Source: Shouchella clausii
GTDB lineage: Bacteria; Bacillota; Bacilli; Bacillales; Bacillaceae_D
Direction of reading: 5' to 3'
DNA length: 64,000 bases
Assembly (NCBI RefSeq): GCF_001598215.1
Contig: NZ_BCXJ01000005.1
Location: forward strand, 62,001-126,000
Shown one piece after another: positions 1-64,000 of this stretch. The notes under the pieces are model-generated. The model saw nothing but the letters and a program-made list of their open reading frames with translations. It was not told where the DNA came from and ran no database searches. The translations under genes were made by a program, and so were the position numbers. Numbering within the stretch: position 1 is the first letter of the stretch; each line of letters opens with the position of its first letter.

Positions 1-1811
1 ATAATCGTTGAATAGTTTTAGGTGCTGTCGCATGAATTAGCGTGTGTACTTCTTTTTGGACGAGGACAAGATTCTGATAGGAATCATTCTTTGTCAATAT
101 CCAAGGTTCTTTATGGTGACAGTGGAAGTCGTTTAAGAAAAGTTCCTCACCTGTTATGGCACACCTACCTTTTTGTGCGACAAATAAAGAAATTCGATTA
201 TCATTAAACTCAATACTTGCTCTTTCATTTATTACTGGATGTTGTCGTAACCATTGAACTTTCCAATCTGGAACGGATTGTTGTTTTCGATGAATCGCCA
301 GTCTGCCTTCGGGTGTATATTTGTTATAAGCATGCTGCTTCAACATTGGTTTTCTCATCTGAACATAACCTAAAGGCAGGATAGGGTAATCACGTAAATA
401 GCGCATTTGTTTTGATTTCAAATACTTCTTGATTCCCTTGTCATGACCTTTATATTCACCTTTTTTGGTCAATCCATCTTGTCGAAGTAAATTATACATA
501 GTAGTTAGTAGTTGATAATTAATTGGTACGAAATCTAGGTTTACATGTGTGGCTAACGAATAATACTGGTGTATTCCAATAATCATGGAATTATATTTTT
601 TAACTTCTCGTACCACATCTCTTTGCTTATCCATTTTCTTAATTCGTTTTATTTGTTTTTTAAGACCATGTTTAATGCGTTTAAGAGCTTTTGGCGCAAC
701 ATGTGAGTGGCAAACTTTTTTGCCACTTTTTGAAACTAACCGCAATGTAAATCCTAGAAATTCGCTAGATTCCTTGTTTAGGTTGGTTATCTGAGACTTT
801 TCTTCTGATACAGGAAGCCTTAACCTATCTTTTAACCACAGTTTGACTGCATGATATATTTTGTGAGCGTCTGCTTCTGAGCGACAAAATATTTTGAAGT
901 CATCGCAATACCTCACGATATACATTTCTTTTAGGGACGTAGTCTTTCGTAATTTTTCAAAAACTATGTCCTTTGTCCAAGTAGCCTTTCTTATTGTAGT
1001 TAGGTTTTAACTCCCGACAGGTACGTTCCTCCCATTGATTGGCAATCCACCAATCGAACTCATTCAAATTAATATTTGCAAGTAGGGGACTTAAAATTCC
1101 GCCTTGAGGTGTTCCTTTCGTTGGAATTTCAGTCTCCCCATTTGGAAGGACAATTGGTGCTTTCAACATCTTTCGTAAGATAACCAATAGTTGTTTATCA
1201 CGAATACCCATTGTCCATATCTGGCGCATGAGTTTTCCATGATGAACATTATCAAAGAATCCTTTAATATCTACATCAACTACATAATTTAATCGACTTT
1301 GGTTCATTCGGTACATACACGTAGCTATTGCATTTTCTGTAGACCGTTGAGGTCTAAATCCATAGCTGTGTTTATAAAATTTAGCTTCGCAAATTGGTTC
1401 AAGTACTTGCAGAATACATTGTTGAGTAATTCTATCCCATATAGAGGGGATACCCAACGGTCTTTTACGACCATTTGCTTTAGGAATTTCGACTCTACGA
1501 ACTTTTCTAGGTGTATAGCGTTGAAATCTTTTTTGTACAATTGTAAGAAAGGTAGTGTAGGGGAGGTTTTCAATATCTTTGATGGAAACCCCGTCAATAC
1601 CCTTTGTTTTACTGCCACTATTTCTTTTGATTGTACGATACGCTAATTGAATATTTTCATTTGATGTGATGATGTTCATTAGGTTTTTGAACGAAACTCC
1701 TTCGGCGCTTTTCTGATATAGCTTATCGAAAATTTCGGTCATTCCGTAGTATTCTGCATAACGTAATTTATTATCTTTTAGAACAATTTCTTCTCTAACA
1801 GTTTGTTTCAT
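1..1811 (-). pseudogene. ltrA: Group II intron reverse transcriptase/maturase with HNH domain, frameshifted
   Basis: The protein starts at 1811 behind GAGGAG. Its first 284 residues hold the RT N-terminal part (SIWDRITQQCILQVLEPICEAKFYKHSYGFRPQRS, then a GTPQGGILSPLLANI block). The frame then stops at 957. The next frame continues without a stop to position 1 and contains YCDDFKIFCR (RT catalytic box, YCDD instead of YADD), a basic maturase/X region and a C-terminal HNH-like endonuclease (CAITG...HCHHKEPW...NLVLV...H). Dropping one base from the five-base run at 959-963 joins the two frames as GHSFEKLRKTT, which fits the family. The gene is therefore a single-base frameshift, real or a sequencing error. 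The C-terminal end lies outside the window. Confidence 0.85.
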
Positions 1812-2529
1812 GGTCTATCACTCCTCTCGTCAGATTCGTGACCTTTTTAGTCCTACTAGAATCCATGAGTAGCGATTAAGTTTTATCAATAAATAAATGA
1901 CTTGTGGCTGTTCCTCCGATTCCATTACAGAATCATCAACGGTCGCGCCACTACTCTCACTAAAGATTAAGAAAAGTTATGCTTTCCTTTTCAACGCTTC
2001 ACTGGTTATGCTTACCTCCACGTCTTTAGCTTTCAACGTTCCCTTAACTTTATCAATACAGAGGTTAGGTGCTGACTTTACCCCACAGACTTATCATGTG
2101 CCTGTAACACATCAAGGACTTTCATAGGTGCATATTCTTACTTACCCTCAAGCCTGTCATACATACATTTCTGCATGTTAGCGTTCAGAGCGTACATTCG
2201 CCAGTTCGTCAGTTCCTTCGGGAACATTCTCACCATATTCTGTTTTTAATGACTCCCGGCATATCAACTACATATCCTACCTCTAGGACACTTTCGTTAA
2301 ATGACAAAACATTTAATACGGTAATTTTCTGCCGACTTCACCGAGCTTTATACAGTTTTCTTTGCACAAGATAACCGCATATCGGAGGATTAGAGGAAGC
2401 GTTTCAGGACGTTACGCCATCATTCCACTTCTCAAGTTAAGAGTTCTCCATTCCCTCTTTGTTTAACTGTTTTTTAAGCAGCTATATTCGAGAATGTGCG
2501 CAATCTTTTCAATTGCGAACGTTTCGCAC
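1..2529 (-). mobile_element. Group II intron (5' part; 3' end outside window)
   Basis: Reading leftwards, the interrupted VirB4-like gene ends at 2530 and the intron begins at 2529 with GTGCG, the consensus 5' end of bacterial group II introns. About 700 nt of non-coding sequence (1812-2529) corresponds to ribozyme domains I-III, and the intron-encoded protein starts at 1811. The intron is in the same orientation as its host gene, so splicing could restore the mRNA. The 3' end (domains V and VI) is beyond the window. I did not fold the RNA or assign its structural class. Short open frames inside it on the other strand are not genes. Confidence 0.85.
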
Positions 2530-4612
2530 AGCTCCATGCCTCATCCAAGTCAACAATTTTAAAAATACTACGGTCAGAGTGAATGAAGTCAAGGGCAAAA
2601 GTGGAAATAATAATCAACATGGCGACACTCAATAATTCCATTGTCGTGTATTCCTCAAAGTTGGTCTCTGCGTCTGGTAGGACTAAATCTGCCACTTGAA
2701 TAATGTTGAGCTGCTTTTCTAAACTGATAGAATTCTCGACCGTTCCATCAGAAAAGAGCAGGTGAGCAAAATCATAGTCTGTAAAGCTTTCGATATGGTC
2801 AGCAATCGTGGCAGCCAATGGATTCGGATCACTTCTTAGTTCTTGGATAACGAGAAGCAAGCCACGTTCTTCTTGTTGGCTAACAGCACGAATGGCTTTT
2901 CTAAGAACGGGAAACTTTTCACCATCTCGGCTAGATATACCCGTAAGAAAGGTCAAAATATCAATGGCAAGACTTTCGGAATCCTTTTTCTTTTGCATAA
3001 TGACATAAGGGTCAAGTAAGCCTTGATTGGCTTCCTCACTCGTTAAATTGACGATATTAATTTCTTCGGCAATATCGGGTAAGGCTTCCTTCCATCCGCC
3101 ACGTTCCCCCTTAGGATCGACAACCAATGCTTGACCACCAAAAAGAACCGCATAATAGACGAGTAGATTATTCGAGAACGATTTCCCACCACCAAGCGAC
3201 CCAAGAAAAGCAGAAGCAAGGGCATTGGTCACTGAACCTTTCACCCCTTGACTGGCAAGGCTAGGATTGAGGTATACATTTCTTCCTGTGTCTAAGTTGT
3301 ACCCAAAATAAATGCCTTCTGTTTCACCTAACATTTGCGTTGCTCCAAAGCCAAGCCCAGCTAAAAAGTCAGAGGTCACATATTGCACGTAATCATTGAT
3401 ATAACGCTTACTGGCAGGAATAAATTCACCATGTAAGCCCAACATATCGCCAAACGGACGGATGAGCTTCACGTTCAAATCATCGTAGAAATCTTTCACC
3501 TCATTACAGCGTTGTTTGAGTTCTTCCAAGTCAGAAGCAGAAACCCGAATGACATAGCTTAACTTATACATCGATTCTTTCGTTTGATCGAGGACATCTT
3601 CCAATTCGTTCACTTGTTCCAAGGCTTCTAGTACATTGCTGCCTGTTTCGTTGTCTGATTCCATCGCATGATTATCCAAGTCTTTCAATTCCTTTTTCTT
3701 ATTGCGTACGGTGGATAATGCTTTTTTATTAGTGACAATCTCGACATGCATAGAGGTGTCAATCGGAAAATCAAATTGTTGTTGTTGATAGTAAAAGATT
3801 TCATCACTAGGAAACTCTAAATCTCCCACAATAGAATTAATCGTAAAATAAGCCGCATAAGTCGTTTGTTCTTCCTGTTCCAGCTTGATATAACGCTGTT
3901 TTTCCGTAATCAGGCAGCGAGTAGGTTTCATTAAATCATAATGTTTGATATAGGTTTCTTTTTCGCCTTTTTCATAAGCAAGAGGATAGCTGTACTCTTC
4001 AAAAGCAATCCCTGATTGTCCATGAATATGCTCTATGAGATAACCCATATCGTCTTTCGTTACAGGTCGTACCTTAAAACGCTTTTTGATTTTATTCTGT
4101 AAGAGCTGTTCCATCTTTAAAAACCGAGCGACTTCACTATGCGGCATAGAAACAAAATCACCCATGACATGATGGTTCACATCACGTACAAAGGTAGAGA
4201 GGGAGGTCGTCACTGATTTTCCCATTGACTTGATATTGACTTCTTCTTCATTCAACAAAAGTTTAAAGCCGATAAAAAAGCGGTAGTCTACCTGATGTTC
4301 ACCAATCATGGAAACAAGGGCTTCGGTTTGATCGTCAATTCGATTGTAAGCTGCTTCTTGTAATCGTCCTGTCACTAGCTCTTTGCTTCGTTCTTGTACC
4401 GACCGTATACTGCTTTCGGTACTGATCTGTAAAGCGTGTATTTTGCCATCTTGATTTTGGGTAATCAACTGCCTAAAGTGTTCGTGTACCTGAATCTTTT
4501 CATCTTCGGACAGAAAGGAATAATTGTATGGCAATAATTCATAATACGCAAAGGTTTCTCCATCATGATTAAAGACCAAATTATTTTCCATATACTTAAT
4601 CGGGTAGCCCAT
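2530..4612 (-). CDS. VirB4-like conjugation ATPase (Tn916 Orf16/ConE type), 5' exon interrupted by intron
   Basis: This is the ATPase that powers the mating channel at the membrane in Tn916/ICEBs1-type conjugation. The exon encodes 694 residues. It carries Walker A GSLGGGKS near residue 471-478, an N-terminal TcpF/VirB4 region, and Walker B IVDLDEAWS at its end. The family protein is about 815 residues, so roughly 120 C-terminal residues lie in the second exon outside the window. Without splicing the frame runs 18 foreign residues into the intron and stops at 2474. Start: an upstream GTG is possible at 4621, but AAGGAG sits 8 nt before the ATG at 4612. Its start overlaps the end of the preceding tcpE-like gene, so the two are probably translationally coupled. 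Confidence 0.9.
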
Positions 4613-4988
4613 ATTTGCCACTCCTTACTGCGGTTATTTTTTCCTCAAAGGTCTGTTTTTGAAGTTTAACTGGCTTTCCTGCGTAAGTGACTTTTGAGCG
4701 AATCCAATAAGTTAACACAGATTTAAGAAACCCATAAGGCTTTTTGCCGTCAAAACTTTTCTTACTCATAAACCATGTCAAAGCTACGGGAATACCGACA
4801 TATTTTAATAATGCCCCGTCAATCAAAGAGAGGGGAGGAACGTTTCCAAGTAACATGACGACCAAGAGAGAAAGTACAAACCATGTCATTTGATTAAACG
4901 TAACAGGAAAAGGTAAACGAAAATCATTGATTGCATAAATCACTTTTTCCACTGACCAGATTCGCGTGTAACTTTTTAACTTCTTCAT
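4596..4988 (-). CDS. TcpE-family conjugation membrane protein (Tn916 Orf17 type)
   Basis: A 130-residue protein starting MKKLKSYTRIWSVEKVIYAI. Two adjacent hydrophobic segments (about residues 30-50 and 53-70) and a basic C-terminal tail fit the TcpE/PrgI-like family, which in Tn916-type elements precedes the VirB4 ATPase and helps build the mating apparatus in the membrane. Here it also directly precedes the ATPase gene, overlapping it by about 17 nt. AAAGGATG stands before the ATG. Function is by family and position; no catalytic motif is expected. Confidence 0.8.
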   Translation of the reverse strand: MKKLKSYTRIWSVEKVIYAINDFRLPFPVTFNQMTWFVLSLLVVMLLGNVPPLSLIDGALLKYVGIPVALTWFMSKKSFDGKKPYGFLKSVLTYWIRSKVTYAGKPVKLQKQTFEEKITAVRSGKYGLPD

Positions 4989-5049
4989 GTCTTATACATC
5001 CTTTCCAAAACAAAGAAGCAGCCTGTAATAAAACAAGCTGCCTTTCAAT

Positions 5050-5550
5050 CTATCCGACATATTCAAATACCCCATGATTGGTGACAAGAAAATTCGCTCC
5101 AATCTCAAGGTCACGCCCATAGGCTTGATAATCAATATAATTTTGTAGATAAGCAGGCACTTCTCCAAGAGAACCTGATTCATCAATTAAATACCTAGCG
5201 ACATCTTCCATACTGTCGCAATCCGAATAACAAATAATATCATCTTGATTTTCCAGGACTTCTTCGACGCTGTTAAACCAATATCCCTGAATTTCCGAAA
5301 GAGCGTCATATAAGGGAGTACCTTCGATTTCCTGTACCATTTCACATAACCGATTGATTTCGGAAATAGGTGTGTACTCATGGATTTCAAATGGTAGCTC
5401 ATAATCATGTATGGCATATTCTTCATATTCACCATTCAATCCGATTTGTTCTTTCACATTTTCTATATCAATAGGAGGGGAGAACCAAGCACCTACTAGT
5501 TCACCCTCATTATATTTACCAAGGTTTGCTATATACACTTGCATTTCCAT
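5050..5550 (-). CDS. ardA: ArdA-type antirestriction protein (Tn916 Orf18 type)
   Basis: A 166-residue, strongly acidic protein (MEMQVYIANLGKYNEGELVGAW...). ArdA proteins mimic the bent shape and charge of B-form DNA and block type I restriction enzymes, protecting the element on entry into a new host. The opening YIANLGKYNEGELVGAWF and the internal EYAIHDYELPFEI match the family, and the length is the usual one. It sits between the TcpD-like and TcpE-like genes, equivalent to orf18 in Tn916. AAAGGACG precedes the ATG. A terminator-like hairpin upstream at 5585-5618 may set its expression apart from the upstream genes. Confidence 0.92.
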   Translation of the reverse strand: MEMQVYIANLGKYNEGELVGAWFSPPIDIENVKEQIGLNGEYEEYAIHDYELPFEIHEYTPISEINRLCEMVQEIEGTPLYDALSEIQGYWFNSVEEVLENQDDIICYSDCDSMEDVARYLIDESGSLGEVPAYLQNYIDYQAYGRDLEIGANFLVTNHGVFEYVG

Positions 5551-5584
5551 TGGTTATCACGTCCTTTTATAAAAATAGTCATAA

Positions 5585-5618
5585 AAAAAGCACCTGCAAG
5601 ATGTTTGCTGGTACTCAA
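5585..5618 (-). terminator. Hairpin plus T-run inside the conjugation operon, before ardA
   Basis: On the minus strand AGTACCAGCA and TGCAGGTGCT can pair with one G-U and one mismatch, and a run of seven T follows. It lies in the 166-nt gap between the TcpD-like gene and ardA, so it could attenuate transcription inside the operon. A second potential stem, ACCCGTT with AACGGGT, lies just upstream (about 5648-5712). Confidence 0.5.
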
Positions 5619-5716
5619 AATAGGCTTGTTAATCCCTTCCGCACTCCCGTTTGGATCACCCGTTTTTTACGAAACATAAGTAAATCGCTTATCTTTCATA
5701 AAAGAACGGGTACAAT

Positions 5717-5938
5717 TTAAGCCCCGATGATTCTGTTAAATAGGTTTAATAATATATCTTTTACACCTGCTGCATTAAAGACTAATCCGACAGCTACTAA
5801 TGCAATGATGAGGAATCCAATAAGTTTGGAAAACTCTCTCTTAAATCCTAAATAAATCCCGATTACTACAATTGCCATCAACACTAAGGATTGGGCGTTG
5901 TCTAAAAACCAGTTGTACAAATTTTGGCCGAAATTCAT
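5717..5938 (-). CDS. TcpD-like small membrane protein
   Basis: A 73-residue protein (MNFGQNLYNWFLDNAQSLVLMAIVV...) with two hydrophobic segments, about residues 16-34 and 40-58, joined by a short basic turn (FKREFSK). The size, topology and place between relaxase and ardA match the small TcpD family of conjugative elements, which is linked to the mating channel. Start: a TTG at 5944 is possible, but AAGGAG is 9 nt before the ATG at 5938. Its exact role is unknown. Confidence 0.65.
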   Translation of the reverse strand: MNFGQNLYNWFLDNAQSLVLMAIVVIGIYLGFKREFSKLIGFLIIALVAVGLVFNAAGVKDILLNLFNRIIGA

Positions 5939-5954
5939 GTGCAAAAGCTCCTTT

Positions 5955-7160
5955 CTATTCTTTATCTTCTAATAAAACCTGAATCACATCTTCGGTCGCC
6001 ATTGCCTGCTGCATAAGCAATTTTTGATGACGTTTTGATAAGGTTGCCTGTTTCAATATATCATTCATGATATTTGTTTGATTGATTTCATCTAGTTTTA
6101 TTGCCAGTTTCCATGTGGGAGCGACTTGTTTTGCCAGCCACCGTAAAGTTTTATCAAACGTATAGGGTTCAGGTTTGGTGGTTAACGATATTTTTCGGTT
6201 TTCTCCTAAATCTAAGAAACGCTGCCACACTGCATTCATTTTCCAATTACTGCGACGCTTCTTTTCGTCTTTGTCTACAAAACGAATATAGCGATTGATG
6301 ATTGAAAAAGCGGTTCGTCCAGCGTCCTCATAGGTCATTAAATCAACAATTGCATGATAGGCACGATCATTTTTTAATCGGATTTCCAAGCGGTTTTTCA
6401 CGTCTGTATCTTCTAGTGATAAACCGTATTTGATAAATTGTTCATAGTCTTTTTCATAGATACACAGGTACACGTCACTTTTTAGCGAGCCGATATATAG
6501 ACTGTTTCCCATATCAGGTTTATCTTCCCCATGCACTAAGTCACCAGAACGATAGCTTTTAAAGTTCCGAAAAACAGAAATACATTCCTCGTTATGACAT
6601 TTGTTTGTGAGAAAGGGAATATCTAATATGCCTGTCTTATCATTCATCGCAAGGTCAATACGTTTAAATACGCCACCGACACGAAATACATCGACAAAGA
6701 AATCAAACCATGTTCGCTGTTGGGCGAGCAGAAAATTTTCAAATTGACGACATCCTTTTCCTTTTAATTCGAGTAGGCAGCCTTTATCCTCATCGGGCGA
6801 AACCATGACGACAATATCACCAAAGACGTATTGTTCAAGGTACGAATAAAAAGCAAAGTCCTCATGCAGCATGTATTCCATTTTCAACTGTAAAATATCT
6901 TCAATGACTGGAATAGGGTCTGTCGTGATAAATCGGATTCGCACATAATCAAATAAAATTTCAAGTGGTGCGTCTGGATTAAATTGTTCCAGTACATCCA
7001 ACAAAGCAGTTTGTAGAGAATCAGAAGGCGTTGCTTTTCCTGTTTCTATTTCGCTAATATACTGTCTTGTCACGCCAACATGTACTGCCAGCTTATTTTG
7101 TGATACACCGTATTCTAATCGTTTGTCTTTTAATGCTTGATACCAAGAAATTAGATTCAT
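5955..7160 (-). CDS. Conjugative relaxase / replication initiator (Orf20/NicK type) with N-terminal HTH
   Basis: A 401-residue protein. Residues about 10-60 form an XRE-type helix-turn-helix (NKLAVHVGVTRQYISEIETG). The remainder matches the replication initiation factor family (FDYVRIRFITTDPIPVIEDILQLK...) that includes Tn916 Orf20 and ICEBs1 NicK. These proteins nick oriT, stay bound to the 5' end and start rolling-circle replication and transfer. The catalytic tyrosine is not assigned with certainty. The gene lies directly downstream of the predicted oriT. GGGAGG precedes the ATG at 7160. The HTH could add operator or oriT binding; that is inference. Confidence 0.9.
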   Translation of the reverse strand: MNLISWYQALKDKRLEYGVSQNKLAVHVGVTRQYISEIETGKATPSDSLQTALLDVLEQFNPDAPLEILFDYVRIRFITTDPIPVIEDILQLKMEYMLHEDFAFYSYLEQYVFGDIVVMVSPDEDKGCLLELKGKGCRQFENFLLAQQRTWFDFFVDVFRVGGVFKRIDLAMNDKTGILDIPFLTNKCHNEECISVFRNFKSYRSGDLVHGEDKPDMGNSLYIGSLKSDVYLCIYEKDYEQFIKYGLSLEDTDVKNRLEIRLKNDRAYHAIVDLMTYEDAGRTAFSIINRYIRFVDKDEKKRRSNWKMNAVWQRFLDLGENRKISLTTKPEPYTFDKTLRWLAKQVAPTWKLAIKLDEINQTNIMNDILKQATLSKRHQKLLMQQAMATEDVIQVLLEDKE

Positions 7161-7181
7161 TTACATTCCTCCCAACTAAAA

Positions 7182-7217
7182 AAAGATGTCAACTAGAGCT
7201 TAAAAGCTGACATCTTT
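7182..7217 (-). terminator. Terminator-like hairpin between coupling protein and relaxase genes
   Basis: A perfect 10-bp inverted repeat (AAAGATGTCA / TGACATCTTT), with an inner AGCTTAAAAGCT loop stem and flanking A and T runs. It may end the upstream transcript or be part of the oriT region. The relaxase gene starts 22 nt beyond it. Confidence 0.5.
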
Positions 7218-7219
7218 CT

Positions 7220-7383
7220 CATGCGTTTCAAACCCTTGTGCCATCAGGCATTCATGGGTTTTTGAAACAGTTTCTTTTTACTTTTCTACCCCCCTGTTAG
7301 AAATGGGGGGTTAAGGCGTGGCTGTCGCCACGCAGGCTTAACCCAGCACAGCGCCTTTCGCTTCGCACGGCGCCGCACTGGGC
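7220..7383 (-). other. oriT: Origin of transfer (oriT) with flanking hairpins
   Basis: At 7288-7311, the minus strand reads ACCCCCC, then ATTTCTAACA, then GGGGGGT: a near-perfect C/G inverted repeat with CTAACA in the spacer. This is the arrangement I recall for the ICEBs1/Tn916 nick region. It lies between the coupling protein and relaxase genes, as in Tn916. Nearby are further stems: GTTTCAAACCC with GGGTTTTTGAAAC (7227-7269), GCGTGGC/GCCACGC (7316-7333), and a GC-rich imperfect stem around 7338-7381 (CCCAG...GCGCC with GGCGC...CTGGG). These could be relaxase binding or single-strand origin structures. The nick position was not determined. Confidence 0.8.
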
Positions 7384-7388
7384 AGCCT

Positions 7389-8726
7389 TTAGCTAGATAA
7401 TTTATCAATTTCTTTTAAAAAGTCATGCCTTTTTGGTACAAGGGGCGTGTAAAATTCAGAGATCACATTATCCCCCTTGTCTACATAACCACGACCTCTG
7501 ATTGGCTTTAAGAAAAATTGTTTTTGTACGTCGCTGCCAAAAAGCATACCATAGCCAAGCTCACTCATTCTGCCTAAACCTACTCGAAAATTAAATTGAT
7601 CCCTAATTCCATCTCCAAGATACTTTGCGTCTGGCCTTTGACAAGCAAGGATAAGGAAAAAGCCTGACTGCCTACCAAGCATAACAATTTGTTTTAGTTT
7701 ACTCATGACTTTAACGCTCTCTTTCCCAATCATTTCCATAAACGACGTGTACTCGTCAAAGATTAAAAAGCGAGCAGGCAAGCCTAAATAAGCATAGTTT
7801 TCACCAGTCTTATAGTTCGGCATTTGCTTCATTTCCTCGTTCCTTTTCATCATGTCCTCATAAAATTGGTCGATACATGCTGTCATATCTTCCTTTTTGT
7901 AGTACACATCAGGCATAACGGTAGCTAAATCTGCCAAATCAGCATTTTTGGGATCTAAGATATACAGTTTAGCATCTGTTTTGAGCAAGGCTTCAATCAA
8001 CGTGAGAATGAAATATGATTTTCCGCCTCCTGTTCCGCCAGCGATCAACATATGCGGCAACTTGTCATACTCCCAATAAAAAGACTCCATTAATTTTAAA
8101 CTGCCATCCTGTGCGATAACCTCATCAATGGAAATACGGTTCGCAATCATATCATAGAAAAGGGTATACTCCACGTAGGAATCACGTAATTCCTTCGATA
8201 CCAATTCACAATACAAACCACTTTCCAGTTTTGTTTCTAAATTTAATAGTGGTTCTTGAAATTTTCCAAGTGTAATCTCTACTTGAATGTAAAGCAAACC
8301 CTTTTCAAACCGATAATAGATTTTCGGGAAATGACTGATTTTCTCCTTTGATTTATTAGATGGAATATCCTTAAAGAAACTCTCTTGTGTGACTTGTTTT
8401 GTTTCATACCAACTGTTTTCTAATACCATTTTAGCAAGTTTTTGTCGATGAATAAGCTGCTTGAAGTGGTTATAACAATAACGATAATAGACAAAAGCAC
8501 AAACTGCCGTTAAAATGAGACTAATACACAACGTCACTAATCCATACTTACTAATAAAATGTGCTTGTAGTTCTTCGAGCTGCCACGTTGTAGCCATTAA
8601 AAATGACAAGTGAAAAGGAATAAAGAATAGAAGCCATACACCAACCAGCGACATACACACAAATTGAAAAACGAGAGAAGCGTCTTTTTCTCTAATACGT
8701 TTCCCTCGTTTTTTGAAAGGTTTCAT
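7389..8726 (-). CDS. FtsK/SpoIIIE-type conjugative coupling protein (Orf21/ConQ/TcpA type)
   Basis: A 445-residue ATPase that delivers the relaxase-DNA complex to the mating channel. Two transmembrane segments lie at about residues 20-45 and 62-82. Walker A is GGTGGGKS at 230-237 and Walker B is LIFDEYTSF near 321-329. The GRMSELGYGMLFGSD stretch and the RGRGYVDKG C-terminal region are FtsK-like. Length is close to Tn916 Orf21 (about 460). It is separated from the upstream DUF961 gene by 2 nt, so the two are co-transcribed. It is followed by oriT and the relaxase gene, the standard order. Confidence 0.92.
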   Translation of the reverse strand: MKPFKKRGKRIREKDASLVFQFVCMSLVGVWLLFFIPFHLSFLMATTWQLEELQAHFISKYGLVTLCISLILTAVCAFVYYRYCYNHFKQLIHRQKLAKMVLENSWYETKQVTQESFFKDIPSNKSKEKISHFPKIYYRFEKGLLYIQVEITLGKFQEPLLNLETKLESGLYCELVSKELRDSYVEYTLFYDMIANRISIDEVIAQDGSLKLMESFYWEYDKLPHMLIAGGTGGGKSYFILTLIEALLKTDAKLYILDPKNADLADLATVMPDVYYKKEDMTACIDQFYEDMMKRNEEMKQMPNYKTGENYAYLGLPARFLIFDEYTSFMEMIGKESVKVMSKLKQIVMLGRQSGFFLILACQRPDAKYLGDGIRDQFNFRVGLGRMSELGYGMLFGSDVQKQFFLKPIRGRGYVDKGDNVISEFYTPLVPKRHDFLKEIDKLSS

Positions 8727-8728
8727 TT

Positions 8729-9112
8729 TTATTTATCCTTATTAGGTGGTGTTTTTGATGGCTTTTCTCCAATAGTTGAAGTTGCTTTTCCTTTTAACAC
8801 GATGTCATCGGCTTTTATATACCAATCGACATCCGCACCACGAAAGGTAGCGTTGGCGACTGTATCCGCAATAGGGTTCATAATTTCTACTTCTGCGTTA
8901 TAATCAAACTCTTTCAATGGAACAGAAGCAGGAAGACTCACTTGTATCATGCGTCCTTGTTCCCTGGACTTTAAATCATATGTGCGTTCCTTTACCTCTG
9001 TTGATACAGTACCATCTTCATTTTGTAAAAATACTTCCCTTCGTAATGCCGAAAACTTTAATAATCCAAATGTTTTTTCTTTATCAATTACAATTCCTTG
9101 TGCTAATCTCAT
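8729..9112 (-). CDS. DUF961-type ICE protein (Tn916 Orf22 type)
   Basis: A 127-residue protein (MRLAQGIVIDKEKTFGLLKFSALRREVF...). It shares the KTFG-LKF-----REV opening and the RTYDLKSREQGRMIQVSLPA segment with the DUF961/YdcP-like family found next to coupling-protein genes in Tn916/ICEBs1 elements. A paralogue is encoded just upstream (9142-9456). The ICEBs1 relative HelP is a helicase-processivity factor for element replication. Whether this copy does the same is inference. GGAGG precedes the start at 9112, and the stop is 2 nt from the next gene. Confidence 0.75.
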   Translation of the reverse strand: MRLAQGIVIDKEKTFGLLKFSALRREVFLQNEDGTVSTEVKERTYDLKSREQGRMIQVSLPASVPLKEFDYNAEVEIMNPIADTVANATFRGADVDWYIKADDIVLKGKATSTIGEKPSKTPPNKDK

Positions 9113-9141
9113 GTGATATTCCTCCTTATATTTTGCCTATG

Positions 9142-9456
9142 TTATGCTTTGACGATGTTGTCAGCATGTAGTATATAGTTTGTAAAGCCACGATCTCCAA
9201 TTTTATAGCCTTCTGCAGTAATACGTGCATTGACTAATTTTACTTTATCCTCATGGTCAAAGAATTTTTCTCCAGCTTCATTAGGAAGAATGACCTCAAT
9301 ATCATCAGCTCGCTGAACATCAGAATAGAGATTGTAGCTACGTGAGAGAGTTGTCATCCGTCCGTTAAGACGTCGCTGTTCCACTTTACCTTCTCCTGCA
9401 TATTCTAAATTTCCAAACGTTTTTTCCATGTTTGGAATAACGTATTTTAATTCCAT
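9142..9456 (-). CDS. DUF961/YdcP-type ICE protein (Tn916 Orf23 type)
   Basis: A 104-residue protein (MELKYVIPNMEKTFGNLEYAGEGKVEQRRLNGRM...). The EKTFGNLEYAG opening, RSYNLYSDVQRADDIEVILP and the ending NYILHADNIVKA match Orf23/YdcP. It is the first gene of the coupling-relaxase segment. Orf22/Orf23 relatives assist the plasmid-like replication of such elements. Promoter and leader lie within 9457-9650, where a 12-codon open frame is visible. AAAGAGG precedes the ATG. Confidence 0.8.
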   Translation of the reverse strand: MELKYVIPNMEKTFGNLEYAGEGKVEQRRLNGRMTTLSRSYNLYSDVQRADDIEVILPNEAGEKFFDHEDKVKLVNARITAEGYKIGDRGFTNYILHADNIVKA

Positions 9457-9507
9457 AATGTTTACCTCTTTTCTTTATTATTTTATTTCTTAAATACATA
9501 ACAAAAA

Positions 9508-9546
9508 CTATACAAGCGGAGGAGAACGTGAATAATAAATAATCAT
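9508..9546 (-). CDS. Possible 12-residue leader peptide upstream of the conjugation operon
   Basis: ATG at 9546 follows AAAGGAGG by about 10 nt and opens MIIYYSRSPPLV before TAG. It sits about 50 nt before the Orf23-type gene. The end of the small frame contains CTCCTCC, which is complementary to its own ribosome binding site, so its translation could be self-limiting. It could control transcription of the downstream genes or be chance. No known leader is matched. Confidence 0.3.
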   Translation of the reverse strand: MIIYYSRSPPLV

Positions 9547-9624
9547 GTTAAATTACCTCCTTTAACTTCATTTTCTTAACCAATTACTTATTACTTGTTC
9601 TCTATATTCTTTTATACAGAAAGA

Positions 9625-9647
9625 AAGGATTCTATAAAAGAATCCTT
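9625..9647 (-). terminator. Hairpin downstream of the small gene at 9660-9845
   Basis: AAGGATTC and GAATCCTT form a perfect 8-bp stem around an AT-rich loop, directly after the stop of the 61-residue gene. It probably separates that transcript from the conjugation operon. The T-run is short. Confidence 0.5.
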
Positions 9648-9659
9648 AAGCTACATAGA

Positions 9660-9845
9660 TTAACTATTTTGAAGCATTTCTTTGTATTTTTGAATATCTA
9701 TTGTTTCTTCTAAATCGCAAAGACGGCTATCCAACCCTCTTTGTACGTCTTCTTCTGAATTACCAGCTGCTCTTAAATCCTTTTCTATTTCTGTCTTTAC
9801 ATTATCATCAAGTAAACAAATAAAAGTTGTGACATTCATATTCAT
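9660..9845 (-). CDS. Unknown small ICE protein (61 aa)
   Basis: MNMNVTTFICLLDDNVKTEIEKDLRAAGNSEED... is an acidic, probably helical small protein with no family I recognise. AAAGGAG stands correctly spaced before the ATG, which supports translation. It lies between the conjugation operon and two other small genes in the element's accessory segment. The sequence TEIEKDLRAAGNSEEDVQRGLDSRLCDLEETIDI looks like a compact helical bundle rather than a DNA-binding domain. Function unknown. Confidence 0.6.
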   Translation of the reverse strand: MNMNVTTFICLLDDNVKTEIEKDLRAAGNSEEDVQRGLDSRLCDLEETIDIQKYKEMLQNS

Positions 9846-9876
9846 TCTCCTTTTATAATTAATTTTCTAACTTGCT

Positions 9877-10080
9877 TTAATTTAACTGTCCAATCATTTC
9901 TGGCTCACGTTGTTTCCATTTGGAAATACAATATAGTGCATATAGTAACTTCAATTCTCCTTGTTCTTTATAAGGAGCAAACCGAAAACTACTTCCTTCT
10001 TTAACTAAAATCATAGTATCTGTTTCTAAACCATCATAAAAAGATATTGTAGGATGTTTTCTTAAAATCATAATAAACAT
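9877..10080 (-). CDS. Unknown small ICE protein (67 aa)
   Basis: MFIMILRKHPTISFYDGLETDTMILVKEGSSFRFAPYKEQGELKLLYALYCISKWKQREPEM... has no recognised domain. The start is uncertain: ribosome binding sites near the ATGs at 10,080 and 10,071 are weak. It is codirectional with the genes on both sides and is followed 31 nt later by the next small gene, so it may be translated from a shared message. Function unknown. Confidence 0.45.
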   Translation of the reverse strand: MFIMILRKHPTISFYDGLETDTMILVKEGSSFRFAPYKEQGELKLLYALYCISKWKQREPEMIGQLN

Positions 10081-10151
10081 TTTTCAAAAGTTGGTTTAAA
10101 AATTAATCCAGCTTTTGAATCTGTTATTATCTGTATCGCGCTTTACAATAA

Positions 10152-10343
10152 TTAAAAACGATAATCAACACGTCCGTATATTACACACCAAAAAACAATC
10201 ATGGATTCCCCTCTTTTATCACGCACTAATTTCCCATGAGGAAAAAACGGATACTCTTCAATCTCAACCTCATTCAGCACAAAATGGTCATCAATCCACT
10301 CCATTACCTTTTCTTCATATATTTCTTGTTCCTTCAGAGACAT
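10152..10343 (-). CDS. Unknown small acidic ICE protein (63 aa)
   Basis: MSLKEQEIYEEKVMEWIDDHFVLNEVEIEEYPFFPHGKLVRDKRGESMIVFWC... is an acidic protein with a helical N-terminus and a probable small beta region. A strong GGAGAAAGG stands before the ATG. I do not recognise a named family. The position just after a DNA methyltransferase gene in a conjugative element makes an accessory or regulatory role possible, but nothing in the sequence shows it. Confidence 0.6.
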   Translation of the reverse strand: MSLKEQEIYEEKVMEWIDDHFVLNEVEIEEYPFFPHGKLVRDKRGESMIVFWCVIYGRVDYRF

Positions 10344-10428
10344 ATATACCTTTCTCCTTTCCTGCTTTTACACCATTAAAAAAAGCTTGTCAGATGAGAA
10401 TAATCCAACAAACAAAGAGAATGATTTC

Positions 10429-11490
10429 CTATAAACTATCTGCAATACCAGCCATAATATATTCGGCACATGGTACAGCAATCGAATTTCCAAGTGCTTT
10501 ATATCTTGCATAATCACTAATCGCTTTATCTTGATCTCCATAAGCTGTCCATCCTTCAGGTAATCCCATCAAACGTTCACATTCCAATGGGGTAAGCTGT
10601 CGAATAAAACCATCTTTTTCTTCCCCTTCATACCAAAAAGAAAAAAGGTTGACTGAACCAGCTAACAAAGTTGGAAAAGGGTCACCTGTTTTTCCGAAAC
10701 TTCCAATGAATCCTGTTTCGTTTTTATCTTTTGCGGCACTTCGCATACGTCTTTCTTGAAAGGGGCGGATGATGGGTATGTTCCTCCCTGTTTCCTTAAC
10801 AGATATTCCACTGGTGTTGGGGGAGGACACCCTGTCTTTTCCGCCAGACGCAGGAATCGATTGCAGATTGCGGGCTTTAAATAATATTTCTCTGGCACGT
10901 TTTCCTCTAAAATCTGCCACGAGGAAGATACGTCTTCTTCTTTGAGCGAGAGTGGGTATTCCCCAATATTGGGCGTCCAACAATCGCCAGCACATATCAA
11001 TGCCATTCCCTCGGACCATTCCGGCGTTTGCCCAGACTCCAGAAGCAGGCATTGGAATTTTGGTGTTAATGAAAGATTCAAGGACGGCTTTAAAATCCAT
11101 CCGGTTATTTGATGAAAAAGCTCCCATGACGTTTTCCCAAACAGCGATAACTGGATATGTTCCATTCGTTGCACACCTCATTTCTTCAATAATTCGTAAT
11201 GCTTGATAAAACAAACTGGATTGGCTTCCTGCAAGCCCTTCACGTGTGCCAAGATTGGATAAGTTCTGACAAGGTGAACCAAATGTAATAATATGAACAG
11301 GTGGTATTTTTCCACCATCTATTTTTGTAATATCTCCAAGATGAAGCATAGTTGGAAAGTGACGTTTCGTAATGGAAACAGGTGCTTTCTCTACTTCGCT
11401 GGCCCATATAGGTATAATTCCATAACGAGAAGCAGCGAGAGGAAATACACCAATTCCATCAAATAAACTTCCTAATGTAAGAAGCGTCAT
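10429..11490 (-). CDS. Orphan DNA (cytosine-5-)-methyltransferase
   Basis: A 353-residue enzyme that transfers a methyl group from S-adenosylmethionine to C5 of cytosine in DNA. Motif I is LGSLFDGIGVFPLAA at the N-terminus. The catalytic motif IV is FGSPCQNLS, motif VI is WENVMGA, motif VIII is AQRRRRIFLVADFRG, and motif X is ALGNSIAVPCAEYI near the end. RQLTPLECERLMGLPEGWT is the usual late motif. The target-recognition region between VIII and X is short. No restriction endonuclease gene is next to it, so it is probably a solitary enzyme that masks the element from restriction, complementing ArdA. Recognition sequence unknown. Confidence 0.92.
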   Translation of the reverse strand: MTLLTLGSLFDGIGVFPLAASRYGIIPIWASEVEKAPVSITKRHFPTMLHLGDITKIDGGKIPPVHIITFGSPCQNLSNLGTREGLAGSQSSLFYQALRIIEEMRCATNGTYPVIAVWENVMGAFSSNNRMDFKAVLESFINTKIPMPASGVWANAGMVRGNGIDMCWRLLDAQYWGIPTLAQRRRRIFLVADFRGKRAREILFKARNLQSIPASGGKDRVSSPNTSGISVKETGRNIPIIRPFQERRMRSAAKDKNETGFIGSFGKTGDPFPTLLAGSVNLFSFWYEGEEKDGFIRQLTPLECERLMGLPEGWTAYGDQDKAISDYARYKALGNSIAVPCAEYIMAGIADSL

Positions 11491-11585
11491 ATCAAATCAC
11501 AACCTTTATTTTGTTTATTAGAAATTCATTTTTTATAAGAAACCAATAAATTCTCAAAAATAATTTCCAATTTTGGCATAAAAAA

Positions 11586-11612
11586 TAGACGTTCAGTTTG
11601 TTTGAACGTCTA
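11586..11612. terminator. Bidirectional-looking hairpin at the ICE edge
   Basis: TAGACGTTCA and TGAACGTCTA form a perfect 10-bp stem with a 7-nt loop, flanked by A-rich sequence on both sides. It lies in the 289-nt AT-rich gap between the methyltransferase gene and rlmCD. It may insulate the element from the chromosome. I see no gene in 11,491-11,779. Confidence 0.55.
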
Positions 11613-11739
11613 AAATAATGAATCTAATTTAATATAGAATAATTAATCTCACATGTCTCCTCACACTAGGTCAATTCCTACTGAAACATTAATGTGGTTT
11701 TTTATCACTTTTTTTCTGCCATTTTCACCTTTTGTCTCA

Positions 11740-11800
11740 AAGTAAGAATGCTTGTAAAACGCCTTGAAACTAAGGATTTCTACGTAGTTTGGCGACATAG
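11740..11800. other. Candidate ICE attachment-site region at the 3' end of rlmCD
   Basis: The ICE-type genes and AT-rich sequence stop immediately before the last codons of rlmCD (stop at 11,780-11,782). Firmicute conjugative elements are known to integrate at the 3' end of this uracil methyltransferase gene (rum/rumA). The matching repeat on the other side of the element is outside the window, so the site cannot be confirmed here. Confidence 0.35.
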
Positions 11801-13201
11801 CAACGTTATCGCCTCTACATGTGCGGTCCACGGGAACATATCGACAGGCTGGATGGATTGAATCGCATAGCCGCCAGCTTCAATAAGATGCTGTACGTCT
11901 TTAGCAAGAGTAGATGGATTGCATGAGACGTAGACAATTCGTTTCGGCTTCGCTTTTAGCATACTTTTTAATAATTGGCGGTCACAGCCGCTGCGTGGAG
12001 GGTCTACCAAAATAACATCTGGTTTAAATCCTTGCTTTAGCCACAACGGCAGCCATTTTTCTGCAGGACCGACTTCATATACAGCAGCGATTCCATGCTT
12101 TTTGGCATTGCTGCGTGCATTTTCAATCGCTTCTTCGGTAATATCCATGCCACGGACTTCTTCGGCTTGATCGCCAAGCCATTGGCCAATTGTACCGACA
12201 CCGCAATAGGCGTCAACGAGCTTTTCTTTTCCCGTTAAATGGGCTGCCTTTTTCGCTTCATTGTACAATTTAACCGTTTGGCTCGGGTTTAATTGGAAAA
12301 AGGCCCGTGCCGATAGGTCAAAGCTGTATTCTCCAAGACGCTCATGGATCGTCTTTTCTCCGTACAAATGAACCATTTTCTCGCCGAATATAAGCGACGT
12401 TTTCTCATGGTTCACGTTTTGCATCACTGACGTCACTTCAGGCAGTTTTTCCCGCACTTGTTTAATAAGCAGCTCTTTTTTCGGGAGTGCTTCGGTTCTT
12501 GTAATAAACACAAGTTGGATTTGCTTTGTTTCAAAGCCAATTCGAGTCACAATCGTCCGAATGTCACCGCTATGCGTTTTCTCATCATAAATAGGAATTT
12601 GCAAATCTCCGAGCAGCTGCTTAACGATTTGTGCCACCCGGTTCAGCTTCTTATGCTGCACCATGCAAGCGGACAAATCAATTAAATCATGGCTATTTTC
12701 CCGATACAGCCCTGCTGCCACTCTGCCGTCTTTCTGTTTGCGCGTTTGCAACTGGCTTTTATTGCGGTAATACCAAGGGTTGTCCATGCCTATCGTATGG
12801 TTTAGCGGCAGCTTTGACTCTGGCACATTGGTGTAGCGGACAAACGCTTGGCGCACGATGTCCTTCTTGCCTTCCAATGTCGCCCCATAATTCATATGTT
12901 GCAGTTGGCAGCCGCCGCACTCTTCATAGATGGGGCACGGCGCTTTAACACGGTCATCTGATCGCTTGCGGATTTTCTTTATTTTCGCTTCTGAAAAAGA
13001 GCGCCCTGCCTTTGTCACTTCAGCGACAACTTCTTCCCCTGGCAAGGCGCCTTTTACAAAGACAACATGGCGTTTATAATACCCAACGCCTTCTCCATTA
13101 ATGCCTATACGCTTGATCGTCAACGGAAACTTTTGCCCTTTGACTACAGACACGCCTTGGCTTGATCGAGAAGACGTTTTTTGTTTATTGTTCGTTTTCA
13201 T
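11780..13201 (-). CDS. rlmCD: 23S rRNA (uracil-C5-)-methyltransferase, RlmCD/RumA type
   Basis: Methylates uracil C5 in 23S rRNA using S-adenosylmethionine; the B. subtilis homologue RlmCD (YefA) modifies two uridines. An N-terminal TRAM domain (FPLTIKRIGINGEGVGYYKRHVVF...) is followed by the iron-sulphur cysteines of CPIYEECGGCQLQH. The methyltransferase core includes AYCGVGTIG (SAM site), VDPPRSGCDR and YVSCNPSTLA with the catalytic cysteine. Start: a longer frame begins at 13,249, but AGGAG is 7 nt before the ATG at 13,201 (4 nt before the ATG at 13,204). The conjugative element abuts its 3' end without an obvious change of the C-terminus (HVEAITLLCRQTT). Confidence 0.95.
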   Translation of the reverse strand: MKTNNKQKTSSRSSQGVSVVKGQKFPLTIKRIGINGEGVGYYKRHVVFVKGALPGEEVVAEVTKAGRSFSEAKIKKIRKRSDDRVKAPCPIYEECGGCQLQHMNYGATLEGKKDIVRQAFVRYTNVPESKLPLNHTIGMDNPWYYRNKSQLQTRKQKDGRVAAGLYRENSHDLIDLSACMVQHKKLNRVAQIVKQLLGDLQIPIYDEKTHSGDIRTIVTRIGFETKQIQLVFITRTEALPKKELLIKQVREKLPEVTSVMQNVNHEKTSLIFGEKMVHLYGEKTIHERLGEYSFDLSARAFFQLNPSQTVKLYNEAKKAAHLTGKEKLVDAYCGVGTIGQWLGDQAEEVRGMDITEEAIENARSNAKKHGIAAVYEVGPAEKWLPLWLKQGFKPDVILVDPPRSGCDRQLLKSMLKAKPKRIVYVSCNPSTLAKDVQHLIEAGGYAIQSIQPVDMFPWTAHVEAITLLCRQTT

Positions 13202-13364
13202 CATCTCACTCCTGTTAGTGGAGGCGGTCGCACTTTTGTTGATTGCCAACTCGCTTCTTTATCTAGTATAACAAAATCGACAGCTTTCCTAAACTTTCTA
13301 ATCCATCTTGCCTGCAGTTCTGTTAGAATGGAGAAGGAATTTTGCATAAAGAGGGGTGAGTGGG

Positions 13365-13727
13365 TTGTCTATACCTACCGATATCGCATCGCTAAAAATA
13401 ATGGCCCATGTATACAAGAAAAAGGATGTTTACTCCATATTCGCCAAAACAGTGGAAAGCTTAGTCGACACCGTTCCATATATTGATTGGGTCGGCATTT
13501 ATATGTATGAAAATCTCGACCATAAGCTTGTTGCTGCCTCATGCTTTGAAAATGATTTGCGCTGGGAATGCAACGGCGAATTAAAATTTCCTGTTAAAAA
13601 TGCAAACAGTACGGAAATCGGCGTCATGGTCGTGCGCACGAAAGAAGCGATCGCCTTCGATGTGACAGATGTGGCAACGCTTGAAACGATTGCAAGTGCC
13701 ATTGGCCATGAATATAGCCTAAATTAA
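13365..13727 (+). CDS. GAF-domain protein
   Basis: About 120 residues forming one GAF fold (IDWVGIYMYENLDHKLVAASCFENDLRWECNGELKFPVK...), ending with the typical VATLETIASAIGHEYSLN helix. The IDWVGIYM segment is like free methionine-R-sulfoxide reductases (YtsP/YebR), but the conserved reductase cysteine motifs are absent, so a sensor or binding role is more likely. Start: TTG at 13,365 lies 8 nt after GAGGGG; a GTG at 13,356 overlaps that site and is less likely. Divergent from rlmCD and followed by a strong terminator, so monocistronic. Confidence 0.75.
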   Translation: MSIPTDIASLKIMAHVYKKKDVYSIFAKTVESLVDTVPYIDWVGIYMYENLDHKLVAASCFENDLRWECNGELKFPVKNANSTEIGVMVVRTKEAIAFDVTDVATLETIASAIGHEYSLN

Positions 13728-13758
13728 CGAAGAGACTGTCCCTATAGCCTCTAAATAA

Positions 13759-13800
13759 AAAGGGAACTGCCCTAGAAAAATACAATCGGCAGTTTCCTTT
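13759..13800 (+). terminator. Terminator after the GAF gene
   Basis: AAAGGGAACTGCC pairs with GGCAGTTTCCTTT (one mismatch) around an A-rich loop, with a T-run at the end of the stem. It stands 32 nt after the stop codon. Confidence 0.75.
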
Positions 13801-14012
13801 ACGGGACATGCTTGTGATCACTCCTTATGCCCTCTTTTAGTCAGTACTCCTCTTGCCATGATTGCTGTGATACGGATCTAGATACTCAAGCATTCTCTTT
13901 CAAATGTAGCTACAGCCTAAGCAAAGACTGTTTTTTTCGTTGAACGATCGCCCGTTAAGTTTACTGGTCGTAGGGATTGGTATAAAAACAATGGATGGAT
14001 TGATATAACGAA

Positions 14013-14198
14013 ATGAGATATTTACGCTTTTTACTGTACTTCCTTATTGCAACGACGATGTTCTATTTTGTAAGTAGATATGTTGCCAATTAGGAAAGTG
14101 ATTCTTTTGAATTTATTGTAGGAAATTTCATCCGTGGTCTCATTATTGTTGTAACGGGTTATTTAGTAGCCGTCAAGATGTTTTTGAAAAAGAAATGA
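14013..14198 (+). pseudogene. Small two-helix membrane protein gene with in-frame TAG
   Basis: Read through, this frame gives 61 residues: MRYLRFLLYFLIATTMFYFV (hydrophobic helix) then SRYVAN, a TAG at 14,091-14,093, then ESDSFEFIVGNFIRG and LIIVVTGYLVAVKMF (second helix) with a basic tail LKKK before TGA. Two hydrophobic segments, an acidic linker and a positive-inside tail look like a real small membrane protein interrupted by one nonsense codon. No strong ribosome binding site is seen, which fits decay. The layout recalls the DUF4305/YdiK small membrane proteins, but I cannot confirm this. A perfect hairpin follows 3 nt later. The rest of the gap 13,801-14,012 shows nothing I can support. 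Confidence 0.5.
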
Positions 14199-14200
14199 AA

Positions 14201-14236
14201 GGAATCAAGCCTGGCTTTGGAGCTAGGCTTGATTCC
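14201..14236. terminator. Perfect 12-bp hairpin between convergent genes
   Basis: GGAATCAAGCCT and AGGCTTGATTCC pair perfectly. The hairpin can end both the small membrane gene (plus strand) and the ABC transporter operon (minus strand, stop at 14,277). Confidence 0.75.
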
Positions 14237-14276
14237 TTCCTATCAGCTTCCTTGCTTAGATGCGCTGGTACACGCG

Positions 14277-15341
14277 TTACCCAATTTGTGCTTTGCGCGG
14301 TACTGGCGTTTCTTGCTTTTGCAAACAGACTGTATCGCCTATCCGATAACGCTCATTTAGTGAGCCGTAAACCGTTACCGTTTCCTCTCCTAATTGAACA
14401 GCATATTGGATTTCCCTTCCTTGATAAAGCACATTCGCTATTGTTGCTTTAATCCCTCGTTGCTGATCGTTGATTCGCCATTGGTCAGGGCGAACTGGAT
14501 ACGTTTGCTGTTGTTTAAACGCAGCAGCAATGTCTGTTCCGTCCCAACGTAATGTAGGGTCAGCGTCAGGATGAAAATGGTTGCCATTCCATTTTCCAGA
14601 TAGAATTGTCGCTTTGCCGACAAATGTCGCGACATACGTGGTTTTGGGATAAAGGAAAATATCTTCTGGCGTCCCTACTTGTTCAATGTTCCCTTCCTTC
14701 ATAATGACAATTCTGTCTGCCATCGCCAATGCTTCCCCTTGGTCATGTGTGACATAAACGACGGAACTGTTTGTATGCCGGTGCACATTCTGAATTTCGC
14801 GGCGCATCTCTTCCCGCAGCTCGGCATCCAAACTGCTAAGTGGTTCGTCCATAAGCAAAAGAGATGGCTGGTGGGCCATGGCCCGGGCGAGCGCTACCCG
14901 TTGTTTTTGTCCGCCAGACAGCTCATTTGGCATTCGTTTTCCTAAATGGCCAAGCCCTACAAGCTTTAAAACGTCAAGAGCCCGTTCTTTATAGTGCTTT
15001 TTCAGAGCAACAGGCGCATGGGGATGATGGCGCAACGGGAATTCCACCTGTTCCTGTACACTCATATGAGGCCATAATGCAAAAGATTGGAAGACCATGC
15101 CGATGTTCCGGCGTTCAGGTGGGATGACATGTTTTTTTGTGCTAACGCAAACCTCGTCCATGTAAATCTCCCCATTTGTTGGCCGTTCAAAACCGGCGAT
15201 TAACCGAAGGAGTGTTGTTTTGCCGCAGCCTGACGGCCCAAGCACTGCCACAAATTCGCCAGCCTCAATCGACAAATCGATCGAGCGCAACGCTTCAAAT
15301 GCGTCAAATGCTTTCCGTAAGCCTGTGATTTTCGTTGTCAT
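14277..15341 (-). CDS. ABC transporter ATP-binding protein, Fbp/phosphonate-import type
   Basis: The 354-residue ATPase of a binding-protein-dependent importer. Walker A is GPSGCGKTT, the signature is LSGGQKQRVALARAM, Walker B is LLLMDEPLSSLDAELREE, and the H-loop is VVYVTHDQGEA. A C-terminal TOBE-like regulatory domain (YPVRPDQWRINDQQRG...) follows after about residue 240. Last gene of a five-gene operon: its start overlaps the permease stop by 4 nt. The family is usually annotated as iron(III) transport (FbpC/FutC) or 2-aminoethylphosphonate transport; the substrate is not decided by the ATPase. Confidence 0.9.
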   Translation of the reverse strand: MTTKITGLRKAFDAFEALRSIDLSIEAGEFVAVLGPSGCGKTTLLRLIAGFERPTNGEIYMDEVCVSTKKHVIPPERRNIGMVFQSFALWPHMSVQEQVEFPLRHHPHAPVALKKHYKERALDVLKLVGLGHLGKRMPNELSGGQKQRVALARAMAHQPSLLLMDEPLSSLDAELREEMRREIQNVHRHTNSSVVYVTHDQGEALAMADRIVIMKEGNIEQVGTPEDIFLYPKTTYVATFVGKATILSGKWNGNHFHPDADPTLRWDGTDIAAAFKQQQTYPVRPDQWRINDQQRGIKATIANVLYQGREIQYAVQLGEETVTVYGSLNERYRIGDTVCLQKQETPVPRKAQIG

Positions 15342-17053
15342 ACGTCCTTTATCCTCCTGTCCCGAACATGCTGAAGCATATACATACTGACCATTACAAG
15401 CACGATGGCCGTGACAATGAGCATCGAAAAAGCGGTAGAATGAGTCGAGTACCCAGCTTGCTCAAAGTTAAAAATCATAAGCCCAATCGTTTCTGACCCA
15501 CTCGACCATAGCAATGAGGAGACAGTCAGTTCCGTCAACGCCGTCAAAAACACAAGAAACGCGCCACTTAGAACTCCTGGCAGTAGCAGAGGCACTAATA
15601 CGCGGCGCCACTTCGCCACTGGCCGCGCTCCGAATAAGCTAGCCGCCTCTTCCATCGACGGATCGACTTGGACCATCGCTGTATAGCTGCCCCTGACTTG
15701 CAACACCATAAACCGAGTGATATAGGCAATAAACAAAATCCCTATCGTTCCATACACGCCAGGATTCCAGCCAGGGATCGGCTCGAGCCACATAAAAATC
15801 ATTGCCAGAGCAAGCACCATTCCTGGTAGTGCATACGGCAGGCCGACAAATACTTCAAGCGACCGATTAAGTGCATTTGGGTGACGGGCACGCATATAGG
15901 CGAGTCCAGTGCCGACGAATAGGCAAATCGCCGTTGTGCCTGCTGCTAAAAGCAAGCTGTTGCCAATCGCGCCTTGGACACGATCATTCTCAAACAAAAT
16001 AAAGCGGTAATGATCAAGCGTGAGATTGTCCCATGAAAACGACAAGCCATATGCTTCGATCAAAGACGATTGCAACATGGACGCAATCGGAACAACCGTG
16101 ATCATCAACAAAAATGCCCATATAGAGACTTCAACTGGCAGGCGTAGCCGCCCGAGTCGGTAGCGGGGCTCATGATCTTGCTGGATCGTTTCGGTTTGCT
16201 TCGCTTTGCGTACAAGCCACCATTGCGCAAATGTGCCAAGTAACGCAACAGCGGCCAAAATGACTGAGAGCGTTGCCGCCCGCGCAAAAGCAGACGGTCC
16301 AAATCCAACCACTTCTTGGTAAATAGCCGTACTGAGCACTGTAATTTGCGCCGGAATGCCGAGAAACGCCGGGATGCCAAAGTTGTCTAAATTGGCGATA
16401 AAGGCAAGGAGGCCACCGCCGGCAAGTCCCGGAAGCGCAAGAGGAAAGGTCACTTGTTTGAATACATGCCAACTGTTTGCCCCACTTGCCCGTGCAGCCC
16501 ATTCCATTTCACGGGGAATTTTTCGCAGCACGCCTACTGTAAATAAGAAAACAAGTGGAAAATGGGACAAAGCAAGTGTAAAGATGATGCCTTCCATCGA
16601 ATACATTTGCAACGGTTCGAGCGAGAATGGAAGGAGCTGAAGCAACGATGCCACCCACCCGTTGCTGCTCATAAGCTGTGTCCATGACAATGTCAAGATG
16701 TAAGACGGAATGATAAAAGGGACTAAAATCATCAGTTGCAATAATTTTTTTAAGCGAATGTCGCTATAGGCAACCAGCCAGGCAAAAATTAACCCTAACG
16801 CGAGCGCGAGCGTTGTCGCCCCCGCTACCATCACAACGGTATTGCGAAAAATCGTCCACGTCCTTGGTTCAGAAAAGATTTGCGTATAATGGGAAAATGT
16901 TAGCTGGCCCTCCTGAAAAAAACTAAGTAAAAACAGTCGGATAATCGGTAGCACAAACAAGCAAAAAATGAGCAGCGCAAGCACCCATGCCAGCAAGCGT
17001 CTCTTCTGAAAAAAGGCAAAGCGTTGATGAGCTCCATCTAGTTGTACGCCCAC
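15338..17053 (-). CDS. ABC transporter permease, two fused membrane domains (FbpB/PhnU-V type)
   Basis: About 571 residues with roughly twelve hydrophobic segments arranged as two homologous six-helix halves. Each half carries a BPD-type EAA loop (WAARASGANSWHVFKQVTFPLALPG and EEAASLFGARPVAKWRRVLVPLLLPG), which docks on the ATPase. This is the single-polypeptide permease of the ferric/phosphonate/sulfate-type importers. Start: the ATG at 17,071 has no ribosome site, while AGGGGGG lies 6 nt before the GTG at 17,053, which is preferred. It sits between the binding protein and the ATPase in one operon. Confidence 0.88.
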   Translation of the reverse strand: MGVQLDGAHQRFAFFQKRRLLAWVLALLIFCLFVLPIIRLFLLSFFQEGQLTFSHYTQIFSEPRTWTIFRNTVVMVAGATTLALALGLIFAWLVAYSDIRLKKLLQLMILVPFIIPSYILTLSWTQLMSSNGWVASLLQLLPFSLEPLQMYSMEGIIFTLALSHFPLVFLFTVGVLRKIPREMEWAARASGANSWHVFKQVTFPLALPGLAGGGLLAFIANLDNFGIPAFLGIPAQITVLSTAIYQEVVGFGPSAFARAATLSVILAAVALLGTFAQWWLVRKAKQTETIQQDHEPRYRLGRLRLPVEVSIWAFLLMITVVPIASMLQSSLIEAYGLSFSWDNLTLDHYRFILFENDRVQGAIGNSLLLAAGTTAICLFVGTGLAYMRARHPNALNRSLEVFVGLPYALPGMVLALAMIFMWLEPIPGWNPGVYGTIGILFIAYITRFMVLQVRGSYTAMVQVDPSMEEAASLFGARPVAKWRRVLVPLLLPGVLSGAFLVFLTALTELTVSSLLWSSGSETIGLMIFNFEQAGYSTHSTAFSMLIVTAIVLVMVSMYMLQHVRDRRIKDV

Positions 17054-17084
17054 CCTATTCCCCCCTGTCAATCATGTCGTTAAT

Positions 17085-18161
17085 TTAATGGGTTCCAAAA
17101 ATAGATTGAAATTGTTCTTTATCTTCTTCTCGCCCTTCCAACAAGTCGGCAAGGTCGGTTGATAACACATGTAGCTCGTCCCCTCCCTTGAGTCCAGCTG
17201 GTGCGTCCATCCCTTCACGGATCGGCGTGTAGCCAACGTCTTTGCCTAGCTGCTGCCCTGCTTCAGAGAGGACAAAATCGACAAATGCTTTCGCTGCTGC
17301 TTCATTTTTGCTGTTTTTCGTTATCGCAATCGGCTCTGTAATGACTGGCACGCCTTCTTCCGGATAAACAAAATCAATCGGAGACCCTTGTTCTTTCGCA
17401 TTGGCTACTACAAAATCAACGACCATTCCATAAGAAGCCTCGCCGCCCGCTACTGCTTGGACAACACCGCCATTTCCTTGAACGACTGTTGTATCATTTT
17501 CATAAAGCGCCTCATAAAACGACCAGCCAAAATCGTCGGTTCGGCTAAATACACCTGCGTTGTATGCGGCCGCGCCTGAATAAAGGGGGCTTGGCATTGT
17601 CAGTTTCCCTTTGGCATTGTCTGCGGTTAAGTCGAACCAAGATGTTGGCGCCTCCTCTACTAAATCGGTGTTATAAGCGAGCACAGTCGCCATTAGCTTT
17701 GTGCCGATATACATATAGTCTTGATCAACAAAATCAGCAGGGATGTGGGCAAGCTCCGGGGACTCGTATGGCAACAGCAAGTCCTTCTCTTTTAAGTTTT
17801 CGAACGTCACTGCATCCGCTAGCAAAAGCACGTCCGCTTGTACCGATCCTGCCTCCTCTTCCGCCAACAAGCGGCTGACAACTTCTTCTGTCCCAGAACG
17901 GAAAATCGTAACGTCGACATCAGGATGCTGTTCACGAAAGCCAGCGACGAGCGCCTCTGCATCAGCATCTGGCTGGGACGTGTAAAACGAAAGCGTTCCA
18001 GCAATTCCATCCGTTTCTTCCGCCTGTTCCGTTTCATTTGTTTCAGATGTCTCTGCCGCGGAGTTCACTTGCTCTTGGACGTTTTCTGCTCCGCATCCTG
18101 CCAAACTAACAGCACTAAAGACCAATAAAGCAAATGGAACCATTCGTTTTTTTTCTATCAT
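17085..18161 (-). CDS. Extracellular solute-binding lipoprotein, FbpA/PhnS-like
   Basis: 358 residues. The N-terminal signal ends in the lipobox LAGC (MIEKKRMVPFALLVFSAVSLAGCGAE), so it is a membrane-anchored receptor facing outward. An acidic linker (SAAETSETNETEQAEETDG) precedes a type 2 periplasmic-binding fold (LSFYTSQPDADAEALVAGFREQHPDVDV). Ferric-binding FbpA proteins use a pair of adjacent tyrosines after the hinge. I see no such YY here (the region reads MVVDFVVANAKEQG), so an anion such as a phosphonate or organophosphate is at least as likely a ligand. ATGA overlap with surE means translational coupling. Confidence 0.85.
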   Translation of the reverse strand: MIEKKRMVPFALLVFSAVSLAGCGAENVQEQVNSAAETSETNETEQAEETDGIAGTLSFYTSQPDADAEALVAGFREQHPDVDVTIFRSGTEEVVSRLLAEEEAGSVQADVLLLADAVTFENLKEKDLLLPYESPELAHIPADFVDQDYMYIGTKLMATVLAYNTDLVEEAPTSWFDLTADNAKGKLTMPSPLYSGAAAYNAGVFSRTDDFGWSFYEALYENDTTVVQGNGGVVQAVAGGEASYGMVVDFVVANAKEQGSPIDFVYPEEGVPVITEPIAITKNSKNEAAAKAFVDFVLSEAGQQLGKDVGYTPIREGMDAPAGLKGGDELHVLSTDLADLLEGREEDKEQFQSIFGTH

Positions 18162-18958
18162 TGGATGATACCTCCTGTATGTTCCTGTGGTTGCGCGAAC
18201 AATCGTTCAATCCGTTGAATTTCTTTTTTGTTAACCCGTTTATGTTCAATGGGCGTAATCGTAATGTAGCCCTCGCGCAGCTTAGCGTAGTCGCTTTCCT
18301 CTGCTAATTCTTCTTCCTTTAGTTGGTTCAAGTGATCTTTTAGCCAGTAATACACGTTCCCGTGTGGGTCATTTAAGCCAACGTACCGGTAGCGTGTAAC
18401 CGCCAAGTCCATCGGTACAACAGCAAAGCCTTTTACAAAGCTTTTTTGCAAATACGGCAAATTAATGTTTAAAAACAGGCCTGGCTTCCATTTTCGTTGG
18501 AACAACACTTCTAGCACGCCGTAAAATAGTTCTTTCGGATAGTGCAATTTGATTGGTTCGTCAAGCTTATTAATCGAAACGGCTACGGCAGGAACATGGT
18601 GGAGGACAGATTCAGCTGCGCCAGCCATTGTGCCAGAATAAAATAGATCACGGCCTAAGTTAGGGCCAATGTTCATGCCTGAAAAAACAAAATCCGGCTT
18701 CGCATCACACAATACTTCTAGCCCTAACTTAACGCAATCGGCTGTCGTCCCGTTCACCGCATAAGCGGGTACAGTCTGTCCAAAAATCGACACAGGCGTC
18801 GCCTTAATCGGCTGCCTGAGTGTAATCGAATGGCTAATCGCGCTCCGTTCTTGGTCAGGGCAAACAACCAATACATCGCCAAAATGCTGCAATGTCTCAA
18901 TTAAAGCCTGTACGCCTGGCGCAAAAATACCGTCATCGTTGGTAACCAGAAATTTCAT
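18158..18958 (-). CDS. surE: 5'-nucleotidase/phosphatase SurE
   Basis: A 266-residue protein of the SurE family, metal-dependent phosphatases acting on nucleoside 5'- and 3'-monophosphates and short polyphosphate. It begins MKFLVTNDDGIFAPG, with the metal-binding aspartate pair NDD. It continues with the serine site of ERSAISHSITLRQP, then SGMNIGPNLGRDLFYSGTMAGAAE with the metal-binding asparagine. Start: AGAGGGG precedes the ATG at 18,958; the open frame extends upstream but that part is the neighbour's sequence. It overlaps the TIM-barrel gene by 26 nt and the binding-protein gene by 4 nt. B. subtilis has no SurE that I recall, so this is an acquired or lineage-specific module. Confidence 0.93.
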   Translation of the reverse strand: MKFLVTNDDGIFAPGVQALIETLQHFGDVLVVCPDQERSAISHSITLRQPIKATPVSIFGQTVPAYAVNGTTADCVKLGLEVLCDAKPDFVFSGMNIGPNLGRDLFYSGTMAGAAESVLHHVPAVAVSINKLDEPIKLHYPKELFYGVLEVLFQRKWKPGLFLNINLPYLQKSFVKGFAVVPMDLAVTRYRYVGLNDPHGNVYYWLKDHLNQLKEEELAEESDYAKLREGYITITPIEHKRVNKKEIQRIERLFAQPQEHTGGIIQ

Positions 18959-19745
18959 ACAACCCCTCTTTCTGCTTTTGTCGAACGCCCTCCAAATAGT
19001 GAAGGTGACAGAGCAGCTTGCGATTTGATAAGGCATCCATGCCTTCAAGCACAACAGGTATGGTCACCTCTTCCAATAAAGCGAGAATCGGCCCCAGCTG
19101 AATGTCCCCTTCCCCAAGCGCCAAATGGTAAGCCGAACTGGAAGAGTCACTTAAATGAACTTTACTAATTTGCTTCGTTGCTAGGTACGCTTCAACCACA
19201 TCCATGTGCAACGGAATATGGGCAACATCAAATGTTACTGAAAAACGTCCCTTGACTGCTTCAAGCAACGTATTCATTTCGTCTGGCGTTGTAATCAACT
19301 CTTTTCCTTTTGGCTCCATCAATTCTAGCGATAACAACACCCCATACTGCTCCGCTAATTCAATTAATGTCTCTGTAACAGCGATTTGTTGTTCTTGGTG
19401 CCATTCAAGCCATCCGCCATCTAAACTTAACCGCCCAGGATGGACAGTGACATTGCTTGCCCCTAGGTTTGCTGCTGTTTCAAAAGACCGCTCCAACTCC
19501 CCCAACGACTGCTCACGGATGGCTTTGTTAATCGATATTTGATTCAAATCCCAACTCGGGGCGTGAAACGTGTATGCGAGCGGCGAGCCCCGTTGAGCTC
19601 GTTTAATCTCCAAGACGCTCGTACCGTGCCAGTTCATCTGTTCTGCCCAAATCTCAGCCCCATAAAGCCCAAGTTTAGCAAATTCACCCAGCACTTCTGG
19701 AATTGGCTTGGACCAAAGAAGCGTGGTTGACGCATATACATTCAT
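18933..19745 (-). CDS. Sugar-phosphate isomerase/AP-endonuclease-type TIM barrel protein
   Basis: 270 residues of the xylose-isomerase-like TIM barrel family (MNVYASTTLLWSKPIPEVLGEFAKLGLYGAEIW...). Metal-site type motifs are visible: TVHPGR, LSLELME, VTFDVAHIPLHMD, KVHLSDSS and VVLEGMD. These match divalent-metal epimerases/isomerases acting on sugars or sugar phosphates, and less likely endonuclease IV. First gene of the operon with surE and the ABC importer. AAGGAG stands before the ATG. The context suggests processing of an imported compound carrying a sugar and a phosphate. The substrate cannot be told from the sequence. Confidence 0.8.
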   Translation of the reverse strand: MNVYASTTLLWSKPIPEVLGEFAKLGLYGAEIWAEQMNWHGTSVLEIKRAQRGSPLAYTFHAPSWDLNQISINKAIREQSLGELERSFETAANLGASNVTVHPGRLSLDGGWLEWHQEQQIAVTETLIELAEQYGVLLSLELMEPKGKELITTPDEMNTLLEAVKGRFSVTFDVAHIPLHMDVVEAYLATKQISKVHLSDSSSSAYHLALGEGDIQLGPILALLEEVTIPVVLEGMDALSNRKLLCHLHYLEGVRQKQKEGLYEISGYQR

Positions 19746-20143
19746 GTATAATTCTCCTTTTTATTCGTGTCCTTTCCTTTTTATCGCACCACTTTTTTCA
19801 AATACATGGGCAAGTCAATGATCCGCTCCACCCCTTTCGGCCATTTATTTATAGTGTAGCAGCACGATTTCAAGAGAGATTTAAACAAAGCTATTCATTA
19901 TCTAAACCTTTTGTAAAGAATCCTGCGTTTGAACAGGAATAACGGAAAACCTTGTACATGGGATTTCCTTTCGATTCCCTTCGATACATTGCGCAAAATT
20001 GTAAACATTCTGTTGCGATTTAATCAAACATTCATATTAGTAACCCTGCAAGCATGCTTGTTGCATTCAAAATCAATATGGCGTATAGTTAATTACGGAC
20101 TCAATAGATCTGGAATAATGACAAAATTGGAGGAACTGTAGCG
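19746..20143. other. Divergent intergenic region between the SurE operon and the Rrf2 gene
   Basis: A 398-nt region that should hold promoters for both directions. The plus-strand promoter is annotated separately. On the minus strand a weak TATAAA lies near 19,852-19,857 without a well-spaced -35. A 22-codon minus-strand frame (19,891-19,959, MYKVFRYSCSNAGFFTKGLDNE) has GAAAGGAAA before its ATG but no further support. I see no RNA motif I can name. Confidence 0.5.
20061..20089 (+). promoter_or_regulatory. Predicted sigma-A promoter of the Rrf2 gene
   Basis: TTGCAT, 17 nt, TATAGT, followed by the AT-rich stretch TAATTACGGACTCAATAG in the start-site region, where an Rrf2-type repressor could bind its own promoter. 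Confidence 0.55.
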
Positions 20144-20563
20144 ATGAAATATTCAAAGGCAACGAATTATGCATTGCATACAATGGCTTTTTTGATGCTA
20201 TATGAAAAAAGCGAAGCGATTGGCGTTGAACAGTTGGCAAAGATGCAAAATCTCTCGCCTACGTATCTTTCTAAAATTTTAACTAAGCTGGTTAAAGCCG
20301 GGTTAATTGAATCAACGCCTGGTGTAAAAGGCGGCTACCGCCTTTTAAAGCGCCAAAAAGAAACGTCTTTTCTTGATGTAATCCAAGCAATTGAAGGTCA
20401 AACGAGCTTGTTTCATTGTTCGCTCGACCACAAAGAGCTCCCACGCAATCATGGTTGCTTGATTGAGCAAGTCATGATGAACGCCGAGGCAAAAATGAAA
20501 GCGGATCTCGATGCGACTTACATTGCCGACATCGCTAGACAGATAAAAGAAAAAAGGGCCTAG
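20144..20563 (+). CDS. Rrf2-family transcriptional regulator
   Basis: 139 residues. Residues 1-65 form the winged helix (KYSKATNYALHTMAFLMLYE...LSPTYLSKILTKLVKAGLIESTPGVKGGYRL), the hallmark of Rrf2 proteins such as CymR, NsrR and IscR. Only two cysteines (C92 and C105, FHCSLDHKELPRNHGC) stand where iron-sulphur members have three, so a thiol or disulphide switch is more likely than a cluster. It lies 66 nt before a disulphide-motif flavoprotein gene on the same strand, suggesting that it regulates it and senses redox stress. TTGGAGG precedes the ATG. Confidence 0.85.
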   Translation: MKYSKATNYALHTMAFLMLYEKSEAIGVEQLAKMQNLSPTYLSKILTKLVKAGLIESTPGVKGGYRLLKRQKETSFLDVIQAIEGQTSLFHCSLDHKELPRNHGCLIEQVMMNAEAKMKADLDATYIADIARQIKEKRA

Positions 20564-20629
20564 CCTCCTTTTTTGTTCTAATTCCAGATATAAAGAGTCT
20601 CTAATATATACAATAAAGGAGCCAAAGCC

Positions 20630-21526
20630 ATGTTTGATTGCATCATTATAGGAGGAGGCCCAGCTGGGCTAAACGCAGCACTTGTATTAGGCAGAGCGAA
20701 ACGAAGAGTACTGCTATTGGATGAAAACAAACCACGGAATGCCGTCACCCATGCATCACATGGTTTTCTAACAAGAGACGGGATAGAACCGAGCGCGTTT
20801 AAAGAGGCAGCATACACCGATTTAAGGAAATATCCAAATATAGAGTGGGCATATGTACGGGTAAGCGCAATTACAAAAGAACAAGGCGGCTTTTCTGTTG
20901 ACACCGAAAATAAGGAAACGTATCAAGCGCGGAAAATCTTGCTTGCCACAGGTTTAAAAGATCGATTGCCAGATATAGCGGGAATTGAGCCATTTTACGG
21001 CTCTAGCTTATTCCCATGTCCGTTTTGTGATGGCTGGGAACTACGCGATCGGCCTCTTGTTGTCATTTGTGAAGATAAGCGCGTGCTCCATTCAGGAAAA
21101 CTTATCTGGAATTGGAGCAAAGACTTAGTCATTTGCACAAACGGCCAACGCTTTTTAACAGATGAGCAAAAAACTGCGTTTCTAGCTAACGGCATCAAGA
21201 TTATTGAAGAAGAAATCGCCGCTCTCGAAGGTGAAGACGGCCAACTACAAAACATTCGCTTTAGCGATGGCAAAGAAATCAAAAGAGAAGGCGGCTTTGT
21301 GGCTGTCGATTTGCAGCAAGCCGCATCCTTTGGGGAAGCACTTGGCTGCACATACAACGAGCAAGGCGGCATCAACACCGATACGTTTGGCAGAGCCAGT
21401 GTCGAAGGCGTTTACGCCAGTGGCGACACTACCTTTAACGGGCCACAGCAACTGATTTTAGCGGCGGCAGAAGGCAGCAAAGTTGGGGCAGGCATCGTAA
21501 TGGATTTGGTCGATGAAGAGTTTTAA
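20630..21526 (+). CDS. Thioredoxin-reductase-like FAD/NAD(P)H oxidoreductase
   Basis: 298 residues. An N-terminal FAD-binding GGGPAGLNAALVLGRAKRRVLLLDENKPRN is followed by the redox-active pair C130-P-F-C133 (CPFCDGWE), a central NAD(P) domain, and a C-terminal FAD motif (GVYASGDTTFNGPQQLILAAAEGSKVG). This is the thioredoxin reductase family, but shorter and divergent from TrxB, so its electron acceptor may be another thioredoxin-like protein or a small disulphide. The pairing with an Rrf2 regulator suggests a regulated detoxification function. AAAGGAG precedes the ATG at 20,630. A clear terminator follows. Confidence 0.87.
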   Translation: MFDCIIIGGGPAGLNAALVLGRAKRRVLLLDENKPRNAVTHASHGFLTRDGIEPSAFKEAAYTDLRKYPNIEWAYVRVSAITKEQGGFSVDTENKETYQARKILLATGLKDRLPDIAGIEPFYGSSLFPCPFCDGWELRDRPLVVICEDKRVLHSGKLIWNWSKDLVICTNGQRFLTDEQKTAFLANGIKIIEEEIAALEGEDGQLQNIRFSDGKEIKREGGFVAVDLQQAASFGEALGCTYNEQGGINTDTFGRASVEGVYASGDTTFNGPQQLILAAAEGSKVGAGIVMDLVDEEF

Positions 21527-21587
21527 TGAGCGGGAAAGGTTCTTTCTGTCTGGAAAGGAGAGTTACCGGGCTAGGATGATGCAATAG

Positions 21588-21620
21588 AACAAAAAAACCC
21601 TTGATAAGGGTTTTTTTGTT
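21588..21620. terminator. Terminator between convergent genes
   Basis: AACAAAAAAACCCTT and AAGGGTTTTTTTGTT pair perfectly around GAT, with A and T runs on both sides, so it works in both directions. Confidence 0.85.
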
Positions 21621-21654
21621 GCCTTTTTACAGTTCCCGTTGCTTCGGAAATCGC

Positions 21655-22434
21655 CTAAGGCATAGGAGAATGGAGCGACAATTCGTCAAGACTGCGGAAT
21701 GTATAGCCTTGGCGCCGGCATTCATCAATGATATCAGGCAATGCTTCCGCGTTATCCGGCGATACGGCGTGGATTAACATAATCGCGCCAGGGTGGATTC
21801 GTTTCATCACTTGGTCATAGGCATACTTTCCACCCTTTTGTTTATCGACTTCCCAGTCTTTATACGCAAGGGACCAAAATACATTCGTATAGCCAAGCTC
21901 CTTTGATTTCATGAGCGTGCGCTCACTAAATTCCCCTCTTGGCGGCCGTAAATAGCGCATCTCCGTCTCGCCTGTTATTTCGGTAAACAATGTTTTCACG
22001 TCATCGAGTTCAGCCGCTAGCTTGGCATCGCTTGTTTGTGGCAAACTCGGATGGTGGTATGAGTGGTTGCCGACAATGTGTCCTTCCGCCACCATTCGTT
22101 TCACAAGCTCCGGCGCCGTTTTCAAATAATGGCCTGTCACAAAAAAAGCGCCAGTGACCTGTTTTTCTTTTAAAACGTCAAGGACTTTTTCGGTATAACC
22201 GTTCTCATACCCGTTGTCAAACGTTAAATATAAAGACTTGCTGTCTCGATCACCGATAAAGTAACCATCAGCTTGCTCTAGCAGCTTTTTGTACAATGGT
22301 TCTGTATCTGCTGGCGTATGGGCTGGAGCCGGTTTGTAACTCCAATTGTATGTTTTGTTTTCGTAACCGAGAGCAAATGAAGTTTGCCCGATGATCAAGG
22401 AAAGCAAAAGCAATAGACAAAATGCTTTTTTCAT
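21655..22434 (-). CDS. pdaA: PdaA-type peptidoglycan N-acetylmuramic acid deacetylase
   Basis: 259 residues with a signal peptide (MKKAFCLLLLLSLIIGQTSFA). The NodB deacetylase domain contains YLTFDNGYENGYT (catalytic Asp in TFDNG), HIVGNHSYHHP (metal histidines), RYLRPPRGEFSE and MLIHAVS. The TFDNGYENGY signature and overall sequence match B. subtilis PdaA, which removes the acetyl group from muramic acid as a step to the muramic delta-lactam of the spore cortex. Start: AAGGGAG precedes the ATG at 22,434; the longer frame up to 22,539 adds a non-signal extension. Divergent from the DUF368 gene. Confidence 0.93.
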   Translation of the reverse strand: MKKAFCLLLLLSLIIGQTSFALGYENKTYNWSYKPAPAHTPADTEPLYKKLLEQADGYFIGDRDSKSLYLTFDNGYENGYTEKVLDVLKEKQVTGAFFVTGHYLKTAPELVKRMVAEGHIVGNHSYHHPSLPQTSDAKLAAELDDVKTLFTEITGETEMRYLRPPRGEFSERTLMKSKELGYTNVFWSLAYKDWEVDKQKGGKYAYDQVMKRIHPGAIMLIHAVSPDNAEALPDIIDECRRQGYTFRSLDELSLHSPMP

Positions 22435-22574
22435 ACGTGTCTCCCTTTCATGCTGTTTATCCGTAGCTTCCGTCAGCAGAAAGGCTTTTATGCGTTCTTT
22501 TTTGTTGCATGTTTTAATAGGCTGTGGTTTCATTAGCATGATGCTGTTTTGCGATTCAACTAGGAGGATGCTAA

Positions 22575-23396
22575 ATGTTTAACTGGAAAAATCTTTTTCG
22601 AGGTGCCGCTATGGGCATTACCGAACTTGTGCCAGGTGTGAGTTCGAGCACGATTGCCATGCTTTTGGGCTTTTATGAACAGCTGCTTCAAGCAATAAGC
22701 GACTTGACAACAGGCCATATAAAGCGTGCTTTCCGCTTTTTAATCCCGCTCGGCATTGGCATGGTAGCCGCCGTTGCTTTATTTGTGAAAATCATTGAAT
22801 ATTTGCTTCATGTACATAACCAGCCGATGATGTTTTTATTTGCAGGGCTCGTTCTTGGAATTTTGCCGTTTTTATGGCGCTCTGCCCATTCAGAACCAAA
22901 TCATTCGTTTAAACCCCTCCATTATGTGTTGCTGGTTGGGGCGTTTGTGCTTATTGCTATGACCAGTTTTGTCAACGAATCAAACCAAGCAGTGATGGAA
23001 AACCTCTCACTGACAGACTATATTTATTTATTTTTTTCAGGTTGGCTAGCTAGCACAGCCCTCGTTTTACCTGGTATTAGCGGTTCGCTCGTTTTCTTGA
23101 TTCTTGGCGTGTACCATACAGCTATTGCTGCCCTCTCATCCATTAATATCCCTGTTATTATTGCGATTGGGTGTGGCGTTGTCCTTGGACTCCTTGTAAC
23201 AAGCCGGCTCGTCCGTTTCTTCCTTAACCATTACACACAAGCAACCTATGCGCTCATGATTGGGCTTGTTGCCGGCTCCCTTGTTGTCATTGTTCCAACT
23301 GAGCTGCCTGGAACGTTTCTCTATTGGCTTGTCTCGATTATGGCACTTTTGTTTGGCCTTGTAACAGCCTTAACATTTGGAAAAGCGGAGCGTTGA
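22575..23396 (+). CDS. popT: DUF368 polyprenyl-phosphate transporter (PopT family)
   Basis: 273 residues, about eight transmembrane segments, with the two inverted DUF368 signature repeats FRGAAMGITELVPGVSSSTIAMLLGFYEQLL (residues 8-38) and LPGISGSLVFLILGVYHTAI. DUF368 (PopT) proteins, like DedA/UptA, were reported to return undecaprenyl phosphate across the membrane for cell wall synthesis. TAGGAGG precedes the ATG. It is monocistronic, with a terminator at 23,429-23,465, and divergent from pdaA, another cell-wall gene. The gene symbol is by family. Confidence 0.87.
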   Translation: MFNWKNLFRGAAMGITELVPGVSSSTIAMLLGFYEQLLQAISDLTTGHIKRAFRFLIPLGIGMVAAVALFVKIIEYLLHVHNQPMMFLFAGLVLGILPFLWRSAHSEPNHSFKPLHYVLLVGAFVLIAMTSFVNESNQAVMENLSLTDYIYLFFSGWLASTALVLPGISGSLVFLILGVYHTAIAALSSINIPVIIAIGCGVVLGLLVTSRLVRFFLNHYTQATYALMIGLVAGSLVVIVPTELPGTFLYWLVSIMALLFGLVTALTFGKAER

Positions 23397-23428
23397 CGCA
23401 TGGAAAACGGCTCTGTTAATTAATCGAC

Positions 23429-23465
23429 AAAAAGTGCCTATCCACTATGGACAAGGTACTTTTTT
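23429..23465 (+). terminator. Terminator after the DUF368 gene
   Basis: AAAAAGTGCCT and AGGTACTTTTTT pair with one G-U and the loop TATCCACTATGGAC; a T-run follows. Confidence 0.75.
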
Positions 23466-23499
23466 GAATTGTGCATCAATTTGTTTAAAATGTTTGACG

Positions 23500-23821
23500 T
23501 TCTCAATTAATTGCCCTAAAATGAAAGTAGTTCATGCGAGAGCGGGGTGATTCGATGGTGGAGAGTACAAAGTAGATAGAAAAACGGTATCGTGCGTACA
23601 TGCCGTTTGGAACTTCTCGATTGCTTTCCAATCGGGTCGGGCTTCCGCTATTCTTGCGAAACCATCTACCATTTAAAAGTAATTATGTACGCAGCTTGCC
23701 TTTCCATAGGTAAACCGTTTTTAAAGAATTGCGCGTTGCCCTCTGGTTCCAAACTAGGAAACGTTATTCCTAATTTTGAAGGACACACAGGAGGTGACTC
23801 CCTCTTATACGAGGGGAATAT
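23500..23821 (+). promoter_or_regulatory. Long, possibly structured 5' leader of the DUF21/CBS gene
   Basis: About 300 nt precede the TTG start without a gene. Two stems are clear by eye: AAACGGTAT with ATGCCGTTT (about 23,582-23,610, one G-U) and CGATTG with CAATCG (23,620-23,636). Further GC-rich runs follow up to GGAGGTGAC at 23,790. A 6-codon frame (ATGGTGGAGAGTACAAAG-TAG) begins at 23,554 behind GGGGTGATT and may be a leader peptide. The sequence does not match the M-box, T-box, ydaO or yybP-ykoY motifs as I know them. It may be an ion-sensing leader, but that is inference. Confidence 0.4.
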
Positions 23822-25191
23822 TTGGACATACAACAGGGATTAAGCTTACTTGCGGTCGCCATTCTTATTGCGTTAACCGCTTTCTTCGTAGCATCTGAAT
23901 TTGCGATTGTAAAAATACGTAGCACACAGCTTGAACCGCACCTTGCTACAGGCAAAAAATCGGCGATATACGCTAAAAAAGTGACTTCGAACTTGGATGA
24001 ATACCTTTCTGCCTGTCAGCTTGGAATTACGATTACTGCACTAGGGATCGGCCGCCTTGCAGAGCCGACTTTCGAACAAATGCTTCACCCTTTCTTTGAA
24101 GAGGTGGTGCCAGCTTCGGCAGTAACATCATTATCGATTGCGGTTTCATTTCTTTTTGCGACATTTTTGCATGTTGTCATTGGGGAATTGGCTCCGAAGA
24201 CCATCGCTATCCAAAGAGCTGAGCAGGTTACGCTTCTTTTTGCGCGGCCGCTTGTATGGTTTTACCGTATGCTTTTCCCATTAATTTGGAGTTTGAATGG
24301 CTCTGCCCGCCTTCTAATAAAAATGTTAGGCTTTAAGCCAATGTCAGAACATGAAGTGACGCATACAGAAGAAGAGCTGCGCCTCATCATTTCTGACAGT
24401 TACAAAGGCGGCGAAATCAACCAATCCGAGTTTAAATACGTAAGCAAAATTTTTGACTTTGACGACCGGATTGCTAAAGAAATCATGGTTCCAAGGACGG
24501 AAATTTCTGCCATTTCGATTGAAGACTCGCTTGAAGACAACTTAGCGATTATGCGGGAAGAAAAGTTCACCCGCTATCCAGTTGTAAACGGCGATAAGGA
24601 TCATATCCTCGGAATCGTAAATGTGCGGGAAGTTTTATCAGATATCGTCGCCCCTGATGTGACAGAAGAGATAAAGCTAGAAAATTATATTCGTCCAGTC
24701 ATTAGCGTGATTGAATCCATTCCTGTTAATGACCTGCTTGTCGAAATGCAAAAAAAACAAACGCATATGGCGATTTTGTACGATGAATATGGGGGGGCAC
24801 CGCAGGGCTTATTACAGCGGAAGACATCATCGAAGAGATTGTTGGTGAAATTCGCGATGAATTTGATGTGGAGGAAGATCCACTCATAAGCAAAATTGAC
24901 GAGGATCATTATTTGCTTGACGGCAAAACGCTCATTTCAGAAGTCAACAAACTTTTAAATGTCGAGATTAGCGAAGAAGATGTTGACACGATTGGCGGCT
25001 GGCTCTTAACAGAGAAATACGACATTGCTGTCGGCGAAACGCTAACATTCGGGCCTTATGTGTTTACGGTTAAAGCTTTTGACGGGCGTCAAATTAAACG
25101 AATCGAAGTCTTAAAAAAGGATGAAGAAAACCGTTTAAAGAAGGACGAAGAAACCCGTTTGGATACCCCGTATGAAGCGTCTGGCTCCTAA
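23822..25191 (+). pseudogene. DUF21/CBS/CorC-HlyC membrane protein (CNNM family), frameshifted at a G7 run
   Basis: An N-terminal DUF21 membrane domain (LLAVAILIALTAFFVASEFAIVKIR..., several helices to about residue 165) is followed by two CBS domains (EIMVPRTEISAISIEDSLEDNLAIM..., HILGIVNVREVL...) and a CorC_HlyC domain. The family (B. subtilis YhdP, YhdT, YrkA) is linked to magnesium export and ion homeostasis. The first frame ends at 24,889. The family sequence YGG-TAGLITAEDIIEEIVGEIRDEFDVEEDP continues in another frame from about 24,798. The break is at seven G (24,791-24,797), where G5 or G8 would keep frame. It may be a sequencing error, a real mutation or phase variation. TTG start at 23,822 behind GAGGGG. 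Confidence 0.85.
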
Positions 25192-25299
25192 TAAATCTAT
25201 CAATCTAATAGAAATGGCTTGTTGCGAGAAGTGAAAGTGCAGTCGTATATGAATTGACGAGCTAAGTTTCGTGCTTTCGAACAACTCTTGCAAAAAGCG

Positions 25300-25336
25300 A
25301 GGCAAACGACGCGTATGCGTGCGTTTGCCTTTTTTC
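25300..25336. terminator. Terminator between convergent genes
   Basis: AGGCAAACG(A)CGC and GCG(T)GCGTTTGCCT form a long stem with one offset, and TTTTTT follows. Its core resembles the hairpins near 27.4, 41.0 and 43.6 kb (see the repeat entries). Confidence 0.75.
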
Positions 25337-25984
25337 TTACAGCAAACCGTGCTTGGCTGTTAAATCGGCACGAACGGTTTCGAGGTGCGCTGTGCGGTTT
25401 GTATAGTGAAGGAGGTAGCGTTCGTCTTTTTCTTTCCACTCAAGCAAAGTCACACTTGTATTGCCGATGATAAATGGACGTTCAAATGCAGCCCACTGTT
25501 CTCCAACTATAGCATACATAAGCAGGCAGCTAATAAAGCCACCATGCGAAACAAGAATGACCGACTCATCATCACGGTGTGCCTTTTTCAATTGACTGAG
25601 CAATGAATAACAACGCTCTGTTAGCGCTTGGGCAGACTCTGTGCCTTCGATTCCTGAGGCAATCAATGGCTTTCCTGTTGTTTCAGGGAAGCGCTCCGCA
25701 ATTTCAGAACGCGTCAACCCTTGCAACGGGCCAAGGTTGACTTCACGCAACAATTCCCATTTTCGTGGGGGAAGGTATGTTGCTTCAGAAATCGCTTGTG
25801 CCGTATCAGCAGCCCGCGTTAGGTCGCTTGTATACAAATAGTCAGCAGCAAGTGTTGTACAAAAACCAGCCACTGCCTGCGCTTGTTTTTTCCCAAGATC
25901 CGATAGCGGGAAGTCCATTGAACCTTGGATTTTTCCTAGTCGATTCCCTTCTGATTCCCCATGCCGTATCATATATAATTTCAT
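25337..25984 (-). CDS. Histidine phosphatase family protein (phosphoglycerate-mutase-like)
   Basis: 215 residues. It begins MKLYMIRHGESEGNRLGKIQG with the catalytic histidine in RHG. DYLYTSDLTRAADTAQ, the LREVNLGPLQGLT acid segment and VILVSHGGF with the second histidine complete the active site. It is related to B. subtilis PhoE/YhfR-type broad-specificity phosphatases rather than a glycolytic mutase. The C-terminal tail (YLLHYTNRTAHLETVRADLTAKHGLL) is of ordinary length. AGGAGG precedes the ATG. The substrate is unknown, as usual for this family. Confidence 0.88.
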   Translation of the reverse strand: MKLYMIRHGESEGNRLGKIQGSMDFPLSDLGKKQAQAVAGFCTTLAADYLYTSDLTRAADTAQAISEATYLPPRKWELLREVNLGPLQGLTRSEIAERFPETTGKPLIASGIEGTESAQALTERCYSLLSQLKKAHRDDESVILVSHGGFISCLLMYAIVGEQWAAFERPFIIGNTSVTLLEWKEKDERYLLHYTNRTAHLETVRADLTAKHGLL

Positions 25985-26154
25985 TGTATCCTCCTTAATT
26001 AGAGGCAGCTTCCATTGCCTCTATTAACGCACTTGCGACATCATTAGCCTTGCATCGCAAGTGTACCAAACATTACGGACATCCTCAATTGGTCTTTTTC
26101 TTTTAGCAAAGATACGCTAAGATAGGGGATGGATATTTAAAGGAGATTGATGAA

Positions 26155-27264
26155 ATGAATGTGCAACAGACGATTGCCCCTCACACTGATCCATGGGAAG
26201 CATATAGGGATATCGAGCAATATGGCGAACTGATCCTTTCAAACATTGAAGTCACAACGACTACGCTATGCAATATGCGCTGTGAGCATTGTGCTGTCGG
26301 CTATACATTATCGCCAAAAGACCCAGACCCCCTTCCGCTTGATTTACTCATTCGGCGCTTAGATGAAATTCCCCACCTCCGTGCGTTTAGCATTACAGGC
26401 GGCGAACCGATGATGAACATGAAATCAGTCCGGGAATATGTTGTTCCTTTGCTTAAATACGCCCACGAGCGTGGAGCAAAAACGCAAATCAATTCAAATT
26501 TGACGATGCCTCTTGAACGTTACGACTTGATCCTGCCCTATTTGGATGTCTTGCATATTTCGCACAACTACGGCAGTGTGGATGATTTTTCGCTCATTGG
26601 CTTTGCCCATTCCAAGCATAAACCGAAAGAAGAACAGCGCCATGCGATGTTTCAGCGAATGATCGAAAATGCAAAAGCGTTAACGGCAAGAGGAGTGATC
26701 GTTTCAGCTGAAACGATGTTAAATAAACGGACACTTCCCCATTTGGAGAACATCCATCAGCAAATTGTCGAAATGGGCTGCCAACGCCATGAAGTGCATC
26801 CTATGTACCCAAGCGACTTTGCTAGCAGTTTAGAAGTAGCCAGCTTGGATGAGATCAAATCAGGAATCCATCGCCTCCTTGACTGCCGCAATAAACACGT
26901 TTGGATGCTCTTTGGCACACTGCCATTTTATCCTTGCAGCAACAACGAAGACGACTTGCAGCTCCAAAAACGCCTGTACAGCGAACCGAATGTGACCGTC
27001 CGCAATGACCCTGATGGACGGTCGCGCTTAAATGTAAACTTATTTAGCGGCGATATCATTGTCACTGACTTTGGCGACGTTCCTAAGCTTGGGAACATTC
27101 AAGATAGCCGTTTTGATGAAGCTTACGCCCGGTGGCGCGATTCAGCGATCAATCGTTCTCTCTCTTGTCATTGTCCTTCAGTGCAATGCTTAGGGCCGAA
27201 TTTGCTTGTCAAAAACACCTATTATCGCGAAACCGATTTTTCAAAACGCTCTGCTCATTTTTGA
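26155..27264 (+). CDS. yfkAB: Radical SAM / CxCxxxxC protein YfkAB
   Basis: 369 residues. CNMRCEHCAVGY near residue 44 is the iron-sulphur/SAM motif of radical SAM enzymes (here CxxxCxxC), followed by FSITGGEPMMN, the SAM-binding GGE. The C-terminus carries CHCPSVQCLGPNLLVKNTYY, the extra cysteine motif that defines the YfkAB family. In B. subtilis this gene lies near yfkD, and a YfkD-like gene follows here on the other strand, so the neighbourhood is kept. The reaction is unknown. AAAGGAG precedes the ATG. Confidence 0.9.
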   Translation: MNVQQTIAPHTDPWEAYRDIEQYGELILSNIEVTTTTLCNMRCEHCAVGYTLSPKDPDPLPLDLLIRRLDEIPHLRAFSITGGEPMMNMKSVREYVVPLLKYAHERGAKTQINSNLTMPLERYDLILPYLDVLHISHNYGSVDDFSLIGFAHSKHKPKEEQRHAMFQRMIENAKALTARGVIVSAETMLNKRTLPHLENIHQQIVEMGCQRHEVHPMYPSDFASSLEVASLDEIKSGIHRLLDCRNKHVWMLFGTLPFYPCSNNEDDLQLQKRLYSEPNVTVRNDPDGRSRLNVNLFSGDIIVTDFGDVPKLGNIQDSRFDEAYARWRDSAINRSLSCHCPSVQCLGPNLLVKNTYYRETDFSKRSAHF

Positions 27265-27292
27265 TTCATGTAAACGAGGAGCGAAAACCGCG

Positions 27293-27318
27293 CTCAGACT
27301 GATAGAATACGCTTGTCA
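27293..27318 (-). repeat. Dispersed 26-nt intergenic repeat, copy A
   Basis: On the minus strand it reads TGACAAGCG, TA, then TTCTATCAGTCTGAG. It matches copies at 41,092-41,117, 43,630-43,655 and 43,704-43,730. About 95 nt upstream in the same orientation is a GTCGTTTGCC half-hairpin (27,414-27,434), as also seen with the other copies. Confidence 0.65.
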
Positions 27319-27379
27319 GGAGGAGTGTAGGCGAGGGAAGATGGGAATAGAACGGGGGTCCATGAGCAATGGTTTCCTT

Positions 27380-27403
27380 GCTTTGAAACGACCGTTTCAA
27401 AGC
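27380..27403. repeat. 24-bp near-perfect palindrome
   Basis: GCTTTGAAACG, AC, CGTTTCAAAGC: 11-bp arms with a 2-nt centre, in the gap between yfkAB and the yfkD-like gene. There is no T-run, so it is not an ordinary terminator. It could be a protein binding site. Confidence 0.5.
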
Positions 27404-27440
27404 AGATAAGTGAGGCAAACGACGAAGTATGCGCAAGCTG

Positions 27441-27473
27441 AACCCATGCCCTTTTCACAACAAGGGCATGGGT
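27441..27473. terminator. Terminator between yfkAB and the YfkD-like gene
   Basis: AACCCATGCCCTT and AAGGGCATGGGTT pair perfectly around TTCACAAC, with T-rich sequence on the plus-strand side. It lies between convergent genes. Confidence 0.85.
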
Positions 27474-27479
27474 TTTCTT

Positions 27480-28283
27480 TTATTTTGGCTGTGTAGAAGC
27501 CATAAACGTAAAAGAGATATTGTCTTGTACAGGAATCCAAGCACTAATGCCCTGTTCGGTTACATTTTTAACATCTAACTTCGGCTTTCCGCCTTTTATC
27601 GTTAAATACACTTCCCCATAGGTCACATTGCCTTTTTCTTGGACTGCAGGAACATAGCCGTATAGGTAGCCAACTTGGCGTGAGGGCACATTGTATTTTT
27701 GGTTCTTTTTCGTCCCTTGGCCAACAACTGTATCAAAAGCAAGCGGCAAGCTTGTTTTCTCAGCAGCGCTAATCATCATCATCTTTTTGACTGCTTCTCC
27801 GTTCGGTATTTTTGCGCTCAAGCCGCCTGTCACCTTTTTCTGTTGTTCTTGCAGGTAAGACATGCTCTTTGGCGCATTTCCGCCACGGTTGTCAATGTAA
27901 TTTGTATTGACTTTTTGATACTCCCAATTGACTTCCGTTCCTTTCGATTGGTAAGCCAAAGGCCATTCCCCTAAATAAATGGAAGCTCTCATCGCAAATC
28001 CCAATCGTGGAAATTGAATCGACGACTCATTCATTAGCCGGATTAAATCTGGATTTTGAATTTGCTCTTCCGTTGATTGGAGCAATTGTTCGGCAAACTC
28101 GCTTGGCTGCAAATAAGGCAAGTCTTGTGTTGCATTTTTATATGTGTTTTCTTTAGAAATGGATAAGACAGAGTCAGGAATTTTAAAAGATGTTTGTTCA
28201 GGTTCATTTGCTTCCGACTTTCCGTACGCAGGAGCCGTGATTGCCAACATAAAAGCCAACAATAAAAACGCAATTCGTTTCAT
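27480..28283 (-). CDS. yfkD: YfkD-like secreted protein
   Basis: 267 residues with a cleavable signal peptide (MKRIAFLLLAFMLAITAPAYG). The mature part (VLSISKENTYKNATQDLPYLQPSEFAEQLLQSTEEQI... NRGGNAPKSMSYLQEQQKKVTGGL) resembles the YfkD family of Bacillus, exported proteins of unknown function. The place next to yfkAB supports this. AAGGAGGG precedes the ATG at 28,283; the frame extends to 28,328 without a ribosome site. Convergent with yfkAB. Confidence 0.75.
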   Translation of the reverse strand: MKRIAFLLLAFMLAITAPAYGKSEANEPEQTSFKIPDSVLSISKENTYKNATQDLPYLQPSEFAEQLLQSTEEQIQNPDLIRLMNESSIQFPRLGFAMRASIYLGEWPLAYQSKGTEVNWEYQKVNTNYIDNRGGNAPKSMSYLQEQQKKVTGGLSAKIPNGEAVKKMMMISAAEKTSLPLAFDTVVGQGTKKNQKYNVPSRQVGYLYGYVPAVQEKGNVTYGEVYLTIKGGKPKLDVKNVTEQGISAWIPVQDNISFTFMASTQPK

Positions 28284-28356
28284 AAGAAGTACCCTCCTTC
28301 TATCGTTTGTAAAGGTATTGTTTGACATCTCTTTTCGTTTTATCCATCAAAGCAAT

Positions 28357-28384
28357 AAAAAAACAGCAGCATATCGCTGCTGCT
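28357..28384 (-). terminator. Terminator after the YtxH-like gene
   Basis: CAGCAGC and GCTGCTG form a 7-bp stem (28,364-28,382) followed on the minus strand by seven T. Confidence 0.75.
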
Positions 28385-28456
28385 TTTTACCTAAGTCCGA
28401 TCTATAGGAAAGAACGCCAACCGTTGCTGCCGTCCTTACTCAAAGAATCCCCTCTC

Positions 28457-28807
28457 TTATCTTTCGTTATTCATCTCACGCTGTTTTTTTAACAGCTTGA
28501 TTTCGTCAGCAGCTTCTTTTGCCGCCTGGATCGCTTCCTCAGACGTTTCTTTCATATGGCTTGCTGTTTGCGTCAGCGTGCGGACATCTTCGGAAATGTC
28601 TTTCCAAATCGAGCGGACATCCTCCATGACTTCTTTTGCTTGTCCAACCATGTTTTCCCGATTGTCCCGCAAAAATGCATACGTCTCCCCTGCCTGCTGT
28701 TTTAGTTCCTTCGCTTCTTGACAGACGCGGTTTCGCCAATCTTTTTTTACAAGTACGGCCCCTATGACAACACCTGCAATCAAAATCCCCCATTTTTTGC
28801 TGGCCAT
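28457..28807 (-). CDS. YtxH-domain small membrane/stress protein
   Basis: 116 residues. One N-terminal helix (KKWGILIAGVVIGAVLV) is followed by a basic stretch and a long amphipathic coiled-coil rich in Glu, Lys and Ala (KELKQQAGETYAF... SEDVRTLTQTASHMKETSEEAIQAAKEAADEIKLLKK). This is the architecture of YtxH-domain proteins, often general stress proteins in Bacillus. No catalytic motif. AGGAGG precedes the ATG. Confidence 0.75.
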   Translation of the reverse strand: MASKKWGILIAGVVIGAVLVKKDWRNRVCQEAKELKQQAGETYAFLRDNRENMVGQAKEVMEDVRSIWKDISEDVRTLTQTASHMKETSEEAIQAAKEAADEIKLLKKQREMNNER

Positions 28808-28886
28808 TTTTATTCCTCCTTTATGTATCCTGTTTTTATTTTAAAACAGATTTTCTCGCATTTGTAAAGCTGCACCCTTTCACAAA

Positions 28887-28915
28887 AAAATGCCAGCCTC
28901 AACGGGCCAGCATTA
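28887..28915 (-). terminator. Terminator overlapping the stop of the 49-aa gene
   Basis: AATGCTGGCC and GGCTGGCATT pair over 10 bp with two G-U, followed on the minus strand by seven T. It overlaps the stop codon at 28,913. Confidence 0.65.
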
Positions 28916-29062
28916 ATTGTATGTTTGCACAAGGCAACGGTCTGTTTCAAGGATTTCAAATTTAGTTTGATGATTGCTGTTTTTTAGCTCATCCACCTGT
29001 GCAGAAAGTTTTTTTAGTTGTTTTTCAAGGGCAATCAATTTTTCTTTTTCTGATTGTGTCAT
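28913..29062 (-). CDS. Small coiled-coil protein of unknown function (49 aa)
   Basis: MTQSEKEKLIALEKQLKKLSAQVDELKNSNHQTKFEILETDRC... is a heptad-like helix followed by a short tail with one cysteine. GGGAGGG stands 7 nt before the ATG at 29,062; a longer frame to 29,110 lacks such a site. A terminator overlaps the stop. I do not recognise the family; the coiled coil suggests a partner or a dimer. Confidence 0.55.
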   Translation of the reverse strand: MTQSEKEKLIALEKQLKKLSAQVDELKNSNHQTKFEILETDRCLVQTYN

Positions 29063-29253
29063 TGTTGGTCCCTCCCCACTTTTAGCTTGCCCGAACAAGC
29101 GCTCAATCACCAGTAAAAAAGATCCCTATAAGTTAGAAATATTCTACCAGTGTTTTTCTTTGATGTAAAGTGTCTTCCCTAAAAGGATTTTCTGCTTATC
29201 TAGACTCTGTTCGACAAATTTCATCTTTATCAAAAATTTGTAACAAATTACGC

Positions 29254-29281
29254 TTGTAAAATTACGTTCTCATGGTATACT
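29254..29281 (+). promoter_or_regulatory. Predicted sigma-A promoter of the FbpB-like gene
   Basis: TTGTAA, 16 nt, TATACT; the ATG is about 39 nt downstream. AT-rich sequence after the -10 (TAATGATAGGAAATATTC) has only partial similarity to a Fur box. Confidence 0.5.
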
Positions 29282-29319
29282 AATGATAGGAAATATTCAG
29301 ACACAAAAAGGGTGATCAT

Positions 29320-29490
29320 ATGCGTAAACGTCATTTAATCCGTTTTGAGGACTTAATGGCCCAAAATAGAGATGAACTTTTAAACGATCCTGAGGCTTTG
29401 TCCAAAATTGATGATAAATTGGATGAACGTGCCCAAAAGAAAAACCGTTCACTCAAAAAAGCAAAACCAACAAGAACGAGCCGTTTTTAA
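29320..29490 (+). CDS. FbpB-family small basic protein
   Basis: 56 residues: MRKRHLIRFEDLMAQNRDEL... followed by a LLNDPEALSKIDDKLDERAQK helix and a very basic tail (KNRSLKKAKPTRTSRF). This is the pattern of the Fur-regulated FbpB family, which in B. subtilis helps the small RNA FsrA in iron-sparing repression. AAAGGGTGAT precedes the ATG. A strong terminator overlaps the stop. Regulation by Fur is by family; the upstream box is weak. Confidence 0.75.
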   Translation: MRKRHLIRFEDLMAQNRDELLNDPEALSKIDDKLDERAQKKNRSLKKAKPTRTSRF

Positions 29491-29504
29491 GGCTCGTTTT
29501 TTTT
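29475..29504 (+). terminator. Terminator of the FbpB-like gene
   Basis: AACGAGCC and GGCTCGTT pair perfectly, followed by a long T-run. The 5' arm lies within the last codons. Confidence 0.9.
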
Positions 29505-29594
29505 TATGGAACTCCACATCTTCCCCTTTATGTATATTTTTTTGGCAATCGCACAAAGTAATTTCATATAAAAAACGGGAAGCGGGGGTACCTC

Positions 29595-30932
29595 ATGGAT
29601 CATGTGCTGCTTGCGCGCATGCTGTTTGGCACGTCAATGGCCTTTCATATTATTTTCGCGACATTAACAGTCGGCCTGTCGCTGATGATTTTTTTTGCAG
29701 AATGGATGAGGGCACTACGCAACGATCTCGATTATGCCGTCCTCGCCAAGCGGTTGACAAAAGGGCTTGCCATCCTTCTTGGCGTAGCGATTCCAACTGG
29801 TACGATTGTAGCGATCATGCTTTCCCTGCTCTGGCCAGGCTTTATGGAAATCGTCGGCCAAGTGATTGCGCTGCCATTTCAAATTGAAATTTTTGCTTTC
29901 TTTTTAGAGTCATTGTTTTTGGCTATTTATGTATATGCTGCTGATCGTCTTTCTCCTGCTATGAGAATCATCAGTTCCTTTTTTATTGCCTTTGGCGCTG
30001 TTGCCTCTGCTGTTTTGATCACTAGCGCACACTCTTGGATGAATACCCCCAGAGGTTTTGACATCATTGACGGCCAAATTGAAAACGTAAATCCCCTTGC
30101 GGCTGCCTTGTCGCCAAGTTTTTGGTCGACCTCGTACCACGTCGTTAGCACCGCCTACATGACAGGTGCTTTCGTGTTATGTGCTGTTGCTGCTTTTAAG
30201 TTGTTAAAACCATCCATTACAGCAGCAGAAATCCGCTACCACCAAAAAGGATTAATGTTGGCGCTCGTTTTTGGATTTTTGATGTCTGTTTGGACTGGTT
30301 TTACCGGCCATGATACAACGGTCATGCTTTATGAGGAAATCCCAATCAAATTAGCAGCAGCTGAAGGGCTTTTTGACACACAAACCAATGCACCATTGAC
30401 GATTTTAGGAACGCCGAGCCCAGAAGCGAATGAAGTGATCGGCGGACTGGAATTCCCTGGTTTGCTAAGCTGGCTCGCGACTGGCTCAACGGACGGGGTC
30501 GTCCAAGGGTTAAATGATTTTCCTGTGGAACAGTGGCCTCCACTCTTTGTACATACACTATTTAACGTGATGGTCGGCATTGGTTTTGCATTGATTGCCG
30601 TTTCAGGCATTGGCCTGCTGTTTTCGTTTTTCAGACGCAATCACGACGGCATCCGGTTTCCTAAATGGCTTTTAATCGCACTTGTTGCTGCTGGCCCCCT
30701 TGCGATGATCGGCATCGAGACAGGTTGGATTTTTAGCTGTACTGGCCGCCAGCCTTGGATTATTTTCGGCGTGCAAACGACCGCCGAGGCAGCTACAACT
30801 TCCGGGAACCTCGGCTTGTTATTCTTTTTGTTCTCAATGCTTTACCTTGTTCTGCTCATTTTAACGAGTTTTGTTATGTATTTTTATTTCAAGCGAAATC
30901 CGCTCCGCCAAGATATGAGCGCGTTCCGTTAG
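29595..30932 (+). CDS. ythA: Cytochrome bd-type quinol oxidase subunit I (YthA/CydA)
   Basis: 445 residues, about nine membrane helices. Oxidises quinol and reduces oxygen to water in the membrane. Haem-ligand landmarks are visible: AFHIIF near residue 18, the conserved Glu of FFLESLFLAIYVY, STSYHVVSTAYMTGAF, and GRQPW. The short Q-loop and the length fit the B. subtilis YthA / CioA (cyanide-insensitive) branch rather than CydA of E. coli. It is followed 16 nt later by subunit II, so the two genes form an operon. Confidence 0.9.
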   Translation: MDHVLLARMLFGTSMAFHIIFATLTVGLSLMIFFAEWMRALRNDLDYAVLAKRLTKGLAILLGVAIPTGTIVAIMLSLLWPGFMEIVGQVIALPFQIEIFAFFLESLFLAIYVYAADRLSPAMRIISSFFIAFGAVASAVLITSAHSWMNTPRGFDIIDGQIENVNPLAAALSPSFWSTSYHVVSTAYMTGAFVLCAVAAFKLLKPSITAAEIRYHQKGLMLALVFGFLMSVWTGFTGHDTTVMLYEEIPIKLAAAEGLFDTQTNAPLTILGTPSPEANEVIGGLEFPGLLSWLATGSTDGVVQGLNDFPVEQWPPLFVHTLFNVMVGIGFALIAVSGIGLLFSFFRRNHDGIRFPKWLLIALVAAGPLAMIGIETGWIFSCTGRQPWIIFGVQTTAEAATTSGNLGLLFFLFSMLYLVLLILTSFVMYFYFKRNPLRQDMSAFR

Positions 30933-30948
30933 GTATTAGGAGGGGTTT

Positions 30949-31986
30949 ATGGAATCTGTCTATGTTGCGGTACTGCTGTTATGGGCATTGCTGTTCATTT
31001 ATGCTGTTGCTGGATCGATTGATTTTGGCACAGGTTTTTGGGCCATGTATTATAGTCGCCAGAATCATTACAAAGCAGCAACGATTGCAAACAACTTTTT
31101 ATCGCCTGCATGGAAAGTAACAAACGTTTTCCTTGTCCTTCTCGTTGTTGCGTTTGTGGCCCTCTTTCCAGGGGCAGCCCCTACGCTCGGCACATTGATG
31201 ATTGTGCCCTTTTGCCTTGTCCTGCTGTTGCTTACAATCCGCAGCGCCTTTTTGGTCTACGCGTACAGCACAAAAAAATATTCGCGCATGCTGACGCTCG
31301 TCTCAGGGCTATGCGGGCTGTTCATACCGGCCATTCTTGTCAGCATTTTACCTGCAGCAATTGGCGGATTTGTTGTCGTCGCTGGCGACAAGCAATACAT
31401 CCTAGTAAACGAGCTATTTTTAAGCCCGGCCTTTTATACACATGTTGGCTTTGGCCTCGTCACCCAGTTGTTTATTTCTGCGTTGTTTATGTGCGACTAT
31501 GCAAAAGAGGCAGGAGACGAGAGCACAGCCTCTTCTTACCGAAAAAACGCGATTTTCCTTGGCCCTGTTACCCTTGTTTTTGCGGTAGCTGCTATCTTTA
31601 CGCTTATTCCCGAAGCGCCGTGGATGTTTGAGAAATTTTTGTCGCTTTGGCACTGGTATACTTTATCCCTGTTTGCTTTTGCGTTAGGGTACAGCGCCTT
31701 ATGGTGGCGGTCAAAAACAAGCCAACTCGGCCAACCTCGTGCCGCCTTATTGCTCATTGTTGTCCAGTTTGGTTTAGCGAGCATTGCTTATGGGAGCGCC
31801 CATCTCCCGTATTTGCTTTACCCGAACGTCACGATCTATGATGCCTTTACAAACGAAACCATGTTCCGCTATTTGCTCATTGGCTTCCTAATCGGGCTCG
31901 CCATTCTCGTCCCTGTCTTTCTCTACTTTTGGCGACTTTTCTTTAAAGATAAAGCGTACTTGCAGAGCGGTCAACGTGATTATTAA
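30949..31986 (+). CDS. ythB: Cytochrome bd-type quinol oxidase subunit II (YthB/CydB)
   Basis: 345 residues with eight or nine hydrophobic segments. It begins with the CydB landmark SIDFGTGFWAMYY and has the PAWKVTNVFLVLLVV segment. It partners YthA and holds no haem itself. TAGGAGGGG precedes the ATG. No small CydX/CydS-like subunit is obvious after it. A 7-bp hairpin without T-run (TCAGACT/AGTCTGA, 32,034-32,058) lies between it and the convergent lipoprotein gene. Confidence 0.9.
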   Translation: MESVYVAVLLLWALLFIYAVAGSIDFGTGFWAMYYSRQNHYKAATIANNFLSPAWKVTNVFLVLLVVAFVALFPGAAPTLGTLMIVPFCLVLLLLTIRSAFLVYAYSTKKYSRMLTLVSGLCGLFIPAILVSILPAAIGGFVVVAGDKQYILVNELFLSPAFYTHVGFGLVTQLFISALFMCDYAKEAGDESTASSYRKNAIFLGPVTLVFAVAAIFTLIPEAPWMFEKFLSLWHWYTLSLFAFALGYSALWWRSKTSQLGQPRAALLLIVVQFGLASIAYGSAHLPYLLYPNVTIYDAFTNETMFRYLLIGFLIGLAILVPVFLYFWRLFFKDKAYLQSGQRDY

Positions 31987-32065
31987 TAGACGCCCCTGAT
32001 ATTAGCAATAACATCGCTTAACTAACAGTGGCGTCAGACTGGAATTCGATTAGTCTGAGTGGTGC

Positions 32066-32863
32066 TTATCGCTCATCTCGGACTGGAATCCCATCAACAG
32101 GGAAATCAAACAGCTCTGGATCGAAGTCAATGTCTTCTTCAAACATTGTTAAGATCGAAACTTGGCCTGGCTTGCCTTGATAAAATGCATTTTCCCTTAC
32201 TAGCAATCCTGTTTCGGTATCGAACCACAAATTGATTTCTACACCCCGTTCTTCTGCCGTCGCTTGCACATGATGTGCGAGGTAGCCGCTGATTTCATAA
32301 ATGCCTTGATATGTAAGAGCATAAGGTGATTGCTCAGCTATTAGGTCTTCAAGTGGCTCTGCTGAAAACGGCGGAACATGGTCATCGCTAGCTGCGCTCA
32401 GTACAGCAAAGCGATCTGTGCTCCGGTACACGTTTCTTCCTTCAGGCGTTTGTGTTTCGATTGTTTCCACGTCATTCCCATTCTCATCAATGTCTTCAGA
32501 TTGCTTAAAAAAGTAATCTGGGCCATTGTCAGATCGGTATACATGCAACCGCTCAAAAGCATACGCTTCCATTACAGTCCCATCTTCCGCTACTTCGTGT
32601 TTTTGCCACTCTAGGCTAAAATGCTCCAATTTTTTCTCTGCAGCAATCGCTTCCTCGATAACGGATTCGGCTGTTATCCCTTCAACCATTTCCGCCTCAC
32701 CTTCTTCTTCAGCCAGTTGATTGTGTTCCTTTTTATCGCTTTGTAATGCTGCTTCCTGATCTTCATTTGTCTCATTATCCGGTTTTTGTTTTGTTTCTGT
32801 ATCTCCTGCACAGGCAGAGAGAATGGCAAGTACCGATAACATCGCCATCCACTTCATTTTCAT
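32066..32863 (-). CDS. Secreted lipoprotein, LolA-like fold
   Basis: 265 residues. The signal ends with the lipobox LSAC (KMKWMAMLSVLAILSACAG). A highly acidic, Glu/Gln-rich spacer follows. The remainder (LEHFSLEWQKHEVAEDGTVMEAYAFERLHVYR... NLWFDTETGLLVRENAFYQG... DFDPELFDFPVDG) looks like the LolA/LppX-type half barrel used by Gram-positive lipoproteins to carry or sense a lipid or to regulate a sigma factor. Ligand unknown. AAGGAGG precedes the ATG. Convergent with ythB. Confidence 0.65.
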   Translation of the reverse strand: MKMKWMAMLSVLAILSACAGDTETKQKPDNETNEDQEAALQSDKKEHNQLAEEEGEAEMVEGITAESVIEEAIAAEKKLEHFSLEWQKHEVAEDGTVMEAYAFERLHVYRSDNGPDYFFKQSEDIDENGNDVETIETQTPEGRNVYRSTDRFAVLSAASDDHVPPFSAEPLEDLIAEQSPYALTYQGIYEISGYLAHHVQATAEERGVEINLWFDTETGLLVRENAFYQGKPGQVSILTMFEEDIDFDPELFDFPVDGIPVRDER

Positions 32864-32967
32864 TCAAGAAGGCCTCCTTCTTTGAAGCTCCTAAGCATCG
32901 ATTTCTATGTTCTATTGTTATTTTACTTCAAACCTAAGTTCCCCTTCTACTATTAATTCTTGCACAA

Positions 32968-32999
32968 AAAAACAGCGGAGGCGAACCCCCGCTGTTTTT
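32968..32999 (-). terminator. Terminator after pepF
   Basis: AAAAACAGCGG and CCGCTGTTTTT pair perfectly around a 10-nt loop, and T-runs follow on the minus strand. It overlaps the end of pepF. Confidence 0.85.
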
Positions 33000-34758
33000 A
33001 GTGGACAAATTGATGGGTGTCTTTGAGAACGACATCGATCGCTTCTTGCCAGAAGTCCGGTTTTGTCAAATCGACTTGTAAATGCTTTTGTGCTAGTTGT
33101 TCGGCCGTCATGCTGCCACTGTCTTGCAGCAACGCAATATAGTTATCTTCAAAAGAAGCGCCTGCTTTTAAAGCCCGTGCATATAGGCCCATACTAAACA
33201 AATAGCCAAATGTATAAGGGAAATTATAAAACGGTTGTTTCGTTATATGAAAATGCAATTTTGATGCCCAAAAATAAGGGTCGTATGCTTCTACTTTATT
33301 GCCATATGCTTCTTTTTGCGCCTCAACCATCAATTCATTTAAACGTTCAGTCGGTACAATTCCCTGTTTCCGTTCTTCATAAAAACGCGTTTCAAACAGA
33401 AAACGGGAATGGATATTCATGAAAAAGGCTAATGAACGAGAAAGTTTGTTTTCCAGCAGATATCGTTTTAACTCTGGACTTTCTGCCTCAGACACAAGTG
33501 CATCAGCGACAATCATTTCGGCAAATGTAGAGGCGGTTTCGGCGATGCTCATTGGATACTGTTTTTGCGACGTGACGGGCATGTCTTTTAAGCACCAGCT
33601 ATGGTACGCATGGCCCAGTTCGTGAGCGAGCGTTGCAACATTGTCCATTGAGCCGTCATAGGTCATAAAAATGCGCGATTCTTGACGGAGTGGAAAAGTC
33701 GTACAAAAGCCGCCTGGGCGTTTTCCGGCGCGGTTTTCAGCTTCGACCCAACCGTTGCTAAGCGCCATTTCAGCAAATTCAGCCATTTTCGGGCTGAAAC
33801 GGTTAAAATGCTTGATGATCAGCTCACAAGCTTCTTCGTACGGAATATCGTTATTAGACGTTTCGCTTGTTGGCAAAGGAGCATTGACATCAAACAAGCT
33901 CAGTTTCTCCAAACCTAACAATTCTGCCTTTTTGTCCATGTATGGGTATAATTTTGGCTTGTTTTTTGTAATCGTATCCCACATCGTTGTTAATGTTTCT
34001 TCGGAAATTAAATTTACGTCCAATGGTTCTTTCAAGACATTGTCCCAACCCCGCTCTTCGTACAGCTTCAAACGGAAACCAGCAAGGCGATTTAATGTTT
34101 GTGTAAACAATGGCGCTTCCTGAGCCCATGCTTGTAGCGACGCTTCATAAGCACGTTTGCGCACGGAACGGTCTTCATTCGATAAACGGTTATGGAGTTG
34201 TCCGGCCGACAGATGTTTCACTTCCCCATTTTCTTCAAACGGGATTTCCATTCGCCCGACTGCTTCATTATAAACGGATCCCCAGGCGTGATAGCCGTCT
34301 TTAGCCAACTTTGCCGCCAATTCTTCCTTGTCTGCGCTCATTTTGTCAGCTGCCCGTTTTCTCGCTTTTTCCAACATAAAAGCTGATGGTTTCATTGCTT
34401 CTTCTTCAAGAAGAGAGGCAAAGGCTTGATCGTCAATCGGTTTCAGTTTTTCTTCAAGGAGCAAGTTTAATTTTTGCCATTTGACTTCAAGCTCTTGTAC
34501 TTGCTCTTGGCGTAAACGTGCCGTTTCGTCCTTTACATTTTGTGCTAGCAAACAAGAAACAAAGGCACTCGCATGGGCAAGACGAGGAAAAATTTGTTCA
34601 ATTGCCGTAACGAGCTCTTGTATGTCCACAGAAGCAGCTTCTGTTTCCTGCCAATGGTCGAGCAAACGGTTCGTTTCATTTAAGAAGTCGCTAAACGCCT
34701 CAGACTGGCTCCCGCCTGCAAAAATCGATTCTAAATCCCATGTTATTGGATAATGCAT
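32998..34758 (-). CDS. pepF: Oligoendopeptidase F, M3 family
   Basis: 586-residue cytosolic zinc peptidase that degrades short peptides. The zinc motif HELGHAYHSW (HExxH) is near residue 380, followed by the third ligand region SIAETASTFAEM. The M3 N-terminal helical domain (SDFLNETNRLLDHWQETE...) is complete. Length suits the 585-600-residue M3B subfamily rather than the shorter PepB. AGGAGG precedes the ATG. Bounded by a terminator, so probably monocistronic. Roles reported for relatives include peptide turnover and sporulation. Confidence 0.92.
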   Translation of the reverse strand: MHYPITWDLESIFAGGSQSEAFSDFLNETNRLLDHWQETEAASVDIQELVTAIEQIFPRLAHASAFVSCLLAQNVKDETARLRQEQVQELEVKWQKLNLLLEEKLKPIDDQAFASLLEEEAMKPSAFMLEKARKRAADKMSADKEELAAKLAKDGYHAWGSVYNEAVGRMEIPFEENGEVKHLSAGQLHNRLSNEDRSVRKRAYEASLQAWAQEAPLFTQTLNRLAGFRLKLYEERGWDNVLKEPLDVNLISEETLTTMWDTITKNKPKLYPYMDKKAELLGLEKLSLFDVNAPLPTSETSNNDIPYEEACELIIKHFNRFSPKMAEFAEMALSNGWVEAENRAGKRPGGFCTTFPLRQESRIFMTYDGSMDNVATLAHELGHAYHSWCLKDMPVTSQKQYPMSIAETASTFAEMIVADALVSEAESPELKRYLLENKLSRSLAFFMNIHSRFLFETRFYEERKQGIVPTERLNELMVEAQKEAYGNKVEAYDPYFWASKLHFHITKQPFYNFPYTFGYLFSMGLYARALKAGASFEDNYIALLQDSGSMTAEQLAQKHLQVDLTKPDFWQEAIDVVLKDTHQFVH

Positions 34759-34832
34759 ATACAGCCTCCTGTCAAATTATTTCGTCTACCGTAACAATTA
34801 AAATACTATCACTATTGGCTGCATTTTGCACG

Positions 34833-34934
34833 TTAGATGGCAAAGAAAAAGCTGCTGACCATGGCGAATAGCGTTGCCACTCCGAGCAACAATAAACTTT
34901 TTTCCTGATTTGAATAGCTCGTCCACCGTCTCAC
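34833..34934 (-). CDS. Possible 33-residue membrane protein
   Basis: GTG at 34,934 lies 9 nt after AAAGGAG. The product has a polar, basic start (MRRWTSYSNQEK) and then one hydrophobic helix (SLLLLGVATLFAMVSSFFFAI). It stands alone between pepF and katA. The good ribosome site and clean single-helix topology support it. No family is recognised. The rest of 34,759-35,040 holds the katA terminator and nothing else I can support. Confidence 0.4.
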   Translation of the reverse strand: MRRWTSYSNQEKSLLLLGVATLFAMVSSFFFAI

Positions 34935-35000
34935 TCGTACCAACTCCTTTCGTTATTGCTACTTTATGAGACGAAAGGCAAGGCTATGCTAGTGATTATA

Positions 35001-35033
35001 AAAAAACCAGCGGACTAAATAGTCACGCTGGTT
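35001..35033 (-). terminator. Terminator after katA
   Basis: AACCAGCG and CGCTGGTT with the inner GACT/AGTC extension form a long stem, followed by six T on the minus strand. Confidence 0.85.
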
Positions 35034-35040
35034 GTTCGAT

Positions 35041-36507
35041 TTAGGCGTTGTTCTCTGATCCGTGTTTCACGTATTCAGAGATGTCCATTCCAACTGCATC
35101 CGCAAGGCGTTGGCCATAGTCTTCATCAGCACGGTAGAAATTGCAAATGGCTCGGAGCGCCGTTTCTGGAGCAACTTGTTTTAGATCATTTGCAATGTTT
35201 TTAATAAGCGTGTCTTGGACACTTTTTGGATAGTTTCGATAAATTTTGCCCGCTTGGCCAAAGTTGTTTTTCTTTTCAATCGCTATTCGTCCAATAGTGC
35301 CATTAATAGGCGCACGGTAGTCTTCATAGCCTTCCGCTTCTTTTGGCGTATCTTGATAACGGTTCGGTTCATAATTTATCCGGTTTGTTTGTTGGCCGAT
35401 CGGCATTGCCCCATCTCTTGTATTGTTTGCCTTTTGCGCAAATGGGCAGTTAATTGGGAGATCCAAGTAGTTGGCACCGACTCGGTAACGTTGTGTATCT
35501 GAATACGAGAAGATGCGGCCTTGAAGCATTTTGTCTTCCGATGGCTCAAAGCCAGGGACAAGATTTCCAGGGTTAAAGCCAACTTGCTCCGTCTCAGCAA
35601 AGACATTCTCGGGATTACGGTTCAGCGTCATCGTCCCTACTAATTGAGAAGGAATGTCTTCCTCAAGCCAATCTTTCGTTGCATCAAGTGGATGAAAATC
35701 GAAATTGTCCAGATCGGCTGGATCAAGAATTTGTACATATAAATCCCACTCTGGATAATCGCCACGTTCAATTGCTTCGTACAAGTCTCTCGTTGCATGG
35801 TTAAAGTCATGAGCTTGTATATTGGCGGCTTCTTCCATTGATAAGTTACGGATGCCCATTTTCGGGACCCAGTTCAGCTTGACATAAACCATATTTCCGT
35901 GTTCATTGATCCACTTGAACGCATGGACGCTTGAACCCCGCATTTCCCGGTAAGAAGCAGGGATGCCTTCGTCCGTAAATAGATGGGTAAGCATGTTTGT
36001 TGATTCTGGCGTTAAGCTCATAAAATCCCAATACCGGTCAGGGCTTTGGATATTCGTACGTGGATCTGGCCTTAAAGAATGGATCACATCCGGAAATTTA
36101 ATCGCGTCACGGATGAAGAAAACAGGCAAGTTGTTGCCGACAAAATCATAATTTCCTTCTTCTGTATAAAATTTAACGGAAAATCCCCGTGGATCGCGAA
36201 GCGTCTCTGGGGACGTACCGCCGTGTATAACAGTTGAGAAGCGGACGAAAACAGGCGTTTCTTTCCCATCTTCAGAAAGAAAGTTTGCTTTTGTATAGCG
36301 CTTCATATTGTTTTTCACTTTAAATACGCCATGGGCACCAGCCCCCCGCGCATGGACAACCCGTTCTGGAATCCGTTCACGGTCAAAATGGGCGAGCTTT
36401 TCCACCAAGTGGTAGTCTTCTAACAAAGTTGGGCCATGTTGGCCAGCTGTACGCGAGTTTTGGTTGTCATAAATTGGATGTCCTTGATTATCTGTTAATC
36501 GTGGCAT
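35041..36507 (-). CDS. katA: Haem catalase
   Basis: 488 residues of the small-subunit clade. It splits hydrogen peroxide in the cytosol. The active-site signature FDRERIPERVVHARGAGAHGVF contains H52. RFSTVIHGGTSPETLRDPRGFSVKFYTEEGNYDFVGNNLPVFF covers the distal Asn, and FSYSDTQRYRVGANYLDLPIN includes the proximal haem tyrosine. The length and the vegetative KatA sequence fit. AGGGGG precedes the ATG. The upstream region has a sigma-A promoter with an adjacent PerR/Fur-like box, so induction by peroxide is expected. Confidence 0.96.
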   Translation of the reverse strand: MPRLTDNQGHPIYDNQNSRTAGQHGPTLLEDYHLVEKLAHFDRERIPERVVHARGAGAHGVFKVKNNMKRYTKANFLSEDGKETPVFVRFSTVIHGGTSPETLRDPRGFSVKFYTEEGNYDFVGNNLPVFFIRDAIKFPDVIHSLRPDPRTNIQSPDRYWDFMSLTPESTNMLTHLFTDEGIPASYREMRGSSVHAFKWINEHGNMVYVKLNWVPKMGIRNLSMEEAANIQAHDFNHATRDLYEAIERGDYPEWDLYVQILDPADLDNFDFHPLDATKDWLEEDIPSQLVGTMTLNRNPENVFAETEQVGFNPGNLVPGFEPSEDKMLQGRIFSYSDTQRYRVGANYLDLPINCPFAQKANNTRDGAMPIGQQTNRINYEPNRYQDTPKEAEGYEDYRAPINGTIGRIAIEKKNNFGQAGKIYRNYPKSVQDTLIKNIANDLKQVAPETALRAICNFYRADEDYGQRLADAVGMDISEYVKHGSENNA

Positions 36508-36590
36508 ATGTAATCCCCCTTTTGATCAATAGGCTTTACCAATATGTCATCGTTGGCAAATGAACGATAAAACGAAACTTATTCCTTAAT

Positions 36591-36641
36591 TGGAATCATT
36601 ATCGTTAAATATAGTTTACGTCGATTGAGGTGGAAAGTCAA
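36591..36641 (-). promoter_or_regulatory. katA promoter with PerR/Fur-like box
   Basis: On the minus strand TTGACT (36,636-36,641), 17 nt, TAAACT (36,613-36,618), then ACGATAATGATTCCA at 36,591-36,605, which matches about 11 of 15 positions of the 7-1-7 PerR/Fur consensus. The box overlaps the probable transcription start, as expected for a repressor. The remaining gap up to 36,918 shows no gene I can support. Confidence 0.55.
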
Positions 36642-36918
36642 TGTTATTTATAATAATTTTTAAGAACGAATTTATACAAATTGTAAACGTAAGTTGTTTC
36701 AATTCTTTGCTCTTGTGCTTACGAAGCAGTCGCTACAGCTAGTACAAGCGCTGTCTTTTCACAATTAGCGCTTCTTACTTGAGAAACCATTTTATTCCGT
36801 TTGGACAAAAAATATGATGGGTTTTAAAACGATTTATGAGAATGGTAGGAGTGATACGCATGCACAAATGATTGCTACGTTTCAAAATGGCGATAAAGGT
36901 TGTCATCACAATAAAAAA

Positions 36919-36943
36919 CGGAAGCTGCCCCGGTCAGCTTCCG
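36919..36943 (-). terminator. Terminator overlapping the end of the monooxygenase gene
   Basis: CGGAAGCTG and CAGCTTCCG pair perfectly around CCCCGGT; TTTTTTATTG follows on the minus strand. The 5' arm overlaps the last codons. Confidence 0.8.
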
Positions 36944-38238
36944 TCCTCTTCATTGCCAAACTGTTGAAAAACAGATCCTGGGTTTACTTGGAATACGTCA
37001 TTGCCACATAGTTCATTTACAATCCGTGCGTTCCGTTCAACCGATAAAGCCAGATTGGTGGCACTTGTCCCTAACGCATGTTCGAGATTCGTTAAGGAAA
37101 ACATCCGGTTTTTGCGCTTATCTTTAAAAAGGAGTTCTGCATTACGCGTTAGTTTAAACTCGCTTTTGCCTTCCATTTCCAGCTCAGGCTGCATTGCTTC
37201 CAACCAGCGGGGGACATTCGGCTTATAGCCAGTCGCTAAAATGACTTTTTCTGTCTGGTAGGCAAACGCCTGCCTCTGTTGTGTTTGTTCTCCGATCACT
37301 TGATAGCTCCGCGGACCCTTTTTCTCAATCGTTGTCACTTCCATATTGGCGCGTATTAAAGCAGGCGAAGCTTTTTTGGCAATGCTGCGATGGTACAATA
37401 GGTCATAAATGTTGTGGAGTGTTTTAGCTTGCACGCCATTGCGCAAATGCCCGAGCAGTGAAAGGGTGTCCTTCCTTGTTTCATAGGGAAGTTCATGAAA
37501 ATAAGAAACAAAATCTGGCGAAAAAAGCTCTTGCCCCATCTTTGATTCCTCTAGTTGGAAAAAGCCTGGCGATCTTGTAAACCAGTTAAGGGTATAATGG
37601 TGATTCGATTGGTCCTGTAAAAGGGAGTAAAAAATTTCAGCAGCGCTCTGCCCTGAACCAATTACCGTTACCGACTGTGCTTCCTTTATGCCTTGTTCAT
37701 AGAAGCGATAGTCGCTTGAATGGATGATGTCTTCGTTGCATGCTTTTTCTAGGCTGCCTGGAAGAAGCGGCACACTTCCAGTACCAACAACGATATGGGT
37801 TGCATAAACCGTTTTTTCTTTTCCAGCCGCTAATAGTACGACTCGATACGCTGCTTTCTTCGCTTCATACTGAACATCCAACACCTTTGTGCCAAAATGG
37901 CAGTTGCTTAGTTGCCCTGCCACCCATTGGCAGTAGGCATTGTACTCCATTCTTGGAATGTCAAAGCGGTTGAAAAAATAAAAGGACATCAGCCTTTTTT
38001 CCGCATGAGCATAATTTAAAAACGTGTAGCGGCTCTGTGGATTAGCCAACGTTATTAAATCCGCTAAAAAAGGAACCTGAAGGTCGGTTCCATCAATCAG
38101 CATGCCAGGATGCCACAAAAAGGCATCATTTTCATCGAAAAAAGCCGCTCTGATATCCGTGCTTTCTGCAATCATTGCTGCAAGTCCCAAATTATAAGGT
38201 CCAATCCCTACGCCAACAACGTCAAATATGTCCTCCAT
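36934..38238 (-). CDS. L-lysine/L-ornithine N-monooxygenase (IucD/SidA family)
   Basis: 434 residues. FAD motif VGVGIGPYNLGLAAM at the start, then the substrate/FAD segment WHPGMLIDGTDLQVPFLADLITLANPQSRYTFLNYA, NADPH motif VIGSGQSAAEIFYSLL, and the late ATGYKPNVP motif. The family hydroxylates the side-chain amine of lysine, ornithine or diamines, normally as the first step of hydroxamate siderophore synthesis. No siderophore synthetase or acetyltransferase is next to it. The partner, 13 nt upstream, is an aldehyde dehydrogenase. The substrate is not decided by sequence. AGGAGTGGG precedes the ATG. Confidence 0.88.
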   Translation of the reverse strand: MEDIFDVVGVGIGPYNLGLAAMIAESTDIRAAFFDENDAFLWHPGMLIDGTDLQVPFLADLITLANPQSRYTFLNYAHAEKRLMSFYFFNRFDIPRMEYNAYCQWVAGQLSNCHFGTKVLDVQYEAKKAAYRVVLLAAGKEKTVYATHIVVGTGSVPLLPGSLEKACNEDIIHSSDYRFYEQGIKEAQSVTVIGSGQSAAEIFYSLLQDQSNHHYTLNWFTRSPGFFQLEESKMGQELFSPDFVSYFHELPYETRKDTLSLLGHLRNGVQAKTLHNIYDLLYHRSIAKKASPALIRANMEVTTIEKKGPRSYQVIGEQTQQRQAFAYQTEKVILATGYKPNVPRWLEAMQPELEMEGKSEFKLTRNAELLFKDKRKNRMFSLTNLEHALGTSATNLALSVERNARIVNELCGNDVFQVNPGSVFQQFGNEEDGS

Positions 38239-38250
38239 TTCGGCCCACTC

Positions 38251-39612
38251 CTATTTGCATAGATTACGGATAAATGTATTTGCGATTTTCCCTTGCTTGT
38301 AACGAAATGGCACGTCAAACGTTGTCGATTGCTTTAACAAGCTTTTTTGATGGGAAAAAGTGCGAAAGCTTTCATAGCCATGATAAGCACCAATGCCACT
38401 CGTTCCTTTGCCGCCGAAAGGAAGGTACGGGTTTGCTGCGTGCATAAGTGTGTCGTTGATGCAGCCGCCGCCAAACGAAAGCTGCTCCGTAAATAGCCGT
38501 TGTACACGCTCGTTTTCAGAAAATACATAGAGTGCAAGTGGATTCGGCAATGATCGGACTTTTTGAATCGCTTCGGCAGGCGTTTTGTATGGAAATACAG
38601 GCAAGATTGGGCCAAAAATTTCCTCCTGCATGATCGGCGCATCCCAAGGAACATCGGTTAAGATCGTTGGAGACATTAAACGCGCTTTCGGTGAAAGTTG
38701 ACCGCCAAGGACAATACACCCCTGATCTAAATAGCGGCGCAGGCGCTCAAAGTGTTTGTCGTTCACAATTTGCGTATAGGTTCCCTCTTTTGTCTTCTCC
38801 GAAAAAAGCGTATATGTTTGCGCTTTTAGCTGCTCGAGAAACGGTTCGTACACGTCTTCATCGACAAGGACATAATCGGGAGCAATGCAAGTTTGCCCAG
38901 CATTTAAAAACTTTCCCCAAGCAATCCGTTTGGCCGCCACTTTCAACTTTGCTTCGCCTTCTACAATTACCGGACTTTTCCCGCCTAGCTCAAGCGTACA
39001 TGGCGTCAAATGTTTAGCTGCTTTTTCTAACACGATTTTTCCGACTGCGGCACTTCCAGTAAAGAAAATAGAGTCAAATGGAAGATTGAGTAGCGTTTCT
39101 GCCGTTTTCGCGTCTCCTTCCACCACAGTTACGAGCTCTTTTGCAAATGTTGCCCGGACAGCGGCAGCCATTATACTTGAAGTCCGCGGCGTCAACTCAG
39201 AAGGCTTGAGCACCGCGGCATTGCCAGCAGCAATGGCACCAATTAGAGGCGCAAATGTGAGTTGAATGGGATAATTCCAAGGGGAAATGATTAAGACGCT
39301 ACCATATGGTTCTGTAGTCACCCAGCTTCTTGAACCGGTATGGCTGGTAGGCGTTTTCACTTTCATTGGCTTGACCCATTCATCGATCGACGCCAACGCC
39401 AAATCGATCTCTTGATGGAGAAAAGCCATTTCAACCATCATGGCTTCAGGCTCTTGTTTATTCAAATCCGCTCGTAACGCCGAAAGCAGCTCTTTTTCAT
39501 ACGTTTGCAGCATCGTTTTCAGCTTTTGGAGCTGTCGTTTTCGGTAAGCAACGGCTTTTGTAGCGCCAGTAAACACATGCTCCTGCTGAACGGCCAGCAA
39601 CGTCTCGTACAT
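38251..39612 (-). CDS. Aldehyde dehydrogenase, class 3 / YwdH type
   Basis: 453 residues. NAD(P)-dependent oxidation of aldehydes to acids. Motifs: SPWNYPIQLTFAPLIGAIAAGN, FTGSAAVGKIV, catalytic Glu in LELGGKSP and catalytic Cys in FLNAGQTCIAPDYVLV, then EEIFGPILPVFPY. The hydrophobic, basic C-terminus fits the class 3 group that includes B. subtilis YwdH. Start: a GTG at 39,624 overlaps AAGGAG, so the ATG at 39,612 (11 nt after it) is preferred, though the spacing is long. It is transcribed with the N-monooxygenase; a joint pathway is possible but not shown. Confidence 0.9.
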   Translation of the reverse strand: MYETLLAVQQEHVFTGATKAVAYRKRQLQKLKTMLQTYEKELLSALRADLNKQEPEAMMVEMAFLHQEIDLALASIDEWVKPMKVKTPTSHTGSRSWVTTEPYGSVLIISPWNYPIQLTFAPLIGAIAAGNAAVLKPSELTPRTSSIMAAAVRATFAKELVTVVEGDAKTAETLLNLPFDSIFFTGSAAVGKIVLEKAAKHLTPCTLELGGKSPVIVEGEAKLKVAAKRIAWGKFLNAGQTCIAPDYVLVDEDVYEPFLEQLKAQTYTLFSEKTKEGTYTQIVNDKHFERLRRYLDQGCIVLGGQLSPKARLMSPTILTDVPWDAPIMQEEIFGPILPVFPYKTPAEAIQKVRSLPNPLALYVFSENERVQRLFTEQLSFGGGCINDTLMHAANPYLPFGGKGTSGIGAYHGYESFRTFSHQKSLLKQSTTFDVPFRYKQGKIANTFIRNLCK

Positions 39613-39685
39613 AACAGCCTGCACTCCTTTTCATAACAACGGATTTTTTATATCTATACCCTTAAACGCCCCTTTTTAACGACGA

Positions 39686-40285
39686 TCACTTTCGACCATA
39701 ATCGGCTTTTATTTCTCCCCAAGCATCCGTTTCCCATTTTAACACCGGGTTATGGTTAGGGTTTTCGCGCAGCCATTTCTCCGCTCGTTCTACAAGCGAC
39801 CAAATTTCTTCCGTTTCTTTTGTCCGGCTCAATGTAGAATTGGCTTTTTTCTTTTTTACCCAACCAATTGCAGTCGCAGAATCAGAGTAGACGGGCTTGT
39901 CCGTTCCTTGTACATAGGCAAGGCCATGGACAATCGCTAAAAATTCGCCCATATTATTCGTGCCAACGTTAATGGGCGTCTTTTCAAATAAAATCTCCCC
40001 TGTCTTCGTATCAACACCTTTGTATTCAACTTTTCCAGGATTCCCTTGACTGCCAACATCAACGCTAACGCTGTTCCAGACAGGCGCTTTTTGCGCTTTT
40101 TCTTTTGGCCTCACTGAAGAGGCCAAGCTTTTGCCTTGGAAAGCAGCTTCTGCTTCTGCAAGCGTTGGAAATGATTTAAACCTCGCCTGAGGGTACCCTT
40201 TCACTTGAGCTTCGCAGTCAGCCCATGACCGGAAAATCCCTTGTTTTCTTCCTTTCCAAACTACATAGTATTTTTGCTTTGCCAT
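39686..40285 (-). CDS. rnhA: Ribonuclease HI with N-terminal RNA-DNA hybrid-binding domain
   Basis: 199 residues. Residues 1-45 (KQKYYVVWKGRKQGIFRSWADCEAQVKGYPQARFKSFPTLAEAEAAF) form the RHBD/viroplasmin-like domain. The RNase H fold has the acidic catalytic set: Asp in SVDVGSQGN, Glu in NNMGEFLAI, Asp in YSDSATAIGW, and an Asp near the C-terminus (WGEIKADYG). It removes RNA from RNA-DNA hybrids. GAGGAGG precedes the ATG. Divergent from the small gene at 40,354. Confidence 0.9.
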   Translation of the reverse strand: MAKQKYYVVWKGRKQGIFRSWADCEAQVKGYPQARFKSFPTLAEAEAAFQGKSLASSVRPKEKAQKAPVWNSVSVDVGSQGNPGKVEYKGVDTKTGEILFEKTPINVGTNNMGEFLAIVHGLAYVQGTDKPVYSDSATAIGWVKKKKANSTLSRTKETEEIWSLVERAEKWLRENPNHNPVLKWETDAWGEIKADYGRK

Positions 40286-40353
40286 TTTTTAACCTCCTCG
40301 GATCGTATAGTTTCGGACTGCCATGGAAAACGTATGGATGGAGGTGAGGCAAC

Positions 40354-40494
40354 TTGAAACGAAATCAACAAGCAAAAAAAACCTTGACCAATAACCAGAC
40401 GCCAACTGAATCCCTGTTTAATGAAGAAGTTGCAAGTGAACTTATTGATAACGGGACAAACAAATCAACGAGCAAAAAACCGAAACAACGGTAA
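40354..40494 (+). CDS. Small basic protein, possibly gamma-type SASP-like (46 aa)
   Basis: TTG start 7 nt after GGAGGTGA. Product: MKRNQQAKKTLTNNQTPTES followed by LFNEEVASELIDNG and a lysine-rich tail (TNKSTSKKPKQR). It is polar, Asn/Gln/Lys/Thr-rich and lacks hydrophobic stretches, as small acid-soluble spore proteins do. FNEEVASEL faintly recalls the FGTEFASET core of gamma-type SASPs. The family match is weak, but the excellent ribosome site argues for a real gene. I see no clear sigma-G promoter. Confidence 0.5.
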   Translation: MKRNQQAKKTLTNNQTPTESLFNEEVASELIDNGTNKSTSKKPKQR

Positions 40495-40673
40495 CGGTAA
40501 TGTTAAAGCCTAGTTAGCATACGGTAAGGTCAAAAGCGCATAATAGGAACGTTTGTCTCTCACCTGCATTTAGCATACTTGATTTTCCGTTTCAACGAAA
40601 GCGCGCTCCCACCACGACGATGTATAAAATGGGATCAACCTGTCGATGATTTAGGATAAAGAGGTGAGCGAGC

Positions 40674-40925
40674 TTGGACATCCATATTGAACGGAAACGG
40701 ACCGCTGACAAGGCAGGTGACTTCATTTGTACATCTTCGGACAAGTTATTTGTGCTTATCGTCGACCCACCAGAACGCTACCCGTATTTATTGCTATGCC
40801 TGGACACATTTTCAATTGTACAAAATTATAGCAGCATTCCAACGAGAGAAGAATTGGAAGAGGACATCGGTGAAGACATTAAAGAAATTTACAACCAAGA
40901 ACACGCCACCATTTCGTTTTTATAA
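40674..40925 (+). CDS. Unknown small protein (83 aa)
   Basis: TTG start behind AAGAGGTGAGCGAGC. Product MDIHIERKRTADKAGDFICTSSDKLFVLIVDPP... mixes a beta-rich N-terminus with an acidic helical end (EELEEDIGEDIKEIYNQEH). No family recognised. A strong terminator follows. It is conserved-looking by its codon pattern and ribosome site, but I can assign no function. Confidence 0.6.
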   Translation: MDIHIERKRTADKAGDFICTSSDKLFVLIVDPPERYPYLLLCLDTFSIVQNYSSIPTREELEEDIGEDIKEIYNQEHATISFL

Positions 40926-40927
40926 TA

Positions 40928-40966
40928 CAGAAAAAGGCATAGGCAACAGCCTATGTCCTTTTTCTG
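40928..40966 (+). terminator. Terminator after the 83-aa gene
   Basis: CAGAAAAAGGCATAGGC pairs with GCCTATGTCCTTTTTCTG, with one bulge, around AACA; a T-run lies within the second arm. Confidence 0.8.
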
Positions 40967-40968
40967 TA

Positions 40969-40997
40969 GACAAACGCTCGAATATTTTGTCGTTTGC
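40969..40997 (+). repeat. Intergenic hairpin repeat (GACAAACGCTCG type)
   Basis: GACAAACG and CGTTTGC arms enclose CTCGAATATTTTGT. It is the same pattern as 43,604-43,633 and, in reverse complement, 25,301-25,329 and 27,414-27,434. It lies about 95 nt upstream of the 26-nt repeat copy B. Confidence 0.5.
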
Positions 40998-41091
40998 GCG
41001 GCTCTATGCTTTTTGGAACAAGTATTACGCCCAAGAAGACCATTGTTCATAAATGTTCTAATTGCGTCCTCACCCGGCTTCACTGCTTGTC

Positions 41092-41117
41092 TGACAAGCG
41101 GCTTCTATCAGCCTGAG
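41092..41117 (+). repeat. Dispersed 26-nt intergenic repeat, copy B
   Basis: TGACAAGCG, GC, TTCTATCAGCCTGAG; 23 of 26 positions equal copy A. The preceding bases make a small GCTTGTC/GACAAGC hairpin. It lies directly downstream of the AbrB-type gene. Confidence 0.65.
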
Positions 41118-41125
41118 CTGTCCGA

Positions 41126-41422
41126 TTAAGCGTTCCCTACAAAACTGCCCTCTTTTTGTTTTAATTCGTCCAATAACTGTTTGGCGGCTTCCTGGCTTAG
41201 CACAACGTTGCCATTTGCAAGTTGCAAATGTTCTTCTGAAGATTCGCCTGTCACCATGCATGTTTTAATGGAAGGCTCGTACTTCCGGACAATCACGCGG
41301 TCATCTTCTACATAGATTTCCAATGGGCTGCCAATATCAATTCCCATCGTTTTCCGTAATTCTTTTGGCACGACAATTCGCCCTAGCTGGTCCACTTTAC
41401 GGACAATGCCCGTCGCTTTCAT
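41126..41422 (-). CDS. AbrB-family transition-state regulator
   Basis: 98 residues, the usual length. The SpoVT/AbrB DNA-binding domain MKATGIVRKVDQLGRIVVPKELRKTMGIDIGSPLEIYVEDDRVIVRKYEP occupies residues 1-50, and the linker cysteine (KTCMVTGE) and helical C-terminus match AbrB/Abh. AbrB represses many post-exponential genes. I cannot tell AbrB from Abh by eye, because both share this layout. AAGGAGG precedes the ATG. No gene lies next to it in an operon. Confidence 0.92.
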   Translation of the reverse strand: MKATGIVRKVDQLGRIVVPKELRKTMGIDIGSPLEIYVEDDRVIVRKYEPSIKTCMVTGESSEEHLQLANGNVVLSQEAAKQLLDELKQKEGSFVGNA

Positions 41423-41575
41423 TCAGCATCCTCCTTATATTCAAACGATTCACATTCCTATTAAACCATGTCCTGGCGCTTCGTTCCATAACCGCTCCAC
41501 TAATTTACTCGAATCAGTGCTTTTTGCTGTATTTTATGGAACTTAACGGAAATAAACTAAGCGGTAAGCATTACT

Positions 41576-41602
41576 AAAAACCCCTGGCATCATGGCCAGG
41601 GG
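41576..41602 (-). terminator. Terminator after the 106-aa gene
   Basis: CCCCTGGC and GCCAGGGG pair around ATCATG, and TTTTT follows on the minus strand. Confidence 0.8.
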
Positions 41603-41610
41603 CGATTTGT

Positions 41611-41931
41611 TTAAGGCATAGAATCTGCCGTCTTTTCTTCATACCAGTTATCCAATACTTTCGCATCAAGCACTTGCGCTTCCACATACCTGGATTGCTT
41701 TTTTGAAAACAGTTTATGCCAGTTAAAGTCGAAGTCTTTTGCGACTTGTACAAGAGTAAGGAGCTCTTGCCAAGCGACGTAGCGCTTATACCAAAAAAAT
41801 TGGGGCTGTTCGGTCATATATGGGTACAAGTCATCGAATTCAGTGTGCTTGCAATCAATCGTACGTTCAAATTGCACTTTTGCATCGCTCAACTTTTTCT
41901 CAAGATAAACATGCAATTCGTCCTTATTCAC
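41611..41931 (-). CDS. Unknown protein (106 aa)
   Basis: GTG start at 41,931, 8 nt after GAGGGGG. Product MNKDELHVYLEKKLSDAKVQFERTIDCKHTEF... is aromatic-rich (FFWYKRYVAWQELLTLVQVAKDFDFNWHKLFSKKQ) and probably helical, cytosolic. No domain recognised. Its ribosome site and a following terminator support a gene. Upstream, the NSS symporter gene ends 40 nt away and reads the same way. Confidence 0.6.
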   Translation of the reverse strand: MNKDELHVYLEKKLSDAKVQFERTIDCKHTEFDDLYPYMTEQPQFFWYKRYVAWQELLTLVQVAKDFDFNWHKLFSKKQSRYVEAQVLDAKVLDNWYEEKTADSMP

Positions 41932-41970
41932 AATGATGCCCCCTCTTGCTTTTTGCTATTATAACATATT

Positions 41971-43338
41971 TCAAGAAAATAGGAGAGCAAATAGATTAAA
42001 TCCAAAAAATTGGTCGATCAAGACAACAGCAATCGCTACAGGGACGATACCAGTCATAATTGTATACCATAAGGCGAATCCTTTTTTGCCGAGGACGCTT
42101 CCCACTTGAAATTCTGCTGCGAGTGTTTGTCGTTTTACTTTAACGAGCAGAAAGATGCATATGAGCAACGAGCCAATTGGCATCAATAAGTTGGACACAA
42201 GAAAATCAACCAAGTCGAAAAAGGGCATACCAAATAGGTGAACATCCTCCATCACGCCAAATGACAATGCAGAAGGAATGCCCATTAGCAACACAAACAG
42301 AGCGATTAGCCAGCTTCCTTTTGCCCGTTTGCTTCCATCTCCTCTCATAAAGGCAGCGACTACAATTTCTAGCAGCGAAAAAGCGGTGCTAAGAGCAGCG
42401 AAGAAGAAAAGCATAAAAAAGAGGACGACCACGATATCGCCAAACGGCATTTGCGAAAAAATCGCTGGCACGGCTGCAAAAATAAGCGTCGGACCTTCGC
42501 TTGGTTCTAGACCGAAAGTAAACACACCAGGGAATATAACGATCCCTGCCAGCATTGCAACAAAAATATTCATTACCCCTAATGTAGCAGCAGATACAGG
42601 TAAATCTTGCTTTTTTGAGGCATATGAACTGAAAGTCACCATCACCGAAACACCAATCGATAACGCAAAAAAGGATTGACCAAGGGCGAACAAAACCACT
42701 TCGCTTGAAAGGCTTTCCCAATCTGGCTTAAACAGAAAGGCCAGCCCTTCCTTAGCCCCATCAAGTGTGAGCGAATAAATCGACAATAGCGCTAAAAGGA
42801 CAAACAAAGCGGGAATCATCCATTTGCTTGCTCGTTCAATTCCTTTCTGGACCCCTTTTTGCACAACCGCAGCCGTCACCCCTAAAAACAATGCCTGTGC
42901 CCCGACAGCCAAATAAGGATTTGCGATCAATCCCGAAAATTTAGCTTGGTATCCTTCTACATCAAGGCCGCCCAGCTGGCCAAATAAGGAGGAGCCTAAA
43001 TAAATAAGCGACCAGCCCCCGACGACGCTGTAAAAAGAAAGAATCAGGAAACAAGTGACGACGCCAAGCCATCCTGTCACACTCCAGACCGAACGGGGCG
43101 CTAGCATTTTATAGGTTGAAATCGCATCTCGGCCCGAATGGCGACCAAGTACGTATTCACCAATAAGTAAGGGAACGCCTATCAACAAAGTGAATGCGAG
43201 GAACAGCACAAAAAAAGCGCCTCCGCCGCTCGTTCCTGCAATGTAAGGAAACTTCCATATAGCGCCGAGTCCAATTGCGCTGCCAGCGGTTGCATATAAA
43301 AAACCTAATTTTGAAGACCATTGTTGTGAAGTTGCCAT
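41971..43338 (-). CDS. Sodium-dependent amino acid transporter, NSS family
   Basis: 455 residues, about eleven or twelve membrane helices. WSSKLGFLYATAGSAIGLGAIWKFPYIAGTSGGGAFF is the N-terminal NSS signature that carries the sodium and substrate sites in LeuT/MhsT relatives. The SLIGEYVLGRHSG stretch and a second half with FAALSTAFSLLEIVVA follow. The close homologues YhdH/YocR of Bacillus and MhsT of B. halodurans transport hydrophobic amino acids. The exact substrate is unknown. AAGGAG precedes the ATG. Confidence 0.9.
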   Translation of the reverse strand: MATSQQWSSKLGFLYATAGSAIGLGAIWKFPYIAGTSGGGAFFVLFLAFTLLIGVPLLIGEYVLGRHSGRDAISTYKMLAPRSVWSVTGWLGVVTCFLILSFYSVVGGWSLIYLGSSLFGQLGGLDVEGYQAKFSGLIANPYLAVGAQALFLGVTAAVVQKGVQKGIERASKWMIPALFVLLALLSIYSLTLDGAKEGLAFLFKPDWESLSSEVVLFALGQSFFALSIGVSVMVTFSSYASKKQDLPVSAATLGVMNIFVAMLAGIVIFPGVFTFGLEPSEGPTLIFAAVPAIFSQMPFGDIVVVLFFMLFFFAALSTAFSLLEIVVAAFMRGDGSKRAKGSWLIALFVLLMGIPSALSFGVMEDVHLFGMPFFDLVDFLVSNLLMPIGSLLICIFLLVKVKRQTLAAEFQVGSVLGKKGFALWYTIMTGIVPVAIAVVLIDQFFGFNLFALLFS

Positions 43339-43603
43339 GTTGTTGCTCCTTTATTACACGATTTTTTTATCGTACCAAAGGAAGCTTTAAGAAACAAGCC
43401 TGTCCCGTTTACTTGGGGACCCTTGGCTAGTGTAAGTATCCAGAAAAATTCTTCATTTTTTATTGCTCTTATGTTTATCGCGCTTTTAAACGGGTATAGA
43501 AACCCTACAGGAAAGCAATGAAAAAACCCCTTCATTGTTTTCTAAAAGCAAACAACCCTTCCCCCACTACTGAAGCGCCTTTCCCAGGCGCTTCAGACTT
43601 GTT

Positions 43604-43655
43604 GACAAACGCTCGCATACGTCGTCGTTTGACAAGTATTTTCTATCAGTCTGAG
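43604..43655 (+). repeat. Composite intergenic repeat: hairpin fused to 26-nt repeat, copy C
   Basis: GACAAACGCTCGCATACG, TCGTCGTTTGAC (hairpin) runs directly into TGACAAGTA, TT, TTCTATCAGTCTGAG (43,630-43,655). Compare copy A (27.3 kb) and copy B (41.1 kb), where about 95 nt separate the two parts. Confidence 0.65.
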
Positions 43656-43703
43656 GACCTTCATCCCGTTTTACTGGCAACTTTACTCGTTTTTACACCA
43701 CAG

Positions 43704-43730
43704 TGACAAGCGCTTTTTTATCAGTCTGAG
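43704..43730 (+). repeat. Dispersed intergenic repeat, copy D
   Basis: TGACAAGCG, then CTTTTTTATCAGTCTGAG: like copy A with one extra base and differences in the middle. It lies 48 nt after copy C in the same orientation, so the two make a tandem pair. Confidence 0.6.
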
Positions 43731-43928
43731 TTTATATTATCGACTTTATCAACAGCATTTGCCCTTTTCCAGGCGCCTCTTTACATTTGTGTAACAAAAT
43801 AGGTGATTCGTCTCATCTTTCGACATCAATCCACAACAATTTTCCAACCTTTTCCCCTTTCTCGCAAACCGTGTCCTTGATAAACTAAACGTTAGCATAG
43901 GAAATCTGGAAGAAACGTGGTGGAAATT

Positions 43929-44936
43929 ATGTGGTCATCTTCACAAATCGGAATTGATTTAGGGACTGCCAATATTCTTGTTTACTCAAAAGAAAAAGGA
44001 ATCATTTTAAATGAACCGTCTGTTGTCGCACTAAATACGGAAACACGCGATGTTCTTGCTATTGGGATAGAAGCAAAAAACATGGTCGGCAAAACGCCGG
44101 CCCATATCGTTGCTATGCGTCCTCTCCGTGACGGTGTGATTGCCGATTTTGACGTTACAGCAAGCCTTTTAAAAGAGATTATGCGTAAGGCGAGCAAAAA
44201 TATGGGCATGGCTGTCCACAAGCCAACGGTTGTTGTTTGTGCGCCGACAGGCTCAACGTCTGTTGAACGAAGAGCCATTCTTGACGCAGTGCGCAGCTGC
44301 GGCGCTAAACAAGTCCATATTATTGAAGAACCAGTAGCAGCGGCGATCGGTGCAGACTTGCCTGTAGAAGAGCCAACAGCCAATGTGGTAGTAGACATCG
44401 GCGGCGGTACAACGGAAGTCGCTATCATTTCGTACGGTGGCGTAGTCTCTTCAAATTCTGTCCGGGTCGGCGGAGATAAGTTTGATGACGCGATTATTTC
44501 ATACGTGCGCAAGCAATACAATGTTCTCATTGGCGAACGGACAGCCGAGCAAATTAAAATCGACATTGGCTTTGCGCCAATTGACCACGAAACGCGAACA
44601 ATGGAAGTACGGGGCCGGGACCTTGTCAATGGTTTGCCGAAAACGATTGAATTAAACTCAGAAGAAGTTCAAGGCGCTTTAAGCGAGCTGTTATGGCAAT
44701 TGCTTGAAGCGTTACGGACCACATTGGAAGATTGCCCGCCGGAACTGTCAGGCGATATTGTCGACCGAGGCGTTCTGTTGACAGGCGGTGGCGCCATGTT
44801 AAATGGCTTGCAAGATTGGATTGCCAATCAAATTGTTGTTCCTGTCCACGTTGCACCAAATCCACTTGAATCTGTCGCTATCGGCACAGGGCGTTCCCTC
44901 GCTTTTATTGACAAACTACAAAAAGCGACTTTGTAA
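43929..44936 (+). CDS. mreBH: Actin-like cell shape protein MreBH
   Basis: 335 residues. Actin-fold nucleotide motifs [15 protein letters not shown] (phosphate 1), [15 protein letters not shown] (phosphate 2) and [14 protein letters not shown] (adenosine) are present. The sequence follows B. subtilis MreBH closely ([16 protein letters not shown], [23 protein letters not shown], [10 protein letters not shown]). MreBH filaments guide lateral wall synthesis and hydrolases. Start: GTG codons at 43,917 and 43,920 are possible, but ATG at 43,929 matches the N-terminus of the family and has GGTGG before it. Monocistronic with a terminator. Confidence 0.92.
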
Positions 44937-44952
44937 AAGCACGATTTAGCCA

Positions 44953-44987
44953 AAGCTCAGGCTTCCTAAGGCCTGGGCTTCTTTTTT
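44953..44987 (+). terminator. Terminator after mreBH
   Basis: AAGCTCAGGC and GCCTGGGCTT pair with one G-U, followed by CTTTTTT. Confidence 0.8.
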
Positions 44988-45032
44988 ATTACTTGCTCCT
45001 ATAGGACAAATACCGGCTTCCTTTGTCGGTAA

Positions 45033-45068
45033 AAAAGCCTGTTTTGACTGTAGTCAAAACAGGCTTTT
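45033..45068 (-). terminator. Terminator after fruA
   Basis: AAAAGCCTGTTTTGAC and GTCAAAACAGGCTTTT pair perfectly (16 bp) around TGTA, with a T-run. Confidence 0.92.
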
Positions 45069-45070
45069 CG

Positions 45071-46963
45071 TTAATTGTTTTCAAGCGGCCTTTTAATGAG
45101 TCCATAGATGATTCCAGTCACAATCGCACCAATCGCGATAGCCAACGCATACAGGCCGATGTAAGACCATGTGCTCTCATTGACTAGGAACATTGTAAAA
45201 ATGCCTCCATGTGGCGCAGGGAGCTGTATATGGAACAACCCGGTTAAACCGCCAGCCACAGCGGCGCCGACAACGCTTGCCGAGATAACACGAATGGGAT
45301 CTGCTGCCGCAAACGGAATCGCCCCTTCTGTAATGAAAGAAGCGCCAAGGACATAGTTTGTCCGCCCTGACTCTCGTTGTTGCTTCGTAAATTTATGCTT
45401 CCAAAATGTTGTGGCGATGGCAATCCCTAGTGGCGGCACCATTCCTGCAGCCATGACTGCTGCCTGGGGCCCAAGGTTGCCAGCATCAATCATCGCAATC
45501 CCAAACGTATAGGCTGCTTTATTAATCGGGCCGCCCATGTCAATCGCCATCATGATTCCAAGAACAGCGCCTAGAATGACCATGTTGCCTGTGCCGAGGT
45601 CGCCTAACCAATTTTGCATTCCTGTGTTCACCCAAGCAAGGGGTGCAATTAAGTAGTACATAATCGTGCCTGTAAACAAAATATTTAGTACAGGCGTAAA
45701 TAAGATCGTTTTTAACCCTTCAAGAGACTGAGGAATGCCAGACAGCAATTTGCGTACAAACAAAGCTAAGTAACCTGCTAAAAACCCAGCGAGCAAGCCT
45801 CCTAAAAATCCAGAATCGCCATTCACGGCCATAAACCCGCCAATTAAGCCAGGGGCAAATCCTGGCCGGTCGGCTATGCTCATTGCAATAAACGCAGCAA
45901 GAACGGGGATAAAGAGTGCAAATGCATTATCGCCACCAATCGCCATTAACAATTCGCGAATCGGGTTATCTTCGCCAAACGCCGTTTCAAATACAAAGCT
46001 TAAGGCAATCAATATTCCGCCGCCAATGACAAATGGGAGCATATTGGAAACGCCATTCATTAAATGCTTATAGATAGCAGCGCCGCCTGATTTCTTCTCT
46101 TCGTTTCGCTCGTTTTCGCCTTTGCCGCCACTCCCTTGGTAAACAGGTTCTTTTCCTGAAAGGGAACGATCAATTAACTCCGCTGGTTTGCGGACGCCGT
46201 CTGCTACTGGAGCAATGACAACGCGCTTGCCGCTAAAACGGTCCATTTCTACCTTCGTATCAGCGGCAACAATGATGCCGTCAGCTTCGTCAATTTCCGC
46301 TGCTGTTAAACGGTTTTTCACGCCTCCAGACCCGTTTGTCTCTACCTTTACTTTATAGCCGCGGTCAGTCGCTTCTTTCTTGATCGCATCGGCAGCCATA
46401 AATGTATGGGCAATCCCAGTTGGACAGCCAGTCACGGCGAGAATGAATTTGCCAGAATCTTCGGAAGCGCTTTCGGTTTGTTCCTCCGGCTCCGCTTCTT
46501 TGTCTTCCAGTGCTTGCTTTTCATCAATCAATGCCAGAATGTCATCCAATGAATCTGCGTTGAGCAAGCCTTTTCGAAAATCGTCGTCCATTAAATAAGT
46601 CGACAGCTTTGCTAACGTTGCTAAATGTTCATTGTTTGCTCCTTCAGAGGCAGCAATCATGAAAAACAGATGGCTTGGCTGTCCGTCCAATGCCTCGTAA
46701 TCAATCCCTGCTTTCGAGCGGCCAAACGCAATCGCTGGCGTTTTGACAGCTGCCGTTTTAGCATGTGGAATCGCAATGCCGTCGCCGAGGCCAGTCGTAC
46801 TTTGCGCTTCTCTTGCCAAAATCGCTTTTTTGTACGCTTCCGCATCGTTTAAGCGCCCTGCTTCCCCAAGCTTGGCGATTAATTCATCAATAACGGCTTC
46901 TTTCGTCGTTGACGCCAAGTCGAGAATCATTGTTTCTTTCTTGAGCAAATCAGAAATTTTCAT
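45071..46963 (-). CDS. fruA: Fructose-specific PTS EIIABC
   Basis: 630 residues. Brings fructose into the cell as fructose-1-phosphate. Domain order: EIIA residues 1-150 with phosphorylated H67 in GIAIPHAKT; an acidic linker (EQALEDKEAEPEEQTES); EIIB with C180 in VTGCPTGIAHTFMAADAIKKEA; then EIIC (about 300-625) with eight or more membrane segments and PINKAAYTFG. Order and length match B. subtilis FruA. It follows fruK by 8 nt in the operon fruR-fruK-fruA. A strong terminator closes the operon. Confidence 0.95.
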   Translation of the reverse strand: MKISDLLKKETMILDLASTTKEAVIDELIAKLGEAGRLNDAEAYKKAILAREAQSTTGLGDGIAIPHAKTAAVKTPAIAFGRSKAGIDYEALDGQPSHLFFMIAASEGANNEHLATLAKLSTYLMDDDFRKGLLNADSLDDILALIDEKQALEDKEAEPEEQTESASEDSGKFILAVTGCPTGIAHTFMAADAIKKEATDRGYKVKVETNGSGGVKNRLTAAEIDEADGIIVAADTKVEMDRFSGKRVVIAPVADGVRKPAELIDRSLSGKEPVYQGSGGKGENERNEEKKSGGAAIYKHLMNGVSNMLPFVIGGGILIALSFVFETAFGEDNPIRELLMAIGGDNAFALFIPVLAAFIAMSIADRPGFAPGLIGGFMAVNGDSGFLGGLLAGFLAGYLALFVRKLLSGIPQSLEGLKTILFTPVLNILFTGTIMYYLIAPLAWVNTGMQNWLGDLGTGNMVILGAVLGIMMAIDMGGPINKAAYTFGIAMIDAGNLGPQAAVMAAGMVPPLGIAIATTFWKHKFTKQQRESGRTNYVLGASFITEGAIPFAAADPIRVISASVVGAAVAGGLTGLFHIQLPAPHGGIFTMFLVNESTWSYIGLYALAIAIGAIVTGIIYGLIKRPLENN

Positions 46964-46971
46964 TCCTTTGT

Positions 46972-47892
46972 TTACCCCTCTCTGTAAATAGTGACCGCTA
47001 CCTCGTCCATCAGCGCTTCGATTGTCGTGCGTTGAGCAAAGCCTGTTGAAAAGGCTGTAGCGCTTCCTGAAGCAACAGCAAAACGGAAAGCCTCGGGAAG
47101 AGACATCCCTTCCGCCGTGGCGCCGATAAACCCTGCTACAACGGAATCACCTGCACCGACGGAGTTTTTGACAGTGCCTTTTGGCGTCGTCGCCAACAAA
47201 ATCGATTGTTCTGTAGCAAGCAACGCACCATCCCCAGCAAATGTGACGAATACATGGCCAATTCCTTTTGCCACAAGCGCCTCGGCATGGGGAACAGCTT
47301 CTTCGAGAGAATCGATCGCTTCGCCTGCAAACTCAGCCAATTCATGTTGGTTAGGCTTAATGAAATCTGGCTGTGCAGCAACTGCTTCCTCTAACGGTTT
47401 TCCACTTGTATCAATAAAGACAGAAACGCCACGGTCTTTAAGCAACTTGCTCCATTTCGCATATACATTTGTCTCAAGGCTTGGAGGGACGCTGCCTGCG
47501 AAAACGACCACATCGTTTGCTTTCAGTTGTGTCAACTGCTCTTCAAGTGCTGCTACATCGCTTGCTGCAATCGCCGGAGAAACGCCATTGACTTCTGTTT
47601 CCACATCGGCTTTTAACTTAATGTTGATACGGGTGTCGCCGCTTATTTCAATAAAAGACGTACGGACACCGTCCGCCTCTACATTGGCTTTAATGTATTC
47701 GCCCGTAAAACCGCCAATAAAGCCAAGCGCTGTGCTCGGATGGCCGATCCGCTTTAGCACACGGGAGACATTAATGCCTTTGCCGCCGGGTGCTTTGTGG
47801 TCATGGGCTGCCCGGTTTACACTTCCCGTATTCATTGAATCGAGCGCGACAAAGTAATCCATTGCCGGATTTAACGTCACTGTGTAAATCAT
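46972..47892 (-). CDS. fruK: 1-phosphofructokinase
   Basis: 306 residues. Phosphorylates fructose-1-phosphate to fructose-1,6-bisphosphate. PfkB/ribokinase fold: MIYTVTLNPAMDYFVALD start, GGKGINVSRVLKRIGHPSTALGFIGGFTG substrate loop, and the GTVKNSVGAGDSVVAGF anion-hole/catalytic Asp motif near the C-terminus. Its ATG overlaps the fruR stop by 4 nt (translational coupling) with GGTGG as ribosome site inside fruR. Confidence 0.95.
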   Translation of the reverse strand: MIYTVTLNPAMDYFVALDSMNTGSVNRAAHDHKAPGGKGINVSRVLKRIGHPSTALGFIGGFTGEYIKANVEADGVRTSFIEISGDTRINIKLKADVETEVNGVSPAIAASDVAALEEQLTQLKANDVVVFAGSVPPSLETNVYAKWSKLLKDRGVSVFIDTSGKPLEEAVAAQPDFIKPNQHELAEFAGEAIDSLEEAVPHAEALVAKGIGHVFVTFAGDGALLATEQSILLATTPKGTVKNSVGAGDSVVAGFIGATAEGMSLPEAFRFAVASGSATAFSTGFAQRTTIEALMDEVAVTIYREG

Positions 47893-48653
47893 TGTTCTAC
47901 CACCTTGATTGTCGTCTTAGCTGCAAGTTGCGAAAACAGCTCTGGATGTTCTTCACGTGTATAAGAGCTTGTGATGATGGCGGCACGCTCAACATCGGCT
48001 ATTTTTGAAAACGAAACGTCGCCAAATTTCGTATGGTCTGCTAACACATATGTTTGCCGCCCTCGTTTTAGCGCTTGTACCTTTATATAGGCTTCTTCAA
48101 GATCAGGAGTTGTATACCCATCACTAGGAGTAATGCCATTCGTGCCAAGATACACGAGGTCAAAGCGAAAGGCATCGATCGCCTCCACAGCGTTTCGGCC
48201 AACAAAAGCGTGTGTCCCTTTTTTCGCATATCCGCCAAGCACATGTGTTTCAATTTCAGCATCGAGTAAACTAGCAATATTCGTTAATCCATTCGTCACA
48301 ACCACAATCTGTTTGCCTTTCAAAAATGGGATCATTTCATAAGTGGTCGTTCCTGCATCTAAAAACAGGCAGTCTCCATCTTGTACAAGTTCAGCAGCCT
48401 GCTTGGCAATTTTTATTTTTTCTTGACGGTTTTTGAGCGTTTTTTGCGCGATTGTTGGCTCATCTCGCATTTTTCTCAATGACGTAGCACCACCATGAAT
48501 GCGCTTTAATTTATTTCTCTGCTCAAGCTCCGTCAAGTCTCGTCGTATCGTAGACTCAGAAGCGCCAGTTTCTACAATTAAATCTTGAATTTTCACCACT
48601 TCGTTCTTTGCGAGAAGGGCGAGGATTTTTTCTTGCCTTTCCAATGTAAGCAT
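47889..48653 (-). CDS. fruR: DeoR-family fructose operon repressor
   Basis: 254 residues. N-terminal winged helix (MLTLERQEKILALLAKNEVVKIQDLIVETGASESTIRRDLTELEQ) and a C-terminal sugar-phosphate sensing domain (DGDCLFLDAGTTTYEMIPFL... VTNGLTNIASLL... VYLGTNGIT... DHTKFGDVSFSKIA). It probably releases DNA on binding fructose-1-phosphate. Start: ATG at 48,653 after GAGGTG; a GTG at 48,662 overlaps the ribosome site. First gene of the fru operon. Confidence 0.93.
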   Translation of the reverse strand: MLTLERQEKILALLAKNEVVKIQDLIVETGASESTIRRDLTELEQRNKLKRIHGGATSLRKMRDEPTIAQKTLKNRQEKIKIAKQAAELVQDGDCLFLDAGTTTYEMIPFLKGKQIVVVTNGLTNIASLLDAEIETHVLGGYAKKGTHAFVGRNAVEAIDAFRFDLVYLGTNGITPSDGYTTPDLEEAYIKVQALKRGRQTYVLADHTKFGDVSFSKIADVERAAIITSSYTREEHPELFSQLAAKTTIKVVEQ

Positions 48654-48679
48654 TTCGCACACCTCAGCTCTCTTTGCTT

Positions 48680-48708
48680 AGTATACAACCAAAAACATTC
48701 AAATTCAA
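48680..48708 (-). promoter_or_regulatory. Predicted sigma-A promoter of the fru operon
   Basis: TTGAAT (48,703-48,708), 17 nt, TATACT (48,680-48,685), about 27 nt before the fruR start. Direct TTGAATTTGAATG repeats stand around the -35, possible FruR half sites. I found no convincing CcpA site. Confidence 0.6.
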
Positions 48709-48756
48709 TCATTTTCATCCACAAGTAAGCGTTTTGTTGCCCCGTGCAGGCGGCAA

Positions 48757-48795
48757 GCAAAAAACACAGCAATCCTGAAGATCCTGTGTTTTTGC
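48757..48795 (-). terminator. Terminator after yfmR
   Basis: GCAAAAAACACAG and CTGTGTTTTTGC pair with one offset and an inner AATCCTGAAGAT loop; a T-run follows on the minus strand. Confidence 0.8.
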
Positions 48796-48808
48796 TCGTT
48801 CGTATGAT

Positions 48809-50692
48809 CTATTTCGACTGTAATGCTTCTATTTTCTCAGCCAGTTCCGTCCAGCGGTTAAGAGCAGCCTCCAACTCACTGTCCAGCATCTCTTTTTCTT
48901 TTAGCAGATCAGCAATTCGCCCATAATCACTGCCTGCGTCGGCAATAGCCTGCTCAAGAATCTGCTGCTTTTCTTCAAGCGCTGCTATATGTCCGTCAAT
49001 TTGCTCCCATTCGCGCTGCTCATTATATGACAACTTTTTTTGTTCTTTTTTCGGCTGTGGAGTTGGCGATTGTTCGTGCTGAGGCTGTTTATCGGTGATG
49101 TCGTTTCTGCCTGTTATATAATCACTGTAATCGCCGTCATAGCGCAACAGGCGATTGCCTTCAAAAATCAGCATTCGGTCAACGACACGGTCAAGAAAAT
49201 AGCGATCATGGCTAACAACAACAACCGCGCCAGGGAATGTGTCTAAATAGTCTTCTAGTACAGCAAGCGTTTCGACATCTAGGTCATTTGTTGGTTCGTC
49301 GAGAAACAGCACGTTCGGTTCGCCCATTAGCACGCGCAGCAAATACAAACGTCTCTTTTCACCGCCTGACAAACGGCGAATATAGGTCCATTGTTGCGAC
49401 CGTGGAAACAGAAAGCGTTCAAGCATTTGCTCGGCATAAATAGCATCCCCTTTTGTGGTGTAAACCACTTCAGCAACTTCCTTAATGTAATCAACAACGC
49501 GCAAATCGCCGTCAAGCTCTGCATCTTCTTGGCGGTAATAGCCAATCCGCACTGTTTCGCCAACATCAACCGTCCCACTGTCTGGAGCGGTTCTTCCGGC
49601 CATCATATTCAGCAACGTTGTTTTTCCGCTGCCATTTTCGCCAATAATGCCAAGCCGTTCATTTTTCCCCATTAAGAAAGACAAGTCGGAAAAAAGCATC
49701 TTTCCTTGGTACGATTTGCTAACTTGGCGAAGCTCAATTACTTGTTTGCCAAGACGCTTATGGCCAATCGGCATATCCAGCTGTCTGTTATCACTTGGGC
49801 CAGTTTGGGCATTTAGTGCTTCTACCCGTTGAATACGCGCCTTTTGCTTCGTCGTTCTCGCTTTTGCTCCCCGCTTTAGCCAGGCAAGCTCCCGCCTGAG
49901 CAAATTTTTGCGCTTATCCTCCGCTTGCTCTGCTTGCGCCTTGCGTTCCGCTTTTTCTTCTAAATAGGTCTCAAAGTTGCCAATGTAACGGTATAACGCC
50001 CCTTCTGATAACTCAAAAATGGTATTGGCGACACGGTTTAAAAAGTAGCGGTCGTGAGTGATCACGATCAATGCACCAGGATATTGTTTTAAGTGTTCTT
50101 CCAACCATTCAACGGTTGCGTGGTCTAAATGGTTTGTCGGTTCGTCAAGTAACAGCAAATCAGCTGGCTGAATGAGTGCCCGTGCAAGGGCAACACGCTT
50201 TTTCTGTCCACCTGACAACGTGCCAAGCTTCGCCGAAAGTGCCCCAACCCCAAGTTTGCTAAGAATGGTTTTCGCCTGTGTGGCTGCTTCCCAAGCGTCA
50301 ACGCGGTCCATTTCCTCTTGCCATTTCAAAAGCTCAGCTTGGCGCTTGTTGTCATGAGGGTGGGCCTCTAAGTCTTGGAGCGCCTTTTCATAGCTCGCTA
50401 CCGTTTGCATCAATGTCGATTTGCTGTTGTAGATATAGCGAATGGCTGTTTCGTTTTCTGGCATGTCGAGCTGTTGCGGCAAGTATTCTAGCGTAAAATC
50501 ATTGGCATGAAACAAAGCACCAGCATCAAACCCTTCGATTCCGGCGAGTCCTTTCAACAACGTCGATTTGCCAGTACCATTGACGCCAAGCAAGCCAATT
50601 CTGTCGCCTTTTTCTAAACTAAAGTGAATCGATTCAAAACAAGTCTTGTCGCCAAAAGACTTTGTCAACCCTTCTGCTCGAAGTAAACTCAT
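48809..50692 (-). CDS. yfmR: ABC-F ATPase YfmR (Uup-type)
   Basis: 627 residues with two ABC domains and no membrane part. First: GVNGTGKSTLLKG, LSGGQKKRVALARAL, LLLDEPTNHLD. Second: GENGSGKTTLLNM, LSGGEKRRLYLLRVLM, LFLDEPTNDLD. An interdomain linker (ELAWLKRGAKARTTKQKARIQRVEAL) and a C-terminal coiled coil (LEEKQQILEQAIADAGSDYG...) mark the Uup/YfmR group. These proteins act on stalled ribosomes; YfmR works with EF-P at proline-rich sequences. Start: AAGGAAG is 6 nt before the ATG at 50,692; the ATG at 50,698 is too close. Confidence 0.92.
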   Translation of the reverse strand: MSLLRAEGLTKSFGDKTCFESIHFSLEKGDRIGLLGVNGTGKSTLLKGLAGIEGFDAGALFHANDFTLEYLPQQLDMPENETAIRYIYNSKSTLMQTVASYEKALQDLEAHPHDNKRQAELLKWQEEMDRVDAWEAATQAKTILSKLGVGALSAKLGTLSGGQKKRVALARALIQPADLLLLDEPTNHLDHATVEWLEEHLKQYPGALIVITHDRYFLNRVANTIFELSEGALYRYIGNFETYLEEKAERKAQAEQAEDKRKNLLRRELAWLKRGAKARTTKQKARIQRVEALNAQTGPSDNRQLDMPIGHKRLGKQVIELRQVSKSYQGKMLFSDLSFLMGKNERLGIIGENGSGKTTLLNMMAGRTAPDSGTVDVGETVRIGYYRQEDAELDGDLRVVDYIKEVAEVVYTTKGDAIYAEQMLERFLFPRSQQWTYIRRLSGGEKRRLYLLRVLMGEPNVLFLDEPTNDLDVETLAVLEDYLDTFPGAVVVVSHDRYFLDRVVDRMLIFEGNRLLRYDGDYSDYITGRNDITDKQPQHEQSPTPQPKKEQKKLSYNEQREWEQIDGHIAALEEKQQILEQAIADAGSDYGRIADLLKEKEMLDSELEAALNRWTELAEKIEALQSK

Positions 50693-50718
50693 GTGCATCT
50701 TCCTTTAATGTTCTTCTA

Positions 50719-51795
50719 TTATGCTTTTCCACAATAGGGTGGTCTTTCGTGGAAGTAATTCGGCGAAACGATGCGGTTATCAAACGATTGGTGAAAAATG
50801 TCCGTCTGTGCTGGGGACATCGGCGGGATTAGCCACGTCCAGTCGCCTGTCACGTCACGCCCTGCTTTTGTTTCATTTTCAATAAAACGTTGAAACTGTT
50901 TTGCTGCTGTATGATGATCAACAATGCTTATGCCTTGCTCTTGATACGAATAGAGAACAGCACGGTTTAATTCGACAAGCGCTTTGTCGCGCCATAGCGA
51001 TGCTTCCCGCTCCGTGCTGATTCCGAGCACGGCGGCCACTTCTGGCAAGCGGTTATAGCGAAAATCATCAGCTAAATTGCGGGCGCCGATTTCCGTGCCC
51101 ATATACCAACCGTTAAACGGGGCTGTATAATAAGAAATACCGCCGATTTCAAGACGCATATTTGATATAAACGGGACTGCGTACCATTTAAGGTTCAATC
51201 TAGCAAATTCTTTGTTATCAGGATGGACAAGCGCCACTTCTTTAATAAGATGCTCTGGGATAGGGAATAGTTGAGGACAACGTGTCCCCACCGATATGAC
51301 AAGGGGAAGCACATCAAAATCGCTACCTGCGCCAACCCAGCCGAGCTGCTTGCAAATGTCCGTTAATTCAAGGGAAGCAGGATCGCCAATTACACGGCCA
51401 TCTCTGCGATAGCCTGCATAACGAACGAGTTGTGCGTTCCAAATACGGATCGAAGCCCCTTGTTTAAACACCGTAATGGTCGGAATGACTTTTCCACCGT
51501 TTGTTGCATATTCCATATGCCTAAAAAGCGCTTGTGCGACCGCTTCTTCTGTATGTGCTTCCCGTTCATCAATAACGGTAAGCCGTTCCCAAAACAGGCG
51601 GCCAATGCAACGATTGCTGTTACGCCAAGCGAGCCTCGCTCCAAAGGCAAGCTCCTCAGCCGTATGCTCGTATGTGCCGTTCGTACGGATCGCTTCGCAA
51701 ACAGCGCGAATGCGCGCTTCTTTGCCGTCTAAGCGACGCTCCTCGTAAAAAAGGGAAAGAAACTGAACAGCCTCATCTTCCAAACGATTTGCCAT
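50719..51795 (-). CDS. nos: Bacterial nitric oxide synthase, oxygenase domain
   Basis: 358 residues. Converts arginine to citrulline and nitric oxide with a separate reductase. The haem ligand is C63 in WRNSNRCIGRLFWERL. GWYMGTEIGARNLAD holds the arginine-binding glutamate. The C-terminal TWLIPPMSPAQTDIFHQ region is the pterin-side dimer segment. No reductase domain is fused, as in other Gram-positive NOS. In Bacillus NO protects against oxidative stress and antibiotics; a glutathione peroxidase gene follows directly upstream. AGGAGG precedes the ATG. Confidence 0.96.
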   Translation of the reverse strand: MANRLEDEAVQFLSLFYEERRLDGKEARIRAVCEAIRTNGTYEHTAEELAFGARLAWRNSNRCIGRLFWERLTVIDEREAHTEEAVAQALFRHMEYATNGGKVIPTITVFKQGASIRIWNAQLVRYAGYRRDGRVIGDPASLELTDICKQLGWVGAGSDFDVLPLVISVGTRCPQLFPIPEHLIKEVALVHPDNKEFARLNLKWYAVPFISNMRLEIGGISYYTAPFNGWYMGTEIGARNLADDFRYNRLPEVAAVLGISTEREASLWRDKALVELNRAVLYSYQEQGISIVDHHTAAKQFQRFIENETKAGRDVTGDWTWLIPPMSPAQTDIFHQSFDNRIVSPNYFHERPPYCGKA

Positions 51796-51816
51796 ACTGC
51801 CATCCTCCTAAAAAAA

Positions 51817-51841
51817 CTGTGCAGCGTCCTATGCTGCACAG
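51817..51841. terminator. Terminator between gpx and nos
   Basis: CTGTGCAGC and GCTGCACAG pair perfectly around GTCCTAT, followed by T/A runs on either side. It separates the gpx transcript from nos, which reads the same way. Confidence 0.8.
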
Positions 51842-51847
51842 CCTTTT

Positions 51848-52333
51848 CTATGCATCGGCCTTCAGTTCTTCGATGATATCTGCTTCAATCGTTTCCGGTT
51901 TTGTAGCAGGCGCATAACGCTTAACGACTTCGCCTTTACGGTTCACGAGAAATTTGGTGAAGTTCCATTTAATTTCTTCGCTCAACATTCCCTTTTTGGC
52001 CGCTTTCAGATAGTTGAACAATGGGTTGGCATGTTTGCCTTTCACATCTGTTTTCGCAAACAGAGGGAATGTAACGCCAAAATTGATTTTACACACCTGT
52101 TCCATGTCTTCATCAGCAACCGGCTCCTGGTTCAAAAATTGGTTGCTAGGAAATCCGAGCACATAAAAGCCTTTTTCCTTATAGTTATTGTACAGTTTTT
52201 CAAGCCCTGCAAACTGTGAAGCAAAGCCGCATTTAGTGGCGGTGTTGACAATGAGCAATACATTGCCTTTGTAAGCTGATAATGAAACCTCTTGGCCATC
52301 ACTCGCCTTAACCGAATAATCGTAAACAGACAA
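51848..52333 (-). CDS. Glutathione peroxidase homologue (thiol peroxidase BsaA type)
   Basis: 161 residues. Reduces peroxides with a redox cysteine, here C35 in VNTATKCGFASQF. GFPSNQFLNQEP and KWNFTKFLVNRKG supply the Gln and Trp-Asn of the active site. As in other bacterial Gpx it has Cys rather than Sec and probably uses thioredoxin. TTG start at 52,333 behind AGGAGAG, spacing 7. It lies between nos and treR as a separate unit. Confidence 0.93.
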   Translation of the reverse strand: MSVYDYSVKASDGQEVSLSAYKGNVLLIVNTATKCGFASQFAGLEKLYNNYKEKGFYVLGFPSNQFLNQEPVADEDMEQVCKINFGVTFPLFAKTDVKGKHANPLFNYLKAAKKGMLSEEIKWNFTKFLVNRKGEVVKRYAPATKPETIEADIIEELKADA

Positions 52334-52468
52334 ATGTATTCTCTCCTTTATTTTCTAGTATACTGTTGTTTTGCGGCAATGGAAACCCATTTGTTTCACT
52401 AGTCGAAGGACAACTGTCTGCTACATCGACCCCTTATCAACACTGCTTAAGACGTCCCAGCCCTCCTT

Positions 52469-53182
52469 TTAAGGGTTGCGTCTGGCAAAATCAACAAATC
52501 GGAAGCGGTCAGCACGGTGGCGCGACTCTGTGTATTGGAAAGGCACGGCATTGTCAAAATACGTATAGCTTCTAACAACGACTACGCGGCCACTCTCATC
52601 GAGGTCAAGCATGGCCTGGTCTTCCTCCGTCGCTGCTTCAACGACAATTTCTTTTTTGGCAAAGCTGATGGCAAGGCCTAGTTGCTTCTCAATGTAGGCA
52701 TAAATGCTGCCCGCACAAATGTCTTTCGTTAAACCAGGGACTAAGCTTGCAACAAATGTGTCCTTATCCAATATAATCCGTTCCCCATCAATTAAGCGGA
52801 TTCGCTCCACTTGCCAAACTTGCTCTCCTGCTTCAATTTCCAACTTCTTTGCCATGGTTTCATCTGCTTTAGCAGCTGTAAAGGAGACAACATCTGTCTT
52901 AGCTTGTAAACCAAGCTTTTCATTTAGTTCTTGGAAGCTTGCAACGCCTGAAACCGGGAAATCGAGGCGTGCGACATCAAGCACAACAGAACCTCTGCCT
53001 TGTATCTTTTGAATATACCCGTGTTCTGATAACATTTTCAGTGCTTTGCGAATCGTTTCCCTCGATGCTTGGAACATCTCTGTCAGTTCATTTTCAGAAG
53101 GCAACGTCTCGCCAGAAGCATAAACACCGCTATTGATTGCTTGTGTGAGCGCTTGATAAATCGATTGAAACTTGTTTTTCAC
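52469..53182 (-). CDS. treR: GntR-family trehalose repressor TreR
   Basis: 237 residues. N-terminal winged helix (MKNKFQSIYQALTQAINSGVYASGETLPSENELTEMFQASRETIRKALKMLSEHGYIQKIQGRGSVV) and a UTRA effector domain binding trehalose-6-phosphate (QVERIRLIDGERIILDKDTFV...). It starts with GTG at 53,182, with AAGGAG somewhat far upstream (12 nt). It follows treA by 9 nt. The palindromic TreR operators listed below are its expected targets. Confidence 0.93.
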   Translation of the reverse strand: MKNKFQSIYQALTQAINSGVYASGETLPSENELTEMFQASRETIRKALKMLSEHGYIQKIQGRGSVVLDVARLDFPVSGVASFQELNEKLGLQAKTDVVSFTAAKADETMAKKLEIEAGEQVWQVERIRLIDGERIILDKDTFVASLVPGLTKDICAGSIYAYIEKQLGLAISFAKKEIVVEAATEEDQAMLDLDESGRVVVVRSYTYFDNAVPFQYTESRHRADRFRFVDFARRNP

Positions 53183-53191
53183 GTGCTTCTC

Positions 53192-54862
53192 TTACTCCTT
53201 CAACTGGAATGCCACCGTTTCATAAGGCTTGAGCGAAAAAGTTTTTTCCAGTTTTCGTTTTTGGTTGTAGTTGCCTATTAACTGTGTCGCTTTTAATAAT
53301 ACCAGATCTTCTGGGCATTCAAAATCGCAATTTACAGGGTAAAAATTTGAAACGACAAGGAGTTTTTCCGTGCCATCCGTGCGCACGTATGCAAATACAT
53401 GGTCATCTTCAGGCACAAGCAAGCGGTAATCACCTGTTGTCACAATTGGCAGCTTTTTGCGCAGCGCAATGAGCTTTTGATAAAAATAAAAAATCGAATT
53501 CGGGTCGCTGAGCGCTTTTTCGGCATTAATTTCCTTGTAATTGCTGCTCACCTTCATCCATGGCGTTCCCGTTGTAAAACCAGCTTGCTCGCTTGAATCC
53601 CATTGGACCGGTGTACGGGAGTTGTCCCGGGATTTCTGTTTAAGGATCGCGAGAATGTGTTCTTCAGGCACGCCCTCTCCTTTTAAGCGATCGTACACAT
53701 TCAATGACTCTACGTCGCGGTAATCATCGATGCTTGTAAAATTCGGGTTTGTCATGCCGAACTCTTCGCCCTGATACACATAGGGCGTCCCTTGCATGAA
53801 ATGGATTGTCGCAGCCAACATCTTCGCTGATTGGTTATGGTATTCGTGCTCATCGCCATAACGGCTAACGACCCGTGGCTGGTCGTGGTTGCACCAAAAC
53901 AACGCATTCCATCCCCCGCCTTCATGCATGCGGACTTGCCATTCCGATAAAATCCGTTTTAGCGCTTTAAAATCAAAATCAGCGACAGCCCATTTTTCTC
54001 CATTCGGATAATCCACTTTTAAATGGTGGAAATTAAACGTCATTGACAGTTCACGCTGCTTTGGATTGGAATAGCGAATGCAGTCTTCAATCGTCGTTGA
54101 AGACATTTCGCCAACGGTTAAGCTATCATACTTGGCTAATACTTCTCGGTTCATTTCCTGCAAATATTCATGGATACGGGGGCCGTCTGTATAAAATTTG
54201 CGGCCGTCACCTGGCGCTACTGACCCATCATCATCAGGGAAGCGTTGGTCTTTTGATATTAAGTTAATGACGTCAAGACGGAAGCCATCAATGCCTTTAT
54301 TAAACCAAAAATGCATCATCTCGTAGACATGCTTGCGCAGTTGTTCGTTTTCCCAGTTTAAGTCTGCTTGCGTGACGTCAAACAAATGCAAGTAGTAATC
54401 ATCTGTCGCTTCATTGTATTCCCACGCAGAACCGCCAAACTTCGATTGCCAATTTGTTGGTGCGCCTCCGTCTTTGCCTTCTTTCCAAATATAAAAATCA
54501 CGGTACTTCGCCTGTTTGCTTAGCTTCGCATTTTTAAACCACTGATGTTCAGTCGACGTATGGTTGACAACCAAGTCCATAATTAGCTTCATTCCCCGTT
54601 TATGGGTTTCACTCAGGAGTTTTTCAAAATCAGCCATCGTCCCATAGTCTTCATGAATCGCATAATAATCGGAAATGTCATAGCCATTGTCATTTTGCGG
54701 TGAAGCATAAATAGGCGTTAACCAAATCACGTCGATGCCTAGTTCTTTTAAATAGTCTAGCTTTTCAATGATCCCTTGCAAATCGCCAATGCCATTTCCC
54801 GTCGTATCATTAAAGCTTTTAGGGTAAATTTGATAAACCGTACTTGTTCTCCACCATTCCAT
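53192..54862 (-). CDS. treA: Trehalose-6-phosphate hydrolase (GH13)
   Basis: 556 residues. Splits trehalose-6-phosphate into glucose and glucose-6-phosphate in the cytosol. GH13 landmarks: GIDVIWLTPIYASPQNDNGYDISDYY, DLVVNHTSTEHQWF, GFRLDVINLISKDQ (nucleophile Asp), LTVGEMSSTT (acid Glu), FWCNHDQPR (third acid). Length is usual. AAAGGTGG precedes the ATG. It has its own promoter-operator at 54,901-54,930 rather than only reading through from treP. Confidence 0.94.
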   Translation of the reverse strand: MEWWRTSTVYQIYPKSFNDTTGNGIGDLQGIIEKLDYLKELGIDVIWLTPIYASPQNDNGYDISDYYAIHEDYGTMADFEKLLSETHKRGMKLIMDLVVNHTSTEHQWFKNAKLSKQAKYRDFYIWKEGKDGGAPTNWQSKFGGSAWEYNEATDDYYLHLFDVTQADLNWENEQLRKHVYEMMHFWFNKGIDGFRLDVINLISKDQRFPDDDGSVAPGDGRKFYTDGPRIHEYLQEMNREVLAKYDSLTVGEMSSTTIEDCIRYSNPKQRELSMTFNFHHLKVDYPNGEKWAVADFDFKALKRILSEWQVRMHEGGGWNALFWCNHDQPRVVSRYGDEHEYHNQSAKMLAATIHFMQGTPYVYQGEEFGMTNPNFTSIDDYRDVESLNVYDRLKGEGVPEEHILAILKQKSRDNSRTPVQWDSSEQAGFTTGTPWMKVSSNYKEINAEKALSDPNSIFYFYQKLIALRKKLPIVTTGDYRLLVPEDDHVFAYVRTDGTEKLLVVSNFYPVNCDFECPEDLVLLKATQLIGNYNQKRKLEKTFSLKPYETVAFQLKE

Positions 54863-54900
54863 TTGTGTTTATCCACCTTTCTCTGTCTCTATTTACCACC

Positions 54901-54930
54901 AGTTTAGCACACTTGTATATACAAGTTCAA
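54901..54930 (-). promoter_or_regulatory. treA promoter with TreR operator in its spacer
   Basis: TTGAAC (54,925-54,930), 18 nt, TAAACT (54,901-54,906). The spacer contains the perfect palindrome ACTTGTATATACAAGT (54,911-54,926), the TTGTATATACAA core known for Bacillus tre operators. Repressor binding would block RNA polymerase directly. Confidence 0.8.
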
Positions 54931-54955
54931 AAAAGGAACTGCTAAGCAGTTCCTT
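54931..54955 (-). terminator. Terminator after treP
   Basis: AAGGAACTGCT and AGCAGTTCCTT pair perfectly (11 bp), followed by a TTTTTT run on the minus strand. It separates treP from the treA promoter. Confidence 0.85.
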
Positions 54956-54964
54956 GAGATTGTC

Positions 54965-56398
54965 TTAATTGTCTTCTTGCAAACTTTTTGGATGACGGAG
55001 TCTGCCGTATAGCAACGTAATGAGGAATGGCAGTACAATCACGATCGCCATGCCGATAAAGAATGGGATCCAGTCTGTTGGACGGATCGATACAAAGCCA
55101 GGCACGCCTCCTACGCCAATCGAATTGGCGATGACGTTTTGCATTGTAATAAACATACCGGCGATTCCAGCACTGACAATTGCCGCATAAAACGGGAAGC
55201 GGAAGCGCAAGTTGACACCGAAAAGCGCTGGTTCTGTAATGCCGAGCCAAGCTGATAAACCTGATGTCCCTGCTAGCCCTTTTAAATTGGCGTTTTTGAC
55301 GACAAAATACATCGCAAACGCAGCTGAACCTTGGGCAATATTAGACAGCGCCAAAATTGGCCACAAGAACGTGCCGTTGCCTGAACCAACGAGTTGCAAA
55401 TCGACAGCAAGGAATGTATGGTGCATCCCCGTAATAACGAGGGGGCCATAAATAATTCCGTATAAGAAACCAGCAATCCAAGGCAGTGTCGCAAACAGCC
55501 AAATAAAACCGTCAGCAATCCAATTACCGATTGCAAATGTAAGCGGGCCTACAGCAATAAATGTAATGAAACTTGTTATAAGCAATGCTAACGGAGCGAC
55601 CGTCAGTAAATGGAAAGCGTCTGGTATCCGTTTGCGCAAGAATAGTTCCAACTTCGCTAAAATGATCGATGCCACAAACACAGGAAGCACTTGCCCTTGA
55701 TAGCCTAGTTTATTGATTTCAAGACCGAATAAATTCCAAGTCGGGATTTCCCCCGCCTCACGGGCAGCACCATAATCCCATGCATTTAACAAAGCAGGAT
55801 GGACTAGGATTAGCCCCATCACAATCCCAAGCAATGGGTTGCCGCCAAAACGTTTGACTGCAGACCAACCAATCAATGCCGGCAAAAATGTGAACGCAGT
55901 ATTAGCGATAACGTGGATAATGTCGGCAAAATCGGCCCACTGTGGGTGGACGTCAATAATCGACGCCCCTGTGTAAAAGATATCATTCCCCGTTAAAATG
56001 TTGTTAATGCCCATTAACAAACCGGCTGTGACAATCGCCGGCAAAATGGGGATAAAGACATCCGCCAGCACTTTAATTGCCCGTTGCAAAGGGCTTCCTT
56101 TTTTGGCTGCTTCCGCTTTTACCTCATCTTTGCTTTGCTCCTCGCGCCCTGTGAGAGCCATCAATTCCTTATATACTTTATCTACAACGCCATTGCCAAG
56201 AATGATCTGGAATTGGCCGCTCGCAGTAAATGTTCCTTTCACTGCGTCAATGGCCTCTACGCTGCTTGTGTCCACTTCGTTTTCATCTTTCAACACTAGC
56301 CGAAGCCGTGTTACGCAGTGCGTTGCCGAAGAAATATTTTCCTCGCCACCAATAGCGGTGAGAATTTGTTCTGCCGTTTCACGGTAGTTAATAGCCAT
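54965..56398 (-). CDS. treP: Trehalose-specific PTS EIIBC
   Basis: 477 residues. Transports trehalose as trehalose-6-phosphate. EIIB at the N-terminus, with the phosphorylated Cys in SATHCVTRLRLVLKDENEVD. The EIIC domain follows after a linker at about residue 100, with ten or so membrane segments and the GITEPALFGVNLRFRFPFYAA motif. No EIIA domain, so EIIA-glucose or another protein supplies the phosphate. Start: GAGGAGG precedes the ATG at 56,398, and the following sequence aligns with B. subtilis TreP; the frame runs on to 56,527 over the operators. Confidence 0.94.
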   Translation of the reverse strand: MAINYRETAEQILTAIGGEENISSATHCVTRLRLVLKDENEVDTSSVEAIDAVKGTFTASGQFQIILGNGVVDKVYKELMALTGREEQSKDEVKAEAAKKGSPLQRAIKVLADVFIPILPAIVTAGLLMGINNILTGNDIFYTGASIIDVHPQWADFADIIHVIANTAFTFLPALIGWSAVKRFGGNPLLGIVMGLILVHPALLNAWDYGAAREAGEIPTWNLFGLEINKLGYQGQVLPVFVASIILAKLELFLRKRIPDAFHLLTVAPLALLITSFITFIAVGPLTFAIGNWIADGFIWLFATLPWIAGFLYGIIYGPLVITGMHHTFLAVDLQLVGSGNGTFLWPILALSNIAQGSAAFAMYFVVKNANLKGLAGTSGLSAWLGITEPALFGVNLRFRFPFYAAIVSAGIAGMFITMQNVIANSIGVGGVPGFVSIRPTDWIPFFIGMAIVIVLPFLITLLYGRLRHPKSLQEDN

Positions 56399-56413
56399 CT
56401 GTTGCTCCTCCTC

Positions 56414-56427
56414 TGTCAGCGTTTTCA
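56414..56427 (-). promoter_or_regulatory. CcpA catabolite-response element (cre) in the treP leader
   Basis: TGAAAACGCTGACA matches TGNAANCGNNNNCA fully. It lies 16 nt or more before the treP ATG, downstream of the promoter, so it would act as a roadblock. A near-cre TTAAAGCGTTATCA (56,477-56,490) overlaps the promoter -10 side. Confidence 0.7.
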
Positions 56428-56455
56428 AAACGCTCATTTTCCATGTATCCGCAGG

Positions 56456-56471
56456 ATTTGTATATACAAAT
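56456..56471. promoter_or_regulatory. TreR operator O2 downstream of the treP promoter
   Basis: ATTTGTATATACAAAT is a perfect palindrome with the same core as the other two tre operators. It is about 20 bp downstream of the -10. Confidence 0.8.
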
Positions 56472-56489
56472 ATGGATGATAACGCTTTA

Positions 56490-56518
56490 ATGATAACCTG
56501 TATATACAAATTCGTCAA
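56490..56518 (-). promoter_or_regulatory. treP promoter with TreR operator O3 in its spacer
   Basis: TTGACG (56,513-56,518), 17 nt, TATCAT (56,490-56,495). The spacer holds TTGTATATACAG, an operator with one changed end base (56,499-56,510). Confidence 0.75.
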
Positions 56519-56683
56519 TGGGTTCAACTTGGTCTTTGGCTAATTCCATTATCTATTTTGAGCAAAAGTGGTTTATTTTACTTCTAAAAGCGTTAAAAAA
56601 CAGCGCCTATTCGGTTTAGCCTCAATATACATAGATTCCTATTCCATGGTACAATCGACTTTATGATAAGGAGGGACTATGAA

Positions 56684-58294
56684 ATGAATTATGATCCACA
56701 TTTGCATCCGTATCCATCAACTCGAATGCCTGTTTATGCAAAAAATGGAATGGTGGCGACATCGCAGCCTTTGGCAGCACAAGCAGGACTAGAGATTTTG
56801 AAACAAGGAGGAAATGCGATTGATGCGGCGATTGCGACTGCTGCCTGTTTAACCGTTGTCGAGCCTTGTTCGAATGGGATCGGCGGAGATGCGTTTGCGA
56901 TTGTATGGACAGAGGGCAAACTCCATGGCTTAAATGGAAGCGGTCCTGCCCCTGCCTCTATTAGCATCGACAAAGTGAAACAAAAAGGGTTTGAGGAAAT
57001 CCCTAAATACGGCATGATCCCTGTAACTGTGCCTGGCGCTCCTGCAAGCTGGGCAGCGTTGTCTGAACGTTTCGGCAAGTTGCCTTTGCTTGATGTGTTA
57101 CAGCCTGCCATTCGCCATGCTGAAGAAGGGTTTGCCCTCTCCCCTACTGTTGCAAGACAATGGAAAGCAAGCTATGACAAATTTAAAGCGGAGAATAAAT
57201 CGGAAGAATTCCAAGCTTGGTTCGAAACATTTGTTCCAAACGGCCACTTGCCAAAAGCAGGAGAGATTTGGAAATCGCCACACCATGCCGATACATTGAG
57301 AAGCATTGGCGAAACCAAAGGGGCTTCCTTCTACAAAGGGGACCTCGCTGCAAAAACGGCTGCTTTTTTCGAGAAACATGGCGGCTTCTTATCGAAAACC
57401 GATTTGGAAAATTTCCAGCCAGAGTGGGTGGAGCCAATACATGTTAACTACCGTGGCTATGATGTGTGGGAAATTCCGCCGAATGGCCAAGGACTCGTAG
57501 CTCTTATGGCACTAAATATGCTTAACCAAGTTGATATTGGTGATAAAGAAGCGGTAGACACGTACCATATGCAAATTGAAGCAATCAAACTGGCGTTTAG
57601 CGATGGCCAAAAATATATTACAGATACAAACAATATGAGTGAAAAAATCGAAGACTTATTGAGCGATACATACGCTAAAGAACGGCTTCGCCTCATCTCA
57701 GATGAAGCAATGCTGCCAACTGCCGGGAAGCCTAAAGCTAGCGGCACGGTTTACTTAAGTACAGCCGATGCTGATGGAAACATGGTCTCATTTATCCAAT
57801 CCAATTATATGGGCTTTGGGTCAGGGCTAGTTGTGCCTGGAACAGGGATTGCGATGCAAAACCGGGGGCATAATTTTTCGATGGATCCAAACCATGACAA
57901 TTGCTTGGCCCCTAATAAACGGACCTATCATACGATTATCCCTGGCTTCCTCACAAAAGATGGGAAACCAATTGGCCCATTCGGGGTGATGGGTGGCTTT
58001 ATGCAGCCACAAGGACATGTTCAAGTCATCATGAATACAATTGACTTTCAACTGCACCCACAAGCAGCACTTGATTCGCCACGTTGGCAGTGGGTCGAAG
58101 GCAAGCACATTGTATTAGAGCCGACATTCCCTCGCCATATTGCTGAAGCGTTGGCTCGTAAAGGCCATACCATTACAATTGCCAATGACACGATGCCGTT
58201 CGGACGGGGCCAAATCATTTGGAAAGATGAAGAAAAAGGCACCTACGTAGGAGGAAGCGAGTCAAGAACAGACGGGGCGGTTGCGCCTTGGTAA
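56684..58294 (+). CDS. Gamma-glutamyltransferase-family protein, YwrD type
   Basis: 536 residues, cytosolic (no signal peptide). The Ntn-hydrolase precursor has the new N-terminal threonine at SGTVYLSTADADGN, followed by FIQSNYMGFGSGLVVPGTGIAMQNRGHNF. A family block occurs early (GNAIDAAIATAACLTVVEPCSNGIGGDAF). Enzymes of this kind cleave gamma-glutamyl bonds or related amides. It is like B. subtilis YwrD rather than secreted Ggt. Start: GAGGG is 8 nt before the ATG at 56,684; the frame extends to 56,663 without a good site. A terminator follows. Confidence 0.87.
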   Translation: MNYDPHLHPYPSTRMPVYAKNGMVATSQPLAAQAGLEILKQGGNAIDAAIATAACLTVVEPCSNGIGGDAFAIVWTEGKLHGLNGSGPAPASISIDKVKQKGFEEIPKYGMIPVTVPGAPASWAALSERFGKLPLLDVLQPAIRHAEEGFALSPTVARQWKASYDKFKAENKSEEFQAWFETFVPNGHLPKAGEIWKSPHHADTLRSIGETKGASFYKGDLAAKTAAFFEKHGGFLSKTDLENFQPEWVEPIHVNYRGYDVWEIPPNGQGLVALMALNMLNQVDIGDKEAVDTYHMQIEAIKLAFSDGQKYITDTNNMSEKIEDLLSDTYAKERLRLISDEAMLPTAGKPKASGTVYLSTADADGNMVSFIQSNYMGFGSGLVVPGTGIAMQNRGHNFSMDPNHDNCLAPNKRTYHTIIPGFLTKDGKPIGPFGVMGGFMQPQGHVQVIMNTIDFQLHPQAALDSPRWQWVEGKHIVLEPTFPRHIAEALARKGHTITIANDTMPFGRGQIIWKDEEKGTYVGGSESRTDGAVAPW

Positions 58295-58312
58295 AGCCTT
58301 GACAAAACAGCT

Positions 58313-58351
58313 AGCCAGCTGACAAACGCAAATGTTGTCAGCTGGCTTTTT
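58313..58351 (+). terminator. Terminator after the gamma-glutamyltransferase gene
   Basis: AGCCAGCTGACAA and TTGTCAGCTGGCT pair perfectly, followed by TTTTC. Confidence 0.85.
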
Positions 58352-58477
58352 CTAATTCTGGCCCATTTTCTTTGCTCGTCTTTTGTTGTCTCCCTATTAT
58401 CCCAATACCAAGAAGCTAGTCATTGCTCTACACTTGAAAGTAAGCAGGTTGCTGCAAAAAAATGGGGAGGCGATCAT

Positions 58478-60010
58478 ATGAAACAATTGGGAATGGGCTT
58501 CTGCTTCACACTCGGGCTGCTTGCCTTTGGGACAGAGGACACATTTGCACAGGAAGAAATCTCGCCGAAACGGGAAATGCGTGCAGTTTGGATCGCCAGC
58601 GTCAACAACATTGATTGGCCGTCGCGTGCTGGCTTATCGGCTGAGCAGCAGCAAGCAGAGTTTGTATCTATGCTGGATGAAACAAAAGAAATGGGGATGA
58701 ATGCAGTCGTTGTCCAAGTAAAACCGACGGCAGACAGTTTTTATCCATCAGAGTACGGGCCGTGGTCTGAATATTTGACAGGCCAACAAGGCCAAGACCC
58801 CGGTTACGATCCCCTCGCCTTTATGGTTGAAGAAGCCCATAAACGCAACTTAGAATTCCACGCATGGGTGAACCCGTACCGGATCACAATGAACCATACA
58901 GACATCAACCGTTTAGCCGACGGCCACCCTGCCAAAGAACATCCAGATTGGGTCGTCGCCTATGGAAACCAACTTTATTTTGATCCAGGCTTGCCGGAAG
59001 TGCGACAATTTCTTGTAGACGCTGTCAGTGAAATCGTCCAGCATTACGACATCGACGCGATTCATATGGATGATTACTTTTACCCTTACCCAATCGCCGG
59101 CCAAGACTTCCCAGATGATGACTCCTTTGCGGAACATGGTAGCGGCTTTACAGACAGGGGAGATTGGCGTCGCAACAATGTCAATACGCTTGTTGCCTCC
59201 CTCCAGCAGGCAATCAAAGACGAAAAACCTTATGTAAAATTTGGCATTAGCCCATTCGGAGTCTGGCGCAACAGCAGCACCGACCCAACTGGTTCCAATA
59301 CACGGGCCGGCGTCGAAAACTATGATGATCTATACGCCGACACTCGCCATTGGATCCAAAACCGCTCAATCGACTATATTACTCCACAAATTTATTGGAA
59401 TATAGGTTTTGAAGCTGCAGCATTTGACATCCTTACAGACTGGTGGATTTCAGAAACAGCTGGCTCCCATACTCATTTTTACGTCGGGCAAGCTGCATAC
59501 AAAGTCGGTGTTAATGATGTACCGGCATGGCATGATCCTGAAGAATACCCGCGGCAAATTGCTTACATGCGCGAACGCCCAGATGTAAAAGGCAGCATCC
59601 ACTTTAGCTTAAAAGACTTGCGGGCTAACCGCCTCGGCGTTAAAGACCGGCTTTCGGAAACAGAATATCAGCGTCCGGCACTGATTCCAGAAATGCCATG
59701 GCTGGCTGGGACTGTACCGAAAAAACCGACAAACGTCGATGTGGTGAAACAAAAGAATGGCACTGTGCTCACCATCTCAGACCCTAAAAATGAGCATGCG
59801 GCTTATTACGCCATTTACCGATTTGACGGCCAAAAAGCCGGTTCTTTGGAAAGCAATGAAAACTTGATCGCCACTGTCCGCAAAGATGGACAGGAAACAA
59901 CGTATACGGATCAAGAAGCAGCGGCAAATAAAACGTACACATACGTCGTTACTGCGTTGGACCGCCTTCATAATGAAAGCAAAAACGGCAAGAAAGCTAA
60001 GCAAAATTAG
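58478..60010 (+). CDS. yngK: Glycoside hydrolase-like GHL10 protein, YngK type
   Basis: 510 residues, same as B. subtilis YngK. A signal peptide (MKQLGMGFCFTLGLLAFGTEDTFA) is followed by a TIM-barrel domain (MRAVWIASVNNIDWPSRAGLS... NAVVVQVKPTADSFYPSEYGPWSEYLTGQQG... FHAWVNPYRI... DIDAIHMDDYFYPY). The C-terminal 90 residues look like a fibronectin type III module (HAAYYAIYRFDGQKAGSLE...). The family is thought to act on cell-wall or other glycans; the substrate is unknown. GGGGAGG precedes the ATG. Confidence 0.9.
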   Translation: MKQLGMGFCFTLGLLAFGTEDTFAQEEISPKREMRAVWIASVNNIDWPSRAGLSAEQQQAEFVSMLDETKEMGMNAVVVQVKPTADSFYPSEYGPWSEYLTGQQGQDPGYDPLAFMVEEAHKRNLEFHAWVNPYRITMNHTDINRLADGHPAKEHPDWVVAYGNQLYFDPGLPEVRQFLVDAVSEIVQHYDIDAIHMDDYFYPYPIAGQDFPDDDSFAEHGSGFTDRGDWRRNNVNTLVASLQQAIKDEKPYVKFGISPFGVWRNSSTDPTGSNTRAGVENYDDLYADTRHWIQNRSIDYITPQIYWNIGFEAAAFDILTDWWISETAGSHTHFYVGQAAYKVGVNDVPAWHDPEEYPRQIAYMRERPDVKGSIHFSLKDLRANRLGVKDRLSETEYQRPALIPEMPWLAGTVPKKPTNVDVVKQKNGTVLTISDPKNEHAAYYAIYRFDGQKAGSLESNENLIATVRKDGQETTYTDQEAAANKTYTYVVTALDRLHNESKNGKKAKQN

Positions 60011-60017
60011 AGGTTGC

Positions 60018-60045
60018 TTCCCCCTTTGCTTTCAAAAAGGGGGGA
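60018..60045. terminator. Terminator between yngK and the convergent flippase gene
   Basis: CCCCCTTT and AAAGGGGG pair around GCTTTCAA, with short T and A runs. Confidence 0.65.
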
Positions 60046-60050
60046 GTGTC

Positions 60051-61385
60051 TTATTTAAATATCCAGCTTTCTCCTGGACGCATCAGCGCGTTTAAATTCA
60101 GCTTTTTGCAAATGGTTACGTAATGCAACAACGTAAGGAGCACAGCCCCCATATTCATTCCTAATATGATGCCGTCCATTTTCAAGGTCGGCATCGAGCC
60201 AAGGGCAATCATGAGGCAAAACGAAACAGTTGTCGCGTATAACGAATGCAAGAACGCGTCTTTGACTAAGCCAATGCCAATTAAATAGGCTTGCAGCGGC
60301 GTTGAAAAATAATGGAATAAGAAATAGAGGATCAATACTTGCAAGTAGCCTGCTGCTGGAGAAGGCCCAAAAAAAGCGGTTGTAATCGGTTCTGCAAAGA
60401 AAAAGAAGGCGAGCACGACGGGTGCACCATAAACAACTGTTACGAGCAACGACAACCGCAAATAATGATGGAGCACGTCGTAATCGCGTTTTGCATAGGC
60501 ATCAGACACGATTGGAATAAGTACAACTAGCAAGGCGTGGGCAATAAAAGCCGGAAAAAAGCCGATTGTAAAGGCAATGCCAGACAATTTGCCATACTGG
60601 ACCATTGCCACGCTTTCGATCATTCCCGCATTGGACAATGCTTTCGTAATCAAAAAAGGTTTAATCGCAAATGTGGCGGAGTGAAAAATACGCAAACCCG
60701 TTGTCGGCAATGACACTTGCAACAGTTTTTGATAAACCTCTTTTTTGGGGCCTTTTTTCTGGACATGTTCTTTTTTGGTCTCTCGTATTTTGCCTATAAA
60801 TACAATGACCAAATAAATTAACACAAACAACTCGCTTAATTTCAATGCCAACAACGCCATAAAAATAGCGATGTTGCTATCGAAGGAAAACAATTTAAAC
60901 ACAATGAGCAAACCAGCCAACTGAGTCGAGCGCTTTAATACATTGGCAACGGCAATTTTCCCTGTTTCCTGGGCGCCCATCAAATAGCCTCTTGCCACTG
61001 ACGAAAACGTAATGATTGGCACGAGCAGCACCAACATCCATTTGACGCCTGCATGATAAGAATGGAGCACACTTAAATGGGGCAATACAACCAAGGCACC
61101 AATCATGACGGCAAGGGCACAAACCAGTGCAAGCTGCAGCGCTTTGCCGAGTACATGCCAATGGTAAACGGGTTCTTTCTCTGCAATTAGCTTAGAAACC
61201 GAAACGGGCAATTCAATGCTTGCAAGGACGACAACAAATAGCATTGTTGGCAAAATCGCCATGTACAAACCGAACGCTTCATCGCCGAGCTCTCTTGCCA
61301 ATACAACGTTGATCATAAATTCCAAACATTCCCCTACAAACGCCGCAGCGCTCAGCACGAGAACCCCTCGAAAAAACGTATTCAC
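60051..61385 (-). CDS. ykvU: MOP-family flippase, SpoVB/YkvU-like
   Basis: 444 residues, about twelve to fourteen membrane helices, of the polysaccharide/lipid flippase superfamily. The start LSAAAFVGECLEFMINVVLARELGDEAFGLYMAILPTMLFV and the ARGYLMGAQETGKIAVANVLKRSTQ block match SpoVB/YkvU proteins of sporulating Bacillus. B. subtilis YkvU has 445 residues, and the close length is why I choose that name. The cargo, probably a lipid-linked precursor, is unknown. GTG start at 61,385 behind AAGGAGAG. Confidence 0.82.
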   Translation of the reverse strand: MNTFFRGVLVLSAAAFVGECLEFMINVVLARELGDEAFGLYMAILPTMLFVVVLASIELPVSVSKLIAEKEPVYHWHVLGKALQLALVCALAVMIGALVVLPHLSVLHSYHAGVKWMLVLLVPIITFSSVARGYLMGAQETGKIAVANVLKRSTQLAGLLIVFKLFSFDSNIAIFMALLALKLSELFVLIYLVIVFIGKIRETKKEHVQKKGPKKEVYQKLLQVSLPTTGLRIFHSATFAIKPFLITKALSNAGMIESVAMVQYGKLSGIAFTIGFFPAFIAHALLVVLIPIVSDAYAKRDYDVLHHYLRLSLLVTVVYGAPVVLAFFFFAEPITTAFFGPSPAAGYLQVLILYFLFHYFSTPLQAYLIGIGLVKDAFLHSLYATTVSFCLMIALGSMPTLKMDGIILGMNMGAVLLTLLHYVTICKKLNLNALMRPGESWIFK

Positions 61386-61461
61386 CGCTCATCTCTCCTT
61401 TTTCTCTCTATACAGGCTATGAGACAAGTTTTTAAAATATGGGTATGTTTTTGAAAGCACG

Positions 61462-61495
61462 AAAAAGGGCTTCCCTTAATGAGAGGCAGCCCTGT
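61462..61495 (-). terminator. Terminator after the AgcS-family gene
   Basis: AGGGCT and AGCCCT with partially paired CCTC/AAGGG inside; T-run on the plus side is short, A-run on the other gives TTTTTC on the minus strand. Moderate support. Confidence 0.6.
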
Positions 61496-61500
61496 TTTGC

Positions 61501-62889
61501 TTATTTATCATCCCATGTGCTAGCGTTTTTCAGACCGGGAATGTTTTTGCTTTTAAAAACGGGATTTTTGCCTTGTTGACGTTGGCTCTGATAATCGGAA
61601 ATAACAGCAAACGAAATCCCGCTGATTAGCAAAATCGCGATTAAATTTACAACTGTCGTAAAGGCCATAAACACATCGGCCAAAGACCAAACGAGTTCGA
61701 TCGCAGCAAGGGAACCGAAAACGACCATGCCGACGACTAGCAAGCGGTAGACTTGCAGCCAAATGGTGCCCTCTTTCATGAATGCTAAATTGGTTTCGCC
61801 GTAATAGTAGTTGCCGACAATCGAAGTGAACGAAAAAAAGAAAATGGCAATCGCAATAAACGGCACAGCCCAACCGCCAACAAGCTCACTCAAGGACGCT
61901 TGTGTTAAGGCAACGCCGTCTACTCCTTCTCCAGCGGTTTGGTAAATATTCGTAAGCAAAATAACAAAAGCAGTCGCAGAACAAATGATAACCGTATCAA
62001 AAAACACACCTAAAGATTGCACGAGCCCTTGCTTGACAGGATGAGACACGTCTGCTGTCGCTGCGGCATTAGGGACACTTCCCATTCCAGCTTCATTGGA
62101 AAACAATCCCCGTTGCGCCCCGACAAGGAGCCCAGCAAAAATGCCGACTGTCGCTTCTTTCAAACCAAAAGCAGAACCGATAATAAGAGCAAATAAATGA
62201 GGGATTTGTTGGTAATTGCTGACAACGACAAAAAAGACGACACCAATATAAGCAACTGCCATAATCGGTACGACAATTCCAGAAAAGATGGAAATCGAAC
62301 GAATGCCACCAAAGATAATAACCCCTACTGCAAGCGCAATGACAATGCCAACAGTTAGCCGGTTTAATCCAAATGCTTCATCCATAGCAACGGTAATCGT
62401 ATTTGCTTGCAGCGAATTAAAAATAAACCCAAATGTGACAGCAATTAATAAGGCAAATACGACGCCAAGCCAGCGTTTGCCAAGCGCCTTTTCAATATAA
62501 TAAGCAGGGCCGCCACGGAACTGGCCGTTGCGCCTTTCTTTATACACTTGGGCGAGCATGCTCTCTATAAAGCCAGTAGCCATGCCGATGATCGCAATCA
62601 CCCACATCCAAAAAATAGCGCCAGGACCTCCTTGTGTAATCGCAATCGCCACACCTGACATGTTTGCTGCGCCTACTCGCGAAGCGGCGCTAATACAAAA
62701 CGCTTGAAAAGCAGAGACTTCTCCCTTCTTCTTTTTCTCGGTGACCGCTCGAAACATTTCAGGAAACATTCGGATTTGCACAAAGTTTGACCGGAACGTT
62801 AAGTACAGGCCAACTGTAATTAAAGAGAATACGAGAAAATAGGAAGTAATCCCATTGATGCTATTTATGATTTGTTGAACGACTTCCAT
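61501..62889 (-). CDS. Sodium:alanine/glycine symporter, AgcS family
   Basis: 462 residues, about eleven membrane helices. SAFQAFCISAASRVGAANMSGVAIAITQGGPGAIFWMWVIAIIGMATGFIE is the AgcS signature. RNGQFRGGPAYYIEKALG and GLFSNEAGMGSVPNAAATA follow, all in family order. It takes up alanine or glycine with sodium. The basic C-terminus (SDYQSQRQQGKNPVFKSKNIPG) is cytoplasmic. GGTGGAG precedes the ATG. The specific substrate among the paralogues (AlsT, YrbD and others) is not decided. Confidence 0.9.
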   Translation of the reverse strand: MEVVQQIINSINGITSYFLVFSLITVGLYLTFRSNFVQIRMFPEMFRAVTEKKKKGEVSAFQAFCISAASRVGAANMSGVAIAITQGGPGAIFWMWVIAIIGMATGFIESMLAQVYKERRNGQFRGGPAYYIEKALGKRWLGVVFALLIAVTFGFIFNSLQANTITVAMDEAFGLNRLTVGIVIALAVGVIIFGGIRSISIFSGIVVPIMAVAYIGVVFFVVVSNYQQIPHLFALIIGSAFGLKEATVGIFAGLLVGAQRGLFSNEAGMGSVPNAAATADVSHPVKQGLVQSLGVFFDTVIICSATAFVILLTNIYQTAGEGVDGVALTQASLSELVGGWAVPFIAIAIFFFSFTSIVGNYYYGETNLAFMKEGTIWLQVYRLLVVGMVVFGSLAAIELVWSLADVFMAFTTVVNLIAILLISGISFAVISDYQSQRQQGKNPVFKSKNIPGLKNASTWDDK

Positions 62890-62966
62890 AAAAGCTCCAC
62901 CTTTGCTTCTCCCAAAAATATGGTTTTTTTCTTAAGCATCATATCACATTTTTTGCTATTTAAAAG

Positions 62967-63012
62967 AAAACGCCCTATTTAGACTTTTTTCGACTCGTCC
63001 AAAAGGGCATTT
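62967..63012 (-). terminator. Probable terminator after glpP
   Basis: AAAATGCCCT and AGGGCGTTTT pair with one G-U across a long, A/T-rich loop, followed by CTTTT on the minus strand. Moderate support. Confidence 0.5.
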
Positions 63013-63015
63013 TCT

Positions 63016-63558
63016 TCAAAGCCATAATTCTTGATTGGAAGCAGTCACTGCCTGAGCTCCCGCTTTAATCGCTTGCTTTGCATCTTCCATCGTCTCAATT
63101 AAGCCGCCAGCAATGACCGGGATCCCCGTTTTCCTATGCACACGGCCAATGTAGTCAGGCAAAATGCCAGGCAGAAGTTCGATCACATCAGGCTTTACTG
63201 TTTCAGCAAGATGATAGCTCGTTTCAAGAGCCAGCGTGTCGAGCAAAAAGACACGTTGAATCGCAAGAATGTCATTCTTTTTTGCAATCCGAAGCATATC
63301 GCCCCGTGTTGATATTAATCCAGCTGGACGAATCACTTGGCAAAGAAATTCAGCAGCAGCCTTATCGCTTTTTAAGCCTTGGATTAAATCAGCATGGAGA
63401 ATCGGTTTTTTATTTCCCTCGCGTGCGCTTTTTTTCACTGACGCTAGTTTAGACAAGTGCAAATCCAAGACAACAAAATATTCATGGCTGCTATTCATAA
63501 TGGCCTCGAAATCTTTCATTGTCTTAATTGCTGGTAAAATCGTTTGGCCACCAAACAT
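63016..63558 (-). CDS. glpP: Glycerol-3-phosphate-responsive antiterminator GlpP
   Basis: 180 residues. TIM-barrel-like GlpP family: AIKTMKDFEAIMNSSHEYFVVLDLHLSKL, HADLIQGLKSDKAAAEFLCQVIRPAGLISTR, VFLLDTLALETS, IELLPGILPDYIGRVHRKTGIPVIAGGLIE. With glycerol-3-phosphate, GlpP binds the leader of glp mRNAs and prevents termination. It lies 3 nt after the stop of glpD in the same direction, unlike B. subtilis where glpP is before glpFK. So it would be co-expressed with the enzyme it controls. Confidence 0.92.
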   Translation of the reverse strand: MFGGQTILPAIKTMKDFEAIMNSSHEYFVVLDLHLSKLASVKKSAREGNKKPILHADLIQGLKSDKAAAEFLCQVIRPAGLISTRGDMLRIAKKNDILAIQRVFLLDTLALETSYHLAETVKPDVIELLPGILPDYIGRVHRKTGIPVIAGGLIETMEDAKQAIKAGAQAVTASNQELWL

Positions 63559-63561
63559 CGC

Positions 63562-64000
63562 TTAGCCTATATCCTCAAGCGTGTGTATTCGCCATTGTTC
63601 TGCCAACTCACCCTCGTAAATGGCCCGCTGTTTGTCACTCCATTTTAAAACAGAAGCCATTGCCTCAACAATCTTGTCTTTGTATGCATTGGCTTTGTCA
63701 ATATCAAAGAGCATGTAGGAAGAGCGACGCACTAAGAAATCGACAGGCGTTAGCGCCATTTCGTAAGCCATCGCGTAACGGAGCGACGCCCATACCGCTT
63801 TTGGAAGCCCATATTTTTCTGCTTCCCCATCATTTAGAAACGCAAACACGTGCGTGACATTTGAGCCGTAACGTTTGACGAGTTCAGCTGCTTCCGCCTC
63901 TTCTAAGCCAAGGATTTTTCCAGCTTCAATATGGGCGGCATTAAACATGTCGAGCTGGTCGGAACCGCCCACTTCCCCGCCTGATAAAACAAGGTTTTTT
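63562..64000 (-). CDS. glpD: Aerobic glycerol-3-phosphate dehydrogenase, C-terminal part (runs off window)
   Basis: The visible 146 or so residues read NLVLSGGEVGGSDQLDMFNAAHIEAGKILGLEEAEAAELVKRYGSNVTHVFAFL... ALTPVDFLVRRSSYMLFDIDKA..., the C-terminal DAO_C domain of FAD-dependent GlpD, which oxidises glycerol-3-phosphate to dihydroxyacetone phosphate at the membrane. Frame is open to the window end. The N-terminal FAD domain is outside. The next gene in the operon is glpP. Confidence 0.93.
   Translation of the reverse strand, partial: KNLVLSGGEVGGSDQLDMFNAAHIEAGKILGLEEAEAAELVKRYGSNVTHVFAFLNDGEAEKYGLPKAVWASLRYAMAYEMALTPVDFLVRRSSYMLFDIDKANAYKDKIVEAMASVLKWSDKQRAIYEGELAEQWRIHTLEDIG

Follow-up and report, generated by a model that had tools for sequence, protein, structure and literature searches.

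We identified a mobile group II intron that interrupts the VirB4/TcpF ATPase gene of an integrative conjugative element of the Tn916 type in Shouchella clausii. It has very probably (probability about 0.88) homed into this gene, at a single fixed nucleotide, and it is predicted to splice. The stretch of DNA analysed (the window) is 64,000 nucleotides long and corresponds to C5:62001-126000 of a contig in the 4.66-Mb genome; sequence left of the window was read from the same contig. The intron has a defined position, contains the RNA signature domains and is followed by an in-frame 3' exon. It is matched by empty homologous sites in other genomes and by an intron at the same site on a far more diverged backbone. 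The gene and its intron are laid out as follows, in window coordinates except where the contig is named:

2530..4621 (-): 5' exon of the VirB4/TcpF-type conjugation ATPase, 697 codons and one base, matching TcpF, AAA_10 and Tn916 Orf16; we take it to carry the Walker A and Walker B motifs
1..2529 (-): group II intron, nt 1-2529 of 2782, with GTGCG at 2529, a CGCTAT end, a 91% match to locus L004, and Rfam matches RF02004 and RF00029
2245..2448 (-): intron RNA core, Rfam group-II-D1D4-5 (179.9 bits, E 5.6e-41)
2127..2132 (-): putative EBS1, intron nt 398-403, from an alignment of 15 introns; 4/6 pairs with the end of the 5' exon
C5:61748-62000, left of the window: last 253 intron nt, with domain V/VI and the 3' end
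C5:61383-61747: 3' exon, 120 codons, in the same phase as the 5' exon

The intron is 2782 nt long on the minus strand, covering window positions 1-2529 and 253 nt to the left of the window. It splits the ATPase gene at 2529/2530, inside the fourth codon past the DE of DLDEAW, the acidic pair of Walker B. The minus-strand ATPase frame reads ...DLDEAWS plus one T, and GTGCG follows from 2529; the 3' end of the intron reads ...CGCTAT at C5:61748. The group II consensus is a GUGYG start and an AY end, which the ends found here (GTGCG...AT) match, and these ends are present together with a phase-1 frame shared by the exons. The RF02004 (group-II-D1D4-5) match covers the full model (1-201) and compares with a gathering score of 34.5. 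The RF00029 match to domain V/VI (63.1 bits against a gathering score of 40, full model 1-77, L003:11832-11748 (-)) lies left of the window and stops exactly on the 3' splice site at C5:61748. The fold of the first 601 nt gave a z of -2.22 and was not counted as evidence. A junction arising by chance or misreading was ruled out by both exon matches and both RNA models.

An earlier note on this DNA had described a VirB4-like gene cut at 2529/2530 after DEAWS and followed by a sense-oriented intron starting GTGCG, and the reading frame and the Rfam core bear this description out. The note also predicted domain V/VI and the 3' exon left of position 1, and held that the lack of either would count against it; RF00029 and an in-frame exon of 120 codons are both found there. 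The exon was expected near an 'AFLNVAQG-like' region: the exon is present, and the actual reading is FLQVAQG.

The 3' exon directly follows the intron. Its DNA begins TTTTGCAGGTGGCA, and its 120 codons, in the phase of the 5' exon, encode a protein starting LQVAQGKTLSNKLVRAG.... When the exons were searched separately against NCBIfam NF052333 TcpF (813 positions), the 5' exon matched profile positions 1-692 (1336.5 bits) and the 3' exon positions 694-811 (223.1 bits). The 5' exon also matched positions 1-251 of the 362 in Pfam AAA_10. On Tn916 Orf16 (815 aa), the 5' exon aligns with residues 1-694 (77%) and the 3' exon with residues 696-811 (81%); Orf16 codon 695 (F) is the one split after its first base by the intron. 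Chance is excluded because of the match scores of both exons to TcpF and Orf16. TcpF is reported to be essential for plasmid transfer in C. perfringens (PMC3506638).

Upon transcription, the intron RNA, aided by the maturase, would excise itself and join the exons, giving the full-length ATPase. Unspliced RNA would yield a protein of about 712-715 residues only, in which the motor domain lacks its final 120 residues at the C terminus. Transfer of the element may soundly be inferred to depend on splicing, with the qualification that the maturase is broken and splicing may be lost. Annotators should be warned that ATPase genes of this kind resemble pseudogenes yet may be spliced.

Judged from its gene content, the intron-bearing element is a Tn916-type integrative conjugative element. 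On the window side of the ATPase gene it comprises:

4596..4988 (-): small conjugation protein adjoining the ATPase gene (orf17 position), 70% over 130 aa to a pARO1.1 'conjugal transfer protein'
5050..5550 (-): ArdA-type antirestriction protein (orf18 position), 68% over 164 aa to pARO1.1 ArdA
5955..7160 (-): MobT relaxase (orf20 position), NCBIfam NF041493 at 694 bits, 64% to pARO1.1 MobT
7389..8726 (-): FtsK/HerA-like coupling ATPase (orf21 position), Pfam FtsK_SpoIIIE at 39.8 bits

The Tn916 gene order is kept, with a tyrosine recombinase (gene near C5:49161), MobT, the FtsK-like ATPase, TcpF, a membrane protein behind TcpF and a lysozyme/NlpC hydrolase. Besides MobT, profile matches were obtained for NF046089 (603.3 bits), Phage_integrase (141.7 bits), Lysozyme_like and NLPC_P60. 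The element also includes ArdA and a CD3337/EF1877-type membrane protein, and its cargo consists of cadmium-efflux genes (CadD and a heavy-metal P-type ATPase). Five element genes are 53-70% identical to genes of plasmid pARO1.1 and lie in the same order. A tblastn search of plasmids with the 5' exon (537 records) served solely to find an annotated intact relative. Two further Rfam matches, SQ2397 (172.2 bits, L003:2096-2333 (-)) and pemK RNA (56.4 bits, L003:715-814 (-)), probably lie within the same element. Between the last recognised gene of the element and a gene that we presume to be rRNA methyltransferase-like is an ORF at window 10429-11490, which we take to be DNA cytosine methyltransferase-like.

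Natural empty sites are present in related genomes. The orf16 site is uninterrupted in six order-level genomes (80-81% identity to Tn916 Orf16) and in two phylum-level genomes (100%). Two of these eight sites (L104 and L106) read TGGAGCTTTTTGCAGGTGGCA across the junction, so that 7 bases before and 14 after it equal the window flanks, and TGGAGCT is common to six of the eight; the match to the window flanks needed no joining of sequence. An exact-pattern search of the order for the occupied site returned 1/397 genomes, the window's own. Counting the window's own genome, homologues of the ATPase were found in 28/397 genomes of the order (E up to 1e-40) and 10/299 of the phylum (E up to 1e-30), some of the distant matches being partial (G269 covers residues 1-539 and has an internal stop). 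Among the matches listed in the order and phylum protein searches, a split at residue 694-704 was found in the window's genome only. The intron was absent from all 15 viral-contig loci matched by the site pattern. A 300-base junction query matched 210 plasmid records, none with at least 80% coverage, and the ten listed match the intron side only. Five phage records have Orf16 homologues, two spanning all 815 residues in one piece and three partial.

We found 44 loci with the first maturase piece, and the closest of these, L004 (Cytobacillus purgationiresistens NZ_JAUSUB010000015.1), has the same intron over the whole 2782 nt at 91% identity, at the same nucleotide, codon and phase of the same ATPase gene. 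Synonymous differences per site between the window and L004 come to 0.70 for the 5' exon and 0.66-0.73 for four further genes of the element, as compared to 0.36 for the maturase; the maturase did not reach the divergence of the 5' exon in any of 2000 bootstraps. Just beyond the junctions, identity to L004 is 80/100 bases on the 5' side and 77/100 on the 3' side. When the intron is divided into 28 stretches of roughly 100 bases, 24 are 86-99% identical, and the remaining four, at nt 801-1100 and 1901-2000, reach only 81-85%, near exon divergence. Because the intron and its maturase are less diverged than the exons and the neighbouring genes, the intron appears younger at this site than the split between the elements, and homing predicts the same. 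The pattern is as expected if the intron homed into the site after the two elements diverged, in a comparison of two copies whose exon synonymous estimate is near saturation. Homing between conjugative elements would thus be readable from sequence, in an intron far less diverged than the element around it. L004 differs from the window in that its maturase is intact (644 aa) and in having a second group II intron (GTGCGACACG..., L004:11214-11295), which starts in a lysozyme-type (orf14-like) gene at the contig end; the target has a lysozyme-like domain (Pfam). The C. purgationiresistens element would therefore have two introns in transfer genes.

The intron would spread into new copies of the element via retrohoming at the conserved Walker B codons. 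We compared EBS sequences of the window intron and 14 of the 44 loci, leaving out the 30 loci with undefined ends. In the best register, EBS1-IBS1 pairing is 4/6 in the window intron and in L004, and 5-6/6 in the other 13 introns. The true pairing of the five target classes was the best of 120 permutations in fixed and flexible registers alike; in both kinds of register, the window intron's own site was not the best in its row. For EBS2, no register stood out in the 15-intron alignment and none was convincing. Simple, strong base-pair targeting is thus weakly supported for the window intron, because EBS1 pairs at 4/6, the exon pairs better (5/6) with the site of L009, and EBS2 is not convincing.

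Related introns were found in other genes. Seven Bacilli loci (L010, L011, L014, L015, L018, L020 and L023) have introns that directly follow HNH in a RadC-like HNHPS motif. The target was assigned by Pfam RadC in all three pieces tested (L010, L011 and L023) and by sequence alone in the other four. Pfam also matched CHAP in one L006 piece and SpaA-type domains in one L009 piece, and gave no match for the L013 target piece. Among plasmids, 528 records matched in all, some of them through the exon portions that the query included. In 38 of these (H1-H38) the intron is 69-70% identical over at least 80% of the query; those listed are from E. faecalis, and the introns, where annotated, are mostly in CHAP/lysozyme-type genes. 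The window's own genome has a further domain V/VI match (48.1 bits, L049:1501-1614, C1:1276873-1276986) with no RVT_1 match nearby, located before collagen-like repeats and just behind a gene that is presumably sufB-like; it probably represents what is left of an intron, or else an intron without an ORF.

The maturase of the window intron is found in two parts:

957..1811 (-): reverse transcriptase/maturase, first part, 284 aa, RVT_1 positions 1-146, TIGR04416 261.4 bits; ends in the frame break
1..958 (-): reverse transcriptase/maturase, second part, in another frame and with YCDD, RVT_1 148-205, TIGR04416 93.4 bits at profile 207-350; extends left of the window

The frame changes in a T run (about 955-965) that is followed by TGA, inside the reverse transcriptase domain, and both pieces score under the TIGR04416 cut-off of 300. 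After YCDD the second part presumably contains the maturase region and an HNH-like stretch; at an E threshold of 0.001, no Pfam HNH match was found in the maturase pieces. An intact maturase frame is common among group II introns but not obligatory for every member. Of the 14 other introns, 12 have one long maturase frame of 633-645 residues, L018 has a maturase that is also broken, at another place, and the longest frame in L020 is 522 residues. The dN/dS ratio is 0.066 before the break and 0.113 after it, indicating purifying selection on both sides. Residue changes are small in number throughout, with 2 on the window branch and 4 on the L004 branch before the break (284 columns), and 2 and 5, respectively, after it (348 columns). 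Because selection is purifying on both sides and the window branch has no excess of changes after the break, the break is, on this substitution pattern, either recent or a sequence error.

An error of sequencing or assembly in the T run, for which we judge the chances just short of even, would leave the intron fully active and the element splicing and transferring normally. The break sits at a homopolymer, and the selection on both pieces and the lack of excess changes agree with an error. However, a recent true mutation would predict the same pattern, the counts being small, and the rough tiling of the window by open stretches (72 stretches, 59,994 bases summed, with some same-strand overlaps) says little on the error rate. 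A real and recent break, to which we give somewhat less than even odds, would mean that the maturase is lost, splicing is poor, no ATPase is made and the element is stranded on the chromosome. The two separate frames within RVT_1 favour such a loss, as does the rest of the genome, in which no second RVT_1 was found (two matches, both halves of this maturase). Against it, certain group II introns need hardly any maturase, or none, to splice, the break may be a sequence error at the T run, and a later-arriving related element could supply the maturase. The intron protein of Tn5397 is reported to be required for splicing, so a real break would probably stop ATPase production (PMC4430133). If the break is real it would be recent, and splicing, ATPase production and element transfer would probably be impaired. 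Splicing may be lost in this copy because the maturase frame is broken and the genome is without a second RVT_1 match, unless the sequence is in error. Maturase loss could in this way strand a conjugative element.

It is very improbable that the intron never splices and acts as an ATPase knock-out whose in-frame exons have merely not yet decayed: the splice signals are intact, and selection on the two exons is strongly purifying in the comparison of the two intron-bearing elements (dN/dS for window versus L004 of 0.042 and 0.033, a history of which part may predate the intron). Least probable of all is programmed +1 slippage, known at a stop from the release-factor-2 gene, at the UUU UGA stop in the T run as the sole source of maturase, coupling maturase level, ATPase splicing and conjugative transfer as a translational dial: the stop directly follows a run where the P-site tRNA could re-pair and changes are not in excess downstream, but L004 and L009, the two other introns with a YCDD protein, have an uninterrupted frame in which no slip site is conserved.

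The reading that we prefer, a mobile intron homed into one nucleotide of the ATPase gene, adds a conjugation ATPase whose intron is exactly located, with sites that are naturally empty elsewhere and a sister copy at the same nucleotide. The earlier note knew of no intron in orf16; one has been described, a 2.6 kb group II intron in Tn916-orf16 of Tn6253, record CP007024, from Streptococcus pyogenes STAB901 (PMC4239353). Tn6253 resembles the window in having a group II intron in the same ATPase gene of a Tn916-like element, and differs in intron length (2.6 kb versus 2782 nt) and in carrying tet(M) rather than cadmium-efflux genes; the paper names no insertion nucleotide (PMC4239353). In the literature searched, coverage of which was partial and in which the Tn6253 site is unstated, we found no description of VirB4 interrupted by an intron at its Walker B codons. 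For integrative conjugative elements of S. suis, intron insertions are reported at DPEXE in virB4, at DEFAN in the coupling protein and in a gene for a helicase, and production of VirB4 and the coupling protein needs splicing according to the authors (PMC12479173). As in the window, conserved motifs of conjugation ATPases are struck, whereas the elements belong to the Tn5252, TnGBS2 and vanG families and the virB4 site is DPEXE, not DEAW (PMC12479173). The Tn5397 intron of C. difficile, which is reported to splice in vivo, is likewise a group II intron in a Tn916-type element and differs in gene (orf14) and site (PMC4430133). The B. thuringiensis plasmid pAW63 also has introns in its conjugation region, B.th.I1 in an orf14-like gene and B.th.I2 in a VirD4 homologue; unlike the window, its VirB4 homologue is listed as one CDS and B.th.I2 is described as having no ORF (PMC1196294). 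Introns are thus already known from orf16 of Tn916 and, in S. suis elements, from virB4 and the genes for coupling proteins. The window intron is set apart by its sister copy at the same nucleotide, with the contrast in divergence between intron and element, and by its broken maturase.
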